Source: Lachnospiraceae bacterium (GTDB lineage Bacteria; Bacillota; Clostridia; Lachnospirales; Lachnospiraceae). Taken from it: DNA of 64,000 bases. A program made the translations under genes and the position numbers. The notes under the pieces are model-generated. The model saw only the letters and a program-made list of their open reading frames with translations. It was not told the DNA's origin and made no database searches. This document shows positions 1 through 64,000 of this stretch, piece after piece (position 1 is the first letter of the stretch; each line of letters starts with the position of its first letter). The DNA is taken from assembly GCA_015056885.1 (NCBI GenBank), contig SVFL01000001.1, positions 62,001-126,000 on the forward strand. Direction: 5' to 3'.

Positions 1-1
1 T

Positions 2-700
2 GTAGACATCAGACTGTATGATGCAAGCGGTAATGTGGTTGAGCGGACTAATCTTGCCAAGAATGTGGATTATGTCAAGATGTCTGCAGAGATTTTAGCG
101 GTAAAAGAAGTTCCTGTAGAGATTGCTGTGATGGGTACCCCGGCTAAGGGATATATGGCAACCGGTGTTGTAGAGAGCAATCCGTCTACCGTGAAGTTGG
201 CAGGTGCTGCATATAATTTGATGCGAATTAACTCGATTGTAATACCTGCGGAAGAATTAGATATTACAGGTGCAGAGACCGATGTGGTTGATGTTATTGA
301 TATCAGGGAATATCTGCCGGATAATATTAAGCTTGCTGAGAGTGGATTTAGTGGTAAGATTACTGCAACGGCATTTGTCGAGCCTATTATTAATAAGACA
401 TTGACAGTGCCTATTGAGAATGTAAGCCTGACGAATATTCCGCAGGGATATGAAGCGGAAATTACTGATTCAGCAGAAACAACATTTACTTTGGAGGTGT
501 CCGGTCTGGGTGGACATGTCAATCCGATACTTCAGGAAAATGTGATGGGTACAGTTGATGTTTCTGCGTGGATGCAAGAGATGGGCATAGAAAATCTGCG
601 CGAGGGAAGTTATAATATCCCTGTGAAGTTTGCGTTAGATGAAAATATTACTCTGGGAGAAACCTATAACGTAAGGGTTGTCATAAAACAGTCGGAATAG
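2..700 (+). CDS. cdaR: CdaR-like YbbR-domain protein (5' end missing)
   Basis: This is the C-terminal 232 residues of a YbbR-repeat protein; the frame is open to the left edge, so the true start lies outside the window. Two YbbR-type beta-rich repeats are visible, each with the pattern V.G.P..GY......P..V...G, followed by a short segment such as DVIDIREYLPDNIKL. In Firmicutes, CdaR is the membrane-anchored extracytoplasmic regulator of the diadenylate cyclase CdaA, and cdaA-cdaR-glmM form a conserved operon. Here glmM follows 45 bp downstream, which supports the assignment. The N-terminal membrane segment and cdaA would lie upstream and cannot be seen. Confidence 0.85.
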   Translation, partial: VDIRLYDASGNVVERTNLAKNVDYVKMSAEILAVKEVPVEIAVMGTPAKGYMATGVVESNPSTVKLAGAAYNLMRINSIVIPAEELDITGAETDVVDVIDIREYLPDNIKLAESGFSGKITATAFVEPIINKTLTVPIENVSLTNIPQGYEAEITDSAETTFTLEVSGLGGHVNPILQENVMGTVDVSAWMQEMGIENLREGSYNIPVKFALDENITLGETYNVRVVIKQSE

Positions 701-745
701 AAATATTAATTAAGTAGGTGCTAAGCACCGGAATAGAGGTAAAAA

Positions 746-2095
746 ATGGCTAGATTATTTGGAACTGATGGTGTAAGAGGTATTGCAAATGAGGAGCTGA
801 CTCCGCTCCTGGCTATGCAGCTGGGACAGGCAGGAGCCTATGTATTGACCAAGGAAAAGGAGCATAAGCCTACTATTATGGTGGGTTGTGACACCCGTAT
901 TTCAGGGGATATGTTGGCAAATGCATTGATGGCAGGAGCTTGTTCCGTGGGTGCGAATTGTATCTATGTAGGTGTGCTTCCTACGCCTGCAGTGGCTTGT
1001 CTCACTAAGAAATATAAGGTAGATGCAGGTGTTGTAATCTCTGCTTCCCACAATCCGGTAGAATTTAACGGAATTAAGTTTTTTGACGGAGACGGTTACA
1101 AGCTTCCGGATGCGTTGGAGGATGAGATCGATGAGTTAATTAAGAATAATATGGCAGGGGTTAAGTTCCCTATTGGTCCCGGTGTCGGTAAAATCAAGTA
1201 TCGTACCGATGCCAGAGAGGAGTATATCAATCATGCCATGAATTCTGTAAATGTGGACTTGTCCGGCTTGAAGATTGTGGTAGACTGTGCAGAGGGTGCT
1301 TCGTTCTACACTTCTGTTGAGACGCTGAAGGAACTGGGCGGCAATGTGGTTGCTATCCATAATAACCCTGACGGAACAAATATTAATGCAAACTGTGGTT
1401 CCACACATATGGAAGAACTGCAGGCCAGAGTAGTATATGAGAAGGCTAATGTAGGTCTCGCTTTTGACGGAGATGCAGATAGATTATTGGCTGTAGATGA
1501 AAATGGTAATCAGGTAGATGGTGACCAGATTATGGCCATCATTGGCAGCTATATGAAACAGCATGGTAAACTTGCAAATGACACTATTGTCGCAACTGTT
1601 ATGAGTAATCTGGGCTTCTTCCTTATGGGGGAGAAAAATGATATTAAGATTGAGCAGACTAAGGTAGGAGACCGTTATGTGCTGGAGCGCATGAAAGAAA
1701 TCAATGCAAATCTTGGCGGAGAGCAGTCCGGTCATATTATATTCCTGGATGAGAATACCACCGGTGATGGCTTGCTCAGTGCGCTTCATCTTTTGCAGGT
1801 AATGGTAGATACCGGTAAGCCTTTGTCAGAACTTGCGTCCATTATGGAGGTTCTCCCTCAGGCGCTGGTAAATGCAAAGGTTGCTAATCACAAGAAGGAT
1901 AAATATATGGAGTATCCTGAGATTGCCGGTGCAATTGCAGAACTTGAGAAGAAGTTTGCCGGTGAGGGAAGAGTACTTATTCGTCCTTCCGGTACAGAGC
2001 CTTTGGTGCGAGTAATGATTGAAGGTAAGAATCAGACTGTTATTCAGGAAGAGGCGGAGAAACTTGCCAGCCTGATTCAGGATATAATGTTTTAA
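746..2095 (+). CDS. glmM: Phosphoglucosamine mutase GlmM
   Basis: GlmM converts glucosamine-6-phosphate to glucosamine-1-phosphate for UDP-GlcNAc and peptidoglycan synthesis in the cytosol. The 449-residue length is normal. The phosphoserine loop ASHNP is at residues 100-104 (Ser101), the Mg-binding loop DGDADR at 241-246, the sugar-binding loop GGEQSGH at 324-330 and the phosphate-binding RPSGTEP at 413-419, so all four catalytic loops are intact. It starts MARLFGTDGVRG, a typical GlmM N-terminus, behind a GAGG ribosome site. It lies 45 bp after cdaR; the gap contains a small hairpin (GGTGC-taa-GCACC, 717-729). The linkage to cdaR reflects the known control of c-di-AMP synthesis by GlmM. Its product feeds the many UDP-HexNAc enzymes in this window. 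Confidence 0.97.
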   Translation: MARLFGTDGVRGIANEELTPLLAMQLGQAGAYVLTKEKEHKPTIMVGCDTRISGDMLANALMAGACSVGANCIYVGVLPTPAVACLTKKYKVDAGVVISASHNPVEFNGIKFFDGDGYKLPDALEDEIDELIKNNMAGVKFPIGPGVGKIKYRTDAREEYINHAMNSVNVDLSGLKIVVDCAEGASFYTSVETLKELGGNVVAIHNNPDGTNINANCGSTHMEELQARVVYEKANVGLAFDGDADRLLAVDENGNQVDGDQIMAIIGSYMKQHGKLANDTIVATVMSNLGFFLMGEKNDIKIEQTKVGDRYVLERMKEINANLGGEQSGHIIFLDENTTGDGLLSALHLLQVMVDTGKPLSELASIMEVLPQALVNAKVANHKKDKYMEYPEIAGAIAELEKKFAGEGRVLIRPSGTEPLVRVMIEGKNQTVIQEEAEKLASLIQDIMF

Positions 2096-2096
2096 T

Positions 2097-2110
2097 CGTA
2101 AACGTTTAAG
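2097..2110. promoter_or_regulatory. cre-like palindrome upstream of ptsH
   Basis: The core TAAACGTTTA (2099-2108) is a perfect palindrome and matches the centre of the CcpA cre consensus TGNAANCGNWWNCA, but the outer bases deviate (CG at the left, AG at the right). It starts 2 bp after the glmM stop and lies 14 bp upstream of the ptsH -35 element. It could be a CcpA or other LacI-family site; the imperfect ends keep confidence low. Confidence 0.4.
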
Positions 2111-2123
2111 TTTTAAAAACGAC

Positions 2124-2152
2124 TTGTGAAAGCCATTCAAACGTGCTATATT
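2124..2152 (+). promoter_or_regulatory. SigA-type promoter for ptsH
   Basis: TTGTGA (2124-2129), a 17-bp spacer and TATATT (2147-2152). A second -10-like TATAAT follows at 2153-2158. It lies about 80 bp upstream of the HPr start, so HPr would have its own transcript with a leader. Confidence 0.55.
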
Positions 2153-2229
2153 TATAATACAGATAATATGTCGCGGAGGAGGCGGACATAGGGGTGTCCG
2201 TGTGGCATAGAGAATGGAGGGTAACACAT

Positions 2230-2493
2230 ATGGTAAGTCAGAAAGTAGTCATCAAGAACCCTACTGGCTTGCATTTGAGACCGGCAGGTATCCTATGCAA
2301 GGAGGCAATGCAGTTTAAATCATTAATTACATTTACATTTCGTGACAATACAGCCAATGCAAAAAGTGTCCTAAGTGTATTGGGTGCTTGTGTCAAGTGC
2401 GGTGATGAGATTGAATTTGTATGTGAGGGAGAAGACGAGGCTGAGGCCTTGCAGACTTTGGTTGCAGCCGTAGAGAACGGCTTGGGAGAATGA
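2230..2493 (+). CDS. ptsH: HPr phosphocarrier protein
   Basis: HPr relays phosphate from enzyme I to the sugar-specific EIIA components of the phosphotransferase system in the cytosol. The 87-residue protein has the active-site His15 in GLHLRPAG and Ser46 in NAKSVLSVLG. Ser46 is the residue that HPr kinase phosphorylates in Firmicutes so that HPr can act with CcpA in carbon catabolite repression. The start at 2230 is chosen because GGAGGGT lies just upstream and gives the standard HPr N-terminus; an in-frame upstream start at 2194 would add 12 unlikely residues. It is a lone gene with its own promoter and terminator, not linked here to ptsI. Confidence 0.95.
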   Translation: MVSQKVVIKNPTGLHLRPAGILCKEAMQFKSLITFTFRDNTANAKSVLSVLGACVKCGDEIEFVCEGEDEAEALQTLVAAVENGLGE

Positions 2494-2496
2494 TTG

Positions 2497-2528
2497 ACAG
2501 CTCATCCGTAGGGATGGGCTGTTCTTTT
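2497..2528 (+). terminator. Rho-independent terminator after ptsH
   Basis: The stem ACAGCTCATCC (2497-2507) pairs with GGATGGGCTGT (2512-2522) with one G-U pair and a 4-nt loop, followed by TCTTTT. It separates ptsH from leuA. Confidence 0.7.
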
Positions 2529-2578
2529 GAGTAAATAAAGAGCTGCCTGTAACAGGGTGTGGGAAAGGAAGTACAGAT

Positions 2579-4255
2579 ATGTTGAATTATCAGAGATATC
2601 GTAAAAATCCGGTGATGAATTATCCGGAGAGAGAATGGCCTAATAAGGAGATTACCAAAGCACCTATTTGGTGTAGTGTAGATTTGCGTGATGGTAATCA
2701 GGCACTTATAGATCCTATGGTAGTAGAAGAGAAGATTGAAATGTTCCAGTTTTTGATTAAGCTGGGCTTTAAAGAAATTGAGATTGGTTTCCCTGCAGCA
2801 AGTCAGATTGAGTTTGATTTTCTGCGTCAGCTGGTAGATAGAAAATTGATTCCCGACGATGTTGTGGTTCAGGTTTTGACTCAGTGTAGAGAGGAATTGA
2901 TTGATCGTACTTTTGAGGCGATTGAAGGTTGCAAGCAGGCAGTTGTACATATCTATAACTCTACCTCCACACTTCAGAGAGATGTAGTATTTCATAAGGA
3001 GATGCCTGAAATTACTGCGATTGCTCTTGAAGGTACCCGGATGGTAAAAGAGCGTGCGGCAAAGTTCCCGGGCAAGATTATTCTGGAGTATTCTCCTGAA
3101 AGCTTCACCGGAACAGAACCGGAGTATGCTTCTGAGATTTGTAATGCTGTGATTAATGAATGGGGACCTACACCTGAGAATCCCATGATTATCAATCTGC
3201 CTTCTACAGTGGAGATGAATACACCCAATGTATATGCAGACCAGATTGAATGGATGATTAAGCACATGGATAAGCGTGAGAGCGTTATTGTCAGTGTGCA
3301 TCCTCATAATGACAGAGGAACCGGTGTTGCAAGTGCAGAACTGGCGCTTCTTGCAGGAGCAGACCGTATTGAGGGTACTCTGTTTGGTAATGGTGAGCGT
3401 ACCGGTAATGTAGATATTTTGAATGTTGCATATAATATGTTCTCTCAGGGCATTAATCCGGAACTTAATATTGAGAAAATCAACGATATTATTGAGATTT
3501 ATGAGCGCTGTTGTAAGTTGCCCATTCATCCCAGACATCCTTATGCCGGCAAACTGGTATTTACTGCTTTCTCCGGTTCTCATCAGGATGCTATTAACAA
3601 GGGTGTGCAGGCTATGAAGGAGCGCCAGAGCGAAATCTGGCAGGTGCCCTATTTGCCCATCGATCCTTCCGATATCGGAAGAGATTACGAGCCTATCGTT
3701 CGTATCAATTCTCAGTCCGGTAAGGGCGGTGTTGCATTTGTTATGGATACCTACTTCGGATTTAAGCTTCCTAAGGCAATGCACAAGGAGTTTGCAAATG
3801 TAATTCAGGCAATTTCCGAAAAGCAGGGTGAGGTTTCTCCTGAGCTTATTATGGAAAGCTTTAAGGCTGAGTATCTTGAGAAGAAGGAGCCTATCCACTT
3901 CAAGAAGCTTCGTATTGACGATTTGAGCGGATCTGCACATGCAGATTTCGATACCAGAGTTACGGTAGTATATACCAACCATGGCCAGGAGAAATTCTTC
4001 GAGGCAGTTGGTAACGGTCCTATCGATGCAGTAAAACGTGGTTTGTGTGAAGAGCTGGATATCAAAATCAAAGTGTTGGATTACGAAGAGCATGCTCTTC
4101 AGAGTGGTTCCAACTCTCAGGCTGCTGCATACATTCACTTGCTGGACAGCAACACAGGCAATGTAACCTATGGTGTTGGCGTAAGTTCCAATATCACCAG
4201 AGCATCTGTCAGAGCGATTTTCTCTGCAGTCAACCGCCTCGGCCTGGGCGAGTAA
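2579..4255 (+). CDS. leuA: 2-isopropylmalate synthase, long (type 2) form
   Basis: LeuA condenses acetyl-CoA with 2-oxoisovalerate, the first committed step of leucine synthesis. The 558-residue length and the N-terminus with NYPEREWPNK mark the long form (LeuA type 2, as in actinobacteria and many clostridia). The DRE-TIM barrel metal site shows LRDGNQ at about 36-41 and HPHNDRG at 241-247. The C-terminal part, with GSNSQAAAYIHL and SSNITRASVRAI, is the LeuA allosteric domain for leucine feedback. It starts at ATG 2579 behind AGGAAG. Only 85 bp separate it from ptsH, most of it the ptsH terminator, so there is no room for a T-box or leader-peptide attenuator. No other leu genes are in the window. 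Confidence 0.95.
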   Translation: MLNYQRYRKNPVMNYPEREWPNKEITKAPIWCSVDLRDGNQALIDPMVVEEKIEMFQFLIKLGFKEIEIGFPAASQIEFDFLRQLVDRKLIPDDVVVQVLTQCREELIDRTFEAIEGCKQAVVHIYNSTSTLQRDVVFHKEMPEITAIALEGTRMVKERAAKFPGKIILEYSPESFTGTEPEYASEICNAVINEWGPTPENPMIINLPSTVEMNTPNVYADQIEWMIKHMDKRESVIVSVHPHNDRGTGVASAELALLAGADRIEGTLFGNGERTGNVDILNVAYNMFSQGINPELNIEKINDIIEIYERCCKLPIHPRHPYAGKLVFTAFSGSHQDAINKGVQAMKERQSEIWQVPYLPIDPSDIGRDYEPIVRINSQSGKGGVAFVMDTYFGFKLPKAMHKEFANVIQAISEKQGEVSPELIMESFKAEYLEKKEPIHFKKLRIDDLSGSAHADFDTRVTVVYTNHGQEKFFEAVGNGPIDAVKRGLCEELDIKIKVLDYEEHALQSGSNSQAAAYIHLLDSNTGNVTYGVGVSSNITRASVRAIFSAVNRLGLGE

Positions 4256-4265
4256 AGGGTGTTGG

Positions 4266-4477
4266 CCAATTCTTTTGTATGTGTGCTTGGGGTTTGTGTA
4301 GAGTCGATTGAGGAGCTTTGTATCCTACCACGGAACGCTTTCGCTCCGTGAAAAACGCAGCGGCACATAAGATTGCAAAGTACGCAATCTAAGTGTCGGC
4401 GTTTTTCAAGGTCCTTTGGTAGGATACAAAGCCCCTAATCGACAGTACATACTCGCAGACACATACAAAAGAATTGG
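4266..4477. repeat. Nested long palindrome, element 1
   Basis: A 212-bp imperfect palindrome starts 10 bp after the leuA stop. The outer arms are a perfect 19-bp inverted repeat (4266-4284 with 4459-4477, beginning CCAATTCTTTTGTATG). A second arm pair at 4303-4330 and 4417-4443 (GTCGATTG...ATCCTACCA) matches with one substitution and one indel. Further in, GAAAAACGC (4350-4358) pairs with GCGTTTTTC (4399-4407), and AGATTGC (4370-4376) pairs with GCAATCT (4384-4390). A side hairpin CACGGA/TCCGTG lies at 4329-4350. No reading frame explains it. It is related to element 2 (4639-4882, opposite orientation) and to the shorter 15085-15166. Confidence 0.9.
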
Positions 4478-4494
4478 GTCCAAGTTTATCAAAT

Positions 4495-4556
4495 AAAGAA
4501 GACCATTGTATGGCGGTGGGAATTGTTTTTCCATCTGCCTTACAATGGTCTTTTTG
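4495..4556. terminator. Terminator between leuA and the convergent DUF3048 gene
   Basis: GACCATTGTA (4501-4510) pairs with TACAATGGTC (4541-4550), with additional weaker pairing inside, followed by TTTTT on the plus strand and preceded by an A-rich run, so it could work in both directions. It sits between the two palindromic elements, about 245 bp after leuA. Confidence 0.75.
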
Positions 4557-4638
4557 CACTTATAAGTAATTATGTTGAACTTAGGTTTGTCAGGAAAGTT
4601 GAGTGATTTTGGAGCTTTTCTTTTACTTGGCTTGTGGA

Positions 4639-4882
4639 ATATCCCAATTTATATATTTGTGTTTAAGGTATTTTGGCTATCGATTGGGCGTTTTATGTCC
4701 TACCACGAGACCTTGAAAAACGCCGGTGCTTGGCGAGGTCAACGAGATTGCGTAGCAAACTCGTTTCGAGCCTAGCATCCGTTGCGCTTTTTCACGGAGC
4801 GGAAGCGTTCCGTGGTAGGATATAATATGCCGCAATCGATAATTAAAAAATCTACATAACACAAATATATAAATTGGGATAT
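4639..4882. repeat. Nested long palindrome, element 2
   Basis: A 244-bp imperfect palindrome ends 2 bp before the stop codon of the minus-strand DUF3048 gene. The outer arms are a perfect 25-bp inverted repeat (4639-4663 with 4858-4882; contains CCCAATTTATATATTTGTG). The second arm pair at 4678-4707 and 4811-4841 contains TATCGATTG and TCCTACCACG. The core again has GAAAAACGC-type and CACGGAGCGGAAGCGTTCCGTG-like side hairpins; its right core is nearly the reverse complement of the left core of element 1, so the two copies are in opposite orientation. The sequence between 4557 and 4638 shows nothing recognisable. Confidence 0.9.
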
Positions 4883-4884
4883 CG

Positions 4885-6030
4885 TCATCGGAACGTAAAG
4901 GAGTCGGTTTCGTTTACGATACAAATCATGGTTTTGCCGGTGTTTAGTGTGATTTCATTGCCGTCATCATCGTAGTATCTGGTAGCACCATAATCGCTGC
5001 CTTTTTCCCAGGTTACATGAATGCCTTTGCCGTTAGTGAAAAACCAGCCGTCTCTAGTGTCATCATGACATTGCAGTACCAAATAGCCCTTGTCATCAAG
5101 AACTTCTTGTTTGGTGTACTGGACAAGAATATTTTTAAAAGCGAGCTGCTCGCCGTCGGCATCGGTATGGGGGGCATCTTCGCCACCTGAAAGATGTTGG
5201 GAACGATAATAGAGCCCATCTTCTTCATTGTATTCAAAATAGCAGCGAGTCAGCGGATAACAGCCGGACATATCAATGTATGTTGCGTTTTGAGCATTGT
5301 CACCATACTGGGTTAATGCATTCGGATTTGCTTTGCCGGCAAATTGAAAATGCTGTTCATCTGTGATGCCTCTGTAGGACAATTCATATTTTCTCGTCTG
5401 AATCCGTTCTCTCAGGGCGGCTCCGTCAGCATATACATTGTGAGGATCCGGTCGGTCCTTGGTGCGGTAAAATGCCGCATTGTCACCGGAGAGACCATCA
5501 ATATTCTGAGTGAGTTCATGGTCCATCAGACTATTGATATAATAGGGGCCGCCATAGTGTACCAAAAAAGCATCCCATTCAAATGCCCAGTAAGCATAAT
5601 ACGTTCGGGTGCTGCGGATGTTGCCGATTTTATTCATATCTTCCCAATTTTCATAAATTGCCATGAGGCGTGTCAGACGACCTTCCACATTGGCTTCATA
5701 AATGATAGACGCATCGGAAAGATTGTAGTGCGGTATGGCGGCGCTCTCGTTAGGAACCATCACGGCAATAGGGCGGGTAGTAGCTGTTTCGGGATTTGTC
5801 CATTCGTTGGTGAGAGGACTGCGAACCATGCCTTCAACGGGGGGATTCGTGTCGTCTTCCACAATGATTTCAAAATCCGTACGCCCGGGTGAATTGGAAT
5901 TGCTGGGCATGCTTTCAGCCGAAATGCTTTCTTCCGATACAAGGGATTCGGAATGGTTGCCGGGTTGATTACAACCGCTGCAAACAAGAGCACTGACTAT
6001 CAGCAATGCAAATAATCTCTTACTTTTCAT
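4885..6030 (-). CDS. DUF3048 (YerB-type) lipoprotein
   Basis: A 381-residue protein of the DUF3048 family, of unknown molecular function, related to B. subtilis YerB. An N-terminal signal peptide (KSKRLFALLIVSALVCSGC) ends in a lipobox with the cysteine of LVCSGC as the lipidation site, so it should be anchored on the outer face of the membrane. A Ser/Asn-rich linker follows, then the two YerB-type domains, with blocks such as PIAVMVPNES, DEHQF-like GITDEQHFQF and a C-terminal HVTWEKGS. I chose ATG 6030 because AAAGG sits 6 bp upstream; ATG 6045 is possible but poorly spaced. It follows the yuiD-like gene by 26 bp, so the two are probably co-transcribed. Element 2 abuts its stop codon. Confidence 0.85.
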   Translation of the reverse strand: MKSKRLFALLIVSALVCSGCNQPGNHSESLVSEESISAESMPSNSNSPGRTDFEIIVEDDTNPPVEGMVRSPLTNEWTNPETATTRPIAVMVPNESAAIPHYNLSDASIIYEANVEGRLTRLMAIYENWEDMNKIGNIRSTRTYYAYWAFEWDAFLVHYGGPYYINSLMDHELTQNIDGLSGDNAAFYRTKDRPDPHNVYADGAALRERIQTRKYELSYRGITDEQHFQFAGKANPNALTQYGDNAQNATYIDMSGCYPLTRCYFEYNEEDGLYYRSQHLSGGEDAPHTDADGEQLAFKNILVQYTKQEVLDDKGYLVLQCHDDTRDGWFFTNGKGIHVTWEKGSDYGATRYYDDDGNEITLNTGKTMICIVNETDSFTFR

Positions 6031-6056
6031 ATCGAAACCTTTCATATCTCAAATTT

Positions 6057-6515
6057 TTAGAGATAGTGAATACCTACTGCAAGCAGGATGCCCAAAATAG
6101 CGCCGGCGAATACCTGAAGCGGGGTGTGTCCAACAAATTCTTTTAATTTGTCATATGCATTGAGTTCATTGCGACCCATGGCGGTAAAAAGTTCAAGGAT
6201 TTCATTTAACACTTTAGCCTGAATGCCGGTTTCTCTGCGGACGCCTCTTGCATCATACATAACAATAATTGCAAGAATGGCAGCGATGGCAAATTCGAAG
6301 CTGGAAGCGGAATATTCAAAATAGGTTGCTGTGGCCAGTGCACAGACGGTAGCGGAATGTGAACTGGGCATTCCTCCACTACCAACAAGTCGTTCTGCCA
6401 CAAATTCTTTCGTAAAAATTAAGTGAATAATAGTCTTTAATATTTGAGCAACAAGCCAGCCTGTTGCTGCGGAGACAAAAATAGTATTACTAAACAAATC
6501 TTGAAAAAACTGCAT
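6057..6515 (-). CDS. YuiD-type divergent PAP2 membrane protein (DUF212)
   Basis: A 152-residue protein of the DUF212/YuiD family, distantly related to PAP2 acid phosphatases and vanadium haloperoxidases. Recognisable features are WLVAQILKTI near the N-terminus, the GGMPSSHSA motif near residue 47, MYDARGVRRETG, and the C-terminal GHTPLQVFAGAILG. About four hydrophobic segments indicate an integral membrane protein. The biochemical substrate is not established. GGGAG lies 8 bp before the ATG. It is the first gene of a two-gene minus-strand unit with the DUF3048 lipoprotein, divergent from the glycosyltransferase at 6677. Confidence 0.85.
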   Translation of the reverse strand: MQFFQDLFSNTIFVSAATGWLVAQILKTIIHLIFTKEFVAERLVGSGGMPSSHSATVCALATATYFEYSASSFEFAIAAILAIIVMYDARGVRRETGIQAKVLNEILELFTAMGRNELNAYDKLKEFVGHTPLQVFAGAILGILLAVGIHYL

Positions 6516-6571
6516 CGTTTTTCTCCCTAATAGTTAAAATAAGTAAAAGTAATTGAAATGACAATAAAAAT

Positions 6572-6600
6572 AGTATACTCTATTTTGAAAGAAAAGTCCA
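6572..6600 (-). promoter_or_regulatory. Promoter for the yuiD-like gene
   Basis: Reading the minus strand: TGGACT (6595-6600), a 17-bp spacer and TATACT (6572-6577). The -10 lies inside a 10-bp sequence ATAGTATACT (6570-6579) that is repeated exactly at 6638-6647 in the divergent promoter. Confidence 0.5.
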
Positions 6601-6618
6601 TGGTGGAACGGTTTTAAC

Positions 6619-6647
6619 TTGCGAATTGAGAAATAGGATAGTATACT
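6619..6647 (+). promoter_or_regulatory. Promoter for the 6677 glycosyltransferase unit
   Basis: TTGCGA (6619-6624), a 17-bp spacer and TATACT (6642-6647), about 30 bp upstream of the start codon. It is a good SigA match. Confidence 0.65.
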
Positions 6648-6676
6648 GTTTCTAGAGAATGCTTAAGGAGGATAAG

Positions 6677-7606
6677 ATGAGTCTTTTAAGTGTGATTGTG
6701 CCTTGTTATAACGAGGAAGAAAATGTTGCCCCGTTTTATGAGGAACTTTTGAAAAATGAGTCTTATTTTAAAGAAAATGATATTGAGGTAGAGATTCTTT
6801 ATATAGATGACGGCTCCAGAGACAAGACGGTTGCTGAAGTCAGAAAGCTTCATGAGAAGGATGGACGTGTACGTCTGATTTCGTTCTCACGTAATTTTGG
6901 TAAAGAGGCAGCTATGTATGCCGGATTAGAGAATTCCAGAGGCGATTATGTGGTAATGATGGATGCGGATTTGCAGGATCCTCCGGCTCTTTTGCCGGAG
7001 ATGTTTGCCGGAATTAAGGAAGGATATGATTCTGTTGCAACAAGACGCGTGGACCGGAAGGGTGAGCCGCCGATTCGTAGTTTTTTTGCAAGAAGATTCT
7101 ATAGTCTTATGAAGAAGATTTCTAAGACGGAAATGATGGATGGTGCCAGAGACTATCGTCTGATGACCAGACAGATGGTGGATGCTATTCTTTCCATGCA
7201 GGAGTATAACCGTTTTACCAAAGGAATTTTTGGCTGGGTAGGCTTCCGTACTAAGTGGCTTGAATTTGAAAACGTAGAACGTCTGCGCGGTGAGACTAAG
7301 TGGAATTTCTGGAAGCTTTTGATGTATTCTTTTGACGGTATTATGGCTTTTTCCACTGCACCCCTGCTCATTTCTTCGCTGATGGGTGTGTTCTTCTGTG
7401 TAGTAGCTTTTGCAATGATTATTTTTATTATCGTGCGTAAGATTATTTTTGGTGATCCGGTGTCCGGATGGCCTTCCATGGTGTGTATTATTTTGATGAC
7501 CAGTGGTATTCAGTTCTTCTGTACGGGTATTTTGGGCCAATATCTCGCCAAGACCTATATGGAGGTGAAACGTCGTCCCATTTATCTGGTAAGAGAAGAG
7601 CTGTAG
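6677..7606 (+). CDS. GT2 polyprenyl-phosphate glycosyltransferase (GtrB/YkoT-like)
   Basis: A 309-residue family 2 glycosyltransferase of the bactoprenol-glucosyl type (GtrB/YkoT/DPM-like), which transfers a sugar from a nucleotide donor to undecaprenyl phosphate on the cytoplasmic face. The N-terminal GT-A domain has SVIVPCYNEEENV, then IDDGSRDKT, and a catalytic DADLQDPP. A region near 150-210 has the acceptor-side RDYRLM and R..KG.FGWVGF motifs, and two transmembrane helices close the C-terminus. I use ATG 6677 because AAGGAGG is spaced 5 bp from it; the upstream ATG 6659 precedes that site. The following membrane proteins could use the lipid-linked sugar. Confidence 0.9.
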   Translation: MSLLSVIVPCYNEEENVAPFYEELLKNESYFKENDIEVEILYIDDGSRDKTVAEVRKLHEKDGRVRLISFSRNFGKEAAMYAGLENSRGDYVVMMDADLQDPPALLPEMFAGIKEGYDSVATRRVDRKGEPPIRSFFARRFYSLMKKISKTEMMDGARDYRLMTRQMVDAILSMQEYNRFTKGIFGWVGFRTKWLEFENVERLRGETKWNFWKLLMYSFDGIMAFSTAPLLISSLMGVFFCVVAFAMIIFIIVRKIIFGDPVSGWPSMVCIILMTSGIQFFCTGILGQYLAKTYMEVKRRPIYLVREEL

Positions 7607-7633
7607 AATGCCGGGTATAAATAAGGACTGTTT

Positions 7634-8662
7634 TTGTTTATGAATATTTGTCTTTTCTTTGGCTGTATGATGGTGTTGCCCATCATAACAGGTCGTGGCG
7701 TGTTTGCGATTTTGTATCGCAGTCAGGCGGATAAATTTCATATGGCTGATTGCTTGATTACCGGCTGGCTGGTGACCATTGGACTTGCAGAAGGAGTTCA
7801 TTTGGCAGCGGTCTTTTTGGGATGGCCTTTTTCTAGAGTGGCCCAATTGTGGATGGTTGCGACTATTGCAGTGGCGGTTGTTTGTGGTGGTGTTTTTTTG
7901 CTGATAGAGAGAAGAGAACCTGTTCACAGAAGGCAGCAATTAATTAAAAAAGAAATTACACCATTGCGTTTTGGATTGTTCCTGGCGTTTGCATTACCGG
8001 TTATATGGCAGATTGTGACAATTGTGTCACAAGAGTCTGTGTATAGAACCGGTGATTTAATTGTAGAGACAGTGGAAAGCTTTTTGCAGACCAATGCAGT
8101 GTACGAAGTGAATCCCTTGACAGGCAGAGCATATACGGCGGGAATTCCATTGCGTATTCGGATATTGGGCCTGCCTACGTTCTATGGAGTGCTTTGCGCT
8201 ATATTTGGGCTTTCCGGAGTGGATTTGGTATGGAAATACATACCGGTATTCGTTTTGGTTTTAAGTTACAGCGCCTACCGGTTGATTGCGGAAACTCTTT
8301 TTGATAAGAAAAATGAGAAAGACAAACAACTCCTTTTTATGGTTTTTGTAGCACTTATATTCTGTGTGGGTGACTATGCCTATGGTATGGACGGTTTTGG
8401 ACTTTTGCACTGTGGATATCAGGGTGTCACTATTCGGAATCTGGTGCTTGTACCTTATACTTTTGCGTTGACACTTAGGCGCAAATGGGCTCCGGTCCTT
8501 TTGGTGGTGCTGGCGGAGGCTTGTGTTACCTGGACATTCTATGGATTAGGAGCAAGTTTTCTTGTTTTGATTGGAATGGCAGGAATCCGGTTGTTGCGTG
8601 GTAAACGTGCCCAAAGGCAGTGGCAGGTGAAGCGCCCCCGTAAAAATAGAGGGGAGGCTTGA
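7634..8662 (+). CDS. Polytopic membrane protein of unknown function
   Basis: A membrane protein of 342 residues with about eight hydrophobic segments, beginning with NICLFFGCMMVLPIITGRG. I do not recognise a catalytic motif; it may belong to the DUF6077-type membrane proteins found in Lachnospiraceae glycan loci, but this is a guess. A TTG start at 7634 has AAGGA at 6 bp; ATG 7640 is the alternative. The stop overlaps the ribosome-site region of the next gene (8665), so the two are translationally coupled and may be two halves of one membrane assembly. It lies just after a GT2 lipid-sugar synthase, which suggests a role in glycan transfer or polymerisation. Confidence 0.7.
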   Translation: MFMNICLFFGCMMVLPIITGRGVFAILYRSQADKFHMADCLITGWLVTIGLAEGVHLAAVFLGWPFSRVAQLWMVATIAVAVVCGGVFLLIERREPVHRRQQLIKKEITPLRFGLFLAFALPVIWQIVTIVSQESVYRTGDLIVETVESFLQTNAVYEVNPLTGRAYTAGIPLRIRILGLPTFYGVLCAIFGLSGVDLVWKYIPVFVLVLSYSAYRLIAETLFDKKNEKDKQLLFMVFVALIFCVGDYAYGMDGFGLLHCGYQGVTIRNLVLVPYTFALTLRRKWAPVLLVVLAEACVTWTFYGLGASFLVLIGMAGIRLLRGKRAQRQWQVKRPRKNRGEA

Positions 8663-8664
8663 GT

Positions 8665-9519
8665 ATGTGGCAAATGGTAGAACGTGCATGGAGCGGATGG
8701 ATTCAATACACAGATGATGGTAAGCTGGCTGCATTGGTTCTTGCGGCAATCGTATATTTACTATTTACGATTAAGTGGATGGGACCTAAGGGGCGGCTGG
8801 TGATATATGCAGGGATTATGACAGTTGTATGCATATGTCCTGTGACGGCTGTTGTTCTGATGAGGTATCAGACGGAATTTTATGATTACCGGTGGATCTG
8901 GAGTATAGTGCCTGTGACAGCGGTAATTGCGCTAGGCGTAACGTTATTTATTGCAGAACAATGCAAGGCCGGTAAAGGAGGGCGAGTTTTCTTTTACAAT
9001 GCAATAGTGACACTTGCGTCGGTTGCAGTGCTGTTTTTGTGTGGAGGCCTGGGAACAGGAAGTGTAGATGCAGCACAGGCGAAAAACAACAGAGCACATG
9101 CAGAGTGTATTTTGGCACAGGTGAGACAGCAGTGCGGTGAAGAGGCGTGTCTTTGGGCTCCGGCAGATATTTTGGAATATGCCAGACTGGATGGTAAGAG
9201 GGAGCTTTTGTACGGTAGGAATATGTGGGATGCTGCATTGAATGCCTACAGCTATGACACTTATAATGAAGATGAAAATGAGCTGTATCGGTGGATGGAG
9301 CACCTTGATGATTGGGCAATTAAAATCTCTGTGGAAGAGGTTGAGGAGTATGTGCAGAGAGGATTTGCAGCAGGGGCTGAGTGTATTTTGTTGCCGACGG
9401 AAATGTCAGATTGGTTGCCGGATACGGAATCGGAGACTGTTTTGTTGGAGCGTCTCAAAGCTCATGAGGGAAGAGAAGTAACCTTGTTGGAAGGGTATTA
9501 TCTGTTGGAACAGAAATAG
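8665..9519 (+). CDS. Membrane protein with C-terminal extracytoplasmic domain
   Basis: A protein of 284 residues of unknown function. About four transmembrane helices in the first 140 residues (for example LAALVLAAIVYLLFTIKW) are followed by a soluble domain of about 150 residues that starts NNRAHAECILAQVRQQ and is rich in acidic residues and tryptophan, probably outside the cell. ATG 8665 is preferred because GGGGAGG lies 7 bp upstream; a TTG at 8659 would be only 1 bp from it. It starts 3 bp after the previous gene ends. The layout of helices first and soluble tail last matches the C-terminal half of GT-C transferases, so together with the 7634 product it may be a split GT-C protein. Confidence 0.65.
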   Translation: MWQMVERAWSGWIQYTDDGKLAALVLAAIVYLLFTIKWMGPKGRLVIYAGIMTVVCICPVTAVVLMRYQTEFYDYRWIWSIVPVTAVIALGVTLFIAEQCKAGKGGRVFFYNAIVTLASVAVLFLCGGLGTGSVDAAQAKNNRAHAECILAQVRQQCGEEACLWAPADILEYARLDGKRELLYGRNMWDAALNAYSYDTYNEDENELYRWMEHLDDWAIKISVEEVEEYVQRGFAAGAECILLPTEMSDWLPDTESETVLLERLKAHEGREVTLLEGYYLLEQK

Positions 9520-9558
9520 ATTTTAGCGAATATCACTGTGTAGCGGAGCAGGAGAAAG

Positions 9559-10335
9559 ATGGATATAGAGTCAAAATATGACAGACTAGTCAGTATTATT
9601 GTACCGGTCTATAATGTGGAAAAATATATAGTGGAAACCATGAGTAGTGTGAGGGCACAATCATACGTGGAGTGGGAGCTTCTTCTGGTCAATGATTGCA
9701 GCACGGACAAAACGGTGCAGGTGATTGAAGAATATTTGGCCCAGGTAAAGGATGAGAGAATTTGTTTGATCAACCAGGCGTCAAACGCAGGAGCGGCAAA
9801 AGCCCGAAATACAGGTCTTGAGAAGTCTGTGGGACGTTATGTGGCATATCTGGATTCCGATGATTTGTGGGAGCCTGAGAAGCTTGAACACCAGATTTCT
9901 TTTATGCGGGATAAAGATATTGCATTTTCATTTACGGGTTATGAATTTGCGGATGAGAATGGCAAGGGACTGGGCAAGATTGTTCATGTGCCGGAGACGT
10001 TAAATTACAGGCAGGCATTGAAAAACACTACCATTTTTACCACAACAGTGATGTTTGACAGTAAGAAGATTGCCAAAGATATGCTTAAGATGCCGGAGGT
10101 TAAAAGTGAGGACACTGCGTTGTGGTGGAAGGTGCTTCGTAACGGTTATATTGCCTATGGGCTGGATGAAAATCTTGTAAGATACCGCCGTGCAGGGAAG
10201 AGTCTTTCCTCGAATAAGTTAGAGGCTATAAGGCGCATATGGAATCTGTACCGTAATGTAGAGGGGCTGGGGCTGTTTGCCAGTATGTGGAACTTTTGCT
10301 TTTGGGCAGTCCGTGCAGTGGCGCGCAGAGTGTAA
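9559..10335 (+). CDS. GT2 glycosyltransferase
   Basis: A 258-residue family 2 (GT-A) glycosyltransferase. It shows VSIIVPVYNVEKYI, LLVNDCSTDKT, NAGAAKARNTGL and the metal-binding YLDSDDLWEPEKL, the full N-terminal signature of WcaA/EpsJ-type enzymes, and a C-terminal KSEDTALWWKVLRNG that fits the GT2 acceptor region. There is no strong transmembrane segment. AGGAG precedes ATG by 6 bp. It is the last gene of the 6.7-10.3 kb unit and is followed by a short AT-rich hairpin and a new promoter. Donor and acceptor cannot be told from sequence. Confidence 0.9.
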   Translation: MDIESKYDRLVSIIVPVYNVEKYIVETMSSVRAQSYVEWELLLVNDCSTDKTVQVIEEYLAQVKDERICLINQASNAGAAKARNTGLEKSVGRYVAYLDSDDLWEPEKLEHQISFMRDKDIAFSFTGYEFADENGKGLGKIVHVPETLNYRQALKNTTIFTTTVMFDSKKIAKDMLKMPEVKSEDTALWWKVLRNGYIAYGLDENLVRYRRAGKSLSSNKLEAIRRIWNLYRNVEGLGLFASMWNFCFWAVRAVARRV

Positions 10336-10341
10336 GGCTTT

Positions 10342-10364
10342 CGAAAATTTTTAATTTTCGTTAA
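10342..10364 (+). terminator. Weak AT-rich hairpin after the GT2 gene
   Basis: CGAAAATT (10342-10349) pairs with AATTTTCG (10353-10360) around a 3-nt loop, then TTAAG. The stem is AT-rich and the T-run is poor, so termination would be partial. Confidence 0.35.
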
Positions 10365-10377
10365 GAAACTGTGTTTT

Positions 10378-10409
10378 TTGTATACCCACCGGAAAAAATA
10401 TGCTATAAT
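10378..10409 (+). promoter_or_regulatory. Probable promoter of the large polysaccharide operon
   Basis: An extended -10, TGCTATAAT (TATAAT at 10404-10409), lies about 95 bp before the first gene. The -35 is poor (TTGTAT at 10378-10383, 20 bp away), which suggests activator dependence or reliance on the extended -10. The 95-nt leader holds no obvious terminator. Confidence 0.5.
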
Positions 10410-10504
10410 GTTCGCGAATGATGATGGAGCGTAGTAAAATCTGCGCAAAATATGCGAACACATGGGCAAAGCGTTTATGAACGGTCCGGTTCGGAGGAAG
10501 TAAG

Positions 10505-11950
10505 TTGAGTACAAATATCAATATTAACGAATATAAATTAAGGCGTATGGAATCGTTCAAGCGTGTGATAAATCTGATTCTGGCAGCGGGGTGTATCGCT
10601 CTGGAAACAGCAATTTTTGCATATAACTGGCTTGAACACTTTCAGTATAGTGTGGTGGAAGCGCTGCGTAACTTTGGCTATAAAGGGCATTTTGTAGAGA
10701 TTGCCTTCTATGGCCTGATTTTGTTGTTCTTAACTACCATGTATGGTGGTATGCGTCTGGGATATCTGCGCAATGCGGAGATTATTTTCTCCCAGATATT
10801 CGCTACCATTTTGGCATTGATGTTTATTTACGTGGAATTGTCTATCATGGCGCATCAGCCTTTTGTTCCCAAAGTGTTTATAATGATGCTTGCGGAACAG
10901 ATTATCGCTATTATAATTTACACAAATATTGCCAACAAGGTATATAAGAGCATTTTCCCGCCGAGAAAGCTGCTTTTGGTTCACGGCGAGAGACCCATTG
11001 AGGATATTTATAACAAATTTGGCAGTCGTCCGGACAAGTACAAGATAGAGAAAACACTTTGTATGCGTGAGGGTATGGACCGTGTTTGTAACGAGATTGC
11101 ACGCACTTATGAGAAGGGTGAGTGTAACGCGGTTGTTGTGTGGGATATTTCTACTGCAGAGCGCAATATGATTCTGAAATTTTGTTATGCGCGCAGCATC
11201 CGCATTTATATTATGCCTAAAATTACGGATGTCATTTTGTCCGGTGCAGAGGAGCTTCACATTTTTGACTCTCCCATGTTTTTGACAAGAGAGTTTAGTA
11301 TGAGTATGGAACAGCGATTTATCAAGCGTACAATTGATATTGTCTGTTCGCTGATTTTGTTGGTGGTTACCTCGCCGATTATGTTGGTGACGGCAATCGC
11401 TATCAAGCTTTATGATGGTGGGCCCGTTTTGTACAAGCAGATTCGTTGTACCCGTGGCATGAGAGAGTTTTATATCATGAAGTTCCGTAGTATGAAGACG
11501 GATGCGGAAAAGGATGGAGTTGCCAGACTGGCTCAGAAGCATGACAATCGTATTACTCCTATAGGTAAATTTATTCGTAAATGTAGAATTGATGAATTGC
11601 CTCAGCTGATTAATATTTTAAAGGGAGATATGTCCTTTATCGGCCCCAGACCGGAGCGCCCTGAGATTATTAAACAGTATGTAGAGGTTATGCCGGAGTT
11701 TGTATACCGTACCAAGGTGAAGGCCGGACTGGCAGGGTTTGCCCAGGTGTATGGTAAATACAATACCACACCTTATGATAAGTTAAAACTGGATTTGATC
11801 TATATAGAGCATTATTCTGTATGGATGGATTTGAAGTTGATGCTTTTGACCTTAAAGGTGCTTTTCTGGCCCGACAGCACTGAGGGCGTGGAAAGTGAGC
11901 AGGTGACTGCATTTAAGGTGTCAAAGGGACACGAATCAGAGAGGGATTAG
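10505..11950 (+). CDS. WbaP/CpsE-type undecaprenyl-phosphate sugar phosphotransferase
   Basis: This polyprenyl phosphoglycosyl transferase loads the first sugar-1-phosphate onto undecaprenyl phosphate to start a surface polysaccharide. The 481 residues comprise four N-terminal helices (about 22-140), a Rossmann-like cytoplasmic domain (155-250) and the catalytic bacterial sugar transferase domain with re-entrant helix 276-300. Key blocks are KFRSM (326-330), RIDELPQL (361-368) and GPRPERP (380-386). The start is a TTG with GGAGG spaced well; the next ATG would be residue 15. It is the first gene after the 10.4-kb promoter, as expected for an initiating enzyme. The substrate (Glc-1-P, Gal-1-P or other) is not visible. 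Confidence 0.92.
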   Translation: MSTNININEYKLRRMESFKRVINLILAAGCIALETAIFAYNWLEHFQYSVVEALRNFGYKGHFVEIAFYGLILLFLTTMYGGMRLGYLRNAEIIFSQIFATILALMFIYVELSIMAHQPFVPKVFIMMLAEQIIAIIIYTNIANKVYKSIFPPRKLLLVHGERPIEDIYNKFGSRPDKYKIEKTLCMREGMDRVCNEIARTYEKGECNAVVVWDISTAERNMILKFCYARSIRIYIMPKITDVILSGAEELHIFDSPMFLTREFSMSMEQRFIKRTIDIVCSLILLVVTSPIMLVTAIAIKLYDGGPVLYKQIRCTRGMREFYIMKFRSMKTDAEKDGVARLAQKHDNRITPIGKFIRKCRIDELPQLINILKGDMSFIGPRPERPEIIKQYVEVMPEFVYRTKVKAGLAGFAQVYGKYNTTPYDKLKLDLIYIEHYSVWMDLKLMLLTLKVLFWPDSTEGVESEQVTAFKVSKGHESERD

Positions 11951-11953
11951 ATT

Positions 11954-13063
11954 ATGTGGGAAGGCAGCTATGGGTCAGAGCCTTTTGATTTGCGGCTGAC
12001 AATTCTTCGCATGATACGTAATCTGGGACGGATTGTGCTGTTTGCATTGGCGGGAACAGTGCTTTTCGGCGGCGGTTACTATGTGAAGAATGTGCTTTTG
12101 GGTGAATCGGTTAAGTATGAACAAACCATTACCTGTAAAATGGAATATACCAATCCTCCGGTGCAGTCAGGTGACTATTATGTTAATGATATGACCTGGA
12201 ATACTTATGTGGATTCAGAAGACTTCCGAAATATGTTGAAAAAATCTGAGACATTTGTTTCTTCAAGCTCTTTTATGGGTGATATGGATGGATGGACAGA
12301 ACATGAGGAAGGGCTTACAGGTGCTTTGAATGCTACGGTTGCGTCGGATATTCATGTGCCTTCATTTACGGTGAGTACTCCGGATGAGGGCAAGACAGAA
12401 TTGCTCAGTAGAGCGGTGCAGGAGGTTTTGGTAGGAGAATTTGCAGAGAGTATTCCGGAAGTGGCTTCCATACGTGTGATGGATGTAAGCGAGGTTGCGC
12501 CGGTGAAACCGGATGTAAGACCTATGCGTGCGTTTATTCTTGCCGCAGTGCTTTCTTTTTTCTTTGTAATGGTATTTTTCCTGCTCGTGGAAATCGGAGC
12601 GGATAGTATTTGGCTTCCTGCCACCCTGCGCAGACGATATGGTTTGCGGACGATTGGTACCATAAACAGCCCTGAACTTTTGGAGAATTTGCGGTATATT
12701 TTGAAAGAGCAAAAAAGTGTGGCAGTCTGTGCGGTGGATGCAGAGGTTGATGTCAAGGAGGTTGTCAAGGCGCTTCAGGATAAGGCCTCCCGAGCAGCAG
12801 GTGATTCAAAGGTCAACCATTTGACAAAGGATTGGATTGCAGTGGAGGGAGAGCTGTCTGATTCAGAGAATACCGTATTTCTTCATGGTGCGGATGGTGT
12901 GCTTTTGGTTGTGAAGGCGGGACTTCACTCAGGTAAGCCATTGGAATATGTTTTGGAATATTTTGCTACTCAGGATATTCAGGTGAGTGCAGCGATTTTG
13001 TGGGATGCGGATGAGGCGTTAATTCGCAGTTATTATATTTTGCCGGATAGTCAGCAACAGTGA
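11954..13063 (+). CDS. Wzz/CapA-like chain-length protein with degenerate BY-kinase-like tail
   Basis: A 369-residue polysaccharide co-polymerase-like protein controlling chain length or export at the membrane. Helix 1 is at about 28-48 (IVLFALAGTVLFGGGYYV) and helix 2 at about 194-214, preceded by a proline-rich APVKPDVRP as in Wzz/YveK proteins. After helix 2 about 150 cytoplasmic residues resemble a bacterial tyrosine-kinase (BY-kinase) ATPase in order and in late motifs (SPELLENLRYILKEQ; ADGVLLVVKAGLHS), but the Walker A position reads AVDAEVDVKEV with no GK[ST]. It is therefore probably a pseudokinase fused to the co-polymerase. It starts 3 bp after the WbaP-like gene. No separate tyrosine phosphatase is seen. 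Confidence 0.8.
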   Translation: MWEGSYGSEPFDLRLTILRMIRNLGRIVLFALAGTVLFGGGYYVKNVLLGESVKYEQTITCKMEYTNPPVQSGDYYVNDMTWNTYVDSEDFRNMLKKSETFVSSSSFMGDMDGWTEHEEGLTGALNATVASDIHVPSFTVSTPDEGKTELLSRAVQEVLVGEFAESIPEVASIRVMDVSEVAPVKPDVRPMRAFILAAVLSFFFVMVFFLLVEIGADSIWLPATLRRRYGLRTIGTINSPELLENLRYILKEQKSVAVCAVDAEVDVKEVVKALQDKASRAAGDSKVNHLTKDWIAVEGELSDSENTVFLHGADGVLLVVKAGLHSGKPLEYVLEYFATQDIQVSAAILWDADEALIRSYYILPDSQQQ

Positions 13064-13110
13064 TTTGATGAGGATATAAACGGCAAGTAGCAGAGAGATG
13101 GAGAGTGGAC

Positions 13111-13917
13111 ATGAGCGTAGAGGTTTTGGCTTCCGTGATGCATCAGGATATGAAGACGCTTGCAGAGCAGATGCAGCTGGACAGTGACGCAGTGATTATC
13201 AATCAGTGCGAAACCGAAGACTGTGCCGAAATGGATTATAAGGGACATCGCATACGCTTTTTCTCTTTTCCGGAGCGAGGAATCGGCAAGAGCCGTAATG
13301 CAGCGATAGAGAGGGCGGATGGCGACATCTGCCTTTTTTCTGATGAAGATATTGTGTATAGGGAGGGTTATGCAGAGGCTATTGAAACGGAGTTTGCTGC
13401 CAATCCTAAGGCGGATATGATTCTATTTAATATTGAGATTGAAGAGAGCCGCCGCACCTATTTTATAACAGACCGCAAGCAGGTTCATTGGTATAATTGT
13501 GGACGTTATGGTGCAGTAAGTTTTGCTGTTCGAAGAAAAAGTCTGTTGGAATCGGGGGTGCGTTTTTCTCTTCTTTTTGGCGGTGGTGCCCGGTTCAGCA
13601 ATGGTGAGGACAGCTTGTTTTTAAAAGAGTTTATGGATAAAGGTTATAAGGTGTATACGGCACCGGTGACTATCGGTCGGGAAAATGCAGGAGATTCCAC
13701 TTGGTTTGCCGGCTACAACGAGAAGTTTTTCCATGACAGAGGAGTTTTGTATCATTATCTCTATGGCTTGATGGCTAGCCCCTTTGCATTGCGTTTCCTG
13801 TTGGCTCATCGGACACAAATGTGCGGTGAGTGCGGGGTAAGGCAGGCTTACAGATGGATGTGCAAAGGAATTGCCTTGGGAAAACGCCTCAGAAAGGAGG
13901 CACATAATGGAGAGTAG
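13111..13917 (+). CDS. GT2-like glycosyltransferase (divergent)
   Basis: A 268-residue protein with a divergent GT-A fold: RGIGKSRNAAIERADGDICLFSDEDIVY carries the usual acceptor-N-terminal pattern and an acidic SDED in place of DXD, and GEDSLFLKEFMDKGYKV fits the catalytic-base region of GT2. The first strand lacks the classical VSVIVPxYN and instead reads VEVLASVMHQD, as in some family 2 enzymes from Firmicutes EPS loci. I use ATG 13111 with GGAGAG upstream; GTG 13105 is possible. It overlaps the EpsG-like gene by 11 bp, so the two are translationally coupled. Confidence 0.8.
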   Translation: MSVEVLASVMHQDMKTLAEQMQLDSDAVIINQCETEDCAEMDYKGHRIRFFSFPERGIGKSRNAAIERADGDICLFSDEDIVYREGYAEAIETEFAANPKADMILFNIEIEESRRTYFITDRKQVHWYNCGRYGAVSFAVRRKSLLESGVRFSLLFGGGARFSNGEDSLFLKEFMDKGYKVYTAPVTIGRENAGDSTWFAGYNEKFFHDRGVLYHYLYGLMASPFALRFLLAHRTQMCGECGVRQAYRWMCKGIALGKRLRKEAHNGE

Positions 13918-15064
13918 CGCACTTGTATATGTCATATTGACAGTAGTGACGGTTTTCTTGGCTTTCTATGTGCAGAGTTTTGTTGTGTGCCGGGAAAACA
14001 GCACGATAGGAATCAGAGCGGAAGGAAATCCGGAAAAAGACGCACAGCCTTATTGTGGGATGACTCGTGCCCGTGCAAGAAGTTATGTTGCAGAGTTTGC
14101 AATCTTTTGCCTTCTGACAGGAGTGTCAGCTTGTCGTATTGCAGTGGGGAATGATTACTGGGTTTATCGTTTTAATTTTCGCCTGATTGCTCAGGAGAGG
14201 CATGTTTCTTCGGAATTTGGATTTAATTATATTGTAAAATGGATGCAGCAGCTGTTCGGATATGACAATTATCTGCCCATTTTTGCGTTGTTTTCCATAC
14301 TTACCGTATGGTTTTTTGTGAGGGCATTGCATGGACAGGCAGTTGATTATGCATTTTCGTTGTTTCTTTTGATGACAGGAGGATACTATTTCAACAGTCT
14401 GAACACCGTGCGTTATTATCTTGCATTGGCAATTGCTTTTTATTCTATGCAGTATGTGCTTCGAAGAGAGTATGGAAAGTTTATTCTATGGGTCCTTTTT
14501 GGCAGTATTTTTCACAAGTCCATTTTGTTGGTAATACCTGCGTATATTGTAATGCATGTGTTGAGTCGGGTTAAGCTGCGCAAGTGGCACTATGCAGTGG
14601 GCGGTTTATTTATTTTAAGTCTGTTCTTCTGCCAGAATATTTATCGTGAAATTGTATTTTATTTTTATCCTTATTATCGGGACTCCGGTTTTGATACGGG
14701 GAATATTTCCTGGGCCAATGTAGCAAAATGTGCTGCTACCTTGGCGTTGTGTATTATTTGTTACAAGCGCAGCATCAAGGATAACGAAACCAACCGCTTT
14801 TACTTTTACCTGAATTTGGCAGCATTGGTAGTATATCCTTGCGGAAGCTTTATCCCCGAAATTTCCAGAGTAGGTTACTACATGATGGGCGCCCAGATAT
14901 TCCTTATCCCTGCCGTGTTAAAAGACCTTCCTTCCGGCTGGTTCAAAAAACTATGCTACGCAGGCGTAATCTCCGCCTTCACAGCATATTTTGTTCTACT
15001 ATTAAGAGGCATGTACGCCACCGACATCCGCCTGCTGCCTTACCTAAACTGGATATTTAATTAA
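13907..15064 (+). CDS. EpsG-family polysaccharide polymerase
   Basis: A 385-residue membrane protein with about ten helices of the EpsG family (Wzy-like polymerases of Gram-positive exopolysaccharide loci). Typical features are AVGNDYWVYRFNF after the second helix, FGFNYIVKWMQQLFG, FNSLNTVRYYLALAIAFYS and GSIFHKSILLVIPAYI. It likely polymerises lipid-linked repeats at the outer face of the membrane. The start at 13907 is set by AAAGGAGG 6-7 bp upstream; the longer in-frame start at 13871 lies in the preceding gene. It is followed by palindromic element 3. Confidence 0.9.
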   Translation: MESSALVYVILTVVTVFLAFYVQSFVVCRENSTIGIRAEGNPEKDAQPYCGMTRARARSYVAEFAIFCLLTGVSACRIAVGNDYWVYRFNFRLIAQERHVSSEFGFNYIVKWMQQLFGYDNYLPIFALFSILTVWFFVRALHGQAVDYAFSLFLLMTGGYYFNSLNTVRYYLALAIAFYSMQYVLRREYGKFILWVLFGSIFHKSILLVIPAYIVMHVLSRVKLRKWHYAVGGLFILSLFFCQNIYREIVFYFYPYYRDSGFDTGNISWANVAKCAATLALCIICYKRSIKDNETNRFYFYLNLAALVVYPCGSFIPEISRVGYYMMGAQIFLIPAVLKDLPSGWFKKLCYAGVISAFTAYFVLLLRGMYATDIRLLPYLNWIFN

Positions 15065-15084
15065 TTGAAATTATTAGAAATAGA

Positions 15085-15166
15085 CCCCTAATTCACTTAA
15101 TTATGTCTGAATATCTCAATCGATATAATTGCAGATACCCTGCAGACACAACCAAGTGAATTGGGG
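15085..15166. repeat. Palindromic element 3 (short relative of elements 1 and 2)
   Basis: An 82-bp near-perfect palindrome. CCCCTAATTCACTT (15085-15098) pairs with AAGTGAATTGGGG (15154-15166) with one extra T; TGTCTG (15104-15109) with CAGACA (15143-15148); TATCT (15112-15116) with AGATA (15133-15137); and CAAT with ATTG around CGATATA. It shares the outer CCNAATT, the TGTGT/TGTCTG block and the central ATCGATTG with elements 1 and 2 but lacks their inner ~110-bp TCCTACCA...TGGTAGGA insert. It lies 20 bp after the EpsG-like stop and 30 bp before the next gene, and could attenuate transcription inside the operon. Confidence 0.85.
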
Positions 15167-15195
15167 CGTCATAAATCACTAAAGGAGGTGAAACC

Positions 15196-17748
15196 ATGAA
15201 GATCCTGTGGGTTTGTAATATTATGCTCCCTGTAATTGCAGAGAGTCTCGGCCTTGAAGCTTCCAACAAGGAAGGGTGGCTTAGCGGCCTGTTGTCGGAG
15301 GTGTTAGCCGGACAGCAGGAAAATAAAATTGAGCTTGCAGTGGCATTCCCGGCTCCGGCAGATTTTGCCTGTGGAGAAAAACATATTTATGACGGCAATG
15401 TCATTTGGAGCGGTGAACTTTCGGACAGCGCAAATGGATTGAAGTGGTACGCCTTTTCAGAGGATGTGGTAAATCCTCATGTTTATGCAGACAATTTGGA
15501 ATTGCAGATGTGGTATATAACAAAGACTTTTCAGCCGGATGTGGTGCATTGCTTTGGTACGGAGTATCCTCATACACTGGCGATGTGTCGTGCTTTTCCC
15601 TATAAGGAACGGATTCTTGTAGGAATTCAGGGGCTGTGCAGCTTGATTGCGGAACGCTATTTTGCAGATTTACCGGAGTCGGTGATTCATTCCAAAACCT
15701 TGAGGGATGTGCTGAGAAAGGATGATTTGCTTAGTCAGCAGGGGAAATTTATTCTGCGTGGACAATTGGAGCGGGAGACGGTTTCCTTGGCGGGGAATAT
15801 TACCGGTCGAACCGCCTGGGATAAAGAAACTACCCAAAAGTGGAATCCACGGGCAGAATATTTTGCCATGAACGAGACTTTGCGAGGGGATTTCTATAAT
15901 GAAATTTGGACGGAAGAGGACTGTGAGCCGCATTCGATTTTTTTGAGTCAGGGAGATTATCCTTTAAAGGGTCTTCACTATATGTTGGAGGCATTGCCTG
16001 TTATTTGTGAGCGGTATCCGAATGCGAAAGTTTATGTGGCAGGCAATAGTATTATCGGTGACGGAGGATTTAAGAAGCGCCTTAAAATCTCCGCTTATGG
16101 TAAACATCTTCGAAAGTTGATTGAAAAAAACAAGCTTCAGGACAGAGTGGAGTTTTTGGGAAGGCTGACTGCAAAGGAGATGAAAGAACGCTATTTGCGC
16201 AGTCATTTGTTTGTATGTTGTTCTTCGCTGGAGAACTCGCCGAATTCACTAGGAGAAGCAATGTTGCTTGGCATGCCTTGCGTCAGTGCGGATGTGGGCG
16301 GAATAAGCAGTATTTTTACCAGTGGTGAAGACGGTATTTTATATAGCGGCCAGGATTTGAAATCCACTGCAGAGAATCTTGCAAAGGCAGTCATGCAGAT
16401 GTGGGGAGATTCGTCGAAGATGCACGGATATTGCGATAATGCAAGAAAACATGCATTAAAGATCCACAATAAAGAAGAAAATTATCAGAGACTGATAGAG
16501 ATATATACGAAAATTGCAGCAAAGGAAGCAGTGGAGAAGCAGGTGCCTAAAATAGCATTTGTGTCCAATTATATCAATCATCATCAAATTCCTTTCTGTG
16601 ACGCGATGTACCGGTACTTGCAGGGTGGATTTGTCTTTATACAGACACAGGCTATGGAACAGGAACGTGTTTCCATGGGATGGCAGGATAAGGTGGATTT
16701 ACCCTATCTGATGCGTTTTTATGAGGAGCCCGAGAATTGTAAAAAAATAATTTCTGACGCGAATGTCATTATATTTGGCGGTGTGGATGATGAAAGTTAT
16801 ATTACGCAAAGGTTACAGAGTGGGATGCCTGTGATTCGTTACAGCGAACGTCTTTACAAGGAGGGACAGTGGAAAGCGGTGTCTCCCCGTGGACTTGTGA
16901 AGAAATATAATGATCATACCAGATACCGCAAGGCTCCGGTGTATCTGCTTTGTGCAGGTGCTTATGTTCCTTCCGATTTTCATATTGTGAAAGCATATCC
17001 CGGCAAGATGCTCAAATGGGGATATTTCCCCGAGAAGAAGCATTATGATGTGGATAAATTAATGGCCGGCAAAAAGCCTGCTACGATTCTCTGGGCAGCC
17101 AGATTTTTAGACTGGAAGCATCCCGAGATTGCTCTACAGTGTGCGAATTATTTGAAAAAGAAAGGAATCTCCTTTCAGATGCGTATTGTAGGAGACGGCG
17201 AACAGCGTCCTCTGGTGAATAGACTGATGGAGGAATATGGGCTGGCTGATTGTGTGACTCTTTTGGGGTACCGCACCCCCGATGAAGTTCGGGTTCTTAT
17301 GGAAGAGACGGATATTTATCTGACCACCAGTGACCGTAAGGAAGGCTGGGGAGCAGTGATTAATGAGGCTATGAACAGTGGTTGTGCAGTGGTAGCAGAC
17401 CATATGATGGGGGCAGCACCTTATTTGATTTGCCATGGCGAGAATGGATTTGTCTATGAGGACGGCAAACCACAAATGTGTTTTGAACTGGTGGAAAAGC
17501 TTTTGGCAGACCGTAAGCTGGTGGAGAAGCTTGGACGGAATGCGATTCAGACGATTGAATCAGAATGGAATGCAGATACTGCCGCCGGGCGCTTGGTGCA
17601 GTTTTGCGTAATGCAGGATTTTATAAAACAGGATGAAGTAAGTGCAGAACTTATTTCAGCGGATAGAAGCCTTGCTATGCCCGAGAGCGGTCCGGGCTCT
17701 TGGGCAGAGGTTATCAGTGAGAGGAAAATGATATGCAAACTCCTTTGA
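15196..17748 (+). CDS. Tandem GT4-GT4 glycosyltransferase fusion
   Basis: An 850-residue protein with two complete GT-B fold (family 4) glycosyltransferase modules. The N-terminal module ends with the donor-binding EX7E pair E346/E354 (ENSPNSLGEAMLLGMP) and GENG-like SGEDGILY. The C-terminal module begins near residue 455 (KIAFVSNYINHHQIPF) and has E716/E724 (EGWGAVINEAMNSG) and GENGFVYEDG. Both active-site motifs are intact, so each half may add one sugar. AAAGGAGGTG precedes ATG. It overlaps the next GT2 gene by 16 bp. Fusion of two transferases would allow consecutive additions on one lipid-linked acceptor. Confidence 0.9.
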   Translation: MKILWVCNIMLPVIAESLGLEASNKEGWLSGLLSEVLAGQQENKIELAVAFPAPADFACGEKHIYDGNVIWSGELSDSANGLKWYAFSEDVVNPHVYADNLELQMWYITKTFQPDVVHCFGTEYPHTLAMCRAFPYKERILVGIQGLCSLIAERYFADLPESVIHSKTLRDVLRKDDLLSQQGKFILRGQLERETVSLAGNITGRTAWDKETTQKWNPRAEYFAMNETLRGDFYNEIWTEEDCEPHSIFLSQGDYPLKGLHYMLEALPVICERYPNAKVYVAGNSIIGDGGFKKRLKISAYGKHLRKLIEKNKLQDRVEFLGRLTAKEMKERYLRSHLFVCCSSLENSPNSLGEAMLLGMPCVSADVGGISSIFTSGEDGILYSGQDLKSTAENLAKAVMQMWGDSSKMHGYCDNARKHALKIHNKEENYQRLIEIYTKIAAKEAVEKQVPKIAFVSNYINHHQIPFCDAMYRYLQGGFVFIQTQAMEQERVSMGWQDKVDLPYLMRFYEEPENCKKIISDANVIIFGGVDDESYITQRLQSGMPVIRYSERLYKEGQWKAVSPRGLVKKYNDHTRYRKAPVYLLCAGAYVPSDFHIVKAYPGKMLKWGYFPEKKHYDVDKLMAGKKPATILWAARFLDWKHPEIALQCANYLKKKGISFQMRIVGDGEQRPLVNRLMEEYGLADCVTLLGYRTPDEVRVLMEETDIYLTTSDRKEGWGAVINEAMNSGCAVVADHMMGAAPYLICHGENGFVYEDGKPQMCFELVEKLLADRKLVEKLGRNAIQTIESEWNADTAAGRLVQFCVMQDFIKQDEVSAELISADRSLAMPESGPGSWAEVISERKMICKLL

Positions 17749-18752
17749 TTAGTGTGATAGTACCGGTATATAACATCATGGAATATCTGCCCCGTTGTGT
17801 GGAGTCTATTCGGAAGCAGACATATCCAAATCTGGAAATTATTCTGATGGATGATGGCTCTACAGATGGTACGGGGGATCTTTGCGACAAGCTTGCTGCA
17901 GGGGATAGCCGCATTCGGGTGTATCACAAAAAAAACGGTGGCTCTTCTTCTGCCCGAAATCTGGCTCTTAAGCTGGTAAAGGGTGAGTATATTGGATTTG
18001 TGGACAGCGACGATTATATTTCGGAAAATATGTATCAGAGTCTCTATGAAGGTATTACAAAATATGACGTTCGTGTCGCTCAAATCGGAAGAGATGAGAT
18101 TGATGAGCAGGGAAATATGCTTCCTAATATCTGTGAACCACCCAAAGAGGATGTGCTGATAGGTCATCGGGAGTTTTTAAAAGAGCTTTTGATGCATCGA
18201 GGGGATTGTTCCTTTTGTACCAAGCTTTTTCACAGAAGTGTATTGGAGGGAAAGGAGTTTCCCACCGGTGCATTGAATGAGGACTTTCACTTTTTGATTG
18301 AATTGTTGCCTGAAATCGGGCAGATTGTGTCCTTGCCGCCCCAGACCTATCATGTGTTTTATCGTATGGGAAGTAATTCCCGCAAGAAGGACAAGGAGCA
18401 ATTTTCCAGAGTGTTTGCAGATTGTGTGGTAAATGCGGATGCGGTACTTGAGATGGTACACAAAGAGAATACCGAAAAGGGGGCGGCACTTGCGGACGAG
18501 GATAGGGAGTTGGCCAAAATAGCATTGCGCTTTTGGGTTTTTCAGCGTCTGGAATATATGCTGCATATCCCGGTTAGCCAGATGAAGAGGGATAACGGTT
18601 TTTACCGCAGTGTAGTGAAGAGTCTTAGAAGGAAATGGTTTCAAGGCCTTTGCAATCCGTATCTTACAGCGAAAAATAAGGTGTATATGATGCTTTTTGT
18701 GATTGCCCCCAAAGGAGTACGTAAGCTTCACAAAACCATAAAGAAGCTTTGA
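17733..18752 (+). CDS. GT2 glycosyltransferase (EpsJ-like)
   Basis: A 339-residue family 2 glycosyltransferase with SVIVPVYNIMEYLPRCVESI, ILMDDGSTDGTGDLCD, GGSSSARNLALKLVKG and YIGFVDSDDYIS. These match the EpsJ/WaaV-type N-terminal domain, and the C-terminal NEDFHFLIELLPEIG fits the acceptor-side base. A short basic tail may be membrane-associating. The start overlaps the GT4 fusion, with AGAGG just upstream. It probably adds a sugar to the repeat unit in the cytoplasm. Confidence 0.9.
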   Translation: MQTPLISVIVPVYNIMEYLPRCVESIRKQTYPNLEIILMDDGSTDGTGDLCDKLAAGDSRIRVYHKKNGGSSSARNLALKLVKGEYIGFVDSDDYISENMYQSLYEGITKYDVRVAQIGRDEIDEQGNMLPNICEPPKEDVLIGHREFLKELLMHRGDCSFCTKLFHRSVLEGKEFPTGALNEDFHFLIELLPEIGQIVSLPPQTYHVFYRMGSNSRKKDKEQFSRVFADCVVNADAVLEMVHKENTEKGAALADEDRELAKIALRFWVFQRLEYMLHIPVSQMKRDNGFYRSVVKSLRRKWFQGLCNPYLTAKNKVYMMLFVIAPKGVRKLHKTIKKL

Positions 18753-18832
18753 CAAATAGTACCAGCAGGAGTAATGCTCTCTTCATGGTAAAATGTCTGC
18801 AAGGATGTGGATTTGGAGGCATGCATAGGTAT

Positions 18833-21040
18833 ATGAAAAAGAAGGCGAAGAATTTGAAGAACGGTAATAAGAGTAAACAGTTTAAGGTGAATAAAATAGT
18901 TCGGTTGTGTTCAGGTCTGTTGGTGATGACAGTTATGTCATGTGCACTTTGGCAAGGCGGAATATTTTCTCAGGCTGCACCTGCGGAAGTGTCTTTACAA
19001 CCCGGAAATGCAGCGAGAACAGCATCGGTTGCTCAGGTGACGGATAAGGAGCTGGCTGAACTTGCCGCTGAGCGAGATATGATGGCGTTAATCTATCTGT
19101 GCAAGGAGTATGAGGTGAAGGCAAATCCGGAAGAGAATGCTTCTGCTGTTGCGGTTGTGAGCAGTGGACAGACCGTATTTATTCTGGATGCTTTGTATAA
19201 TCAAACAGAAGGAAAATTATGGATTCAGGTGTCCTTTGATAAGGGGGAAGGCAGTTGTACCGGTTATGTGGAGCGAAGCTATTTGGCATGCTCGGACGAG
19301 CGCTTTTTGCAGTGGGAGACAGAGTTTGCCCGTAGTAATCATTTGCAGAGTACGACAGATGTTTCATTGTTGGCAGAAAGTGACAATGGTGTCAGCGCAG
19401 ATATTGCACAATTTCCTGAGAGTTATCACACGGGTCTTTCTGCACTAAAAAAGGCTCATCCACAGTGGGTGTTTGTGCCTATGGAGACAGGTCTTGACTG
19501 GAATACTGTGATCACAGAGGAACTTAAGGGCGGCCGTAGCCTGGTGTATAAGAGCTTTCCTAATTATACCAAGGAGGGTGCTTACGATGACGGCAACTGG
19601 TTCTATGCCTCCAGAGAGATTCTGGAGTATTATATGGACCCTCGAAATGCTATGACGGACAACCGGATTTTTCAGTTCGAGCTATTGACTTATAATGAGA
19701 CCTATCACACTGAGGCGGCGGTGGAGTCGTTTTTAAGCAATACCTTTATGAAGAGTGACACCAATGCTCCCGGAACGGTGATGACATACGCTCATATTTT
19801 CTGGGCAATTGGCGCGGAGGAAGGCAGAGAGGTCAGTCCCTTCCATCTTGCCTCCCGTGTGTATCAGGAGCAGGGCCAGGGCACTTCACCTTTGATTTCG
19901 GGAACTTATCCGGGATATGAGGGATATTATAATCATTTTAATGTGGGAGCCAGTGGCAAGACAACGGAAGAGGTAATTGTAAACGGATTAAAATATGCCA
20001 AGGAGAAGAATTGGTATAATGCGTATTTCTCGATTTTAGGCGGTGCGGATACCATTGCAGCCAATTACATCAAGAAGGGACAGGATACCCTTTATTTACA
20101 GAAATACAATGTGAATCCGAATGCCAGTAATGCTCTTTATACCCATCAGTATATGCAGAATATTTCTGCACCCACCACGGAGGCTTCCAGCATTAAGAAG
20201 CTCTATGAGTCGGCAAAATCATTGGAGAATTCTTTTGTATTTAAGATTCCGGTATACAAGAATATGCCTGAAACAGCATGTCCATATCCGGAAAACTCTA
20301 CGAACGTGATACTGCAGGTTCCCTCAGGATATGATTCTACCGTGTGGGTGGGCGGCATTCCTTACGAGGCCGAGAATCGTAACAGTCGTCAGATTGTAAA
20401 AGCTATCGATGATAAGGCAACAGATGCTGTAGTGTACAGTTATAATAGTGAGGGTATTCCTACGGGCATGTATGTGTGGACGTTGAATTATGAGAACAGT
20501 GCTTATACTGTGACAGCACAGCCGGATTTGAGGGATTTGCTTTCCTATCATGGCTTTTCTATTCGAATTTCGGGAGATCCGGGAATCCGGTTAAAAACGG
20601 GTATTTCCAAAGACTTGAAGAATACCTTGATTAACAGCGGTGTGAATGGTTATAAGCTAAAAGAGTATGGAACCCTTGTAACGGATAAGACAGATTTGAC
20701 AGCCAATCCATTGGTAAAAGGCGGGGAGGGCGTTATGACAGGTGTGTCATACGGAACGGACTCTTCCGGCAACAAGTTGGATATGGTGTTTGAAACAGTG
20801 GATGGAAGACAAAGGTTTACTTCTGTTTTGGTAGGACTTCCAATTACCGCATACAAGACAGAATATTCCTTCCGCGGTTATGTGGTATTGGAAAAATCCG
20901 GAAAAGAAACAGTGATTTATGGTCCTGTACGAGCTCGAAGTATGACAGGGCTTGCCAAGCAGGTGCTTGACAGCGGAGCCTATGAAAACGGTTCGGCGGA
21001 AGATTCGTTTTTGAGAAAACTTTTGGAGGATGCGCAGTAG
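18833..21040 (+). CDS. Secreted beta-N-acetylglucosaminidase (GH73-type) with SH3-like domain
   Basis: About 735 residues. A long basic N-terminus, hydrophobic stretch and ASPAEV-like cleavage region (QAAPAEV) indicate Sec export. Residues from about 75 to 165 look like an SH3-type wall-binding domain (VVSSGQTVFILDALYNQ; WIQVSF). The middle resembles LytD/GH73 glucosaminidases: FYASREILEYYMDPRN, TYAHIFWAIGAEEGREVSPFHLASRVYQEQ and YPGYEGYYNHFNVGA. The C-terminus (RYTGD-like segment ending LAKQVLDSGAYENG) is unassigned. Starts at 18821 or 18749 are also possible; I prefer 18833 because it gives a clean basic signal start, though GGAGG is 13 bp away. A wall hydrolase inside an EPS operon may open or remodel peptidoglycan for polymer attachment or export. 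Confidence 0.8.
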   Translation: MKKKAKNLKNGNKSKQFKVNKIVRLCSGLLVMTVMSCALWQGGIFSQAAPAEVSLQPGNAARTASVAQVTDKELAELAAERDMMALIYLCKEYEVKANPEENASAVAVVSSGQTVFILDALYNQTEGKLWIQVSFDKGEGSCTGYVERSYLACSDERFLQWETEFARSNHLQSTTDVSLLAESDNGVSADIAQFPESYHTGLSALKKAHPQWVFVPMETGLDWNTVITEELKGGRSLVYKSFPNYTKEGAYDDGNWFYASREILEYYMDPRNAMTDNRIFQFELLTYNETYHTEAAVESFLSNTFMKSDTNAPGTVMTYAHIFWAIGAEEGREVSPFHLASRVYQEQGQGTSPLISGTYPGYEGYYNHFNVGASGKTTEEVIVNGLKYAKEKNWYNAYFSILGGADTIAANYIKKGQDTLYLQKYNVNPNASNALYTHQYMQNISAPTTEASSIKKLYESAKSLENSFVFKIPVYKNMPETACPYPENSTNVILQVPSGYDSTVWVGGIPYEAENRNSRQIVKAIDDKATDAVVYSYNSEGIPTGMYVWTLNYENSAYTVTAQPDLRDLLSYHGFSIRISGDPGIRLKTGISKDLKNTLINSGVNGYKLKEYGTLVTDKTDLTANPLVKGGEGVMTGVSYGTDSSGNKLDMVFETVDGRQRFTSVLVGLPITAYKTEYSFRGYVVLEKSGKETVIYGPVRARSMTGLAKQVLDSGAYENGSAEDSFLRKLLEDAQ

Positions 21041-22680
21041 TGGCGGCTGGTAAGAAAGCAAATAAAAAACAAGTAAAGACGGAGACGATACAGGAGTCCT
21101 TTGAATATTTGCTCCGTTGGTGCGTGGGCCTTTTGGTAACGGTTTATGGGGTGCTTATTTTAGGCGTATTGCCCTTCTATAACGAGGAGGGATTTACACA
21201 TATCGGAACGGATAAATCCACCTTTTTCAGGTCATGCACCGTATTTTTTGCCAGGATACTGATACCTGCATTTGTACTTTGGATAACTGCTGTTATAGCG
21301 GTGATGTACAGTAAGAAGCGAGCGGGAGAAAATTGGAAACCGAAGCTAAAGTTCAGTTTGGCAGACGGATTTGCAATTGCTTATGTATTTAGTGTGTGTG
21401 TGTCCTATCTGTGCACGGATTATCGTGCAACGGCTCTCTGGGGTACAACGGGGTGGTTTATGGGATTGTTGCCGCATCTGACACTTGTGTCAATTTATTT
21501 CATGGTGTCACGCATGGCAGTTTTTTCCCAATATCTGATTTATCTGTGTATCCCGGTATCTGCAGTGACGTTCCTTTTGGGATATTTGAATCGGTTTGAT
21601 GTCTGGCCGCTTTCCATGGAGAATTCAGGGTTGCCATTGTATATTTCTACAGTAGGAAATATCAACTGGTTTTGCGGTTATATTGTATCAACGATGTTTG
21701 TGGGTGTAGGGCTTCTGTGGCTGGATAATGGCGGTCGAAAATGGTATACAATATTATTGTCGGTATATATTTGTCTGGGCTTTGGGATGTTGGTTGTTCA
21801 GGGCAGTGACAGTGGACTGTTTGCATTTGCGGCAGTCATGCTTGCCATGTTTGTCCTTTCTGCAAAATCAAAAGAGAAAGCTTGTATGAAGCGTTTTTGG
21901 ATGATTGTAGGATTGTTTGCTCTTGCCTGTCTGATAACGATGTGTGTGAGGATGTTGTTCCCGGAACAGATGAATTATACATCAGGTACGATTAATTTGC
22001 TGACTAAGTCCGCGGTTCCTGTGTTTATTGCAGTACTTGCGGCAGCAGGATGGTGGTATGCGGGGCATAAAACAGCGCCGAAGGTGTGGCCGGTGCTGGC
22101 ACGTGTTGCTTGTGTGGGCGTTGCGGTTGTTATTGTCTCTTTGGTAGTTATGATTGGCGTGAATACTGTTAAGCCCGGAAGTCTGGGAGCCTTATCAGAC
22201 AGGTCTGTATTTACCTTTAATGATACCTGGGGCAGTAACCGAGGGGCTACCTGGCGCATAGGATTTGAGTGTTTTGCCGAGCAGGACGGGCTGCATAAGT
22301 TAGTGGGTGTGGGACCTGACTGCATGGCTGATTATCTCTATAAGGGCAGTAGTGAGGAGCTTTTGACAGATGTAAAGACTGCTTTTGAAAACAAGCGATT
22401 GACCAATGCCCACAATGAAATTCTTACCCTTTTGGTAAATACGGGATTGTGTGGAGCACTCTCGTTTGCGGGACTTTTTATGGTGCTGTTAAAAATGCTT
22501 TTACAGGCCTTTGAGAAAAGCCCCCGTGCGGCAGCCTGCGGACTGTGCCTGTTGGGGTATATGGCTAATAATATCTGGAGTTTCCAGCAGTCTCTGAGCA
22601 TTTCTACCATCTTTGTAATAATGGGGTTGGGAGCGTGCTTTTTAAGGGAGGAAAGTGCTGTCAGAGGCAAGTCAAATTGA
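21040..22680 (+). CDS. O-antigen ligase/polymerase-like membrane protein (Wzy/WaaL family)
   Basis: A 546-residue polytopic protein with about twelve helices. The signature RGATWRIGFECFAEQDGLHKLVGVGPDC and the following LTNAHNEILTLLVNTGLCGALSF correspond to the periplasmic loop and H-NxxL region of O-antigen ligase and polymerase proteins (Wzy_C/WaaL). It starts with GTG at 21040, sharing the G of the upstream TAG stop, with GGAGGA 9 bp before. The substrate and the polymerase versus ligase role are unresolved; in Gram-positives such proteins may polymerise or attach glycans to acceptors. Confidence 0.85.
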   Translation: MAAGKKANKKQVKTETIQESFEYLLRWCVGLLVTVYGVLILGVLPFYNEEGFTHIGTDKSTFFRSCTVFFARILIPAFVLWITAVIAVMYSKKRAGENWKPKLKFSLADGFAIAYVFSVCVSYLCTDYRATALWGTTGWFMGLLPHLTLVSIYFMVSRMAVFSQYLIYLCIPVSAVTFLLGYLNRFDVWPLSMENSGLPLYISTVGNINWFCGYIVSTMFVGVGLLWLDNGGRKWYTILLSVYICLGFGMLVVQGSDSGLFAFAAVMLAMFVLSAKSKEKACMKRFWMIVGLFALACLITMCVRMLFPEQMNYTSGTINLLTKSAVPVFIAVLAAAGWWYAGHKTAPKVWPVLARVACVGVAVVIVSLVVMIGVNTVKPGSLGALSDRSVFTFNDTWGSNRGATWRIGFECFAEQDGLHKLVGVGPDCMADYLYKGSSEELLTDVKTAFENKRLTNAHNEILTLLVNTGLCGALSFAGLFMVLLKMLLQAFEKSPRAAACGLCLLGYMANNIWSFQQSLSISTIFVIMGLGACFLREESAVRGKSN

Positions 22681-22681
22681 T

Positions 22682-22710
22682 TTGCTATTTGTGCCTGAAA
22701 ATGCTATACT
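22682..22710 (+). promoter_or_regulatory. Internal promoter within the polysaccharide operon
   Basis: TTGCTA (22682-22687), a 17-bp spacer and an extended -10, TGCTATACT (TATACT at 22705-22710), 35 bp before the next start codon. It immediately follows the previous gene's stop and could express the downstream 22.7-36.8 kb block separately. Confidence 0.65.
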
Positions 22711-22744
22711 TAAGATAACTATATTCAAATTTGAGGAGACGTAT

Positions 22745-24445
22745 ATGTCCCATAAGCTTCACATAAATAAAAAGCGAATTATATACAGTCTGTGTTTTTT
22801 TATGTTCTGTCTGATTGATCAGCGGACTAAGACCGGAAGCGGTCTGGATGGATGGATTGAAACCTTCCGCAACTCGGCAGGCATCATGATGGCTGTGTTG
22901 ATTCTGTCTCATTATCATTTGAATGATTTTATAAAGCAAAAGATTCCTTACCTGGTATGGAGTCTTATTTGCGTTATAGGGGGAGTCGCTTTTATCGGCT
23001 GGGGGCAGTCCTTTTTGTATTTTACGAATGGGAGAATATCGCTCATTTTGTCTGTGTTTTTGATGGGACTGGCCGTGATACGTACCTTTATTGCAGTGGT
23101 TCAGGAGAAGAAATTTCCACGTTTGAATCGAACCTTTGGCGTGCTTTGGCTGGTTATGATGGCGCTTATGGTCATATCCCGCAGTGAGTATTTATGGCCA
23201 TTGGCTTATCTTGTAATGTTTGGTTGCTTTTACCTTACGGATTACAGTAAGGAGGAGCAGGAGAACTTGACTCAGGGAATGTTAAACGGGATTATTCTGG
23301 CGTTTTTCATGCTTCAGGGCTGGTGTTTTGTATTCAGGCCTTATGATGTGGTGCGTTATGTTGGGGTTTACAGTAATTGCAACATGAATGCGCTGTTTTA
23401 TCTGATTGTGTTGGGTGCAGCGTTGGCGAAGATTCTGTATACTTATCGTCGGGATGGTAACCGTTGGTGGAAGGTATTTTACTTTCTGGGTACCGGTGTG
23501 GTGTTGGGATTTCTGTTTATGACCATCAGCCGTACCGGATGGTTTGTGGCAGTGCTTATGGTTTTGGCCGCTCTTGTGGGTTTGTGGCGCATGGGTGTGG
23601 GCAAAAATATATTTGTGAGTGTTGTGCGAAACGGCTTGATTGTGGTTTTGTGTTTTGCATTGATGTTTCCGGTGGTGTTTGGAGCGGTGCGTTATCTGCC
23701 GCCCATGTTCCATCATCCCGTGTGGTTTTTTGGTGAATGGAATGAGGATAAGGTTCATTCCTGGGATAAATGGGATTCCGAGAAATTTATTAATATAGAC
23801 AAGCTTATGAAGTCTGCTACAGGACGAGTAGCAGATGTGTTTGAATCTTTGCTGGGTGGCGAGGAAAATAAGCCTTCCGCAGAGGTTGTAGAGGGTGCGC
23901 CCCATCTTGAGGTAGAGGGTGTAAATATGGCTGAGAGTTCGGTGGATGACAGTGTCCGGGCAGAAGCTTCTGCAGGGACTGCTGCGGAGCCTACAGAGCT
24001 TCAACAGCAGTTGTACGATGAGGCATATAAAGCCGGATTTGCCCTTGATGTGGCGGACAGAAATAATCCGATAAAGGTCAGAACGGCAATTTACCGATTC
24101 TATGCCCATCTGCTTAATTGGACAGGACATCCTGAGTCTGAGCAGGGATTTCAGATTTTCCCTACCAGAAGAATTGGACATGCCCATAATATTTATTTAC
24201 AGTATGGCGTGGATTTTGGTATTCCGGTACTGGTATTGTTTGTGGTTTTGGTTGGCTGGTCGTTGGCTGGCCTTTGGAAGCGTCTTTTTGCAGGGCGCAC
24301 AGATACCTTTGCGGGAGAGGTGCTTATCCTGATGGTTCCGGCATTGTTTGGTCTGTTGGAGTATTGCTGGGGCTCCGGCAGCGCAGCTGTTATTTTACTT
24401 TTTGTTGTATGGAGAAGGATGATTTGCAATGAAAGAGAAAACTAG
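22745..24445 (+). CDS. O-antigen ligase-like membrane protein with long extracytoplasmic loop
   Basis: A 566-residue membrane protein with about eleven helices. The MTISRTGWFVAVLMVLAALVG region and the C-terminal RRIGHAHNIYLQYGVDFGIPVLVLF match the Wzy_C/O-antigen ligase pattern (H..N..L). Between them, from about residue 335 to 480, lies a long hydrophilic loop with a low-complexity Ala/Glu/Val stretch (NKPSAEVVEGAPHLEVEG). The start at 22745 is set by GAGGAGA 6 bp upstream; an upstream in-frame start at 22655 would run through the promoter and the preceding gene. It is the second such protein in succession, so the two may handle different polymers or act as polymerase and ligase. Confidence 0.85.
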   Translation: MSHKLHINKKRIIYSLCFFMFCLIDQRTKTGSGLDGWIETFRNSAGIMMAVLILSHYHLNDFIKQKIPYLVWSLICVIGGVAFIGWGQSFLYFTNGRISLILSVFLMGLAVIRTFIAVVQEKKFPRLNRTFGVLWLVMMALMVISRSEYLWPLAYLVMFGCFYLTDYSKEEQENLTQGMLNGIILAFFMLQGWCFVFRPYDVVRYVGVYSNCNMNALFYLIVLGAALAKILYTYRRDGNRWWKVFYFLGTGVVLGFLFMTISRTGWFVAVLMVLAALVGLWRMGVGKNIFVSVVRNGLIVVLCFALMFPVVFGAVRYLPPMFHHPVWFFGEWNEDKVHSWDKWDSEKFINIDKLMKSATGRVADVFESLLGGEENKPSAEVVEGAPHLEVEGVNMAESSVDDSVRAEASAGTAAEPTELQQQLYDEAYKAGFALDVADRNNPIKVRTAIYRFYAHLLNWTGHPESEQGFQIFPTRRIGHAHNIYLQYGVDFGIPVLVLFVVLVGWSLAGLWKRLFAGRTDTFAGEVLILMVPALFGLLEYCWGSGSAAVILLFVVWRRMICNEREN

Positions 24446-26294
24446 GTTTTTAAAGAGTTCTTTCAATCGCACATTGGCATTGGTTCTTATGGATATCATG
24501 GCTATTATGATATCTTCCTTTTCGTCCCTCTATATTCGTTATGAGTTTAGCTTCAGTGCCATAAGAGATGATTTTATGCTCAATTTTGAGCGCCTCTTAC
24601 CCATAAATGTCGTAGTGGGATTATTGATGTTTGTAGTGTTTAAGCTTTATCGAAGCGTATGGCGCTATGCTTCTGCAACGGAGCTTATTAATATTGTGTT
24701 TGCCACAACGGGTTCAGCGGTGGTGCAGGTTATCGTCTGTATGGTAACAGGTTTTACCATGCCTCGCAGCTACTATTTTATCTATTGGCTTTTACTCTTT
24801 GGCTTGGTGACTTGTATTCGTTTCAGTTATCGTATTATCAGAATGTTCCGCTCCAAGTATCGGGAGAAAGTTCATGGTCCTAAGACAGTGTCAGTCATGT
24901 TGATTGGCGCAGGGGCGGCGGCCAATGCTATTTTGAAGGAAAATGAGGTCAGCCAGTACCTGAATATGCAAATCAAGTGTATTATCGATGACCAGCCCGG
25001 GTGTCACGGCAAAATTATGCGTGGTGTGCCTATTGTGGGCGGCAGAGATAAGATTGTGGAGGCAGCAGAGCAGTACGGTATCGATGAGATTATTTTTGCG
25101 ATTCCGTCCGCTAATACCAAGACCAGAAAAGAGATTCTGGACATCTGTAAAGAAACCGGTTGTAAGCTTTTGGCACTTCCCGGTGTGTATCAGCTGATTA
25201 ACGGTGACGTGTCTGTTTCCGAACTTAAGGAAGTTGAGATTGAAGACTTATTGGGCAGAGAGCCCATTCAGATAAATAATGCAGAGGTATTGGATTACGT
25301 GCAGGGCAAGACGGTTCTGGTTACCGGTGGCGGCGGTTCTATCGGAAGTGAGTTGTGCAGACAGATTGCTGCCCACAGTCCCAAGCAGTTGGTAATTGTA
25401 GATATTTATGAGAATAATGCCTATGAGATTCAACAGGAACTTTTGCAGAAGTATCCGGAGCTGAATTTGGAGGTTTTGATTGCTTCCGTGCGCAATACCA
25501 AACGTATTAATCATATTTTTGAGACGTACAGACCGAACATTGTGTATCATGCAGCTGCACATAAGCATGTACCCCTCATGGAGACAAGTCCCAATGAGGC
25601 GGTAAAAAATAATGTGTTTGGCACTTACAAGACTGCACAGGCAGCAGACCGCTACGGAGTGGAGAAGTTCGTATTGATTTCCACGGATAAGGCAGTGAAT
25701 CCTACCAATGTCATGGGAGCTTCCAAGCGTATCTGTGAGATGGTGATTCAAATGATGAATCAAAAGTCCAAGACCAATTTTGTAGCAGTGCGCTTCGGTA
25801 ATGTGTTGGGAAGTAACGGTAGTGTTATTCCTCTCTTTAAGAAGCAGATTGCAGCAGGGGGCCCGGTGACGGTGACGCATCCGGATATTATCCGATATTT
25901 TATGACCATACCGGAGGCTGTGTCTTTGGTGCTTCAGGCAGGTGTTTACGCCAAGGGCGGAGAGATTTTTGTGCTGGATATGGGTGAGCCCATGAAGATT
26001 GTGGATCTGGCTCGTAATCTGATTAAGCTATCCGGCTACAGAGTGGATGAGGATATTGAGATTGTGTTTACAGGACTTCGTCCCGGGGAGAAAATGTATG
26101 AGGAGCTTCTTATGGACGAGGAAGGTCTGCGCCAGACGGCCAATAAGCGTATTTTTATCGGCAGACAGATTGAATTTGACGTGGAAGCCTTTGAGAAGCA
26201 GTTGGAGCAGTTAGGTGAGGAAGCCAAGCAGGAGGCGGCAGATATTCGTCCCCTGATAAAAGAGATTGTGTCAACTTATCAGTATAATGGTTAG
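24429..26294 (+). CDS. PglF/WbpM-type UDP-HexNAc 4,6-dehydratase, membrane-bound
   Basis: This converts a UDP-HexNAc (normally UDP-GlcNAc) to the 4-keto-6-deoxy sugar. The 621 residues contain four N-terminal helices (about 14-135), a first Rossmann domain with GAGAAANAI (160-168) and a catalytic SDR domain with TGGGGSIGSE (299-308). The active site is the Met-type triad of this subfamily: ST (418-419) in LISTDKAVNP, Met429 and Lys433 in VMGASKR. It overlaps the previous gene by 17 bp and is followed by the aminotransferase and phosphoglycosyl transferase that use its product, the same order of steps as the PglF-PglE-PglC bacillosamine pathway. WbpM/CapD/EpsC are homologues; product stereochemistry is inferred. 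Confidence 0.9.
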   Translation: MKEKTRFLKSSFNRTLALVLMDIMAIMISSFSSLYIRYEFSFSAIRDDFMLNFERLLPINVVVGLLMFVVFKLYRSVWRYASATELINIVFATTGSAVVQVIVCMVTGFTMPRSYYFIYWLLLFGLVTCIRFSYRIIRMFRSKYREKVHGPKTVSVMLIGAGAAANAILKENEVSQYLNMQIKCIIDDQPGCHGKIMRGVPIVGGRDKIVEAAEQYGIDEIIFAIPSANTKTRKEILDICKETGCKLLALPGVYQLINGDVSVSELKEVEIEDLLGREPIQINNAEVLDYVQGKTVLVTGGGGSIGSELCRQIAAHSPKQLVIVDIYENNAYEIQQELLQKYPELNLEVLIASVRNTKRINHIFETYRPNIVYHAAAHKHVPLMETSPNEAVKNNVFGTYKTAQAADRYGVEKFVLISTDKAVNPTNVMGASKRICEMVIQMMNQKSKTNFVAVRFGNVLGSNGSVIPLFKKQIAAGGPVTVTHPDIIRYFMTIPEAVSLVLQAGVYAKGGEIFVLDMGEPMKIVDLARNLIKLSGYRVDEDIEIVFTGLRPGEKMYEELLMDEEGLRQTANKRIFIGRQIEFDVEAFEKQLEQLGEEAKQEAADIRPLIKEIVSTYQYNG

Positions 26295-26328
26295 TTTGTA
26301 GATTCCTGAACGGAAAGGAAGTGGAGAT

Positions 26329-27540
26329 ATGTTTGCAAATTATACAGGTGAAGAATTTACTCCTTTTGAGTCAAAGGTTTGGTTGTCATCTCCCACCATG
26401 CACGGACCGGAACTGGAGTACATCAAGGAGGCCTATGAGACCAATTGGATGTCCACGGTAGGGGCCAACATTAATGAGGTGGAGCGTGTGACCTGTGAGA
26501 AGGTGGGCTGTAAATATGCGGTAGCTCTTTCTGCAGGAACGACAGCTCTTCATATGGCAGTAAAGCTGGCCGGTGTGAAGCCGGGAGATAAGGTTTTTTG
26601 TTCTGACATGACCTTTGCTGCAACGGTAAATCCGGTGGTGTATGAGGGCGGTGTTCCGGTATTTATTGACACGGAATATGATACCTGGAATATGGACCCC
26701 GAGGCTTTAGAAAAGGCCTTTGAATTGTATCCGGAGGTTCAGGTTGTGGTGATGGCTCATCTCTATGGTGTGCCTGCCAAAATAGATGCACTTCGAGAGA
26801 TTTGCGATAGACACAATGCAGTGCTGATTGAGGATGCGGCGGAGTCTTTGGGAGCCACCTATAAAGGTGTACAGACCGGAACCTTCGGCACTTATAACTG
26901 CATCTCTTTTAACGGTAATAAGATTATCACCGGTTCCTCCGGCGGTATGCTGTTGACTGACGATGAGGAGGCTGCTAAAAAGGTGCGCAAATGGTCTACG
27001 CAGTCCAGAGAAAATGCCCCCTGGTATCAGCATGAGGAATTGGGCTACAATTATCGCATGAGTAATGTGATTGCCGGTGTTGTCAGAGGGCAATATGAAT
27101 ATTTAGAAGAGCACATTCGCCGGAAAAAAGAGATTTATAACAGATATAAGGAAGGCTTCAAAGATTTGCCTGTGAGCATGAATCCCTATGATGCAGCAAG
27201 TAGTGAGCCGAATTTCTGGCTGAGTTGTCTGTTGATTGATGAGGAGGGTATGTGTGAGCAGGTGCGAGGGGAACAGGAAGTTCATTATACGCCTGAAACC
27301 GGGAAGAGTTGTCCTACAGAGATTCTTGAGATGTTGGAACAGTATAATGCAGAGGGGCGTCCTATTTGGAAGCCTATGCATATGCAGCCGATTTTCAGCA
27401 AGAATGATTTTGTGTCCGTAGATGGCGCGGATGTGGGAGCGGACATTTTCCGGAGAGGATTGTGTCTTCCCAGTGATAATAAGATGACAGAAGAACAGCA
27501 GGATATCATAATTCAGATTGTTAGGAGCTGCTTTGCGTAA
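26329..27540 (+). CDS. PglE-like UDP-4-amino-sugar aminotransferase (DegT/DnrJ/EryC1 family)
   Basis: A PLP-dependent aminotransferase that should convert the 4-keto-6-deoxy-HexNAc from the preceding dehydratase to the 4-amino sugar using glutamate. The 403 residues have SAGTTALHMA (phosphate binding, about 68-77), the EDAAESLGA motif (168-176) and the PLP lysine K198 in FNGNKIITGSSGG, followed by the conserved GGM. The N-terminus WLSSPTMHGPELEYIKEA fits PglE rather than PseC. AAGGAAGTGGAG precedes ATG. The TAATG junction couples it to the phosphoglycosyl transferase gene. Confidence 0.88.
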   Translation: MFANYTGEEFTPFESKVWLSSPTMHGPELEYIKEAYETNWMSTVGANINEVERVTCEKVGCKYAVALSAGTTALHMAVKLAGVKPGDKVFCSDMTFAATVNPVVYEGGVPVFIDTEYDTWNMDPEALEKAFELYPEVQVVVMAHLYGVPAKIDALREICDRHNAVLIEDAAESLGATYKGVQTGTFGTYNCISFNGNKIITGSSGGMLLTDDEEAAKKVRKWSTQSRENAPWYQHEELGYNYRMSNVIAGVVRGQYEYLEEHIRRKKEIYNRYKEGFKDLPVSMNPYDAASSEPNFWLSCLLIDEEGMCEQVRGEQEVHYTPETGKSCPTEILEMLEQYNAEGRPIWKPMHMQPIFSKNDFVSVDGADVGADIFRRGLCLPSDNKMTEEQQDIIIQIVRSCFA

Positions 27541-28238
27541 TGTATGCAAAATTTTGGAAGAGACTAATTGATTTTACATTGTCTATACTGGGGCTTGTGA
27601 TATTGTCACCGATTCTTCTTTTATTGGTGATTATAGGGGCTGTCAAGATGAAGGGGAATCCCTTTTTTGTACAGCTCAGACCCGGACTGGTTGATCCCAA
27701 GACTGGTCAGGAGCGTATTTTTAAACTGATTAAGCTGCGCACCATGACCAATGAGAAGGATAAGGACGGCAAGCTTTTGCCGGATGAGAAGAGACTTACT
27801 GCCTATGGGCGGTTTCTGCGCAGTACCTCAGCGGATGAACTTTTTGAACTGGTGAATATCATCAAGGGTGATATGAGTATTGTTGGCCCCCGTCCCCAGC
27901 TGGTGCGGGATATGGTGTTTATGAGTGAGGAACAGAGGAAGCGTCACAGTGTCCGGCCGGGACTTACCGGTCTTGCCCAGTGTAATGGACGTAACAATAT
28001 GACCTGGGAGCAGAAGTTTGAATATGATTTGCAGTATATTTCTAAGATTACGTTTCTTGGAGATTTGAAAATCATGTTTCAGACAGTATATAAGGTGTTT
28101 AAGAGAGACGGTATCAATGAAGAGGGAATGGATACCGCCATGGATTTTGGTGACTATCTTTTGAAAAAGGGTGCTATCGGGCAGGATTATTATGATGCGA
28201 AGCAACAGGAAGCAAAGGAACTGGTGAAACATTTATGA
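27540..28238 (+). CDS. PglC-like monotopic phosphoglycosyl transferase
   Basis: A 232-residue sugar transferase of the small, single re-entrant-helix type. It transfers a phospho-sugar from a UDP-sugar to undecaprenyl phosphate. Visible features are the membrane re-entrant segment FTLSILGLVILSPILLLLV with its conserved Pro break, KLIKLRTMT, ADELFELVNIIKGDMS and VGPRPQL. It lacks the N-terminal four-helix domain of the WbaP-like gene at 10505. The start codon overlaps the stop of the aminotransferase (TAATG). With its neighbours it suggests a bacillosamine-type or related amino sugar as reducing-end sugar of a second glycan. Confidence 0.9.
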   Translation: MYAKFWKRLIDFTLSILGLVILSPILLLLVIIGAVKMKGNPFFVQLRPGLVDPKTGQERIFKLIKLRTMTNEKDKDGKLLPDEKRLTAYGRFLRSTSADELFELVNIIKGDMSIVGPRPQLVRDMVFMSEEQRKRHSVRPGLTGLAQCNGRNNMTWEQKFEYDLQYISKITFLGDLKIMFQTVYKVFKRDGINEEGMDTAMDFGDYLLKKGAIGQDYYDAKQQEAKELVKHL

Positions 28239-28744
28239 AGCTGTTAAAGTGGCTCTATGAAAAAAAGAATAAAAAGCCGGCGCCGTATTACTACAACTAT
28301 TCTCTGTTGACCATCCTGGCAAAGCCCATACGAAAGTGGCTGGCTAATGCAGTGGCACCAAATTGTCCTTTTAACTGTATTCGTATACTGATTTATAAAA
28401 TCTGTGGATTCAAGATTGGTAAACATGTTTTTATCGGTATGAGATGTTATCTGGATGATATGTGTTATGATCAGATGAAGATAGGAAATAATGTGACCAT
28501 TTCTTATGGTGTGTATTTTGCCTGTCATGGGAAGTGGCAGAAGCATTTCGATATTGTGATTGAGGACGGTGCATACATCGGTATGCGGGCCAGTGTGATT
28601 ACTCCTTCCGGTGATGTGGTGATTGGTAAAGGAGCGGTTGTGGGAGCGGCGGCTTTGGTCAACCGGTCCGTTCCGGCGGATAAGCTGGCAGTAGGTGTGC
28701 CCATACGCATTATGGACAAGAAAGAGGATGTAGTAAGTGAGTGA
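28235..28744 (+). CDS. Left-handed beta-helix acyltransferase
   Basis: A 169-residue hexapeptide-repeat acyltransferase (WbbJ/LbH type) with repeats such as MKIGNNVTISYGV, IEDGAYIGMRASV and VIGKGAVVGAAALV, and the C-terminal AVGVPIRIM typical of sugar O- or N-acetyltransferases. It lacks the N-terminal Rossmann-like domain of PglD. By position, four bases overlapping the PglC-like gene, it might acetylate the 4-amino sugar from the PglF/E pathway, but an O-acetyltransferase for the polymer is equally possible. Confidence 0.85.
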   Translation: MKLLKWLYEKKNKKPAPYYYNYSLLTILAKPIRKWLANAVAPNCPFNCIRILIYKICGFKIGKHVFIGMRCYLDDMCYDQMKIGNNVTISYGVYFACHGKWQKHFDIVIEDGAYIGMRASVITPSGDVVIGKGAVVGAAALVNRSVPADKLAVGVPIRIMDKKEDVVSE

Positions 28745-29534
28745 TTTGATTTCGATAGTTATGCCGTCCTATAATACGGCGGAATATATAGAGGCGTCCA
28801 TTCGGTCAATACTTGCCCAGACCTATACAGACTGGGAACTTATCATTGTGGATGACTGTTCCACGGATGATACGGATTCTATTGTGGCGAGGTTTGATGA
28901 TGCACGTATTAAGTATCTGAAAAACGAGAAGAACAGCGGTGCTGCCATCAGTCGTAACAGAGGGCTTCGGGAGGCCAAGGGCAGATGGATTGCTTTTTTG
29001 GACAGCGACGATATCTGGGTACCGAATAAGCTGGAAAAGCAGCTTCGGTTTATGAAGGAAAACAATTATGCATTCACCTATACCGATTACATGATACAGT
29101 TAAACGGGGAATGGTTGCCCTATGTTTACACCGGTCCTAAGGTGGTGAATAAACGCAAAATGTACAATTACTGTTATTTTTCTACAATAACTGTGATGTA
29201 TGACAGAGAGCGCATAGGCCTTGTACAGATTGCGAATATACGTAAAAATAACGATTATGCCATGTGGCTTCAGATTATCGAAAAGAGCCCATGTTATCGT
29301 TTGCCGGAATGTATGTCTTATTATATCAAGCATGACAATTCCATTTCCAGCGGCAGCAAGGCCAAACTGATTAAATGGCATTATCTGTTGTTCCGCAAGG
29401 CTTTGAATAAAAATTGTGTGGTTTCGGCGATTCTGACCGCCAACAATATGTTCCATGGAGTTATCAAGAAAATTATATACAAGCAGAGGGTATCAGAGGA
29501 ACTGCTGCAGGAATTAAGGGAGAAAAAGTTATGA
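28737..29534 (+). CDS. GT2 glycosyltransferase
   Basis: A 265-residue family 2 glycosyltransferase with ISIVMPSYNTAEYIEASI, IIVDDCSTDDT, NSGAAISRNRGL and AFLDSDDIWVPNKL. It is closely similar in motif layout to the product at 9559. Start is GTG 28737, with AGAGG about 9 bp upstream, overlapping the acyltransferase stop by 8 bp. It overlaps the dehydrogenase gene by an ATGA junction. It likely adds the second sugar of the unit. Confidence 0.88.
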   Translation: MSDLISIVMPSYNTAEYIEASIRSILAQTYTDWELIIVDDCSTDDTDSIVARFDDARIKYLKNEKNSGAAISRNRGLREAKGRWIAFLDSDDIWVPNKLEKQLRFMKENNYAFTYTDYMIQLNGEWLPYVYTGPKVVNKRKMYNYCYFSTITVMYDRERIGLVQIANIRKNNDYAMWLQIIEKSPCYRLPECMSYYIKHDNSISSGSKAKLIKWHYLLFRKALNKNCVVSAILTANNMFHGVIKKIIYKQRVSEELLQELREKKL

Positions 29535-30850
29535 GCCTTTATGAGAAAATAATTGCCGGAGAAGAGAAAATTGCACTGGTAGGTCTGGGCTATGTGGGCA
29601 TGCCTATCGCAGTGGCATTTTCCAGGAAAGCAAAGGTCATCGGTTTTGACGTAAATCAGTCCAAGATTGAGTTGTATCAGAAGGGAATTGATCCTACCAA
29701 AGAGGTGGGAGACGAAGCCATCAGGGAGTGTGCGGTGGAGTTTACTGCAGATGAAACGAAGCTTCGTGAAGCAAAGTTTCATATTGTAGCAGTTCCCACC
29801 CCGGTCAATCAGGATAAGACCCCGAATCTGGCTCCTGTTGAGGGGGCAAGCCATGTGGTTGGAAGAAATCTGACCAAGGGTTCTATCGTGGTGTTTGAGT
29901 CCACCGTGTACCCCGGAGTGACAGAAGATATTTGCGTGCCTATTTTGGAGCAGGAGTCCGGTTTAAAGTGTGGTGTTGATTTCAAGGTGGGCTATTCCCC
30001 TGAGAGAATCAATCCCGGTGATAAAGTCCATCGTCTGGAGAATATCAAGAAGATTGTCTCCGGTATGGATGCAGAGTCTCTTGAGGAGATTAAGAATGTC
30101 TATGATCTGGTAATCGAAGTGGGGACTTATCCGGTTTCTACCATCAAGACCGCAGAGGCGATTAAGGTGGTGGAAAACAGCCAACGCGACATTAATATTG
30201 CTTTTATGAATGAGCTTGCCATGGTATTTGATCGTATGGGTATTGATACCAATGAGGTTGTGGACGGTATGAATACCAAGTGGAATGCTTTGGGTTTCCG
30301 TCCAGGTCTGGTGGGAGGTCATTGTATCGGTGTAGACCCCTATTATTTTACCTATGAGGCAGAGAAACTGGGCTATCACAGCCAAATTATTCTTGCAGGA
30401 CGTAAGGTGAATGACGGTATGGGTGCTTTTGTAGCAGATGCTGCGATTAAACAGATGATTTTGGCAGGTAAAGCAGTAAAAAATGCCAAGGTGGTTCTGT
30501 TGGGACTAACCTTTAAGGAGAACTGTCCTGATATCCGAAACAGCAAGGTGGAGGATATTATCAATCGCCTGAGAGAGTACGGTGTGAGTCCTGTGGTTGT
30601 GGACCCCTGGGCAGGGGCAGCAGAATCCATGCAGGAATATCAAGTAGAACTTAAATCAATGGATGAAGCCAAGGGGGCTGACTGTATCATTGTGGCGGTT
30701 GCCCACAACGAGTTCAAAGCGCTTGGCTTGGATGAGCTGAATGCTTTGTATGGGGATTGCGCTAATAGTGAGAAGGTGTTGATTGATGTTAAGGGCTTGT
30801 ATCCCGTAAAAGAGATTGAGGAAAGAGGCTTCAGCTACTGGAGATTATAG
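29531..30850 (+). CDS. Nucleotide-sugar dehydrogenase, TviB/WbpA-type (UDP-HexNAc 6-dehydrogenase)
   Basis: A 439-residue UDP-sugar 6-dehydrogenase forming UDP-uronic acids by two NAD-dependent oxidations. The NAD site is GLGYVG (18-23), the middle region has PTPVNQDKTPNL and ESTVYPGVTE, and the catalytic Cys265 lies in GGHCIGVDPYYFTYEAEKLGY. This last motif matches TviB/WbpA enzymes acting on UDP-GlcNAc or UDP-GalNAc rather than Ugd acting on UDP-glucose. ATG 29531 overlaps the previous stop (ATGA); longer in-frame starts lie inside that gene. It supplies an acidic HexNAc-uronate to the polysaccharide. No epimerase lies beside it. Confidence 0.9.
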   Translation: MSLYEKIIAGEEKIALVGLGYVGMPIAVAFSRKAKVIGFDVNQSKIELYQKGIDPTKEVGDEAIRECAVEFTADETKLREAKFHIVAVPTPVNQDKTPNLAPVEGASHVVGRNLTKGSIVVFESTVYPGVTEDICVPILEQESGLKCGVDFKVGYSPERINPGDKVHRLENIKKIVSGMDAESLEEIKNVYDLVIEVGTYPVSTIKTAEAIKVVENSQRDINIAFMNELAMVFDRMGIDTNEVVDGMNTKWNALGFRPGLVGGHCIGVDPYYFTYEAEKLGYHSQIILAGRKVNDGMGAFVADAAIKQMILAGKAVKNAKVVLLGLTFKENCPDIRNSKVEDIINRLREYGVSPVVVDPWAGAAESMQEYQVELKSMDEAKGADCIIVAVAHNEFKALGLDELNALYGDCANSEKVLIDVKGLYPVKEIEERGFSYWRL

Positions 30851-30860
30851 GAGCCGGCTT

Positions 30861-31985
30861 ATGAAGGTTTTACACATTAACGGTAATTATCTTACCACAG
30901 CACTGCATCAGACAATGATTGAACATCTGGATAAAACAGGGATAGATAGTACCATTATTGCTCCCACATACAATGCGGAAAGTGCAGTGATTAAACTCAA
31001 TGAGAACGTGATTGCGGCACAGTGCTTTCGTAAAAATGACAGGTTCTTTTTTGGATATAAGCAGAAGAAAATAATTCATTATATCACTCAGAATGTATCG
31101 GTGCAGGATTATCAACTGATTCATGCCTACACGTTATTTACCGATGGGAATGTTGCATATGAGTTGTCAAAACAGTATCAGATTCCCTATGTGGTGGCTG
31201 TACGCAATACAGATTTGAATCATTTTTTTAAAATAAGGTTGAATCTGCGTAAACGGGGCATAGAGATTTTGGAAAATGCGGCAGCAGTATTTTTCCTTTC
31301 CGAAGCATATAAGGAAAAGCTGTTTTCACAATATATTCCTTTGGACAAACAGGAGGGAATTCTTCAAAAAAGCTATGTTATTCCCAATGGCATTGATGAT
31401 TTTTGGTTTCATAATCAATATAAGGGACGTAATTTGAATCAGGCAGTAGAGCGCATAGATGAAAAAAAATTGAATGTGGTTTGTGTGGCTCAGATTACTC
31501 CCAATAAAAACATTCCATTGTTGCAAAAGGCTTTGGGATTGTTGCAAGAGGAAGGGTGGAACACTTGTCTTACGGTGGTGGGAAAGGTGCTTGATGAGAA
31601 GGAATTGGATATTATCCGTCAAGATAAAAATACAGAGTACCATGCTCCTGTTCCTAAGGAAAAGTTGATTGATTATTATAGGGCTGCAGATGTTTTTGCG
31701 ATGGTATCCCATCATGAAACCTTTGGTTTGGTGTATGCGGAGGCTATGAGTCAGGGGCTTCCGGTGCTTTATACGAAAGGACAGGGCTTTGACGGTCAGT
31801 TTCCGGAAGGAACGGTAGGATATCATGGAAACCCTGTTTCTGCGGAGGATATTGCGGACCGGATACGTCAGGTCTGTGAAAATTATGCTACCTTGGCCGG
31901 TAACTGTATGGAACTGACAGAGAAGTTTGGCTGGGATGGTATTTGTGCGGAGTATAAGAAAATATATGGAGAAGTCACAAAATAA
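30861..31985 (+). CDS. GT4 glycosyltransferase
   Basis: A 374-residue GT-B fold enzyme. The N-terminus is MKVLHINGNYLTTALHQTM. The C-terminal domain has VVCVAQITPNKNIPLLQKAL, and the donor-binding EX7E region is in MVSHHETFGLVYAEAMSQGLPVLYTKG. A linker NGIDDFW marks the domain junction. AGGAG lies 6-8 bp upstream of ATG 30861. It overlaps the next gene by 20 bp. Donor unknown. Confidence 0.9.
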   Translation: MKVLHINGNYLTTALHQTMIEHLDKTGIDSTIIAPTYNAESAVIKLNENVIAAQCFRKNDRFFFGYKQKKIIHYITQNVSVQDYQLIHAYTLFTDGNVAYELSKQYQIPYVVAVRNTDLNHFFKIRLNLRKRGIEILENAAAVFFLSEAYKEKLFSQYIPLDKQEGILQKSYVIPNGIDDFWFHNQYKGRNLNQAVERIDEKKLNVVCVAQITPNKNIPLLQKALGLLQEEGWNTCLTVVGKVLDEKELDIIRQDKNTEYHAPVPKEKLIDYYRAADVFAMVSHHETFGLVYAEAMSQGLPVLYTKGQGFDGQFPEGTVGYHGNPVSAEDIADRIRQVCENYATLAGNCMELTEKFGWDGICAEYKKIYGEVTK

Positions 31986-32886
31986 TATAAATAAAAAAAA
32001 TATCTCGATTATTATACCCATATTTAATGCGCAACAGTTTCTTCCGGATTTATTTAAATCGTTAGCAAAATGTGAGTTTCTTTCGGGGGATGAGGTGCTT
32101 TTTGTAGACAATGGTTCCACGGATGATTCTGTTAAATTGTGCAAAGAGGTTGCCGAGAGCAGACAGGGACTTTATCGATGTCTTGATTATTCACAGGTGC
32201 CGGGCTCCTATGCAGCCCGCAATTATGCAGTGAAACAGGCGAAGGGTGAGATTTTGGTGTTTACCGACAGTGATTGTAAACCCACTGCCGGGTGGTTGCA
32301 TGCATTGCGTGAAAGCGTGGCATCGGGAGTGGTAGTTGCCGGTAAAATACAGATAGAAATTGTGAAGAACGGATTATGGGAGCATTTTGACGTCATAGCT
32401 CATTTAAACAGTGAGAAAAATGCTGCAGGCAACCGAGTGGCTACGGCCAATATGGCGGTGATGCGGTCGGATTTTGACAAGGTGGGTCTGTTTGAGGAGC
32501 GTTTTTCGGGCGGTGACTATGATTGGTCCATGCGTGCCGCAGCATCGGGAATGAAGGTGGTTTTTGTGCCGGAGGCACTTGTTTATCATCCTTCCCGTAA
32601 AACCTTTGCAGAGATTTTGAAAAAGGAACAGCGCATTGCCTATGGGGCAGGTAATCATGCCAGATTAAAAAATCAGTCCTGTTTTTTGCTGAGACTTAAG
32701 TATTTTCTCAAAATATTTAAAGTGGATACGAATCTAAGATATATGAAACAGTTAAAGAAAGCAGGAATGGATCGTAAGACACTTTGGGAGTTTAATTGGA
32801 AATTTATGCGCATCCGTGTAGAACAGCTGAAATATGCGGTGAAGGGATATAAGCAGACGGATGTAAGAAAGCTGGGAATAAAATAA
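31966..32886 (+). CDS. GT2 glycosyltransferase
   Basis: A 306-residue family 2 glycosyltransferase: ISIIIPIFNAQQFLPDLF, VDNGSTDDSVKLC, PGSYAARNYAVKQAKGEIL and FTDSDCKPT. The late GGDYDWSMRAAASGMKVVFVPEALVYHP supplies the catalytic-base and acceptor region. The ribosome site is weak, and the start lies inside the upstream GT4 gene, so translation is probably coupled. A basic C-terminus (about residues 245-306) may contact the membrane. Confidence 0.88.
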   Translation: MEKSQNNINKKNISIIIPIFNAQQFLPDLFKSLAKCEFLSGDEVLFVDNGSTDDSVKLCKEVAESRQGLYRCLDYSQVPGSYAARNYAVKQAKGEILVFTDSDCKPTAGWLHALRESVASGVVVAGKIQIEIVKNGLWEHFDVIAHLNSEKNAAGNRVATANMAVMRSDFDKVGLFEERFSGGDYDWSMRAAASGMKVVFVPEALVYHPSRKTFAEILKKEQRIAYGAGNHARLKNQSCFLLRLKYFLKIFKVDTNLRYMKQLKKAGMDRKTLWEFNWKFMRIRVEQLKYAVKGYKQTDVRKLGIK

Positions 32887-32887
32887 T

Positions 32888-34078
32888 ATGAAAAAATATG
32901 TGCTGGTCACAGGCGGGCAGCTTTTTAACAAGGGTGCCCAAGCTATGACATTTATCACTGCAGATGAGATTGCAAAGCGCTATCCGGATAAAGAGGTGGT
33001 GCTGCTTTCCAATAAGGATTACCGACGCAGTGAAGAGGAAAAACAACAGTATACTTTCCGTATTATGCCGTATCCCAAAACATTGCATCTGATATTGATG
33101 CAGAGTAAATTGGGAAGACTGTTTTTTAAGCTGTTTGGCGGAAAGGCAGATAAGGACTTTATACAGCTTGTACAGGATGGAGCTGGTTTGATCGATATCA
33201 GTGGATACGCACTGGGCTCCAACTGGGGATATAAAAAGACTTTATTCTATCTTACCAGATTGGGGATTGCTCATTCTGTGAAAATGCCGGTATATCTTAT
33301 GCCCCAGTCCTTTGGCCCCCTTGATTATAAGGGGATATGGGCACCCATGATACAGAGAATGCTTAAGAAGAAGCTTCGTTATGCAGAGGTTATCATGTGT
33401 CGTGAACAGGAAGGTTATGAGCTGTTAAAGGATAAATATCAGCTGGATAATCTGGTGTTGACGCCGGATTTGGTGTTGCAGAATATTGGGGTGGATGCAA
33501 AGAATGTTTATAGACAGGCTCCGGCCATGGAAGGAATAATGATTCCCTCCGGCAGTGTGGCAATAATTCCAAACGGCAAGACCCTGCAGTATGGTAATCC
33601 CGAGCAGTTGTTTGAAATGTATCGACAGGTTATTGAGTCTTTGCAACAGAAGGGTAAGCAAGTTTTTCTCATCTATCATTCAGCAGAGGATTTACCGATT
33701 TGTCAGGATATCAAAAGCAAATACTTTAAGGAAAGTGATAAAGTAGCTTTGATAGGGACGGAGCTTAGTTGCCTGGAATTTGACGAGCTGGTAACGAAAT
33801 TTGATTTTATTATTGCATCCCGTTTTCATGCGGTAGTTCATGCTTATCGAAATGGTATTCCGGCTGTTGTGCCGGGGTGGGCTGTAAAATATCAGGAGCT
33901 TTTGGATTTGTTTGAACAGGGAGAATTCATGTTTGATGTAAGAGGACAGATTCAGGCTGATAAAATTGTGGCAGCAGTTCATATCATGTGTGAAAAGCAT
34001 GAATTGTTTTCAAGACAGATTCAGGATGGTTTGCAGGAAATCCGCAAGAAGAATGTATATGATTATTTGAAACTATAG
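32888..34078 (+). CDS. Polysaccharide pyruvyl transferase family protein
   Basis: A 396-residue member of the polysaccharide pyruvyl transferase family (CsaB/WcaK/EpsI type), which adds pyruvate ketals from phosphoenolpyruvate to glycans. It has VTGGQLFNKGAQAMTFITADEI at the N-terminus, YLMPQSFGPLD in the middle and the family end motif ASRFHAVVHAYRNGIPAVVPGWAVKY. The two family histidine/arginine-rich positions are retained in SRFHAVVHA. It lies one base after the GT2 gene and is close to the iron-sulfur protein at 35653, a pairing common in Firmicutes capsule loci. Confidence 0.88.
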   Translation: MKKYVLVTGGQLFNKGAQAMTFITADEIAKRYPDKEVVLLSNKDYRRSEEEKQQYTFRIMPYPKTLHLILMQSKLGRLFFKLFGGKADKDFIQLVQDGAGLIDISGYALGSNWGYKKTLFYLTRLGIAHSVKMPVYLMPQSFGPLDYKGIWAPMIQRMLKKKLRYAEVIMCREQEGYELLKDKYQLDNLVLTPDLVLQNIGVDAKNVYRQAPAMEGIMIPSGSVAIIPNGKTLQYGNPEQLFEMYRQVIESLQQKGKQVFLIYHSAEDLPICQDIKSKYFKESDKVALIGTELSCLEFDELVTKFDFIIASRFHAVVHAYRNGIPAVVPGWAVKYQELLDLFEQGEFMFDVRGQIQADKIVAAVHIMCEKHELFSRQIQDGLQEIRKKNVYDYLKL

Positions 34079-34093
34079 GAGGTTTAGGACAAT

Positions 34094-35656
34094 ATGGCAG
34101 ATTCCAGAAGTAAAAATACGGCCAGAAATATTGTTTTTGCTTTTGCGAATAAGATGGTTGCAATTTTGTTGCCTTTTATTTCCCGTACCATTATTCTCTA
34201 TCTTTTGGGAGAGGAATATTTGGGTGTGGGAAGTCTGTTTACCTCTATTTTAAGTTTCTTAAGCTTGGCGGAGCTGGGACTTGGCTCTGCCATTGTATAT
34301 TCTTTGTACAAGCCGATTGAAGATATGGATACAGAGAAAATTTGTGCTTTTTTGGCTTATTACAGACGCCTATATCGTTGGATTGGCGGTGTTATGTTGG
34401 CGGTGGGAACGCTTATACTTCCGATTATTCCACACTTGATTAAGGGGGAACCGCCCGAGGGCACGAATGTCTATATTTTATTCTATCTATATCTGATTAA
34501 TTCTGTCATAAGTTACCTCTTTGCCGGATATAAGCAGTGTCTCTTAGTGGCCCATCAGCGCTCAGATATCAAGAGTAAAATTACACTGGCAATCAATGTG
34601 TTGATTCAGGCAGGGCAGATTGTAGCATTGGTATTGACCCGAAACTTTTATGTGTATGCCTTTGTACCTATTGTGGGGACGATTTTAACCAATGTGCTGA
34701 ATTCTGTGGTTACCAATAAACAGTATCCTGAATATCAGTGCAGGGGCGTTTTGGAGAAAGAGGACAAACGGGCTATTCAAAAACGTCTCAGTGGCCTTGT
34801 AGGAACCAAGCTGAATTCCATTGTGGTGCATGCAGCGGATATGATTGTGGTGTCTGCTTTCTTAGGCCTGACAGCGACTTCGATTTACGGCAATTATTAT
34901 TATATCATGAGTGCGGTGAATTCTTTTGTGGTGCTGTTTTTCAGCTCTATGACAGCCAGTGTGGGAAATAGTCTGATTACGGAGACCAATGAGAAGAATT
35001 ATGCATTGTTCAATCGAATTGGCTTTCTCAATGCGTGGATAACAGGTTGGTGTTCTGTATGTTTATTGTGCCTGTATCATCCCTTTATGATACTTTGGAC
35101 CGGTGAGGCTTTGACCTACCCTATCGGTGTGGAGGTTGCGCTGGTAGTGTACTTTTTTATGTTTTCCAGTCAGCGTACCATGTTGGTGTTTAAGGATGCT
35201 GCCGGAATTTGGTACGAGGACCGCTACAGACCCTATGTGTGTATGGTCACTAATATTGTGTTGAATCTGGTGTTGGTTCATAAATGTGGGATTTATGGTG
35301 TGGTGTTTTCATCCATAGCAGCTTTTGCCATATCAATTCCATGGGTGAATCAGACCTTATTTAAAACCCTTTTTAAAAAGAGCTCCATAGGCAATTTATT
35401 GTCTATGGGCTATTACGCATTGATAACGCTTGCGGCTTCCGCAATTACATGGGTGATTACTGAATGGTTACCTCTTGGCGAGAATCGTATGGCAATTATC
35501 GGGTGGTTATTTGCGAGAGCGGGCGTTTGTCTCGTGGTGCCCAATCTGATTTTTGTACTGTGTTACTGTAGAAAGCAAGAGTTTGCTCAGGTGATAAAAA
35601 TGGTTTCATCTCGCCTTAGGAGAAAGAAAGCCAAGGCAGGGGGAAGTAAAATATGA
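34094..35656 (+). CDS. Wzx-type polysaccharide flippase
   Basis: A 520-residue polytopic protein with about fourteen hydrophobic segments, of the MOP/Wzx exporter superfamily. The N-terminal NTARNIVFAFANKMVAILLPFISRTIILYLLGEEYLGVG and the GTKLNSIVVHAADMIVVSAFLG half-way point are typical of polysaccharide flippases. It would turn undecaprenyl-linked repeat units to the outer leaflet for the EpsG- or ligase-like polymerases. AGGAGG precedes the ATG by about 9 bp. It overlaps the following iron-sulfur gene by an ATGA junction. Confidence 0.9.
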   Translation: MADSRSKNTARNIVFAFANKMVAILLPFISRTIILYLLGEEYLGVGSLFTSILSFLSLAELGLGSAIVYSLYKPIEDMDTEKICAFLAYYRRLYRWIGGVMLAVGTLILPIIPHLIKGEPPEGTNVYILFYLYLINSVISYLFAGYKQCLLVAHQRSDIKSKITLAINVLIQAGQIVALVLTRNFYVYAFVPIVGTILTNVLNSVVTNKQYPEYQCRGVLEKEDKRAIQKRLSGLVGTKLNSIVVHAADMIVVSAFLGLTATSIYGNYYYIMSAVNSFVVLFFSSMTASVGNSLITETNEKNYALFNRIGFLNAWITGWCSVCLLCLYHPFMILWTGEALTYPIGVEVALVVYFFMFSSQRTMLVFKDAAGIWYEDRYRPYVCMVTNIVLNLVLVHKCGIYGVVFSSIAAFAISIPWVNQTLFKTLFKKSSIGNLLSMGYYALITLAASAITWVITEWLPLGENRMAIIGWLFARAGVCLVVPNLIFVLCYCRKQEFAQVIKMVSSRLRRKKAKAGGSKI

Positions 35657-36819
35657 ATTCAGTGCAGCAAATAAAAGAGCAAAAGGAATGCTGTGGTTGT
35701 GGAATCTGCGCAGCGGTTTGTCCTGCCAAGTCTATCACTATGCAGATATCACCAAGTGGAAAGGTGGAACCCTGTGTGGGTGAGACCTGTGTATCCTGTG
35801 GCAACTGTCTGGCAGTTTGTCCGCAAAATATGAATGTACTTGGGACCGCTTCTGTAGAAAACGCATCTACGGCTGCCTATGTGTCATGTAAGCTGGTGCA
35901 GTCAAAGAATGAGGAAATTCTTTTTAACGCCACCTCCGGTGGGTTTGTGACTACCTTAGTAAAGAATCTGCTGGAAAAGGGCGAGTATGATGGAGCATTT
36001 CTGGTGGACGAGAATCATTATGGCAGAGTGGTTCAGACCCGACGTATAGAATCGGGAGAGGATTTGTCAGGGACCCAGAAGTCCCGCTATGTGCAAATCA
36101 GTCACACAGAAGAAATTGCATATATTCTGACTCACAGAGAGGAACGATTGATTCTGGTGGGAACGCCCTGTTATCTAAAGGGTTTTATAAAGCTTGTGGA
36201 AAAGTATAAACTGCATCGCGACAACTTCCTGTTGGTAGGTCTGTTTTGTGACAAAACGATGACTACTCATGTGTGGGAATATTTTGATGAAATCTTCGGG
36301 CAGGGGCAGTTGGAGGCTATGCATTTTCGCTCCAAGAAGGATGTGGGATGGCCGGGGGATGTGAGACTGTTTTTGCAGGATGGTAAGGAATTGAAATTAT
36401 CCCGCAAGGAGCGCATGGAAATAAAGGAATACTTTATGCCAGAGTGTTGTCTGGACTGTATGGATAAATTGAACCCCTATGCAGATTTTTCGGTGGGTGA
36501 TGATTATGTAAGCAAAGATGCAGATAAAAAGGGCGGTAATTCATTGATTATTCGGACACAAAGAGGTGCTGCTGTGTGGAAGGATTTGCAGAATGCTTTT
36601 GAAGTTCAAGAGTGTACATGGCAATCCATTGCCCAAAGTCAACATTTGGAGAACAGAGAGCAGGACTTACAGGCAAATAGGCAGAATCGATTGAGGAAGC
36701 TGAGACTGGGAGCTGACAGACAGTATAAGGAAATCCGGGCAGAGGTTCTTGCGCGACGAAAGCGAAACTCAGGATTTTTTAGACGTGTTGTTGCAAGATG
36801 TAAACGTATATTTAAGTAA
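35653..36819 (+). CDS. Ferredoxin-domain protein, F420-hydrogenase/dehydrogenase beta-subunit family
   Basis: A 388-residue protein. The N-terminal 60 residues are a two-[4Fe-4S] ferredoxin domain: CCGCGICAAVCP (13-24) and CVSCGNCLAVCP (46-57). The rest is the coenzyme F420 hydrogenase/dehydrogenase beta-subunit N- and C-terminal domains, with TSGGFVTTLVKNLL, GTPCYLKGF, LFCDKTMTTHVWEYF and CCLDCMDKLNPYADFSVGD. Such proteins recur next to pyruvyl transferases in Gram-positive capsule loci, where an F420 role is unlikely; a redox step on a sugar or cofactor is possible but unproven. Last gene before the strong terminator. Confidence 0.88.
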   Translation: MNSVQQIKEQKECCGCGICAAVCPAKSITMQISPSGKVEPCVGETCVSCGNCLAVCPQNMNVLGTASVENASTAAYVSCKLVQSKNEEILFNATSGGFVTTLVKNLLEKGEYDGAFLVDENHYGRVVQTRRIESGEDLSGTQKSRYVQISHTEEIAYILTHREERLILVGTPCYLKGFIKLVEKYKLHRDNFLLVGLFCDKTMTTHVWEYFDEIFGQGQLEAMHFRSKKDVGWPGDVRLFLQDGKELKLSRKERMEIKEYFMPECCLDCMDKLNPYADFSVGDDYVSKDADKKGGNSLIIRTQRGAAVWKDLQNAFEVQECTWQSIAQSQHLENREQDLQANRQNRLRKLRLGADRQYKEIRAEVLARRKRNSGFFRRVVARCKRIFK

Positions 36820-36821
36820 AG

Positions 36822-36860
36822 AAAAAGGGCAGTTCACTGGTTTGTGAACATGCCCTTTTT
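36822..36860. terminator. Strong bidirectional terminator
   Basis: AAAAAGGGCA (36822-36831) pairs with TGCCCTTTTT (36851-36860), and the inner GTTCAC pairs with GTGAAC around TGGTTT. It is flanked by A- and T-runs on both strands, between the end of the polysaccharide operon and the convergent pectin lyase gene. Confidence 0.9.
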
Positions 36861-36889
36861 AAATATAGTTTACTCAAATGTACGATGCT

Positions 36890-39880
36890 TTATTTTGTAA
36901 GCTCCATATAGAACAGATTTCCACTATTAGATTTTGTAAGGGTATGTGTTCCTGCGGAAAGCTTAAGTTCAAGAATTCCATCCGATAACGTATATTTCTT
37001 GCCATCCACCTTTATATCCTTGCTGTTTGCGGAATTAAATACAAGTACAAGTGTAGCGTCACTGTCTGTTGTAAAACTGATATTTGTCTTTGATTCAATT
37101 TTTAGACATTGCGTTAAGGTAAGTCCATTATAGGTTACGGTTCCTTTGCTTGAGGAAAGGTTACCTGAAATTGTGAAAAATGAACTGGATTTAGCATCTG
37201 TAGTAAAATTATGTACAATTGATTCAGTTTCTTCTGACGGAGTCTCTGTAGGAGCCGCTGTAGGAGCTACCGTAGGAGCCACTGTGGGAGCCGCTGTAGG
37301 AGCTACCGTAGGAGCCACTGTAGGAGCCGCTGTAGGAGCTGCTGTGGGAGTCGCTGTAGGAGCTGCTGTGGGAGCCACTGTAGGTGCTTCTGTTACAGCT
37401 CCATTTGAATCCACTTGTATATTATAAAGATTAATTCCACTATTTGATGAATAAAGATATACATAGCCTGTATCACCTGAATAGTTATATGTACCAAGTG
37501 ATGCGGATGTACCGGCCTTCATTGTTCCCAGTTTATTTCCGGATTTGTCTGCTACAATAAGTGTTCTTTCTGAACTTCCCGTACTCTTTAATACCACTTT
37601 TATTACATCATTTCCGGTTACCGGAACTTTCACTGCCCGATAAGATGTATTTCCGCCACCGCCCAGTGAAAGGGCATAGGTATATTCAATCCCGTCAACT
37701 TTTTGAACATTGTTTACTACCGACATTGTTTTTGAACTTGTAGCAATTAAGGTAAGTCCATCTATTGTTTTGGTTGAATTAATTGTACCCAGACTCGTAA
37801 ATCCATTCTCCTTAAAATTCCAGCTTTTTGAAGATGTTGTGGGAGCACTTGTCGGAGCCTGAGTGGGAGCACTTGTCGGAGCCTGAGTGGGAGCACTTGT
37901 CGGAGCTTGGGTCGGAGCCGGTGTTGCGGATTCCGAGCCGGAACCGATAACATTAGACGAAGAACCATTTCCTACTGCATAAACACTTGGAAGAGAGGGC
38001 AAAGCATAACCTGTACCGATAAAAAAGTCTACATGTGGCGGCTGGTTATAAGCTACATTCTCTGCGGCAACGCCGGTACGATACTGTGTATTGTGCATTA
38101 ATGTATATAATCTGTAATCCGTGTCATATGAAGTTGCATAAACTCTCACACCACTACCATCGGAAAGACGTGCAACGATTTCTTCTCTCCAGTCACCAAA
38201 GAGGTCTGCTGTAATGCACATATTTGCCTTTGTTGAATTGTTAAATTCTATACCCTGACCGGTAAAAATTCTTCCATTCGGGTAATCATCAATCATCGTT
38301 CTGTCAAGAACTTCTCTCTCTAAATCTCCATCCCAGTAAATGAGTGAGTTCATATTCCACTTAGTAACCGATGACCAGTCAGCCACTTTAGAGCCTGATG
38401 AATTATAAATTACACTATCACCGGTACATACAAATTCTGCCTCGCTGTTTCCGGGTATAATGTTATCTGCAATACCGCGTCCGGTATCCTTAGAAGCAGT
38501 CCAATGCTTTATAATTTTGCCGGTTTTAGCATTTCTAAGAGATGCTCCGTAGGGAGATGTTTCATGTACCTGATAAATTTCAAGCGCGCCATTTCCCGGT
38601 ATAAAATCACCCACATGAAGGGCATCACCATGACCAAGTTTCGAAGAATAAAGTCCGGTACCATCATGATCAACCGTCATAGAACCATATACAATCTCAT
38701 CTTTTCCGTCATTATCAACATCCGCCGCAGCAAGATTGTGATTACCCTGTCCTGCATAGCTGGAACCTGCGTTATTAGAGTCAAATAACCACTGACTTAC
38801 CAAACGATTATTTTCTACTGTATACGCAGCTAAAACAGAACGAGTATAATAACCACGACACATTACAACCGAAGGAGTCTTACCATCAAGATAAGCTACA
38901 CAAGCAAGGAATCTGTCAACTCGATTACCATAATTATCGCCCCATGAAGACACGGTTCCTCTTGCCGGTTCATAGTAAATAGTATCAAGTGCTTTACCTG
39001 ATTCGCCATCAAATAATGTTAAATACTCACTACCGCTAAGTACATATCCACTGGAATTGGCATATGATTTGCCGTTATCGCTTGCGTTCTTTATGTCTGA
39101 ATCTTTACTTGCTTTATTTACATAATTTCCTTGGCCATCCTTGGAACCCGGTGCGGTCTTGCATACCATTTCAGCCTTTCCGTCACCATCAAAGTCATAA
39201 ACCATAAACTGCGTATAATGTGCACCTGCACGAATGTTTTGTCCAAGATCGATTCTCCAAAGCCTTGTTGCATTACCCGGCTCCATTTCATAAGCATCAA
39301 TTATTACATTGCTTGTTGCTCCTGACTTGGAATTATCCTGTGAGTTATTGGGATCCCATTTGATAATCAATTCATAGTCACCGTCACCATTTAAATCAGC
39401 AACGGATGCATCGTTGGCAGTATATGTTGCACCAAGTCTTGAGTCTTTTGGCGTATCCAGCTGAATGTCAAAATAGCCTGCCTTTGCAGCACTGTCGTAA
39501 TTTAATTTATATTCCGTACTGTATGTTGTATAGTTTGAAGCGTTTGAATTATTATAAACACGCAAGGTATAGGTGCTGTTGACAGAGCCCTCCGTATCCT
39601 TATAACATGTAGCATCACCTGAAGTACTTGTGTAAATCAGTTTGGTATCCCGATATAACTTAAAGGTTGTATCGGGAGTATCAGTACCTAAATACCTCCA
39701 ATTCACAAGCGTGCCTGATGAAAGTGCAGTAACCGAAAGGCCTCTGCTAAGACTTTCTACCTGTCTTGCACTTGCTGCTTCAACTTTTGTAACGTAAGGT
39801 GTCGGAATTATTGCAGATGTTATTACAGCTGCTACCATGGTTCCGGCAAAGAAACGTTTGAAGCTTCTTTTTTTTGACAT
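36890..39880 (-). CDS. Secreted rhamnogalacturonan lyase (PL11) with C-terminal binding modules
   Basis: A 996-residue secreted protein. A signal peptide (basic KKRSFKRFF, then a hydrophobic stretch to about residue 35) is followed by the PL11 catalytic region (about 40-625): ALSSGTLVNWRYLGTD, TYTANDASVADLNGDGDYELI, GAHYTQFMVYDFDGDGKAEM and HNLAAADVDNDGKDEIVYGS, with the Ca-binding DxDGD loops of the beta-propeller. An Ala-Pro-Thr-Gln linker (about 655-680), a CBM-like beta domain (about 685-820), a second Ala-Pro-Thr linker and a second beta domain follow. It should cut rhamnogalacturonan I from pectin outside the cell. AAAGGAG precedes ATG. It is a lone gene with its own promoter. Confidence 0.9.
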   Translation of the reverse strand: MSKKRSFKRFFAGTMVAAVITSAIIPTPYVTKVEAASARQVESLSRGLSVTALSSGTLVNWRYLGTDTPDTTFKLYRDTKLIYTSTSGDATCYKDTEGSVNSTYTLRVYNNSNASNYTTYSTEYKLNYDSAAKAGYFDIQLDTPKDSRLGATYTANDASVADLNGDGDYELIIKWDPNNSQDNSKSGATSNVIIDAYEMEPGNATRLWRIDLGQNIRAGAHYTQFMVYDFDGDGKAEMVCKTAPGSKDGQGNYVNKASKDSDIKNASDNGKSYANSSGYVLSGSEYLTLFDGESGKALDTIYYEPARGTVSSWGDNYGNRVDRFLACVAYLDGKTPSVVMCRGYYTRSVLAAYTVENNRLVSQWLFDSNNAGSSYAGQGNHNLAAADVDNDGKDEIVYGSMTVDHDGTGLYSSKLGHGDALHVGDFIPGNGALEIYQVHETSPYGASLRNAKTGKIIKHWTASKDTGRGIADNIIPGNSEAEFVCTGDSVIYNSSGSKVADWSSVTKWNMNSLIYWDGDLEREVLDRTMIDDYPNGRIFTGQGIEFNNSTKANMCITADLFGDWREEIVARLSDGSGVRVYATSYDTDYRLYTLMHNTQYRTGVAAENVAYNQPPHVDFFIGTGYALPSLPSVYAVGNGSSSNVIGSGSESATPAPTQAPTSAPTQAPTSAPTQAPTSAPTTSSKSWNFKENGFTSLGTINSTKTIDGLTLIATSSKTMSVVNNVQKVDGIEYTYALSLGGGGNTSYRAVKVPVTGNDVIKVVLKSTGSSERTLIVADKSGNKLGTMKAGTSASLGTYNYSGDTGYVYLYSSNSGINLYNIQVDSNGAVTEAPTVAPTAAPTATPTAAPTAAPTVAPTVAPTAAPTVAPTVAPTAAPTETPSEETESIVHNFTTDAKSSSFFTISGNLSSSKGTVTYNGLTLTQCLKIESKTNISFTTDSDATLVLVFNSANSKDIKVDGKKYTLSDGILELKLSAGTHTLTKSNSGNLFYMELTK
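37247..37388. repeat. Tandem 12-bp repeats coding an APT-rich linker
   Basis: About eleven imperfect copies of a unit such as GTAGGAGCCGCT inside the lyase gene, encoding alternating APTV/APTA units. Such arrays can change copy number by slippage in multiples of 12 bp without breaking the frame. Confidence 0.85.
37839..37920. repeat. Tandem 24-bp repeats coding the first linker
   Basis: About three and a half copies of a 24-bp unit (GTGGGAGCACTTGTCGGAGC then CTGA) encoding TSAPTQAP units between the catalytic region and the first C-terminal module of the lyase. Confidence 0.85.
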
Positions 39881-39926
39881 AAATATCTTCTCCTTTACAA
39901 TAAATGAATTTTAGCATCTATGAACT

Positions 39927-39954
39927 ATAATACATCAAACAATTATTTTTTCAA
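39927..39954 (-). promoter_or_regulatory. Promoter for the rhamnogalacturonan lyase gene
   Basis: Minus strand: TTGAAA (39949-39954), a 16-bp spacer and TATTAT (39927-39932), about 47 bp upstream of the start codon. No convincing cre site is seen nearby. The rest of 39955-40073 shows nothing recognisable. Confidence 0.55.
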
Positions 39955-40073
39955 AGAGGATATAATGATGGTTTTAATAGGGTTTTTGTGTGCATTTTAG
40001 ACAAAGAAATTGTTAATGAAGTAACAATTCGGATGAAATTTGTACAAGAATTGGCAAAATGTTCTTTCAACAA

Positions 40074-40121
40074 AAAAAGCATCGCTTCATAACTTGATTT
40101 AGTTATGGGGCAATGCTTTTT
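40074..40121 (-). terminator. Terminator of the XRE regulator gene
   Basis: AAAAAGCAT (40074-40082) pairs with ATGCTTTTT (40113-40121) and CATAACT (40088-40094) with AGTTATG (40101-40107), with small internal loops, and T-runs in both directions. The first stem bases overlap the stop codon of the XRE gene on the minus strand. Confidence 0.8.
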
Positions 40122-40482
40122 ATTTTTGGTCTTTGCCTTTGTCTTGCTTTAACATCAATAAATTAATGTATTCCACAAGGGAGTGAGTGCCGGCAGCATC
40201 TAACTGAAGGGTGGTGTTCAATAGGTCTGCCACAGTATAATTATCTGTAAGCTTTTGGTCTAATTTGTCCATGCCGGCGCGAATATCTGTGCGCCCTAAA
40301 AGATAATCCAGAGATACTTCATAGAAATCAGCAATGCCGCAAAGGGTATTAAAGTCCGGATTGTGAATTCCTTGTTCATAGTTGGAAATGGTACCAATGG
40401 ACACTTTCAGATAATCGGCTAATTCTTTCTGGTAGATACCTTTTTCAGCACGTAAAGCGCAGATGATTTCTCCAAATTCCAT
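40120..40482 (-). CDS. XRE-family transcriptional regulator
   Basis: A 120-residue DNA-binding protein. The N-terminal 65 residues form an HTH_3 domain: IICALRAEKGIYQKELADYLKVSIGTISNYEQGIHNPDFNTLCGIADFYEVSLDYLLGR includes the recognition helix SIGTISNYEQG. The remaining 50 residues (ending KQDKGKDQK) look helical and have no known ligand motif. AAAGGAAT precedes ATG. A perfect 8+8 inverted repeat at 40516-40533, about 34 bp upstream, is a candidate operator for autoregulation. It is a single-gene unit with its own terminator. The target is unknown; the convergence with the lyase promoter region may be chance. Confidence 0.88.
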   Translation of the reverse strand: MEFGEIICALRAEKGIYQKELADYLKVSIGTISNYEQGIHNPDFNTLCGIADFYEVSLDYLLGRTDIRAGMDKLDQKLTDNYTVADLLNTTLQLDAAGTHSLVEYINLLMLKQDKGKDQK

Positions 40483-40515
40483 GGTAGATTCCTTTCTTGA
40501 AATAAATCAATTTTC

Positions 40516-40533
40516 TATAAAATGTATTTTATA
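40516..40533. promoter_or_regulatory. Candidate XRE operator palindrome
   Basis: TATAAAAT-GT-ATTTTATA, an 8-bp perfect inverted repeat with 2-bp spacing, in the leader region 34 bp upstream of the XRE start codon. The size and position suit a dimeric HTH_3 repressor. The surrounding region is AT-rich, so a chance palindrome is possible. Confidence 0.45.
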
Positions 40534-40621
40534 TTATTCCATGAAATTTGTAATACGATTCTAGAAAGTCAATAAAATTTATCTAAATTCTGCGACATAT
40601 TTTACTTAATCTAAAATAAAT

Positions 40622-40659
40622 TTCCCATCAGTCCAATTGGTATGTCGAACGGATGGGAA
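40622..40659 (-). terminator. Terminator after the M56 peptidase gene
   Basis: TTCCCATC (40622-40629) pairs with GATGGGAA (40652-40659); on the minus strand the stem is followed by ATTTATTTT. It lies just beyond the stop of the BlaR1-like gene. Confidence 0.65.
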
Positions 40660-40671
40660 TTAATGGATGTA

Positions 40672-41874
40672 TTAGGGCGCAGTGCCTTGGGTATAGATGG
40701 GAATATCCTTCGGATAGTAGTCGAGAGAAGTGACAGTCTCTATTCGCGAGCCATTTATGTAGAATTCATAGCTGCCATCTTCATTATCTATGAAGTAGCT
40801 GTTTTCCGAAGAAATGAAAACGTAGTCAGAAGGATTAATGTTATCGGTTTCTTCCCAATATTGAGGAACGATTTCTTTCGGTGGTGTGTAGCCTTCTAAG
40901 ATAATGGCATATGAAAACAGGTAGATGCTTGAAGCAATAATAAACAGTAAAACTCCCCATGTTTTGTATGGTTTGTTTTGGTTGCTTATCATCAGTCTGA
41001 AGCGTCTTTTTAAATCTTTATATCCGGAAGGCAAAATACCAATTGTCAGACTGTTAGGTAACAGTCTTTTTTGAGAGGCTCTGTCCGACATCTCAATCAG
41101 ACATTGCATATATTCCCGGGTTACTGTAGGATCTGTCATGGTGAGCGAATCATCAATGCGCATTTCTAAAATAATGTCTGTTTGGCGGTTTAACAAATAT
41201 GAAAAAATATCCCACCAATATATAAGTGTGATAATCTTGATGATATTTTTTAATAGAAGATCATGTTTAAAATGGTGAGTTGCCTCATGACACAGAATGT
41301 ATGTGAGCTGCTTTTGAGGCATCTCGAAATGTTCCGGGACCAGAATTCTTGGGTGGATTATACCGAAGAGCGCAGGCACATCCAAACCGGGAAGTTCAAT
41401 TACCCGGAAATTGTTTGTGAATCCTTTTCCCGTACATATTTGTGAAAGCAGACTTTTATATGGATCTGAGGATGTAAGCTCTTTACCATACAGGACAATA
41501 TGTTGTGAAGAGCGGTAATAAGAAAGAATATGTAACATCAAACCAATGATGATGCCTGCCAGCCAAACCAATTTGAAAAATTGCCATAAAGAAATCGGCT
41601 GTTCGCATACAAGGAACAGCCGATTATGACACTTTGCTATAATTTGCGAAATAGCAACAGGCAGCTTCAAGGTAATTGCAAAGGGCAACTCAATCGGTAG
41701 CACAAAACGCAGTGTAGTAAAAAGTACAAATAATGCCAACAATTTGTAGCCGGCCCGAACCAGAAGTTTTTCATTTACCAGACAAAGTACCAAAAAAATC
41801 AGAAATACATTGGTGGTAAGTACGGCCATCATCACGGTAGACAGGGAAGTCTGTACTAGTGATGTATCTATCAT
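40672..41874 (-). CDS. BlaR1-like M56-family membrane metallopeptidase
   Basis: A 400-residue zinc peptidase of the M56 (BlaR1/MecR1) family. It has helices at about 10-33, 43-60 and 97-118, the zinc motif HEATH at 196-200 (within LCHEATHHFKHD), the family P.FG...P.I..P block PALFGIIHPRILVP (167-180), another hydrophobic region after the site, and a helix at about 309-332. Only about 70 residues, with YVFISSENSYFIDNEDG, follow the last helix, so the penicillin-binding sensor domain of BlaR1 is absent and the input signal must differ. It overlaps the blaI-like gene by an ATGA junction. By analogy it should cleave or trigger loss of the BlaI-like repressor. Confidence 0.88.
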   Translation of the reverse strand: MIDTSLVQTSLSTVMMAVLTTNVFLIFLVLCLVNEKLLVRAGYKLLALFVLFTTLRFVLPIELPFAITLKLPVAISQIIAKCHNRLFLVCEQPISLWQFFKLVWLAGIIIGLMLHILSYYRSSQHIVLYGKELTSSDPYKSLLSQICTGKGFTNNFRVIELPGLDVPALFGIIHPRILVPEHFEMPQKQLTYILCHEATHHFKHDLLLKNIIKIITLIYWWDIFSYLLNRQTDIILEMRIDDSLTMTDPTVTREYMQCLIEMSDRASQKRLLPNSLTIGILPSGYKDLKRRFRLMISNQNKPYKTWGVLLFIIASSIYLFSYAIILEGYTPPKEIVPQYWEETDNINPSDYVFISSENSYFIDNEDGSYEFYINGSRIETVTSLDYYPKDIPIYTQGTAP

Positions 41875-42266
41875 TTCTTCTTGTTAGCCTGCTCGTATTC
41901 TTTCAACATGCTCTTAAGCTCAGAAATGTCCTGGGCAATCTCCTTGGGATCGCTGTTGGTCTTAAGAAGCGCTGCGAATAAGCTGCTCTTGGAGATAATG
42001 TCACGGAAACAGCAGTAGTTATCAGCAAAGTTCTGCAAAATAACCTCGCGGGAAGCTTCGGTCGGACGATAAGTACGGCTCAAAACTTTACCGCTGTGGG
42101 TAACACCAACAACTTCAACAAGCTTAGCGTGAAGAAGCTTGCGCAGAACAGCAGTTACAGTACTCTGAGTCAGACCTTCTCCGGCATTTACAATATCTGT
42201 TGCCATCATAGGCTCTTCGGATTTCCAAAGGATGTTCAAAACATCCAGTTCTCTGGGATTCATCAT
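41871..42266 (-). CDS. BlaI/MecI/CopY-family repressor
   Basis: A 131-residue winged-helix repressor of the BlaI/MecI family. The N-terminus NPRELDVLNILWKSEEPMMATDIV and the recognition-helix region LTQSTVTAVLRKLLHAKLVEVVG are characteristic, and the C-terminal half forms the dimerisation helices. AAAGGA precedes the ATG pair at 42266/42263. It is co-transcribed and translationally coupled with the M56 peptidase gene, as in bla and mec systems, but no beta-lactamase or PBP gene lies near. It likely controls its own promoter at 42299-42327 and, by a shared motif, the secreted peptide gene. Confidence 0.9.
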   Translation of the reverse strand: MMNPRELDVLNILWKSEEPMMATDIVNAGEGLTQSTVTAVLRKLLHAKLVEVVGVTHSGKVLSRTYRPTEASREVILQNFADNYCCFRDIISKSSLFAALLKTNSDPKEIAQDISELKSMLKEYEQANKKK

Positions 42267-42293
42267 AATTATTCGGTCCTTTCTGTTTTCTTG

Positions 42294-42306
42294 CGCTCAT
42301 TATATG
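42294..42306. promoter_or_regulatory. Shared 13-bp motif in the blaI-like promoter
   Basis: CGCTCATTATATG on the plus strand overlaps the -10 element of the blaI-like promoter. A 12-of-13 match, CGCTCATTATGTG, occurs on the minus strand at 42745-42757 in the promoter of the small secreted peptide gene. It is a candidate operator for the BlaI-like repressor, although it is not the TACA-N-TGTA type of known BlaI sites. Confidence 0.5.
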
Positions 42307-42327
42307 CCATTTTAGGCTTAAAGTCAA
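42299..42327 (-). promoter_or_regulatory. Promoter of the blaI-like operon
   Basis: Minus strand: TTGACT (42322-42327), exactly 17 bp, and TATAAT (42299-42304), about 33 bp before the start codon. It is a near-consensus SigA promoter. Confidence 0.8.
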
Positions 42328-42434
42328 CAGAAACAGGCTTTTTCCTGCAAAATCATTTTGGTTTCGCGAGAAAAAACCTGTGTGCTAATTTAGATGTGAT
42401 TGATAGAAGAAAATAGAAAAGAAATAAGGCAAAT

Positions 42435-42686
42435 TTATTCAGCTTCGCCTACATAAATCCAAGGTCCTGCCCATTGCTGGGTTGTACAATTTAACAGTCT
42501 TTTATAAACCTTGCCGTCGGTTATACGATATACCCATTCTAAAATTTCTGCAGCTGGATCAACTGTTTCATCGGTGGGCGCAGCTGCCTGAACGGGCAGG
42601 GTAGTAACAGGTGTCGCGGTCAGAGTCAGGCAACAGGTAGCAATACCTACAGATGCAATAATACGTTTCATCACTTTGTTCTTCAT
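42435..42686 (-). CDS. Small secreted peptide
   Basis: An 83-residue protein not recognised as a known family with certainty. A signal peptide (KNKVMKRIIASVGIATCCLTLTA) is followed by a VQAAA cleavage-like site, leaving a mature peptide of about 45 residues rich in aromatic residues: EILEWVYRITDGKVYKRLLN, then CTTQQWAGPWIYVGEAE. The pattern WVYR..DGK.YKRL...W resembles small exported clostridial proteins (a DUF6147-like type is possible). The start at 42686 is chosen because AAAGGAGG is 9 bp upstream; ATG 42695 would abut the site. It has its own near-consensus promoter, which shares a motif with the blaI-like promoter, so it may be the signal, target or effector of that system. Confidence 0.75.
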   Translation of the reverse strand: MKNKVMKRIIASVGIATCCLTLTATPVTTLPVQAAAPTDETVDPAAEILEWVYRITDGKVYKRLLNCTTQQWAGPWIYVGEAE

Positions 42687-42736
42687 AAAAAACATCCTCC
42701 TTTAAGTTATTTTAATAAGTGATTTCTGATAATCAT

Positions 42737-42766
42737 ATTATAAACACATAATGAGCGAAAAGTCAA
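42737..42766 (-). promoter_or_regulatory. Promoter of the small secreted peptide gene
   Basis: Minus strand: TTGACT (42761-42766), an 18-bp spacer and TATAAT (42737-42742). The spacer contains the shared motif CGCTCATTATGTG (42745-42757), so a bound repressor would block polymerase. Confidence 0.75.
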
Positions 42767-42867
42767 TAATGATTGATAATATTGCAAGGAAAAGTCGTTT
42801 TAAGACAACGGGATTATTGGATTTAAAATGTAATAAATGAAAATATTGAATGTAAAGTGGATAAAAA

Positions 42868-42896
42868 TTGCTTTCCGCGTAAGAATATGGTAAAAT
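42868..42896 (+). promoter_or_regulatory. Promoter for pseB-pseC
   Basis: TTGCTT (42868-42873), a 17-bp spacer and TAAAAT (42891-42896), about 41 bp upstream of the pseB start. Confidence 0.55.
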
Positions 42897-42937
42897 ATAT
42901 CCTTGAAGTAAGTTTTGACTATGAAAGCGAGGCTGTT

Positions 42938-43933
42938 ATGTTAAATAATAAAGTAATTTTGGTTACCGGAGGTACCGGAAGTTTTGGTAAGGCATTTACC
43001 AAATATGTATTAAGCCATTATAATCCCAAGAAGATTATTATTTATTCCCGAGATGAATTTAAGCAGTTTCATATGCAGGGCGAGTTTAGAGAGCATATGG
43101 ACAAGTTGCGTTTCTTTATTGGTGATGTGCGTGATAAAGAGCGCCTGACCAGAGCACTTGAGGGCGTTGATTATGTGGTTCATGCGGCAGCGCTTAAGCA
43201 GGTTCCTGCGTGTGAGTACAATCCTGCTGAGGCTATCAAGACCAATATTAACGGTGCGCAGAATGTAATTGATGCATCTTTGGATACCGGTGTGAAGAAA
43301 GTGGTTGCACTTTCTACAGACAAGGCCGTAAACCCTGTAAATCTTTATGGTGGTACAAAGCTTGTGTCTGATAAGCTGTTTATTGCAGCGAATGCCTATG
43401 CCGGCGAGAAGGATATTAATTTCTCGATTGTGCGTTACGGCAATGTGGCAGGCAGCCGTGGTTCTGTTATTCCCAAGTTCCATGACATGATTAAAAACGG
43501 TTGCACGGAACTTACGGTCACCGATTATCGAATGACTCGTTTCTGGATTAGTCTTCAGGAGGGTGTTGAGCTGGTAATCAAGGCGTTGGAGGAAGCTACC
43601 GGTGGTGAGACCTTTATCTCCAAGATTCCTTCCTTTAAGATTACAGATTTGGCAGAGGCAATGCTTCCCGGATGTCAGACCAAGGAAATTGGTATCTATC
43701 CCGGTGAGAAGCTTCATGAGATTATGGTTACCGTTGAGGATTCTTATACTACCTATGAGTATGACAAGCATTTTATTGTATATCCTCAGGTAAAATGGAA
43801 CAGCAAGCAGAAGATTAAAGAAGGCGGTAAGAAGGTAGCAGAAGGATTCTCTTACAGTTCTGACAACAATACTGAGTGGATGAGTGTGGAAGAGATTCGC
43901 GAGCGTTTGAAGAGTCTGGATTTGGAGCTTTAA
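42938..43933 (+). CDS. pseB: PseB-type UDP-GlcNAc 4,6-dehydratase (inverting)
   Basis: A 331-residue soluble SDR enzyme that converts UDP-GlcNAc to UDP-2-acetamido-2,6-dideoxy-beta-L-arabino-hexos-4-ulose. The NADP site TGGTGSFG is at 10-17 and the catalytic Y137/K141 in NLYGGTK, with STDKAVNPVN just before; the Tyr (not Met) and the absence of membrane helices distinguish it from the PglF-like dehydratase at 24429. FISKIPSFKITDLAEAM and PGEKLHEIMV are PseB-typical. ATG 42938 has GCGAGG upstream; a longer start at 42857 would run through the promoter. It is followed 29 bp later by pseC. Confidence 0.92.
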   Translation: MLNNKVILVTGGTGSFGKAFTKYVLSHYNPKKIIIYSRDEFKQFHMQGEFREHMDKLRFFIGDVRDKERLTRALEGVDYVVHAAALKQVPACEYNPAEAIKTNINGAQNVIDASLDTGVKKVVALSTDKAVNPVNLYGGTKLVSDKLFIAANAYAGEKDINFSIVRYGNVAGSRGSVIPKFHDMIKNGCTELTVTDYRMTRFWISLQEGVELVIKALEEATGGETFISKIPSFKITDLAEAMLPGCQTKEIGIYPGEKLHEIMVTVEDSYTTYEYDKHFIVYPQVKWNSKQKIKEGGKKVAEGFSYSSDNNTEWMSVEEIRERLKSLDLEL

Positions 43934-43962
43934 TTATTTATCGACAATTGTGGAGTAGTAAA

Positions 43963-45162
43963 ATGAGTAAGTTGGCAATTTTTGGTGGGTCTCCCGTGAG
44001 GGAGACTCCCATTCATTATGGTAAACAATATATTGACCAGGCTGATATTGATGCAGTGGCAGCGACATTGGTAAGTCCTGCGCTTACCGGGGGACCAAAG
44101 GTAACAGAGCTGGAGAATAAGCTTTGTGAGATTACCGGAGCAAAGTATGCAGTGGCTGTCAGCAATGGCACGGCAGCCCTTCATCTTGCAGCCATGGCAG
44201 CAGGCTTTGGAGAGGGTGATGAGGTGATTGTCAGTTCCATTACCTTTGCAGCATCTTCTAACAGTGTACTTTATGTGGGAGCGAAGCCTGTATTTGCAGA
44301 TATCAAACATAATACTTATAATATTGACCCGGAGTCTGTGCGTAAGCTGATTACACCTCGTACCAAGGGTGTTGTAGCAGTGGATTTCACCGGTCAGTCC
44401 ATTGAGTCTGAAGAAATCCGTGAAATCTGCAAAGAACATAATCTGGTTTTTATTGAGGATGCGGCCCATGCCATGGGTACTAAGTATGATGGCAAGCCGG
44501 TAGGAAGCATTGCAGATATGACCTGTTTTAGTTTTCATCCGGTGAAGACGGTAACCAGTGGTGAGGGTGGAGCCATTACCACTAATGATGAGGAGACTTA
44601 CAAGAAACTTATGCGTTTGCGCTCCCATGGTATTACTCGTAATCAGGAGGAGATGGTACATCCTACCGATGCCAGATGGTACAACGAACAGGTGGAGCTT
44701 GGTTTTAACTATCGCATAACGGATATTCAGGCAGCGCTTTTGATTAGCCAACTTGATAAGCTTCCGGCGTTTTCCAAGAGACGTTGGGAGATTGTTGAGA
44801 AATATAATGAGGCTTTTAAGGATATGCCTGAAATTCAGGTGCAGGAGGAAATTCCTCAGTCAGATACTACCAGACATTTGTATATTTTGCGTTTGAATAC
44901 AGAGCTTTTAAACTGTGACAGAAGACAGTTTTTTGATGCTCTGTGGGCAGAGAATATTTGTTGCCAGGTTCATTACCTGCCGGTTTATTGGCATTCTTAT
45001 TATGAGAAGCTGGGATATGAGAAGGGGCTGTGTCCCGAGGCGGAAAGCTATTATAACAGCTCCATGAGCTTGCCTTTGTATTATACCTTGTCAGATGCTG
45101 AGGTGGAGGATGTAATTAAAGCGGTGAAGAAAGTTGTGGATTACTACCGTTTTTTCTTGTGA
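43963..45162 (+). CDS. pseC: PseC-type UDP-4-amino-sugar aminotransferase
   Basis: A 399-residue PLP aminotransferase that should convert the PseB product to UDP-4-amino-4,6-dideoxy-beta-L-AltNAc. It shows SNGTAALHLAAMAAG (phosphate binding), EDAAHAMGTKYDG and the PLP lysine K195 in FHPVKTVTSGEGG, which is the PseC form of the motif. GGAG lies upstream of ATG 43963. PseH, PseG and PseI are not adjacent; a GNAT gene at 61907 could supply the acetylation step. Without PseG/PseI in view the end product may be a 4-amino or N-acylated sugar rather than pseudaminic acid. Confidence 0.9.
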   Translation: MSKLAIFGGSPVRETPIHYGKQYIDQADIDAVAATLVSPALTGGPKVTELENKLCEITGAKYAVAVSNGTAALHLAAMAAGFGEGDEVIVSSITFAASSNSVLYVGAKPVFADIKHNTYNIDPESVRKLITPRTKGVVAVDFTGQSIESEEIREICKEHNLVFIEDAAHAMGTKYDGKPVGSIADMTCFSFHPVKTVTSGEGGAITTNDEETYKKLMRLRSHGITRNQEEMVHPTDARWYNEQVELGFNYRITDIQAALLISQLDKLPAFSKRRWEIVEKYNEAFKDMPEIQVQEEIPQSDTTRHLYILRLNTELLNCDRRQFFDALWAENICCQVHYLPVYWHSYYEKLGYEKGLCPEAESYYNSSMSLPLYYTLSDAEVEDVIKAVKKVVDYYRFFL

Positions 45163-45185
45163 TTCAATACGAGTGATGGTATGCT
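45157..45185 (+). promoter_or_regulatory. Promoter for the DUF5684-like gene
   Basis: TTGTGA (45157-45162, overlapping the pseC stop), a 17-bp spacer and TATGCT (45180-45185). Confidence 0.5.
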
Positions 45186-45194
45186 GAGTGGGTA

Positions 45195-45208
45195 TGGAAG
45201 CGCTTACA
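45195..45208. promoter_or_regulatory. CcpA cre site
   Basis: TGGAAGCGCTTACA fits the cre consensus TGNAANCGNWWNCA at every fixed position. It lies 10 bp downstream of the candidate -10, a roadblock position expected to give repression by CcpA with HPr-Ser-P. Confidence 0.65.
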
Positions 45209-45236
45209 CAAAGCAATTTGAGGGAGGAAAATTAAT

Positions 45237-45587
45237 ATGGGAATGGGTATGTCACTTATTGTTTCACTTGTTGTAATGGTAATCTATTGCAAGCTGTTTA
45301 TGAAGGCAGGGGAGAATCCGATTTATGCGTTTGTGCCTGTTATGAATTATTACACTTTGTGTGATATAGTAGGGGCCATGTGGGCATTTTGGGCCTATGT
45401 TGTAGCACTTATTTGTTCATTTATGGCGGCATTGAGTGGTATGACGGCGATTGCAACAATCTGTGTGTTGGCAATTTTGGTTATCAATGTGATTGTGTAT
45501 ATCCGCTTGCTTCTTGCAAATATGGATGATATTGTATGGGTTATCGTTTTAATTGGTCTTGAGCTGTTGCAGGCATTTGCTGCATAA
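45237..45587 (+). CDS. Small membrane protein (DUF5684-like)
   Basis: A 116-residue integral membrane protein with about four helices. The pattern YCKLFMKAGENPIYAFVPVMNYYTLCDIVG is typical of the small DUF5684 family, whose function is unknown; the K-AG...W/Y..FVP..N.Y segment is also seen next to signal peptidase-like proteins. GGAGG precedes the ATG by about 9 bp. It follows pseC but appears to have its own promoter with a cre site, and it is followed 46 bp later by another membrane-anchored protein gene. Confidence 0.75.
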   Translation: MGMGMSLIVSLVVMVIYCKLFMKAGENPIYAFVPVMNYYTLCDIVGAMWAFWAYVVALICSFMAALSGMTAIATICVLAILVINVIVYIRLLLANMDDIVWVIVLIGLELLQAFAA

Positions 45588-45633
45588 ATTTTGGGCTATG
45601 TGGTATAGTTTTGCAGGGTGATGTGGAGGAAGA

Positions 45634-46227
45634 ATGAGTAAATCAGGTAAAATTTTAGCTGTGGTGGCGGTTGTGGTGGTACTGGCAGCGGCAGGAGGTA
45701 TCCTTTGGCTTAGTAGTGCCATGGATAATTTAGGAAGCATCAAGATTGAAGTGGAGGAAGTACCCTGTGGCTTGGAGTGGGGCATGACCATGGAGGAAGC
45801 GAGAACAGTTATGGAAAGTGCCGGATACATAGAACAGGAATGTTCGATGAGAAATGTGCTTATGTATCTTGTTCCGGCCTATCAGGGGCAATACAAGGCA
45901 AGGTGCAATATGTTGCTTAATTTTAATAAAAGAGGAGCATTGGAATGGGTGTATTGCAGATTTGAAAAGGAAGCTACAGAGGCGATTGCAATAACGGAAG
46001 AAACGCTGGATGAGCTTGAGGATGCGTTTAAAAGAGTCTATGAAAAAAAGAGTGAAGAGATACTTGTAGACCCGGACCCGATAGCTGCTTATGAATATTG
46101 CCTTATGGAAAGGACACTGGTATCTTTTATGAGAAATGGCACCGCTTTCATGGTGGTATTTGAAGACCGTGAGGCTGAGGATATGCCGGAGTATATCGAG
46201 GCACTGAGAGAAGAGTTTGGAAAATAA
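45634..46227 (+). CDS. Membrane-anchored hypothetical protein
   Basis: A 197-residue protein of unknown function. An N-terminal helix (about 7-28, ILAVVAVVVVLAAAGGILWL) anchors an extracytoplasmic domain that contains several cysteines (PCGLEWGM, ECSMRNV, RCNMLL, YCRF). Mid-region MTMEEARTVMESAGYIEQE resembles the short helix-turn seen in many small extracytoplasmic beta-alpha domains. GAGGAAG lies upstream of ATG. It is probably co-transcribed with the DUF5684-like gene and ends before a strong hairpin. No family is recognised. Confidence 0.7.
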   Translation: MSKSGKILAVVAVVVVLAAAGGILWLSSAMDNLGSIKIEVEEVPCGLEWGMTMEEARTVMESAGYIEQECSMRNVLMYLVPAYQGQYKARCNMLLNFNKRGALEWVYCRFEKEATEAIAITEETLDELEDAFKRVYEKKSEEILVDPDPIAAYEYCLMERTLVSFMRNGTAFMVVFEDREAEDMPEYIEALREEFGK

Positions 46228-46247
46228 ATATAGAAGAAGGGAAAAAA

Positions 46248-46280
46248 GGGGCATTTGCGCAACGCAGATGCCCCTCATTT
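46248..46280 (+). terminator. Terminator after the 45.2-46.2 kb unit
   Basis: GGGGCAT-T-TGCG (46248-46259 region) pairs with CGCA-G-ATGCCCC ending at 46274, a GC-rich stem preceded by an A-run and followed by TCATTTT. It may also end minus-strand transcripts from manA. Confidence 0.85.
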
Positions 46281-46311
46281 TATATGGAAGTAGCTCTAAA
46301 ACAAAGCAATA

Positions 46312-47352
46312 TTAACAACTAATTTTCAGCAGTTGTGCCGTGCCGTATATCTGTGTCTTGACTGAATTGGCAGGGATGAAAATACAACTGCCTTTTTGAA
46401 AGGAAATGCTTTCTTTATCGTTCATTAGCAGGCTGCCCGTGCCTTCCACGCATAGTAATATCTGAAAGGATAAATCGCTGGTGGAGCAGTCGGGCAAAGG
46501 ATTGTCCGGTTGAGTATTTACTAAAAGACGTTCCACCTGAAAATATTTGCACCGACAGAGAAGTTCTGATGCGCAGCCGGGGTGATAGCGTAACACACGC
46601 ATAGGCTGACGGGGGCTCTTGCTGCTTTTGTAGTTTAATACCTGCAAGGCTTTATCGATTTGCAAGGGGCGAAGTATGCCGTTTTTATCCCGACGGTTAT
46701 AATCATGCAGGCGGTAGGTCAGGTTGGAATTTTCCTGAATCTCTGCAATGACAATTCCTTCGCCGATTGCATGTACGGTTCCGGCTTCGATATAGAAGAC
46801 ATCATCTTTTTGAACCGGAACCTTTTGTAGGTATTTTTCTATGGTATTTTGTTCGATGCTTGTGTGCACGAGTTCTGTGTTCATGTTTCGGTTAAAGCCG
46901 TATATCAGTTGGGCTCCCGGCTCAGCATCAAGAACATACCACATCTCGGTTTTGCCAAGGGAACCATTCTCGTGGGTTGCGGCATAGGTATCGTCCGGGT
47001 GAACCTGTACGGAAAGTTTCTCCTTGGCATCAATGAATTTTACCAGTATGGGCAATGTATTGGGAGAATCGGAACCCAGTCCCTGCATAATCATGCGGGG
47101 ATGACTGCCCAGATATTCCGGATGCTCTGCCAAGACAGCAGACAGCAGTTGACCCAGATGGACGCCACTTGCAATAGTGCTTTCGCCATCGGGATGAGTG
47201 GAACATTCCCAAGTTTCGGCCAGAGGTGTCAGGTCAATGTCTTTGTTGAAATCTTTGCGCAGTCTGTCTCCGCCCCACAGATAATCCTTGCCGGCGGGAG
47301 AGAGCAAAAAGGGTTTATTCTTCCAGTTCGTATTTTTGTTTGTCATGTACAT
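46312..47352 (-). CDS. manA: Mannose-6-phosphate isomerase, class I
   Basis: A 346-residue zinc-dependent type I enzyme interconverting fructose-6-phosphate and mannose-6-phosphate. It has LLSPAGKDYLWGGDRL at the N-terminus, the zinc-site motif KLSVQVHPDD with Gln and His ligands, KTEMWYVL (Glu ligand) and AGTVHAIGEGIVIAEIQ (last His ligand). AAGGAG lies 4 bp before ATG 47352 and 10 bp before ATG 47346, so the exact start is uncertain. It overlaps the end of manC by about 38 bp. It is the last gene of the gmd-fcl-manC-manA unit and supplies mannose-6-phosphate for GDP-mannose; a phosphomannomutase is not seen here. Confidence 0.92.
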   Translation of the reverse strand: MYMTNKNTNWKNKPFLLSPAGKDYLWGGDRLRKDFNKDIDLTPLAETWECSTHPDGESTIASGVHLGQLLSAVLAEHPEYLGSHPRMIMQGLGSDSPNTLPILVKFIDAKEKLSVQVHPDDTYAATHENGSLGKTEMWYVLDAEPGAQLIYGFNRNMNTELVHTSIEQNTIEKYLQKVPVQKDDVFYIEAGTVHAIGEGIVIAEIQENSNLTYRLHDYNRRDKNGILRPLQIDKALQVLNYKSSKSPRQPMRVLRYHPGCASELLCRCKYFQVERLLVNTQPDNPLPDCSTSDLSFQILLCVEGTGSLLMNDKESISFQKGSCIFIPANSVKTQIYGTAQLLKISC

Positions 47353-48631
47353 TAATCTCCTTGCCTAACTGAACCTCCATTATTTTCAGCTCAGTGTCGG
47401 CGATAACTGTATGACGGCAGCCGGCTTGCATGGTAATGACATCGCCTGCCTGTACGGGCTGTTCCATACCGTCTACAATGGTGCGGCCGGTGCCGGAGAG
47501 GATGGTCCATGTTTCGTCGCGGTGCTCATGGCTGTGATAGTTCATGCGTTGGCCGGGATTCAAAGTAACTTTGATGGTCATACTATTTTCTTCCACGTCC
47601 AAAACGCGGAAATTACCCCATGACTTGTCTGCAAACATTACCTGCTGATTGATGGCGTCTACAAAGGGTTTGATGTAGCTGGACTGTTCCTTGTCGGAAA
47701 CCAAAATGCCCTCTGGACTTGCAGATACTACCACATCCTTAAGTCCCATGCAGAGAATGGGCATGTCCAGCTCGTTGAGGACATGAACATTCTCGCAGGT
47801 CTCGTTCAGAATAGCTTTACCTACAACGGATTCGCTCATTGCCTCGGTCAGAGTGTTCCAGGTTCCGATGTCCTTCCATTCGCCGGGGAAGCGGAGAACC
47901 TGAATTTGAGATTCCTTTTCTACCACGGCATAGTCAAAACTGATTTTGGTAAGAGTGTCGTATTTATTAAATAAATCCTGATAATCCGTAAAGTCAATCA
48001 ATTCATGGGCACGGTTCAAAACATAACCCAACTTGTAGGCAAAAACACCGCCGTTCCACAGTGCGCCCTGATCAATGTACTGCTGTGCAGTCCGGGCATC
48101 AGGCTTTTCCTTGAAGGTGTCTACAGCGCTTGTTTTATCGGCTGTCTTGGGGATGATGTAGCCGTACTTTTCACTGGGATAAGTGGGTTCAATACCCATC
48201 AGGGACAGGTTGGCATCACCTGTTGCAGCCAGGTCACTAAGCATCTGTAAATGTTCAAAGTAATCATCATTTACAAAAGGGTCAACCGGGCAGACTACCA
48301 CCGGTTCATCAGCCCCTACACCCATCACATCATGAAGATAAGCGCTTGCCAGAGCAATGGCAGGAAATGTGTCACGACGACAGGGCTCTACACAAACCCC
48401 GACATCATCGCCTAATTGATTGCGAATGGAGGCAACTTGGGATTTGGAGGTTGCGATGGTTACGCGGGCGGAATCATCCACCTTGGTAATCTGGCGATGC
48501 ACACGCTGAACCATGGATTCTAAGCCGCCATCGGCGGACTTAAACAGTTTGATAAACTGTTTGGAACGAATGTCATTGGAGAGGGGCCACAGACGCTTGC
48601 CGGACCCACCGGATAATAAGATTATGTTCAT
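47315..48631 (-). CDS. manC: Mannose-1-phosphate guanylyltransferase / mannose-6-phosphate isomerase
   Basis: A 438-residue type II bifunctional-type enzyme making GDP-mannose. The N-terminal nucleotidyltransferase has the LLSGGSGKRLWPLS signature and RSKQFIKLF; FKEKPDARTAQQYIDQG and WNGGVFAYK are the sugar-phosphate-binding blocks. The C-terminal cupin domain (YHSHEHRDETWTILSGTGR, then DVITMQAGCRHTV) is the PMI type II module. AGAGG lies 6 bp before ATG 48631; an upstream start at 48658 would lie inside fcl. The presence of both this cupin and a separate type I ManA is redundant for isomerase activity. Confidence 0.94.
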   Translation of the reverse strand: MNIILLSGGSGKRLWPLSNDIRSKQFIKLFKSADGGLESMVQRVHRQITKVDDSARVTIATSKSQVASIRNQLGDDVGVCVEPCRRDTFPAIALASAYLHDVMGVGADEPVVVCPVDPFVNDDYFEHLQMLSDLAATGDANLSLMGIEPTYPSEKYGYIIPKTADKTSAVDTFKEKPDARTAQQYIDQGALWNGGVFAYKLGYVLNRAHELIDFTDYQDLFNKYDTLTKISFDYAVVEKESQIQVLRFPGEWKDIGTWNTLTEAMSESVVGKAILNETCENVHVLNELDMPILCMGLKDVVVSASPEGILVSDKEQSSYIKPFVDAINQQVMFADKSWGNFRVLDVEENSMTIKVTLNPGQRMNYHSHEHRDETWTILSGTGRTIVDGMEQPVQAGDVITMQAGCRHTVIADTELKIMEVQLGKEINVHDKQKYELEE

Positions 48632-48644
48632 AAATACCTCTTTT

Positions 48645-49589
48645 CTAGCGTTCTGCACGCATGGGATTGTTTAAAAAGTCGTCATAAGCCAGGCGGATAC
48701 CGTCCTCTAATTCCGTCTTGTACTTCCAGCCCAGTTTTTCAAGCTTAGAGACATCCAGTAGCTTGCGGGGAGTGCCGTCAGGTTTGTCGCTGTCCCAGAG
48801 AATTTCGCCTTCATAACCAATTACTTTGGCGGTAAGCTCTGTCAGCTCACGAATGCTTAATTCCTTGCCGGTTCCCACATTTACAGTCTCGTTGCCGGAG
48901 TAGTTATTCATCAGGAAGATGCATGCATCAGCCAGATCATCGACATAGAGAAATTCTCTTAAGGGTGAGCCTGTTCCCCAGCAGGTTACCTGAGCAAGTC
49001 CTGCCTCCTTGGCCTCGTGGAATCTGCGGATTAGCGCAGGCAGCACATGGCTGTGAGTGGGGTGGTAATTGTCGTTGGGTCCGTAAAGGTTGGTGGGCAT
49101 GGCAGAAATAAAATCGGTACCGTATTGTTTATTCAAATATTCACAATATTTTAATCCGGAAATCTTAGCCAAAGCATATGCCTCATTGGTTTTCTCCAGT
49201 TCTGAGGTCAGAAGACAGCTCTCCGGCATGGGTTGGGGCGCCATGCGGGGATAGATGCAGGAGGAACCCAGGAATAACAGCTTTTTACAGCCGTTTTGCC
49301 ATGCGGAGTGGATGACATTCATCTCTAAAGTCATATTGTCATAAAGGAAATCAGCGGGGGCTTCGGCGTTTGCCACAATGCCGCCTACCTTGGCTGCCGC
49401 AAGGAAGACATAGTCCGGCTTTTCGGCAACAAAAAAATCCTCTACATCATTCTGTCTGCACAGATTCAATTCACTGTGGCTGCGGGTGATAATGTTGGTG
49501 TAACCGGCGGACTCAAGACCGCGGACAATGGCGGAGCCCACCATGCCTCTGTGGCCTGCCACAAATATTTTCGCATCCTTATTCATCAT
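48645..49589 (-). CDS. fcl: GDP-L-fucose synthase
   Basis: A 314-residue extended SDR enzyme (WcaG/Fcl) that epimerises and reduces GDP-4-keto-6-deoxymannose to GDP-L-fucose. It has GHRGMVGSA (12-20), [33 protein letters not shown] and the catalytic YALAKISG. These motifs, with C/H bases in SCIYP and the [17 protein letters not shown] region, are Fcl-specific. It starts by an ATGA overlap with gmd. With gmd it completes the GDP-mannose to GDP-fucose route; fucose may go to the surface glycans of this window. Confidence 0.95.
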
Positions 49590-50626
49590 AATAATTTTGC
49601 CTCCTGTTTTGCTAATTCTCTGTCATGCTTGGCCATAATACGGATGAGCTCGTCGTAGGAGGTCTTTTGGGGATTCCAGCCCAGTTTTGTTTTTGCCTTG
49701 GTAGGATCGCCGTAGAGGTTGTCCACATCAGTGGGACGGAACCACATGGGATTTACACATACCACCATCTTGCCGGTTGCAGTATCATATCCTTTTTCGT
49801 CAAGGCCTGTGCCTTCCCAACGAATGGTAATACCGTTGGCAGCAAATGCCCGCTCCGTAAAATCGCGCACGGTGTGCTGTTCGCCGGTGGCAATTACAAA
49901 ATCTTCAGGGGTGTCATGCTGGAGCATGAGCCACATACATTCCACATAATCCTTGGCATAGCCCCAGTCTCTTAAGGAGTCCATATTGCCAAGCTCCAGA
50001 TGGTCCTGAATTCCTTCTGCGATACGGCCGGCAGCCAGAGTGATTTTTCGGGTTACAAAGTTCTCACCGCGACGCTCAGATTCGTGATTAAATAAAATGC
50101 CGTTCACTGCAAACATATTGTAGGCTTCTCTATATTCCTTTACCATCCAGAAACCGTATTGCTTGGCAATGGCATAGGGGCTGTAGGGATGGAAGGGTGT
50201 ATTTTCATTTTGGGGAACTTCTTCTACCTTGCCATAAAGCTCTGAAGTAGATGCCTGATACACTCTGGTCTTCTGTGTAAGACCGAGAATGCGCACTGCT
50301 TCCAGAATACGAATTACGCCTAAAGCATCCACATCTCCGGAATACTCCGGTACGTCGAAGGAAACCTGTACATGAGACTGAGCTGCCAAATTGTAGATTT
50401 CATCGGGCTGAACCAGATTGATGATGCGTACTAATGAAGAAGAATCTGTCAAATCTCCGTCGTGAAGGGTAATTGCATGGTCCGCTATCAGATGATTGAT
50501 GCGGGCGGTGTTGGAAATGGATGCACGGCGAATAATGCCATGAACCTCATAACCTTTTTCTAACAGAAATTCTGCCAGATAAGAGCCGTCTTGTCCGGTG
50601 ATACCGGTAATCAAAGCTTTTTTCAT
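49586..50626 (-). CDS. gmd: GDP-mannose 4,6-dehydratase
   Basis: A 346-residue SDR enzyme converting GDP-mannose to GDP-4-keto-6-deoxy-mannose. [23 protein letters not shown] (NADP site from residue 8), the catalytic ASTSELYGK and [11 protein letters not shown], and [20 protein letters not shown] are all diagnostic. GGAGGTCA lies upstream of ATG 50626. It is the first gene of the minus-strand GDP-fucose unit and is divergent from an AraC-type gene with 185 bp between the start codons; a promoter is likely there (a TAAAAT-type -10 is seen) but I cannot place it with confidence. Confidence 0.95.
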
Positions 50627-50811
50627 ATTAAAGTGACCTCCGTTTTGGGTATAAGCGCATAATAATACATCTTTATTTTACACTATTTTAAAGGTTTAAA
50701 AATCCTTTTTTAAGGGTATATTTTGAGAATCACTAGCATTATATTGACTTTCGTGTTATACTACCCAAAGACTACCGTTATGTGTATAATGCAAGAAGAG
50801 GAGGGCGAGAC

Positions 50812-51693
50812 ATGGATCCAACATTGTTTGATGGTACCTTTGTAAAAACCAATCGAATAATCTATACGCCCTCGGACTTTGCTAAAGCGAATCTCATTCA
50901 TTTACAGGAAGTGGGTTCGCTGGAGGCTCAAAAGCCCCATACCAGTCGGCGTAAAAATTTGTCATCCTATCTCTTTTTCCTGGTTGAAGAGGGGGAAGGA
51001 AGTCTTGAGTATGGCGGAAAAACATATCTGCTTAAGCAGGGAGACTGTGTTTATGTGGATTGTCATCAGGCGTATTCCCACAGTTGCGCAGAGACCTTGT
51101 GGAAACTGAAGTGGGTGCACTTTTATGGGCCCAATATGGGCGGTATCTACAATAAATACGTTGAACGCGGCGGCAGACCGGTTTTGACACCGGCTGAACC
51201 GGAAAAATATGGGAAATTGCTGGATGAAATTTATACTATTGCAGCTTCCGGTGCATACATCAAGGATATGCAGATTTTTGAAAAATTAACAACCCTTCTC
51301 ACGATGCTGATGGAGCAGAGCTGGAATCCGGAGTCAGAAGGCAGGGAGGAGGCTTTTGCACGCAAGGGAGTAGGTAAGAAGCAAAATCTTCAGGCTCTTA
51401 AGGAATATCTGGATGAAAATTATGCATCAAAAATTACATTAGATATGTTGGCAGAGCAATTTTATATCAATAAGTTTTATCTGACTCGAATTTTTAAGGA
51501 ACAGTTTGGCGAGTCTGTTACAGGATATCTTTTACAGGTACGGATTACAAAGGCGAAACAGAGTCTTCGATTCACAGAAAAGCCTATTGAAGAAATTGCC
51601 CATGAATGTGGCATGCATGATGCCAATTATTTTTCGAGAATGTTTAAAAAGGTTGAGGGTGTCACCCCCGGAGAATTTCGACGGATGTGGTAA
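50812..51693 (+). CDS. AraC-family transcriptional regulator with cupin sensor
   Basis: A 293-residue regulator. The N-terminal 150 residues form an AraC-type cupin (SSYLFFLVEEGEGSLEYGGKTYLLKQGDCVYVDC), which usually binds a sugar. The C-terminal 100 residues form a double-HTH AraC domain: LKEYLDENYASKITLDMLAEQF, INKFYLTRIFKEQFGESVTGYLLQ, then EEIAHECGMHDANYFSRMFKK and the closing GVTPGEFRRMW. GGAGGG lies upstream of ATG 50812; a longer frame start at 50782 overlaps the promoter region. TGTGTATAAT (50781-50790) could be an extended -10. Its divergence from gmd suggests that it controls the GDP-fucose genes or itself. Confidence 0.9.
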   Translation: MDPTLFDGTFVKTNRIIYTPSDFAKANLIHLQEVGSLEAQKPHTSRRKNLSSYLFFLVEEGEGSLEYGGKTYLLKQGDCVYVDCHQAYSHSCAETLWKLKWVHFYGPNMGGIYNKYVERGGRPVLTPAEPEKYGKLLDEIYTIAASGAYIKDMQIFEKLTTLLTMLMEQSWNPESEGREEAFARKGVGKKQNLQALKEYLDENYASKITLDMLAEQFYINKFYLTRIFKEQFGESVTGYLLQVRITKAKQSLRFTEKPIEEIAHECGMHDANYFSRMFKKVEGVTPGEFRRMW

Positions 51694-51749
51694 ATGTCTT
51701 GGAATTATATTAATTAAAGGAAAACAATAGATAACAGAGAGGGACAAAT

Positions 51750-53033
51750 ATGTCTAAGAAAAGAAAGTCAGGGAAGCATAGTGAGATAAAGGTACAAGAA
51801 AAGAAAATATATACAAATCTGGATTTCTGTATTTTTGCAGTCTTGTTTATGGGAGTGGTGGCAGTGACATTTACTCTGTTTCACAGACAATGTGTGGAGA
51901 GTATGTTGGGGAGTGGCTTGTATCACTCGGATATGAAAGCCTACATTTTAGAGATGCAGGGATTGGACAGCGGCTATAGTTTTCCTTATCCGGTACTGTT
52001 TATGTTGTCAGCCTTTTGGGATTTGTTTGTGTCACCGGAAATGGCTGTGGCAATAGCTACTACCATGTTTAACGCATTGGCATTGCTTATAACCAAAGCG
52101 GCACTTAACAGATTTACCCTGAAGGAATTGACCAAAGGATTAAAGGGAAATCAGGTGCTGGCCGGAGCGATTATCAGCGTGGTGGCAGTGGGGCTGTTTT
52201 TTGTATCTATGGTATTTACTTCACCTATGAAAGTATATCTTCCCGGAATTAACTATAACTATTTGGGAGTTTTTACGGCCAATCCGTTTCATAATGCAAC
52301 CTATATGGCTGCAAGACCTTTTGCGATTCTGGCGTTTTTGTGGTACGTAAAGCTGTTGGATAGCTATGAAAAAAAGGATGCAGCTGCGAAATATAAAGGG
52401 GATTATATTCTGTTTTCTCTGTTTTTGCTGATTTCTACCATGACAAAGCCCAGTTTTACTATTGTATTGGTGGGGGCTGCAGGACTGATTATGGTCTACC
52501 GGCTGTTTGCGTCCAAATTCCGCAATTTTAAACCGACGATTCTTTTGGGACTGACTTTTATACCGACATTTATAGATTTGCTGTATCAATTTAAGGGAGT
52601 GTTTGTGCCTGAGGAGGGCGTAGAGGGCGGTATTGGTTTTTGCTTTGGAGACATCTGGGGCATGTACTGCGGCAACATCCCTTTTGCTATAGGGTTGGCC
52701 ATTGGTTTTCCCCTTGTGGTATTAATTTGTAATTGGGAAAAAATAAAAACAAACACTCTGTATCGCTTCTCGTGGCAGATTTATCTGATGAGTTTTGCAA
52801 TGGCTTTTCTCATCTACGAAAAGGGATTCAGAGCGCCTGATTTTAATTTTTCATGGGGCTACATGTATGGCATTTTCTTTGCTTTTGTGGGGGCAGTTGT
52901 GGTGCTTTTGCGCGCTACGGCAGAGAAGAAACGTCCTTTATTACTTAGCCTGCAATGGGCTGCTTTTGGCTTGCATCTTCTGTGCGGTCTGTATTATTTT
53001 TACGGAATTTTCCAAGGACGGATGTATTACTGA
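51750..53033 (+). CDS. Polytopic membrane protein, possible GT-C glycosyltransferase
   Basis: A 427-residue membrane protein of unknown function with about ten to twelve helices. A basic N-terminus (KKRKSGKHSEIKVQEKK) is followed by a helix and a loop with GLYHSDMKAYILEMQGLDSGYSFPYPVLF, where the acidic residue after the first helix is reminiscent of the catalytic Asp of GT-C lipid-linked-sugar transferases. AGAGAGGG lies upstream of ATG. The 3' end overlaps the end of the convergent gene at 52945-54582 by 89 bp. The family is not recognised with certainty. Confidence 0.7.
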   Translation: MSKKRKSGKHSEIKVQEKKIYTNLDFCIFAVLFMGVVAVTFTLFHRQCVESMLGSGLYHSDMKAYILEMQGLDSGYSFPYPVLFMLSAFWDLFVSPEMAVAIATTMFNALALLITKAALNRFTLKELTKGLKGNQVLAGAIISVVAVGLFFVSMVFTSPMKVYLPGINYNYLGVFTANPFHNATYMAARPFAILAFLWYVKLLDSYEKKDAAAKYKGDYILFSLFLLISTMTKPSFTIVLVGAAGLIMVYRLFASKFRNFKPTILLGLTFIPTFIDLLYQFKGVFVPEEGVEGGIGFCFGDIWGMYCGNIPFAIGLAIGFPLVVLICNWEKIKTNTLYRFSWQIYLMSFAMAFLIYEKGFRAPDFNFSWGYMYGIFFAFVGAVVVLLRATAEKKRPLLLSLQWAAFGLHLLCGLYYFYGIFQGRMYY

Positions 53034-54582
53034 TGTCTGCAAGGCCTCGCGCTGCATAAGGAATCAGTAAAAGTCCATAGAGGAAAATATAGCGTGAGTT
53101 GGCTTCCCATATCATGTGGAACAAAAATCCGCCAAAGACGCTAATCATGCCAGTCCACATATAAAGTCTGTCAGGGCGGCGTCTGAGGAGTGTGATAAGG
53201 ATGCCTGCAAAGCATCCCAGATAAACTATAGTTTGATACAAATTACAAAATTCGATATATACGTTAGCATATTTGCCTGTGTAGAATTCCTCTGCGGCCG
53301 GGTGCCTGGGCCCCAGTGTGGCGAGGGTTGCCTGACGGCTTGCATAGGTGCCGTCGGTCCACTGGGAGAGAAATTTGTTGAAATAAAAAGAGGCAGCATA
53401 TCCGGGATTGGCTTTAAAGTAATCCTGTCGTTCGGTGATGGCAGCTTTGCTGATTGCTACTGTCTTGTCCGTGTCCATGCCGGACTCCTGATAGGTGTTA
53501 AAATTAAAGCCATTGTACCAGCCGTTGGCGCGTGAGGATTCCTGCATGCCCATGGCAAAATAGGACATGGCGGGTACGCCGGTGCGCAAGGTGTTGCCGG
53601 CGCGGAACTCGTAGCATTTTTGGGTAATCGGCAAAACAGTGAGGGACAGTGTGATGCAAAGCGTGCAGTATATCAAAAGAGATTTTCTGCCGGAGAAACA
53701 AGCCTCCAAAAGTACCACCAGTACCACTGCAATAATACAAATCAACGAATTTTTGCGAAGCATTACAGCCAGAGTAAGTCCCAGAAGGCTTATGAAAGCC
53801 GGAAGGATATACCTTTTTGCCGGAGTGTCGCAAGCCATGGTTTTGTCTTCGGGCATATTTTTTAAAAGCTTCAGCAGATAATATAAGCCCACCGACAGGG
53901 CGGCGAAGGACGGAATTTCTCCATATACAAAAGAACTGTACATAATCATAGGCAGGCATGTACCGGCCAATATCAGATAGATACAGTCAGCCCGGTCGTT
54001 TTCCCAAAGCAGATGAACCGTTTTATACTGAAAGAAAACGATGATACAGGTCAATACTACATATAGACATTTAATGAAATGATAAGCTTCCAGACCGATG
54101 GGAAGGAAGTTCCATATCCGAATAATCAGTTCAAAAAAAGCCATCAGTCCTACCTGTTGAGGATAATAGGACAGATAGGAGTCTGTGGGGTGAATCACGG
54201 AAGTGTCTCCTCCAGCGAGACTTTGGGCTGCGGAATAAACAGACCATGCATCGGCAGCGGGTGCAGTTCTTCCGAACAGGATGAGCAGGGCGCCCAGTAA
54301 AAGTACCCCGATCATGGTTATACACAGAAGAATTCTTTTGCCAAGGGCAGGTCGTTTGCAGGCAAGGCGGCAACACAAAAGGATTGCACTTCCCGCTATG
54401 AGCACTCCCAAAAGGTGAAACAGAGGGTTGTCTGCCCGCGTCAGTACCTGTTGGGTGGTCATGTTATCTGCATAGCAGGTAAACAGAAAACCTGCAACGA
54501 ACAAAAGTCCTGTAAAAATCATAGATAACATCAATATGAAGTTGCAAGACAGGCGATAAAGAGCCTGAAAAAAGGATTTCAC
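52945..54582 (-). CDS. Polytopic membrane protein, GT-C (PMT/ArnT-like)
   Basis: A membrane protein of 545 residues with about twelve helices. After the third helix it has GRTAPAADAWSVYSAAQSLAGGDTSVIHPTDSYLSYYPQQVGLMAFFELI, a layout like the catalytic first extracytoplasmic loop of GT-C mannosyltransferase-like enzymes (acidic residue, then YYP...G). YSSFVYGEIPSFAALSVGLYYLLKLL and FKANPGYAASFYFNKFLSQW fit the same class. The start is taken as GTG 54582 because GAGGTGG is 5 bp upstream; GTG 54591 would sit inside that site. It would use polyprenyl-phosphate sugars, for example from the GT2 enzyme at 54761. The end overlaps the convergent 51750 gene. Confidence 0.75.
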   Translation of the reverse strand: MKSFFQALYRLSCNFILMLSMIFTGLLFVAGFLFTCYADNMTTQQVLTRADNPLFHLLGVLIAGSAILLCCRLACKRPALGKRILLCITMIGVLLLGALLILFGRTAPAADAWSVYSAAQSLAGGDTSVIHPTDSYLSYYPQQVGLMAFFELIIRIWNFLPIGLEAYHFIKCLYVVLTCIIVFFQYKTVHLLWENDRADCIYLILAGTCLPMIMYSSFVYGEIPSFAALSVGLYYLLKLLKNMPEDKTMACDTPAKRYILPAFISLLGLTLAVMLRKNSLICIIAVVLVVLLEACFSGRKSLLIYCTLCITLSLTVLPITQKCYEFRAGNTLRTGVPAMSYFAMGMQESSRANGWYNGFNFNTYQESGMDTDKTVAISKAAITERQDYFKANPGYAASFYFNKFLSQWTDGTYASRQATLATLGPRHPAAEEFYTGKYANVYIEFCNLYQTIVYLGCFAGILITLLRRRPDRLYMWTGMISVFGGFLFHMIWEANSRYIFLYGLLLIPYAARGLADISNTSVLGKFRKNNTDRTEDASQKQPIAG

Positions 54583-54670
54583 GATTTCCACCTCGTCAAA
54601 AAAATTAAATTTATGACATTATAACACAGATTAAATGATAAAAATAGTGGCTGTAACAGAATAATCGTGC

Positions 54671-54706
54671 TAAAATAATGGTAAGTGTGAAAATAAATTT
54701 TCACAC
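54671..54706 (+). promoter_or_regulatory. Extended -10 promoter with adjoining 22-bp inverted repeat
   Basis: TGCTAAAAT (TAAAAT at 54671-54676) is followed by a perfect 10+10 inverted repeat, GTGTGAAAAT-AA-ATTTTCACAC (54685-54706). The repeat starts about where transcription would, so it may be an operator or a 5' hairpin. No good -35 is seen. On the opposite strand TATAAT at 54618-54623 may serve the divergent membrane protein gene. Confidence 0.5.
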
Positions 54707-54760
54707 AGAAATTTGTGCTTGCGCCCAAATTTCCAGATTGTTCCAAGAATGGAGATTAAT

Positions 54761-55702
54761 ATGGATAAAATTGCAGTGTTGATTCCCTGCTATAATGAGG
54801 AAAAGACCATTGCCAAGGTAGTGAATGATGTAAAGACTGCGCTTCCCGAGGCGATGATATATGTATATAATAATAATTCTACAGACAAGACCGTAGAAAT
54901 TGCCGAGCAGGCCGGTGCCATTGTGCGCAATGAGTACAAGCAGGGCAAGGGCAATGTTATGCGCAGAATGTTCCGCGAGATTGATGCGGAGTGTTATCTG
55001 ATGATTGACGGTGATGACACCTATCCTTTGGATTGTGCAAGGGAAATGGTGAATCTTGTGTTGGAGAAAAATGCGGACATGGTGGTGGGAGACCGACTTT
55101 CTTCTACCTATTTTAAAGAGAATAAGCGTCCCTTCCACAACTTTGGCAACAGCCTTATGCGTGCCGGAATTAATAGTTTGTTCCGCTCTGATATCAAGGA
55201 TATTATGACCGGTTACAGAGCTTTTAGTTACGAATTTATCAAGACTTTCCCGGTATTTTCCAAGGGTTTTGAAATTGAGACGGAGATGACCATTCATGCC
55301 GTGAACTATAATATGCATGTGGAGAATGTGGTGGTGGAGTATCGTGACAGACCGGAGGGAAGTGTATCCAAATTGAATACTTACAGCGATGGTGCCAAGG
55401 TGATTCTTAAGATGCTTCAGCTCTACAAGAATTACAGACCCCTTCGCTTCTTTGGATTGTTGGCGTTTGTGTTGGCACTGCTTGCAACAATCGTATTTAT
55501 TCCGGTGGGAATGGCTTATCTGGAAACCGGGTTGGTGCTTCGTTTTCCTACTTTGATTGTATGTGGGTTTGTGGTGCTGGCAGGACTTTTGTCCCTGTTC
55601 GCAGGTATGATATTGGAAGTTATGGCAGCCAAGGACAGACGGGATTTTGAGTATCGTTTGAATCGGGTCCATGACGCTAAGAAGGCGAAAGAGAATGGTT
55701 AA
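54761..55702 (+). CDS. GT2 polyprenyl-phosphate glycosyltransferase (Dpm1/ArnC-like)
   Basis: A 313-residue family 2 enzyme that likely forms a polyprenyl-phosphate-linked sugar. The GT-A domain has IAVLIPCYNEEKTI, VYNNNSTDKT, GKGNVMRRMF and DGDDTYPLD as metal site, then DIMTGYRAFSYEFIKTFPVFSKGFEIETEM, typical of Dpm1-like synthases. Two transmembrane helices at the C-terminus (about 235-290) anchor it. ATG 54761 has GGAG 8 bp upstream; upstream in-frame starts at 54713 and 54749 precede or overlap it. It overlaps the DUF6020 gene by 8 bp. Confidence 0.9.
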   Translation: MDKIAVLIPCYNEEKTIAKVVNDVKTALPEAMIYVYNNNSTDKTVEIAEQAGAIVRNEYKQGKGNVMRRMFREIDAECYLMIDGDDTYPLDCAREMVNLVLEKNADMVVGDRLSSTYFKENKRPFHNFGNSLMRAGINSLFRSDIKDIMTGYRAFSYEFIKTFPVFSKGFEIETEMTIHAVNYNMHVENVVVEYRDRPEGSVSKLNTYSDGAKVILKMLQLYKNYRPLRFFGLLAFVLALLATIVFIPVGMAYLETGLVLRFPTLIVCGFVVLAGLLSLFAGMILEVMAAKDRRDFEYRLNRVHDAKKAKENG

Positions 55703-57416
55703 AAAGTATTTTGATAAAAGAGTATTTGTGATATTTGCTTTGATTGGTTTTGCTTTTGGATTTTTTCAGCTGACCGGATGGGAGCTTGCCGAAAAAGGGA
55801 ATATTCTCTGGACAGGGGCGTATATTGCACGCCTCAGTTTTTTGTGTCTGGCGGTCGGTGTATTTGCAGGCGCTGTTAGTTGTGTATTGCCGGTGGTTTT
55901 GGCCGGAAAGCTTTCGCTTATTCGTACGGAGGAACTGAGTACACCGGAGGGGAAAAGCAGTATTTGGTATTCTGAGGGAGTGCGTTGGTTCGTATCCTTC
56001 GGGTTGATTGTACTGAGCTGGCTGCCCTGCTACTTAGCCTACTATCCGGGTATTTGTGCCTATGACACCACCATTCAGTTGGGGCAGGTGGAAAGTGGTG
56101 CTTACAATGATCATCACCCCATTGCTCATACCTTGCTTTTGGATGGCTTTATGAGCCTGGGTGATAAGCTGTTTAATGATGTCAATACAGGGCTTGCATT
56201 GTTGGTCTTGTTTCAGATGCTTGCTTTGGCAGCAGTTCTGGCATGGGGAATTGTATTGCTTACTGACAGAGGTGTCACAAAATGGATTCCGGTATGCCTC
56301 CAGATTGGTTCTATGATATATCCCTTTCATATGTATATGAGTGTCAGTGTATGTAAGGATGTGCTTTTTACCGTGTTTTTTTTGTTGCAGATGCTGGCGT
56401 TATATGAGATGATAAGACGAAGAACATCCGGTCTTGACAGATATGATGTGCTCTTTGCCGTGTCTTCCGTGGGAATGCAACTTTATCGCAACAATGGCAG
56501 GTATGCCATGTTGGTGCTGGTGGTGATACTTTTTGTGGCAGTGATTGGCGGAAAGGGTGCCAGGAGATTTTGGGGCAAGATTGCAGTTAACTGTGCTTTT
56601 AGTCTGGTTGTGGGAAGTTTGTGTATTTCCGGATTGTTTCGGCTTACCGGAGCGGAGCAGGGAGACAGACGAGAGATGTTGAGCATGCCTATTCAGCAGC
56701 TTGCAAGATGTATGGTTTATCATGGCGGCGTTGGAGTATTGGCAGAGGATGATGCTACCATGGACGAGGATTCCAAGGCTTTAATCAATGACTTTCTTTT
56801 AAATGAGAGCTATAAGGAATATCGCCCGGATATTGCAGATCCGGTAAAACGTCACACCAACACTTATGTGGTGCGATATCGTACGGAGGAGTTTGCCGGG
56901 ACGTATCTGAATCTCCTGGGACGTTATCCCGGGGATTTTATCAATGCAGCGCTGGCTGTAAATGCCGGATATTTTTATGTAGGTGATGAGAGTCATGCCT
57001 ATATCAATGTAAATGGCAGAGATACAGGGCTGGGTTATGTGCAGACCCGTTTTTTGACGGAGGAACTTAATTCCAGAGGAGTCTATCAGGATTCCAAATG
57101 GAAGAGTCTCTTTCGGATAATGGAAAAATGGGCAGACAACAATGCTTATTTAAAGCTTCCGGTATTGAAATATTTGTTTGTGCCGGGTGTCTTTTTGTGG
57201 TTATATATGCTGCTGGCAGGATGTCTGATTGCGTGCAGAAAATATGACAGATGTGTACCTCTTGCACTGGTTATGGGCTATTATGCAACTTTGATTTTGG
57301 GGCCTACGGTGCAACTTAGATATATTTATCCGCTGATGGTTGTGTTGCCATTTAGTGTGCTTATGGCTATATGCAGAGGCGGAAGTAAGGAAACGAAGAA
57401 TGAACAGTCAGAATAA
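55695..57416 (+). CDS. DUF6020-family polytopic membrane protein
   Basis: A 573-residue membrane protein with about twelve helices, matching the DUF6020 family (unknown function, common in Firmicutes glycan loci). The marker region is LPCYLAYYPGICAYDTTIQLGQVESGAYNDHHPIAHTLLL after the third or fourth helix, with acidic and histidine residues in an extracytoplasmic loop, which resembles GT-C active-site loops (Asp then H-P). A later extracytoplasmic domain (about 335-470) contains RMLSMPIQQLAR-like and FLTEELNSRGVY segments. It lies between a Dpm1-like synthase and an FAD oxidoreductase, and it overlaps the latter by 17 bp. It is likely a lipid-sugar-dependent transferase, by inference. Confidence 0.8.
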   Translation: MVKKYFDKRVFVIFALIGFAFGFFQLTGWELAEKGNILWTGAYIARLSFLCLAVGVFAGAVSCVLPVVLAGKLSLIRTEELSTPEGKSSIWYSEGVRWFVSFGLIVLSWLPCYLAYYPGICAYDTTIQLGQVESGAYNDHHPIAHTLLLDGFMSLGDKLFNDVNTGLALLVLFQMLALAAVLAWGIVLLTDRGVTKWIPVCLQIGSMIYPFHMYMSVSVCKDVLFTVFFLLQMLALYEMIRRRTSGLDRYDVLFAVSSVGMQLYRNNGRYAMLVLVVILFVAVIGGKGARRFWGKIAVNCAFSLVVGSLCISGLFRLTGAEQGDRREMLSMPIQQLARCMVYHGGVGVLAEDDATMDEDSKALINDFLLNESYKEYRPDIADPVKRHTNTYVVRYRTEEFAGTYLNLLGRYPGDFINAALAVNAGYFYVGDESHAYINVNGRDTGLGYVQTRFLTEELNSRGVYQDSKWKSLFRIMEKWADNNAYLKLPVLKYLFVPGVFLWLYMLLAGCLIACRKYDRCVPLALVMGYYATLILGPTVQLRYIYPLMVVLPFSVLMAICRGGSKETKNEQSE

Positions 57417-58554
57417 AAATGACAAATTGATTATCGGCGGCGGATTATATGGCCTTTATGCAGCTTTGTACTGCGGACGCAAGGGACAAAAGGTTACTCT
57501 TCTGGAGCTTGAGCCGGCTCCGTTTACACGTGCTACTTATATTAATCAGGCAAGAGTCCACATGGGATATCATTATCCCCGCTCCCTGTCCACGGCTATG
57601 AAGTCTGCAGGTTATTTTAAGCGTTTTGTGGATGATTACGGATTTTGTATTCACGATAAATTCAAGCAGGTCTATGCTACTTCCAGTCACTTTTCCTGGA
57701 CGGATGCGGAGGAGTTTCGTAAATTCTGCAAGAGTGCAGATATTCCCTGCATGGATTTGCCGGTGGAACAATATTTCCAAACAGGCTTATGCGACGGAGC
57801 TTTTTTGACGGAAGAATATACCTACGATGCTCATATTCTCAGGGACTATTTGATGAAAGAATTGGAAGTGCTGCCCAATGTGTCTTTGCAGTTTAGTCGG
57901 GAGATTCAGCGGATTGTAAAGCAGAGTGACAGTTATGAAATTTATGTACTTCATGAGGGTAAGGAAGAGGTTTATGTTGCTCCTTTTGTATTAAATGCCA
58001 CATATGCCTCGGTAAATCAGGTGCTTCGCAGAGTGGAGGGAGTTGAAACCCAGGACTTTGGATTAAAATACGAACTTTGTGAGATTATTTTGTGTAATGT
58101 GGATGAGAGACTTAAGGACATCGGACTGACTGTGATGGATGGCCCCTTTTTCTCCATTATGCCCTTTGGTAAGACGGGGTATCATTCCCTGACATCCGTT
58201 ACATTTACGCCTCATAAGACAAGTTATGATGCCACACCACAGTTTGAGTGCGTGAAAAACGGTATCTGTAATGAGATGTGGCTGGGTAACTGCAATGAGT
58301 GTGCGCACAAGCCGGAGAGTGCATGGGAATACATGTCAGCTCTTGCCCGCAAATATATGAGGGAAGAGTATGGTTTTACCTATGAGAAGTCATTGTTTTC
58401 CATGAAGCCGATTCTTAAGGCTTCGGAGATTGACGATTCCCGCCCTACGGTGATTAAGCGTCTGGAGCCTGAAAGTGCAGGGGGACCGGTGTTTATCAGT
58501 GTGCTTTCGGGTAAGATTAACACGGTTTATGATTTGGATGAGTTTTTGGACTAA
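57400..58554 (+). CDS. FAD-dependent oxidoreductase (DAO-type)
   Basis: A 384-residue FAD enzyme. The dinucleotide-binding motif is GGGLYGLYAALYCGRKG (about 13-29), followed by an acidic ribose residue in LLELEPAPFTRATY and the DAO-like NQARVHMGYHYPRS. The C-terminus has SALARKYM and the FAD-closing GPVFISVLSGKINTVYDL. Substrate is unknown. The 57340 frame start would lie inside DUF6020, so ATG 57400 is used, with AAGGAAACGAAGA upstream. Its position between a DUF6020 membrane protein and two GT2 genes suggests oxidation of a sugar or lipid-linked intermediate. A UDP-galactopyranose mutase is unlikely because its motifs are missing. Confidence 0.82.
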   Translation: MNSQNKNDKLIIGGGLYGLYAALYCGRKGQKVTLLELEPAPFTRATYINQARVHMGYHYPRSLSTAMKSAGYFKRFVDDYGFCIHDKFKQVYATSSHFSWTDAEEFRKFCKSADIPCMDLPVEQYFQTGLCDGAFLTEEYTYDAHILRDYLMKELEVLPNVSLQFSREIQRIVKQSDSYEIYVLHEGKEEVYVAPFVLNATYASVNQVLRRVEGVETQDFGLKYELCEIILCNVDERLKDIGLTVMDGPFFSIMPFGKTGYHSLTSVTFTPHKTSYDATPQFECVKNGICNEMWLGNCNECAHKPESAWEYMSALARKYMREEYGFTYEKSLFSMKPILKASEIDDSRPTVIKRLEPESAGGPVFISVLSGKINTVYDLDEFLD

Positions 58555-58571
58555 CGGAGGTTTGGATATAA

Positions 58572-59522
58572 ATGAAACAGACAGGCAAGGAGAAAAATTT
58601 TGTATCCTGCGTGGTTTATCTGCATAATGACGGTGCTGTGGTAAAAGATTTTATGCGCAGTATCTGTAATGTGATGAATGCCAATTTTGAGAAATTTGAA
58701 ATTGTGTGTGTCAATGACGGTTGTACCGATGATACAGTGGAACAGCTTAATGCGTTTTTGGAGGAGGGGCAGCAGGCCCGTTCTGTAAGCCTGATTAATT
58801 TAAGTTTCTATCAGGGTGTGGAGACAGCAATGAATGCCGGAAGTGATTTGGCTGTGGGAGATTTTCTGTTCGAATTCGATCAGTGCAATATGGACTTTGA
58901 TGAAGAGATGATTATGCAGGTATATCGCCGCGCGCTGGAGGGATATGATGTGGTATCTGCCTCTCCCAAACGTGGTGTGGCATTGACGTCCAAGGTGTTT
59001 TATGGACTGTATAACTGGAGTACAGGAAACCGTTACAAAATTCGCCAGGAGCGTTTTCGTATTGTTTCCAGACGCGCCATTAATCGTGTAAATCAAATGA
59101 ACATTTATGTGCCTTACCGTAAGGCTATGTACATGAATTGTGGTTTGAAAACGGATACTCTTATCTATGATAATAAGAATACTGCCCGCAGGAACCGCAA
59201 TCGTGAAGAACGTGGAAGCAGAAGCGGACTTGCAGTGGATACACTTGTGATTTTCACAGATGTCTTAGAAAAGTTTTCCATGTTTGTGAGTGCAGTGCTT
59301 TTAGGATTTTTGCTGTTGATGTTTGGATGGATTGTATACTCTGTATTCAGTGAGGTGCGACCGGTGGAAGGATGGCTTTCGCTGATGGCCCTGATGAGTT
59401 TTGGATTCTTTATGTTGTCGGTGCTGATGACTTTGATTTTCAAGTATCTGTCCATTATTTTGAATATGAGTTTTAAGAGACAGCGCTATGTGATAGAAGG
59501 AGTGGAGAAACTGACCAAATGA
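58572..59522 (+). CDS. GT2 glycosyltransferase with C-terminal membrane helices
   Basis: A 316-residue divergent family 2 enzyme: FVSCVVYLHNDGAVVKDF, VCVNDGCTDDT, YQGVETAMNAGSDLAVGDFLFEFDQCN (with DQCN in place of DXD) and a C-terminal pair of helices (about 235-300, VLLGFLLLMFGWIV). It resembles the Dpm1/GtrB group in layout but has an unusual metal-site region, so substrate or mechanism may differ. CGGAGG lies upstream of ATG. It overlaps the next GT2 gene by ATGA. Confidence 0.82.
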   Translation: MKQTGKEKNFVSCVVYLHNDGAVVKDFMRSICNVMNANFEKFEIVCVNDGCTDDTVEQLNAFLEEGQQARSVSLINLSFYQGVETAMNAGSDLAVGDFLFEFDQCNMDFDEEMIMQVYRRALEGYDVVSASPKRGVALTSKVFYGLYNWSTGNRYKIRQERFRIVSRRAINRVNQMNIYVPYRKAMYMNCGLKTDTLIYDNKNTARRNRNREERGSRSGLAVDTLVIFTDVLEKFSMFVSAVLLGFLLLMFGWIVYSVFSEVRPVEGWLSLMALMSFGFFMLSVLMTLIFKYLSIILNMSFKRQRYVIEGVEKLTK

Positions 59523-60244
59523 TGCTGACAATTATTTTCCCGGTATTAAATGAAAAACTTCGCTTAGAGAGCGGAATTACCCGTACGGTAGAATATCTTA
59601 AGAAGATTAACTACTCCAATTATGAGATTATTATTGTGGACAATGGTTCCGAGGATGAGACGCCTCAGATTGCAAAGAAGCTTTGTGAGAAATATCCTAC
59701 GGTGCAGTATGAGCGTATCAATGTACGCGGAGTAGGTGCCGCATTTCGCAGAGGCGTGAAGCTCAGCCACGGTGATGTGGTGGGCTATATGGATATTGAT
59801 TTGTCTACCAATATCAAGCATCTGGGAGAGGCTATTCATCTTTTTGAGACGGTTCCTGAAGTGGAATATATTAACGGAAGCCGTTTCGCAAAGGAGTCCG
59901 ATACCCAGGGCCGTAAGTGGTATCGTAAGATTACTTCTCAGGGGCTTTTGATTTTGCTGAAGCTTTTCCTGCGCATGAAATCCACGGACGCTATTTGTGG
60001 GTTTACCTTTGTGCGTCGCAAAACAGCAATTTCTCTGATTAAGGGTTGCAGCAAGGATAATGGCTGGTTTTATATGATTGAGTTCCTTTTGCGGGCCGAG
60101 AAGCGAGGTGTCATGATCATGGATTATCCTGTAGAATGGCAGGAGGATTACAACACTACCGTTAAGGTATTTAAGACCATTTGCAATTATCTGGTGCAGA
60201 TTGCAAGACTGTTTAATGAATTTTATATAAAGAAGAATATTTAA
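59519..60244 (+). CDS. GT2 glycosyltransferase (Dpm1/Alg5-like)
   Basis: A 241-residue soluble or peripheral family 2 glycosyltransferase. It has LTIIFPVLNEKLRLESGI, IIVDNGSEDETPQIA, RGVGAAFRRGVKLSHGDVVGYMDIDLSTN with DIDL as metal site, and the Alg5/Dpm1-like ITSQGLLILLKLFLRMKSTDAICGFTFVRRKTA. No clear C-terminal helices. ATGA overlap with the upstream gene gives translational coupling. It ends the 54.7-60.2 kb unit. Confidence 0.88.
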   Translation: MMLTIIFPVLNEKLRLESGITRTVEYLKKINYSNYEIIIVDNGSEDETPQIAKKLCEKYPTVQYERINVRGVGAAFRRGVKLSHGDVVGYMDIDLSTNIKHLGEAIHLFETVPEVEYINGSRFAKESDTQGRKWYRKITSQGLLILLKLFLRMKSTDAICGFTFVRRKTAISLIKGCSKDNGWFYMIEFLLRAEKRGVMIMDYPVEWQEDYNTTVKVFKTICNYLVQIARLFNEFYIKKNI

Positions 60245-60643
60245 GATTATGAATGTCAGGGGATTTTGGTGGACCTGGTGCTGGTAGTGAAAATCCGGTG
60301 CAGGTGAAATCCCGGCGAGCAGGGGGGGAGGCGGGATAGTCCGGAAAATGTTCGTACACCCACAGACATTTGGGCCTAAAAATGGGCATATACAGAAAAA
60401 TTTGCTCGTGACGCCCCGAAAATACGATTTGTCAAGAATTGGTAATCAGTAAAATGATAAAAACACGAAATGACATATAAAGGATGAAAGAATAAAATGA
60501 TATTTTGATAATTGGGTTGAAATTTGGGTATAGAAGAAGTATTTTTTTCTATATGCCCAAATAGCGGTCAGATAAGTAAAGCGAGTACCGTAAGATGTTT
60601 AGTAAGAGATTGTAACGAAGGAAATCTTGGAAAGGACGGTATT
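60245..60643 (+). other. 400-bp non-coding region, structured-leader candidate
   Basis: No convincing gene. At 60259-60345, mutually exclusive pairings are possible: GGATTTT (60261-60267) with AAAATCC (60290-60296), or GGGATTT with AAATCCC, or ATCCCG (60309-60314) with CGGGAT (60332-60337). AAATGT and ACATTT pair around 60346-60372. A hairpin lies at 60522-60562 (ATTTGGGTATAGAA with TTCTATATGCCCAAAT), and its right arm can instead pair with GGGCATATACAGAAAAAT at 60384-60401. Scattered blocks recall cobalamin-riboswitch cores (for example AGTCCGGA) but the match is incomplete. Confidence 0.4.
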
Positions 60644-60754
60644 ATGAAAAAGGGACCAAGCTTCAAGAACATTGTTATCATATTATTGATTGTTTTGGCA
60701 GTATGGGGATTGTATTGTTTTGGACATTTTGCTTATGTTGCATCTATAACATGA
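60644..60754 (+). CDS. 36-residue single-helix membrane peptide
   Basis: A short frame: KKGPSFKNIVIILLIVLA then VWGLYCFGHFAYVASIT. One transmembrane helix with a basic N-terminus is visible, and GGAAAGGAC precedes the ATG. It starts 34 bp before the aminotransferase gene. The longer in-frame reading from 60524 crosses the leader hairpin and is less likely. No family is recognised; it could be a leader peptide or small membrane partner. Confidence 0.5.
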   Translation: MKKGPSFKNIVIILLIVLAVWGLYCFGHFAYVASIT

Positions 60755-60787
60755 GTCCTATGATGAAGAAAAGCGAAGGAGTATACG

Positions 60788-61897
60788 ATGGCTGAACATA
60801 TTAAGAGAATAGATTTGACTCGTAATTATGAAGCGCATAAAGAAGAATATCAGGAGGCAATCGCAAAGGTTTGTGTGGAGACAGCCTTCTCCGGCGGTAA
60901 GTATGCTGATCAATTTGATGAGGAGTTTGCCGCATATGTAGGCAGCAAATATGCCTGTGGTGTAAATAACGGAACTTCCGCCCTGCATCTGGCGATGTTA
61001 GCACTGGGCGTGGGCCCCGGAGATGAGGTGATTGTACCTGCAAATACGTATATTGCTACCGCGTGGGGCGTAAGCTACACCGGTGCGACTCCTGTGTTTG
61101 CAGATTGTACGGCAGATACCTGGGAGCTGGATCCTGCGTCTGTGGAGGCGAAGATTACGGATAAGACCAAGGGTATCATTGGTGTGCATCTTTATGGACA
61201 GCCTTTTGATTATGCGGCTATTAAGGCTATTGCAGACAAGCATGGACTGTTTGTAGTGGAGGACTGTGCACAGTCTCATGGTGCGAAGTTTGAGGGAAGA
61301 AATGTAGGTACGTTAGGTGAGCTTGCTTGCTTTAGCTTTTATCCGGGCAAGAATCTCTATGCCTTCGGTGAGGGCGGCAGCGTGACCTGCGACAATGAGG
61401 AGTATCTTAAGCACATGACCAGACTGAAGAATCAGGGGTGTGATGTGCGTTATTATCATGATGAAATCGGTTATAACTACCGTCTGGAAGGTTTGCAGGG
61501 TGCAGTGCTTTCCGTTAGTTTGAAATATTTGCCGGAGTGGACTGCCCGCAGACAGGAAATTGGTAAGCGTTATATTGCGGAAATCAATAATCCTTTGATT
61601 ACCATGCAGGCGCATCCCGAGAATACAGAGTCTGTGTTTCATCTCTTTGTCATTACGGTGCCTGACCATGACGATTTTGTGGCTTACATGGCAGAGAATA
61701 ATGTGGAGTGTAATATGCACTATCCCGTGCCCTGTCATTTGCAGAAGGCATATGCACACTTGGGTTACAAGGAGGGTGACTGTCCCAATGCGGAGTATCT
61801 TGCTTCTCACTGTGTGACATTGCCCTTGTTCCCTGAGATGCGTGAGGATGAGATTGCAAGAGTGATTGAGCTCTGCAATGCATATAAGAACAATTGA
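60788..61897 (+). CDS. Nucleotide-sugar aminotransferase (DegT/DnrJ/EryC1/StrS)
   Basis: A 369-residue PLP enzyme aminating a keto sugar nucleotide. It has NNGTSALHLAMLALGV (phosphate binding), VVEDCAQSHGAKFEGRNVG and the PLP lysine K188 in FYPGKNLYAFGEGG. The FYPGKNL-form motif is common in enzymes such as FdtB, QdtB, DesV and WecE, so 3-keto versus 4-keto specificity cannot be decided. AAGGAG lies about 8 bp before ATG. The GNAT gene 9 bp downstream probably N-acylates the amino group. No dedicated dehydratase lies beside it; PseB or PglF products, or a dTDP sugar made elsewhere, could feed it. Confidence 0.88.
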   Translation: MAEHIKRIDLTRNYEAHKEEYQEAIAKVCVETAFSGGKYADQFDEEFAAYVGSKYACGVNNGTSALHLAMLALGVGPGDEVIVPANTYIATAWGVSYTGATPVFADCTADTWELDPASVEAKITDKTKGIIGVHLYGQPFDYAAIKAIADKHGLFVVEDCAQSHGAKFEGRNVGTLGELACFSFYPGKNLYAFGEGGSVTCDNEEYLKHMTRLKNQGCDVRYYHDEIGYNYRLEGLQGAVLSVSLKYLPEWTARRQEIGKRYIAEINNPLITMQAHPENTESVFHLFVITVPDHDDFVAYMAENNVECNMHYPVPCHLQKAYAHLGYKEGDCPNAEYLASHCVTLPLFPEMREDEIARVIELCNAYKNN

Positions 61898-61906
61898 GGT
61901 ATATAA

Positions 61907-62437
61907 ATGATGACCGGAACATATCGGGATGAACAGGCGGGTATTTATTTGCGGCTGATGACCCATGAGGACACGGAGCGGATTGTGACATGGAGAAATT
62001 CGGACGCCGTCCGCAAGAATTTCATTTATCAGGAGCTCTTCACCAGAGAAGGGCATGAAAACTGGATACGCACTCAGGTGGATACCGGGCGTGTGGTGCA
62101 GACCATCATCTGTGATATTGCTACGGACAAGCCCTTGGGAAGTGTGTATATCAGAGATATTGACAGACATCACAACAAGGCAGAGTATGGTATTTTTATC
62201 GGTGAGGCCGATGCCAGAGGCCGCGGTGTGGGTACGGCGGCTGCTAAGCTGATGCTTCGATACTGCTTTGAGGAGGCCGGACTGCACAGGGTGTATCTGC
62301 GAGCTTTTGCAGAGAATCTGCAGGCTATCGGCAGCTATGAGAAGGCTGGTTTTGTGAGAGAAGGTTTATTAAAGGATGATGTCTGTATAGACGGTGAATA
62401 CCGTGATATAGTATGGATGGCTGCTGTCGCAAAATAG
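61907..62437 (+). CDS. GNAT N-acetyltransferase, likely acting on an amino sugar
   Basis: A 176-residue GNAT protein (RimJ-like subgroup). YLRLMTHEDTERIVTWRNSDAVRKNFIY is a typical N-terminal block, and the acetyl-CoA site is at GEADARGRGVGTAAAKLML, followed by LRAFAENLQAIGSYEKAGFVREG. PseH and WecD-type sugar N-acetyltransferases have this layout. Its position right after a nucleotide-sugar aminotransferase supports acetylation of the new amino group. GAGG precedes the ATG pair at 61907/61910. Confidence 0.85.
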   Translation: MMTGTYRDEQAGIYLRLMTHEDTERIVTWRNSDAVRKNFIYQELFTREGHENWIRTQVDTGRVVQTIICDIATDKPLGSVYIRDIDRHHNKAEYGIFIGEADARGRGVGTAAAKLMLRYCFEEAGLHRVYLRAFAENLQAIGSYEKAGFVREGLLKDDVCIDGEYRDIVWMAAVAK

Positions 62438-62463
62438 TGATTGCAGCAGGAAAGGTTACCAAA

Positions 62464-63402
62464 ATGAAAAAGGTGAGTTTTGTCATTCCCTGCTATCGCT
62501 CAGAGAAGACCTTGGAGCATGTAGTGGTGGAAATTAAAAATAAAATGAAGCAGCTTACAAATTACAGCTACGAGATTATTCTGGTAAATGACTGTTCTCC
62601 GGATGGCACATTGGCAGTGATTCGTAAATTGTGCGAGAGTCATGAGGAGGTGCGGGGACTTGATTTTGCCCGTAATTTTGGACAGCATTCTGCTCTGATG
62701 GCAGGGCTTCGTGAGTCTCGTGGAGACTATGTGGTGTGTCTGGATGATGATGGACAGACTCCGGCAGATGAGGTGGATAAACTCCTTGCCAAGTTGGATG
62801 AAGGATTTGATGCGGTGTATGCTAAATACGAGCACAAGCAGCATTCTACATTCCGTAATCTGGGCAGTAAAATGAATGAGCTCATGACCCGTATGATGTT
62901 GGAGAAACCAAAGGAATTGTATGTTTCCAGCTATTTTGCTGTTCGTAGGTTTGTGGTAAATGATATGATTCGCTATGAGAATTCCTATCCCTATGTTATT
63001 GGCCTGGTGCTTCGGACCACCAAGAATATTACCAATGTGGTGGTGACACACAGAGAGCGTGAAGAAGGTAATTCCGGCTACACCATGAAAAAGCTTTTGG
63101 GTCTGTGGTTTAACGGTTTCACGGCATTTTCGGTAAAACCTTTACGCATTGCTACGATTATTGGAGGAATCAGTGCCTGTGGCGGTTTTGCCTATGGATT
63201 ATATACAATCATAAAGAAGTTGGTGAATCCTGCGGTGCCTTTGGGATTTAGTGCACTCATGGTTGCCATTGTGATTTTTGGCGGCATGATTATGGTGATG
63301 TTGGGCCTGATTGGCGAGTATATCGGCAGAATTTATATCAGTATGAACAATTCTCCCCAGTATGTAATTCGGGAGAAAATTAATTGTGAGGAAATCAAAT
63401 GA
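62464..63402 (+). CDS. GT2 polyprenyl-phosphate glycosyltransferase (ArnC/GtrB-like)
   Basis: A 312-residue enzyme with VSFVIPCYRSEKTL, IILVNDCSPDGT, DFARNFGQHSALMAGL and the catalytic CLDDDGQTP. It has two C-terminal helices (about 230-290) and the final IGEYIGRIYISMNNSPQYVIRE, which is the ArnC/GtrB-type ending. It likely attaches the sugar made by the preceding aminotransferase and acetyltransferase to undecaprenyl phosphate. AGGAAAGG lies upstream of ATG 62464; the upstream start at 62413 falls inside the GNAT gene. ATGA overlap with the following membrane protein. Confidence 0.92.
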   Translation: MKKVSFVIPCYRSEKTLEHVVVEIKNKMKQLTNYSYEIILVNDCSPDGTLAVIRKLCESHEEVRGLDFARNFGQHSALMAGLRESRGDYVVCLDDDGQTPADEVDKLLAKLDEGFDAVYAKYEHKQHSTFRNLGSKMNELMTRMMLEKPKELYVSSYFAVRRFVVNDMIRYENSYPYVIGLVLRTTKNITNVVVTHREREEGNSGYTMKKLLGLWFNGFTAFSVKPLRIATIIGGISACGGFAYGLYTIIKKLVNPAVPLGFSALMVAIVIFGGMIMVMLGLIGEYIGRIYISMNNSPQYVIREKINCEEIK

Positions 63403-64000
63403 ACAAATTCCTGGAATGGTGGAAAGAGGATAAACGATATATTCTTTTGATAAAAGCGCTACTCATGGCGCTTTTGCCTGTTATGTGCTGTGTAGTAACC
63501 ACGGCGGTAGAGGGGGCATCTATAGGTTCGGTTTACCTGCCCTCTTCAGAGTGGAATGATGAGCTCTTTTATTACAAGCAGGTAGAAAGTATTGTGGAAT
63601 TCGGTTATCCGCAAGGTTATTATGGATTCAATGAGAGTCATGGGCTGAAGCTGTCCTTTGCGGCGTGGAGTCCGGTTCTGGTGTTGCCTTGGATTGTCTG
63701 GGGGCTTTTGTTTGGATGGAATATGCTGTCTCCGGTAATCTGCAATATCCTGCTGATGACGGTGGCAATGTTCTTGTTTGTATGGCTAGTTAAGCCTAAT
63801 TGGAAACAATTGGGAGTGCTGACGTTGCTGTTTTGTCTGTACACTCCTTTTGTGAGATATATGTTGTCCGGCATGCCGGAAATTATCTGTATCAGCCATT
63901 TGATAGTCTTTTACGGACTTGCAATCAATTATCAGAAGGCTCCCCATGGATCTAAGATTGCAGGGCTCTTTGGAATATCCGGGCTGTTGACCCTGATGCG
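63399..64000 (+). CDS. Polytopic membrane protein, GT-C-like (3' end missing)
   Basis: An open frame of 200 codons from ATG 63399 to the right edge without a stop. It begins MNKFLEWWKEDKRYIL, has a first helix, then a loop with SVYLPSSEWNDELFYYKQVESIVEFGYPQGYYGFNE, and several more helices. The acidic NDE after helix 1, followed by YY..Q.., resembles the catalytic loop of GT-C transferases. It starts four bases before the stop of the ArnC-like GT2 (ATGA), so it probably uses the lipid-linked sugar made by that enzyme. The ribosome site is GTGAGG. Function is inferred from layout and context. Confidence 0.8.
   Translation, partial: MNKFLEWWKEDKRYILLIKALLMALLPVMCCVVTTAVEGASIGSVYLPSSEWNDELFYYKQVESIVEFGYPQGYYGFNESHGLKLSFAAWSPVLVLPWIVWGLLFGWNMLSPVICNILLMTVAMFLFVWLVKPNWKQLGVLTLLFCLYTPFVRYMLSGMPEIICISHLIVFYGLAINYQKAPHGSKIAGLFGISGLLTLM

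Follow-up and report, generated by a model that had tools for sequence, protein, structure and literature searches.

A dispersed family of MITE-like hairpins with a conserved structured core in Lachnospiraceae

Two nested hairpins beside leuA

The window analyzed in this report, that is, the whole stretch of 64,000 nt from contig SVFL01000001.1 of a Lachnospiraceae bacterium (source genome labeled G000, a 3.2-Mb assembly), contains two long palindromes next to a gene named leuA from its Pfam domains. Element 1 (4266-4477, 212 bp), which starts 10 bases past the end of leuA, was delineated as a whole nested hairpin by inverted-repeat analysis, folding and genome search, and its sense strand, the one with the GNRA side, is the minus strand. 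Its outer arms (4266-4284 and 4459-4477) are perfectly complementary over 19 bp and enclose a conserved core at 4326-4416 on the minus strand (95.2 bits with covariance model R1), in which a side hairpin with a GAAA loop, recognized from the sequence and from the tally of loops across the family described below, is read on the minus strand at 4336-4345. Element 2 (4639-4882, 244 bp), delineated by the same three approaches, has its sense on the plus strand and stops 2 bases short of the end of the next ORF, which is on the minus strand. Its outer arms (4639-4663 and 4858-4882) are perfect complements over 25 bp, and its core (4706-4817, plus strand, 77.3 bits with the covariance model) belongs to a subtype whose apical hairpin is longer, and displays a GGAA loop in the side hairpin at 4798-4807 (plus strand), identified in the same way. 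Both elements thus have in common a core of ~90-110 nt; the main differences concern the arms and how long the apical hairpin is. They are mutually inverted, with their sense 5' sides pointing toward each other, around a terminator-like hairpin at 4496-4555 (plus strand) found in the inverted-repeat listing and the sequence. This arrangement—two nested palindromes whose outer arms match perfectly over 19 and 25 bp, conserved sequence blocks common to both, and opposite orientations around a terminator—had been described in a first-pass annotation of the window, and it proved exact in each of these respects.

A chance origin of both palindromes was rejected, since none of 20 first-order Markov surrogates contained a perfect inverted repeat of at least 14 bp, and the two longest perfect inverted repeats (gap of 300 bp or less) in the window are the arms of these elements. 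Each element folds as a single nested hairpin, with z scores against dinucleotide shuffles of -11.9 for element 1 and -13.3 for element 2, and none of 200 shuffles folded as well. The comparison of leuA 3' regions that the first-pass annotation had proposed shows that the position is occupied in G000 only among the genomes compared: leuA-like matches were found in 86 of the 138 genomes of the source genus and, among the leuA matches listed, the core was present in none of 29 relatives in the stretch fetched. No clean empty site could be aligned at leuA.

A hairpin family of Lachnospiraceae

The search of the genome and its relatives that had likewise been proposed uncovered a dispersed family. 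With element 1 as a query, BLAST returned 27 matches in the G000 assembly. They mark 23 distinct places, at nearly all of which the sequence folds as a long hairpin; L020, which is truncated, and L007, which pairs poorly, are the exceptions. A covariance model built from 36 copies, with seeds chosen via a GNRA-containing pattern, detected the core in 103 of 138 genomes of the source genus, where up to 31 candidates were scored per genome and copy numbers are therefore lower bounds. The same model found it in 159 of 397 Lachnospiraceae genomes, representing 141 of 334 genera. When 295 genomes were sampled across the order, 30 were positive, each of them labeled Lachnospiraceae. In named genome records, a strict core pattern matched at least 115 stretches, most of them under the titles Lachnospiraceae, Butyrivibrio, Blautia or Candidatus Fimimorpha. 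One metagenome-assembled genome titled Muribaculaceae carries many copies (L286, L288, L298 and other JAMPHJ loci), a title that we presume to be a naming error. In one further locus (L402, G277:C59, ~420-1000), three hairpin copies lie in tandem with a spacing of 164 bp.

The window has no match at gathering score in Rfam 15, and lax thresholds yield only sub-cut-off matches, two of which place an animal microRNA model on the core. One copy, L149, has a sub-cut-off match to the Rfam drum RNA at 472-582 (33.2 of 43 bits), outside the hairpin core. No description of hairpin repeats of Lachnospiraceae was found in the literature searched, which covers few subscription papers. Carriage by phages or plasmids was discarded because there was no match in viral contigs (three exact patterns), phages (element 1) or plasmids (element 2). 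An owner gene was discarded as well because the top family among the neighboring ORFs listed (101 of 203), ABC_tran, accounts for only 5 of 101, and no transposase or reverse transcriptase was seen beside copies among the families listed (25 of 146). Crude ORF calls around 121 copies placed 38 in sense and 31 in antisense between codirectional genes, which eliminates a riboswitch-like 5' leader of fixed orientation, and another 33 between divergent and 11 between convergent genes, with 8 contexts incomplete.

Copies were fetched from the top of a score-ranked list, which favors core pairing. We fetched 123, of which 115 were counted as distinct, and L006 and L020 were dropped from one comparison. 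The core comparison covered 100 of the 123 loci and gave 127 matches, of which 13 under 30 bits were left out and 114 kept; among those left out, the matches in L174 and L179 could be genuine second copies. The core is ~90 nt long, or 113 in the subtype with the longer apical hairpin, and consists of a stem enclosing a long apical arm and a small side hairpin with a GNRA-type loop. Its pairing is highly consistent, as 97.8% of paired core cells can pair, vs 82.2% after shuffling and 33-53% in slid structures, and 19 of the 25 predicted pairs display compensatory changes. Of 114 rows, 112 have a GNRA loop in the side hairpin (GAGA in 56, GAAA in 39, GGAA in 9, GGGA in 6 and GCAA in 2), a tally that is partly circular because the model seeds were picked by a GNRA pattern, while the G000 copies came via BLAST. 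Among 106 distinct rows, 16 have C-A at pair 24:104. G-U pairs are tenfold rarer in the core (18 of 2606 cells, 0.7%) than in 15 tRNAs of the fetched loci (23 of 329 pairs, 7.0%). The asymmetries of the hairpin, i.e., the side hairpin and the bulges, are conserved and not smoothed away.

The arms behave differently from the core: they differ between copies and nevertheless match each other within a copy. In G000, for 18 of the 21 copies tested (of 23; the exceptions are L004, L007 and L015), the 5' arm pairs best with the 3' arm of the same copy, and none of 2000 random re-pairings reached the observed mean arm fit. When this test was extended to 118 copies from many genomes, including those 21, the own arm was best in 85 and tied in 7. 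In G095, G126, G017, G094 and G158, inner-arm identity between copies is 0.51-0.60 (shuffled background 0.48 ± 0.09) against a self-complementarity of 0.82-0.89, for cores that are 0.76-0.91 identical. In G032, G016 and G094, where mean core identity is 0.91, comparing the outer arms of different copies gives background values (0.50-0.54 vs 0.51), their self-complementarity is 0.62-0.75, and the inner arms of G032 and G016 are still related (0.78 and 0.76). The outer arms of G158, G017, G114, G082 and G117 have no measurable self-complementarity at the distances tested (0.52-0.56 vs 0.51). The hairpin is therefore conserved and its sequence free, most clearly near the core. Plain recent duplication was rejected for the family because arms differ between copies; identical recent copies do exist in G084. 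The covariation noted by the first-pass annotation is thus borne out, and neither an absence of covariation nor identical duplicated arms holds family-wide.

Mobility, candidate transposases and head-to-head twins

Direct evidence of mobility comes from one subfamily, TAGG. In G084, G116 and G120, the ends of its hairpins are TAGGTAATTGCGAAAC and the inverse, within two or three changes, and this end is also frequent in G044 and G098, whereas the reversed control hit each of these five genomes once at most. The copies are 206-210 bp long, which, together with their terminal inverted repeats, puts them within the size range of under 500 bp of miniature inverted-repeat transposable elements (MITEs). 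We scanned the 118 copies for a terminal repeat together with at least nine matching duplicated bases, and found such repeats with a target duplication of 10-12 bp in 12 copies, vs 0 of 353 controls in which flanks from different copies were swapped. In G084, the same element is present in three copies with three different duplications of 10-11 bp. Furthermore, when the joined flanks of eight copies of this kind were searched against the genus genomes, those of L110 and L111 were found uninterrupted in G044 (94% identity), in alignments without the hairpin and with one copy of the target, and those of L103 were uninterrupted in G017 (76% identity, from the search alone). The inserted unit in this subfamily is the whole hairpin with its arms. 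TAGG ends are also found without the core, in 143-bp elements at four G116 loci (L231-L234) and in elements of 66-76 bp at three other places, including L238 in G084 and L240 in G120, which we consider to be further MITEs of the same transposase type.

Candidate transposases exist for these ends. In G005, a 1.8-kb element with TAGG ends surrounds a DUF772/DDE transposase gene that is split over two frames, with no obvious target duplication, and G116 encodes an intact 501-aa relative beside one TAGG end, the other end lying beyond the contig. For both proteins, the best NCBIfam model is IS1182 (NF033551), with at most 77.9 bits for a cut-off of 270, and we therefore call them IS1182-like only. 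Variants of the TAGG end were thus seen on both sides of a transposase gene in G005 and on one side in G116. No DUF772 match was found in the assemblies of G120 and G044, both with TAGG ends and the former with duplications, and the sole match in G084 is a 121-aa piece with a stop. Our prediction is that resident transposases move the hairpins in trans. In G000, the end is GTCCCAATTCGCTTATTTGTG and variants thereof (10 hits with three mismatches or fewer, vs 0 for the reversed control). No copy in that genome, the window's pair included, passed the duplication scan, and no transposase with G000 ends was found there, its one DUF772 gene having other ends. By analogy with the TAGG subfamily, we infer that the window's pair was likely inserted at leuA.

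The head-to-head arrangement in the window is a recurrent one. Among the 114 core matches, 15 locus pairs lie within 1200 bp, of which 13 are head to head (12 distinct, since the window's pair is counted twice), two tandem and none tail to tail. In G457, three places carry a twin that combines two different arm sets; the arms agree between the places, both orientations occur, and the spacer is clearly common to two. An outer inverted repeat, TGTGCAATTTGGGNCTGTCCCC, which is unrelated to TAGG, encloses the twin at all three places. In the set of loci concerned (L394-L396, L408), this repeat also recurs several times beside the copies. In two species of another genus (G374 and G589), a head-to-head twin around one gene (L390 and L391) is found at an orthologous place with few changes, indicating that copies can stay put for long. 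A twin can therefore move as one unit and last as one, and the core occurs inside different terminal sequences. In a palindrome, an end that a transposase recognizes in one arm would automatically recur, inverted, in the other. Palindromic ends would then let the same core ride different transposases, with which the differing terminal repeats between genomes fit. A tentative and somewhat doubtful extension of this idea is that the family is a vehicle-switching element, whose conserved core on self-complementary arms, in head-to-head twins as well, would persist throughout Lachnospiraceae via whichever transposase recognizes the base of the palindrome, the arms being free to change while pairing is kept.

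Maintenance of the arms and nature of the family

How the arms stay matched can be addressed by counting changes between related copies. Over whole hairpins, in comparisons of nearest copies, paired double changes represent 1 of 19 changed pairs (5%) when 95-100% of pairs are unchanged, 29 of 127 (23%) in the 85-95% bin and 213 of 519 (41%) in the 70-85% bin, with 0, 10 and 71 non-pairing doubles, respectively, left out of these counts. When all pairs of copies are considered, the fraction of doubles goes from 0 to 0.33 with divergence, then to 0.26 in the most distant bin. The rise of doubles with divergence implies that one side changes first, and their rarity between the closest copies speaks against one-step copying of one arm from the other as the main process. 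The first-pass annotation, which held that selection or a copying mechanism keeps the hairpin and not the sequence, was thus right that the hairpin is kept, as attested by own-arm fit, re-pairings and compensated core pairs, but hairpin-templated correction, if in one step, is not supported as the main process. In the core alone, doubles prevail between nearest copies (131 vs 46, for copies chosen by a model score that favors paired states), also within G000 (28 vs 10), and this excess may be due either to strong constraint or to the score-based choice of copies. The arms likely stay paired through stepwise compensation, with the constraint acting on a Watson-Crick hairpin; a slower two-step templated correction, as discussed in the available part of PMC8794818, is possible. 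One arm would mutate and the other would follow, either through selection on the folded nucleic acid or through slow copying between arms, two processes that these data do not separate.

Taken together, the palindromes in the window belong to a dispersed hairpin family found throughout Lachnospiraceae, members of which were inserted whole at new sites in relatives. In the most probable reading, the window's pair arose likewise, as MITEs, and its arms are kept by stepwise compensation. The family is mobile and MITE-like with an unusually conserved structured core, its mobility being observed in one subfamily and extrapolated to the window's pair.

Three other explanations were weighed. First, the core might define a structured RNA family that is transcribed and selected as an RNA, such as a regulator or a processing or stability signal, with transposition being secondary. 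Judged from sequence patterns, this is quite possible, if short of probable. Conservation of the core sequence across 141 genera and the nearly invariant GNRA loop, within the limits set by GNRA-picked seeds, fit with it, as does the strand asymmetry of the inner 25 bp, where sense-strand wobbles outnumber mirror-image mismatches by 35:18 after collapsing (p = 0.027), which weakly favors sense-strand RNA selection near the core. However, the same ratio is 23:24 in the outer arms and 11:11 in the core, where it becomes 11:2 only on omission of pair 24:104. Transitions are not enriched among double changes relative to single ones (0.59 vs 0.52; 0.52 vs 0.47), which, together with the rarity of G-U pairs, is contrary to what RNA selection through G-U intermediates predicts, and orientation bias to neighboring genes and an Rfam match are both lacking. 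Second, copying between arms at replication, templated by the hairpin, could keep the palindrome perfect without selection, through template switching of the kind treated in the portion of PMC8794818 available to us. This we regard as unlikely: while the scarcity of G-U pairs, the lack of transition enrichment and the prevalence of core doubles even between nearest copies are all compatible with it, single-sided changes come first over whole hairpins, the side hairpin and bulges have not been smoothed, and the core doubles were counted in copies chosen by a pairing-favoring score. Third, it is highly improbable that the core captures fresh inverted arms at each insertion, so that arms of different copies are never related, because, despite outer arms at background around well-conserved cores in G032, G016 and G094, TAGG copies move with arms unchanged, G457 twins have both arm sets in common, inner arms in G032 and G016 are still related and the arms of orthologous copies are nearly unchanged.

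Comparison with known systems shows both resemblances and differences. Prokaryotic MITEs, among them Correia/NEMIS, ERIC and RUP/BOX-type repeats, have been reviewed (PMC10969869), and the hairpins resemble those in the part of that review available in being under 500 bp and intergenic, with terminal inverted repeats, a strong stem-loop, target duplications where copies are young and, for the TAGG ends, a candidate insertion sequence that has them too. They depart from the MITEs in that part of the review (PMC10969869) by their conserved core under terminal sequences that differ family-wide, their full-length pairing with covarying arms, and their head-to-head twins. The transposase beside TAGG ends has the DUF772 and DDE domains of the IS1182 family, from which the system differs in that the hairpin itself has no transposase gene and the transposases score far below the IS1182 cut-off of NCBIfam. 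REP/REPIN sequences are short GTAG-tagged palindromes with a RAYT (Y1) transposase. Like REP/REPIN moved by RAYT, as presented in the available parts of PMC3116915 and PMC2817692, the hairpins are dispersed intergenic palindromes, often in inverted pairs, but unlike REP, given as 20-40 bp in what is available of PMC3733652, they are at least 200 bp long and insert with target duplications. Finally, the long stems stay paired via compensatory change, as in the template-switching RNA hairpins of PMC8794818, but that source, in its available part, concerns RNA genes, whereas here we are dealing with a mobile DNA family in which doubles accumulate stepwise.

These findings add a large repeat family of gut and rumen Lachnospiraceae that is missing from Rfam and from the literature searched. 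Since the arms of this one hairpin have changed independently in many copies, each a natural replicate, the contributions of RNA selection, DNA selection and copying to arm matching become directly countable. The findings also point to a structured core that persists longer than the terminal repeats by which it is moved. Last, the family places strong hairpins beside many ordinary genes, and it may affect their mRNAs.
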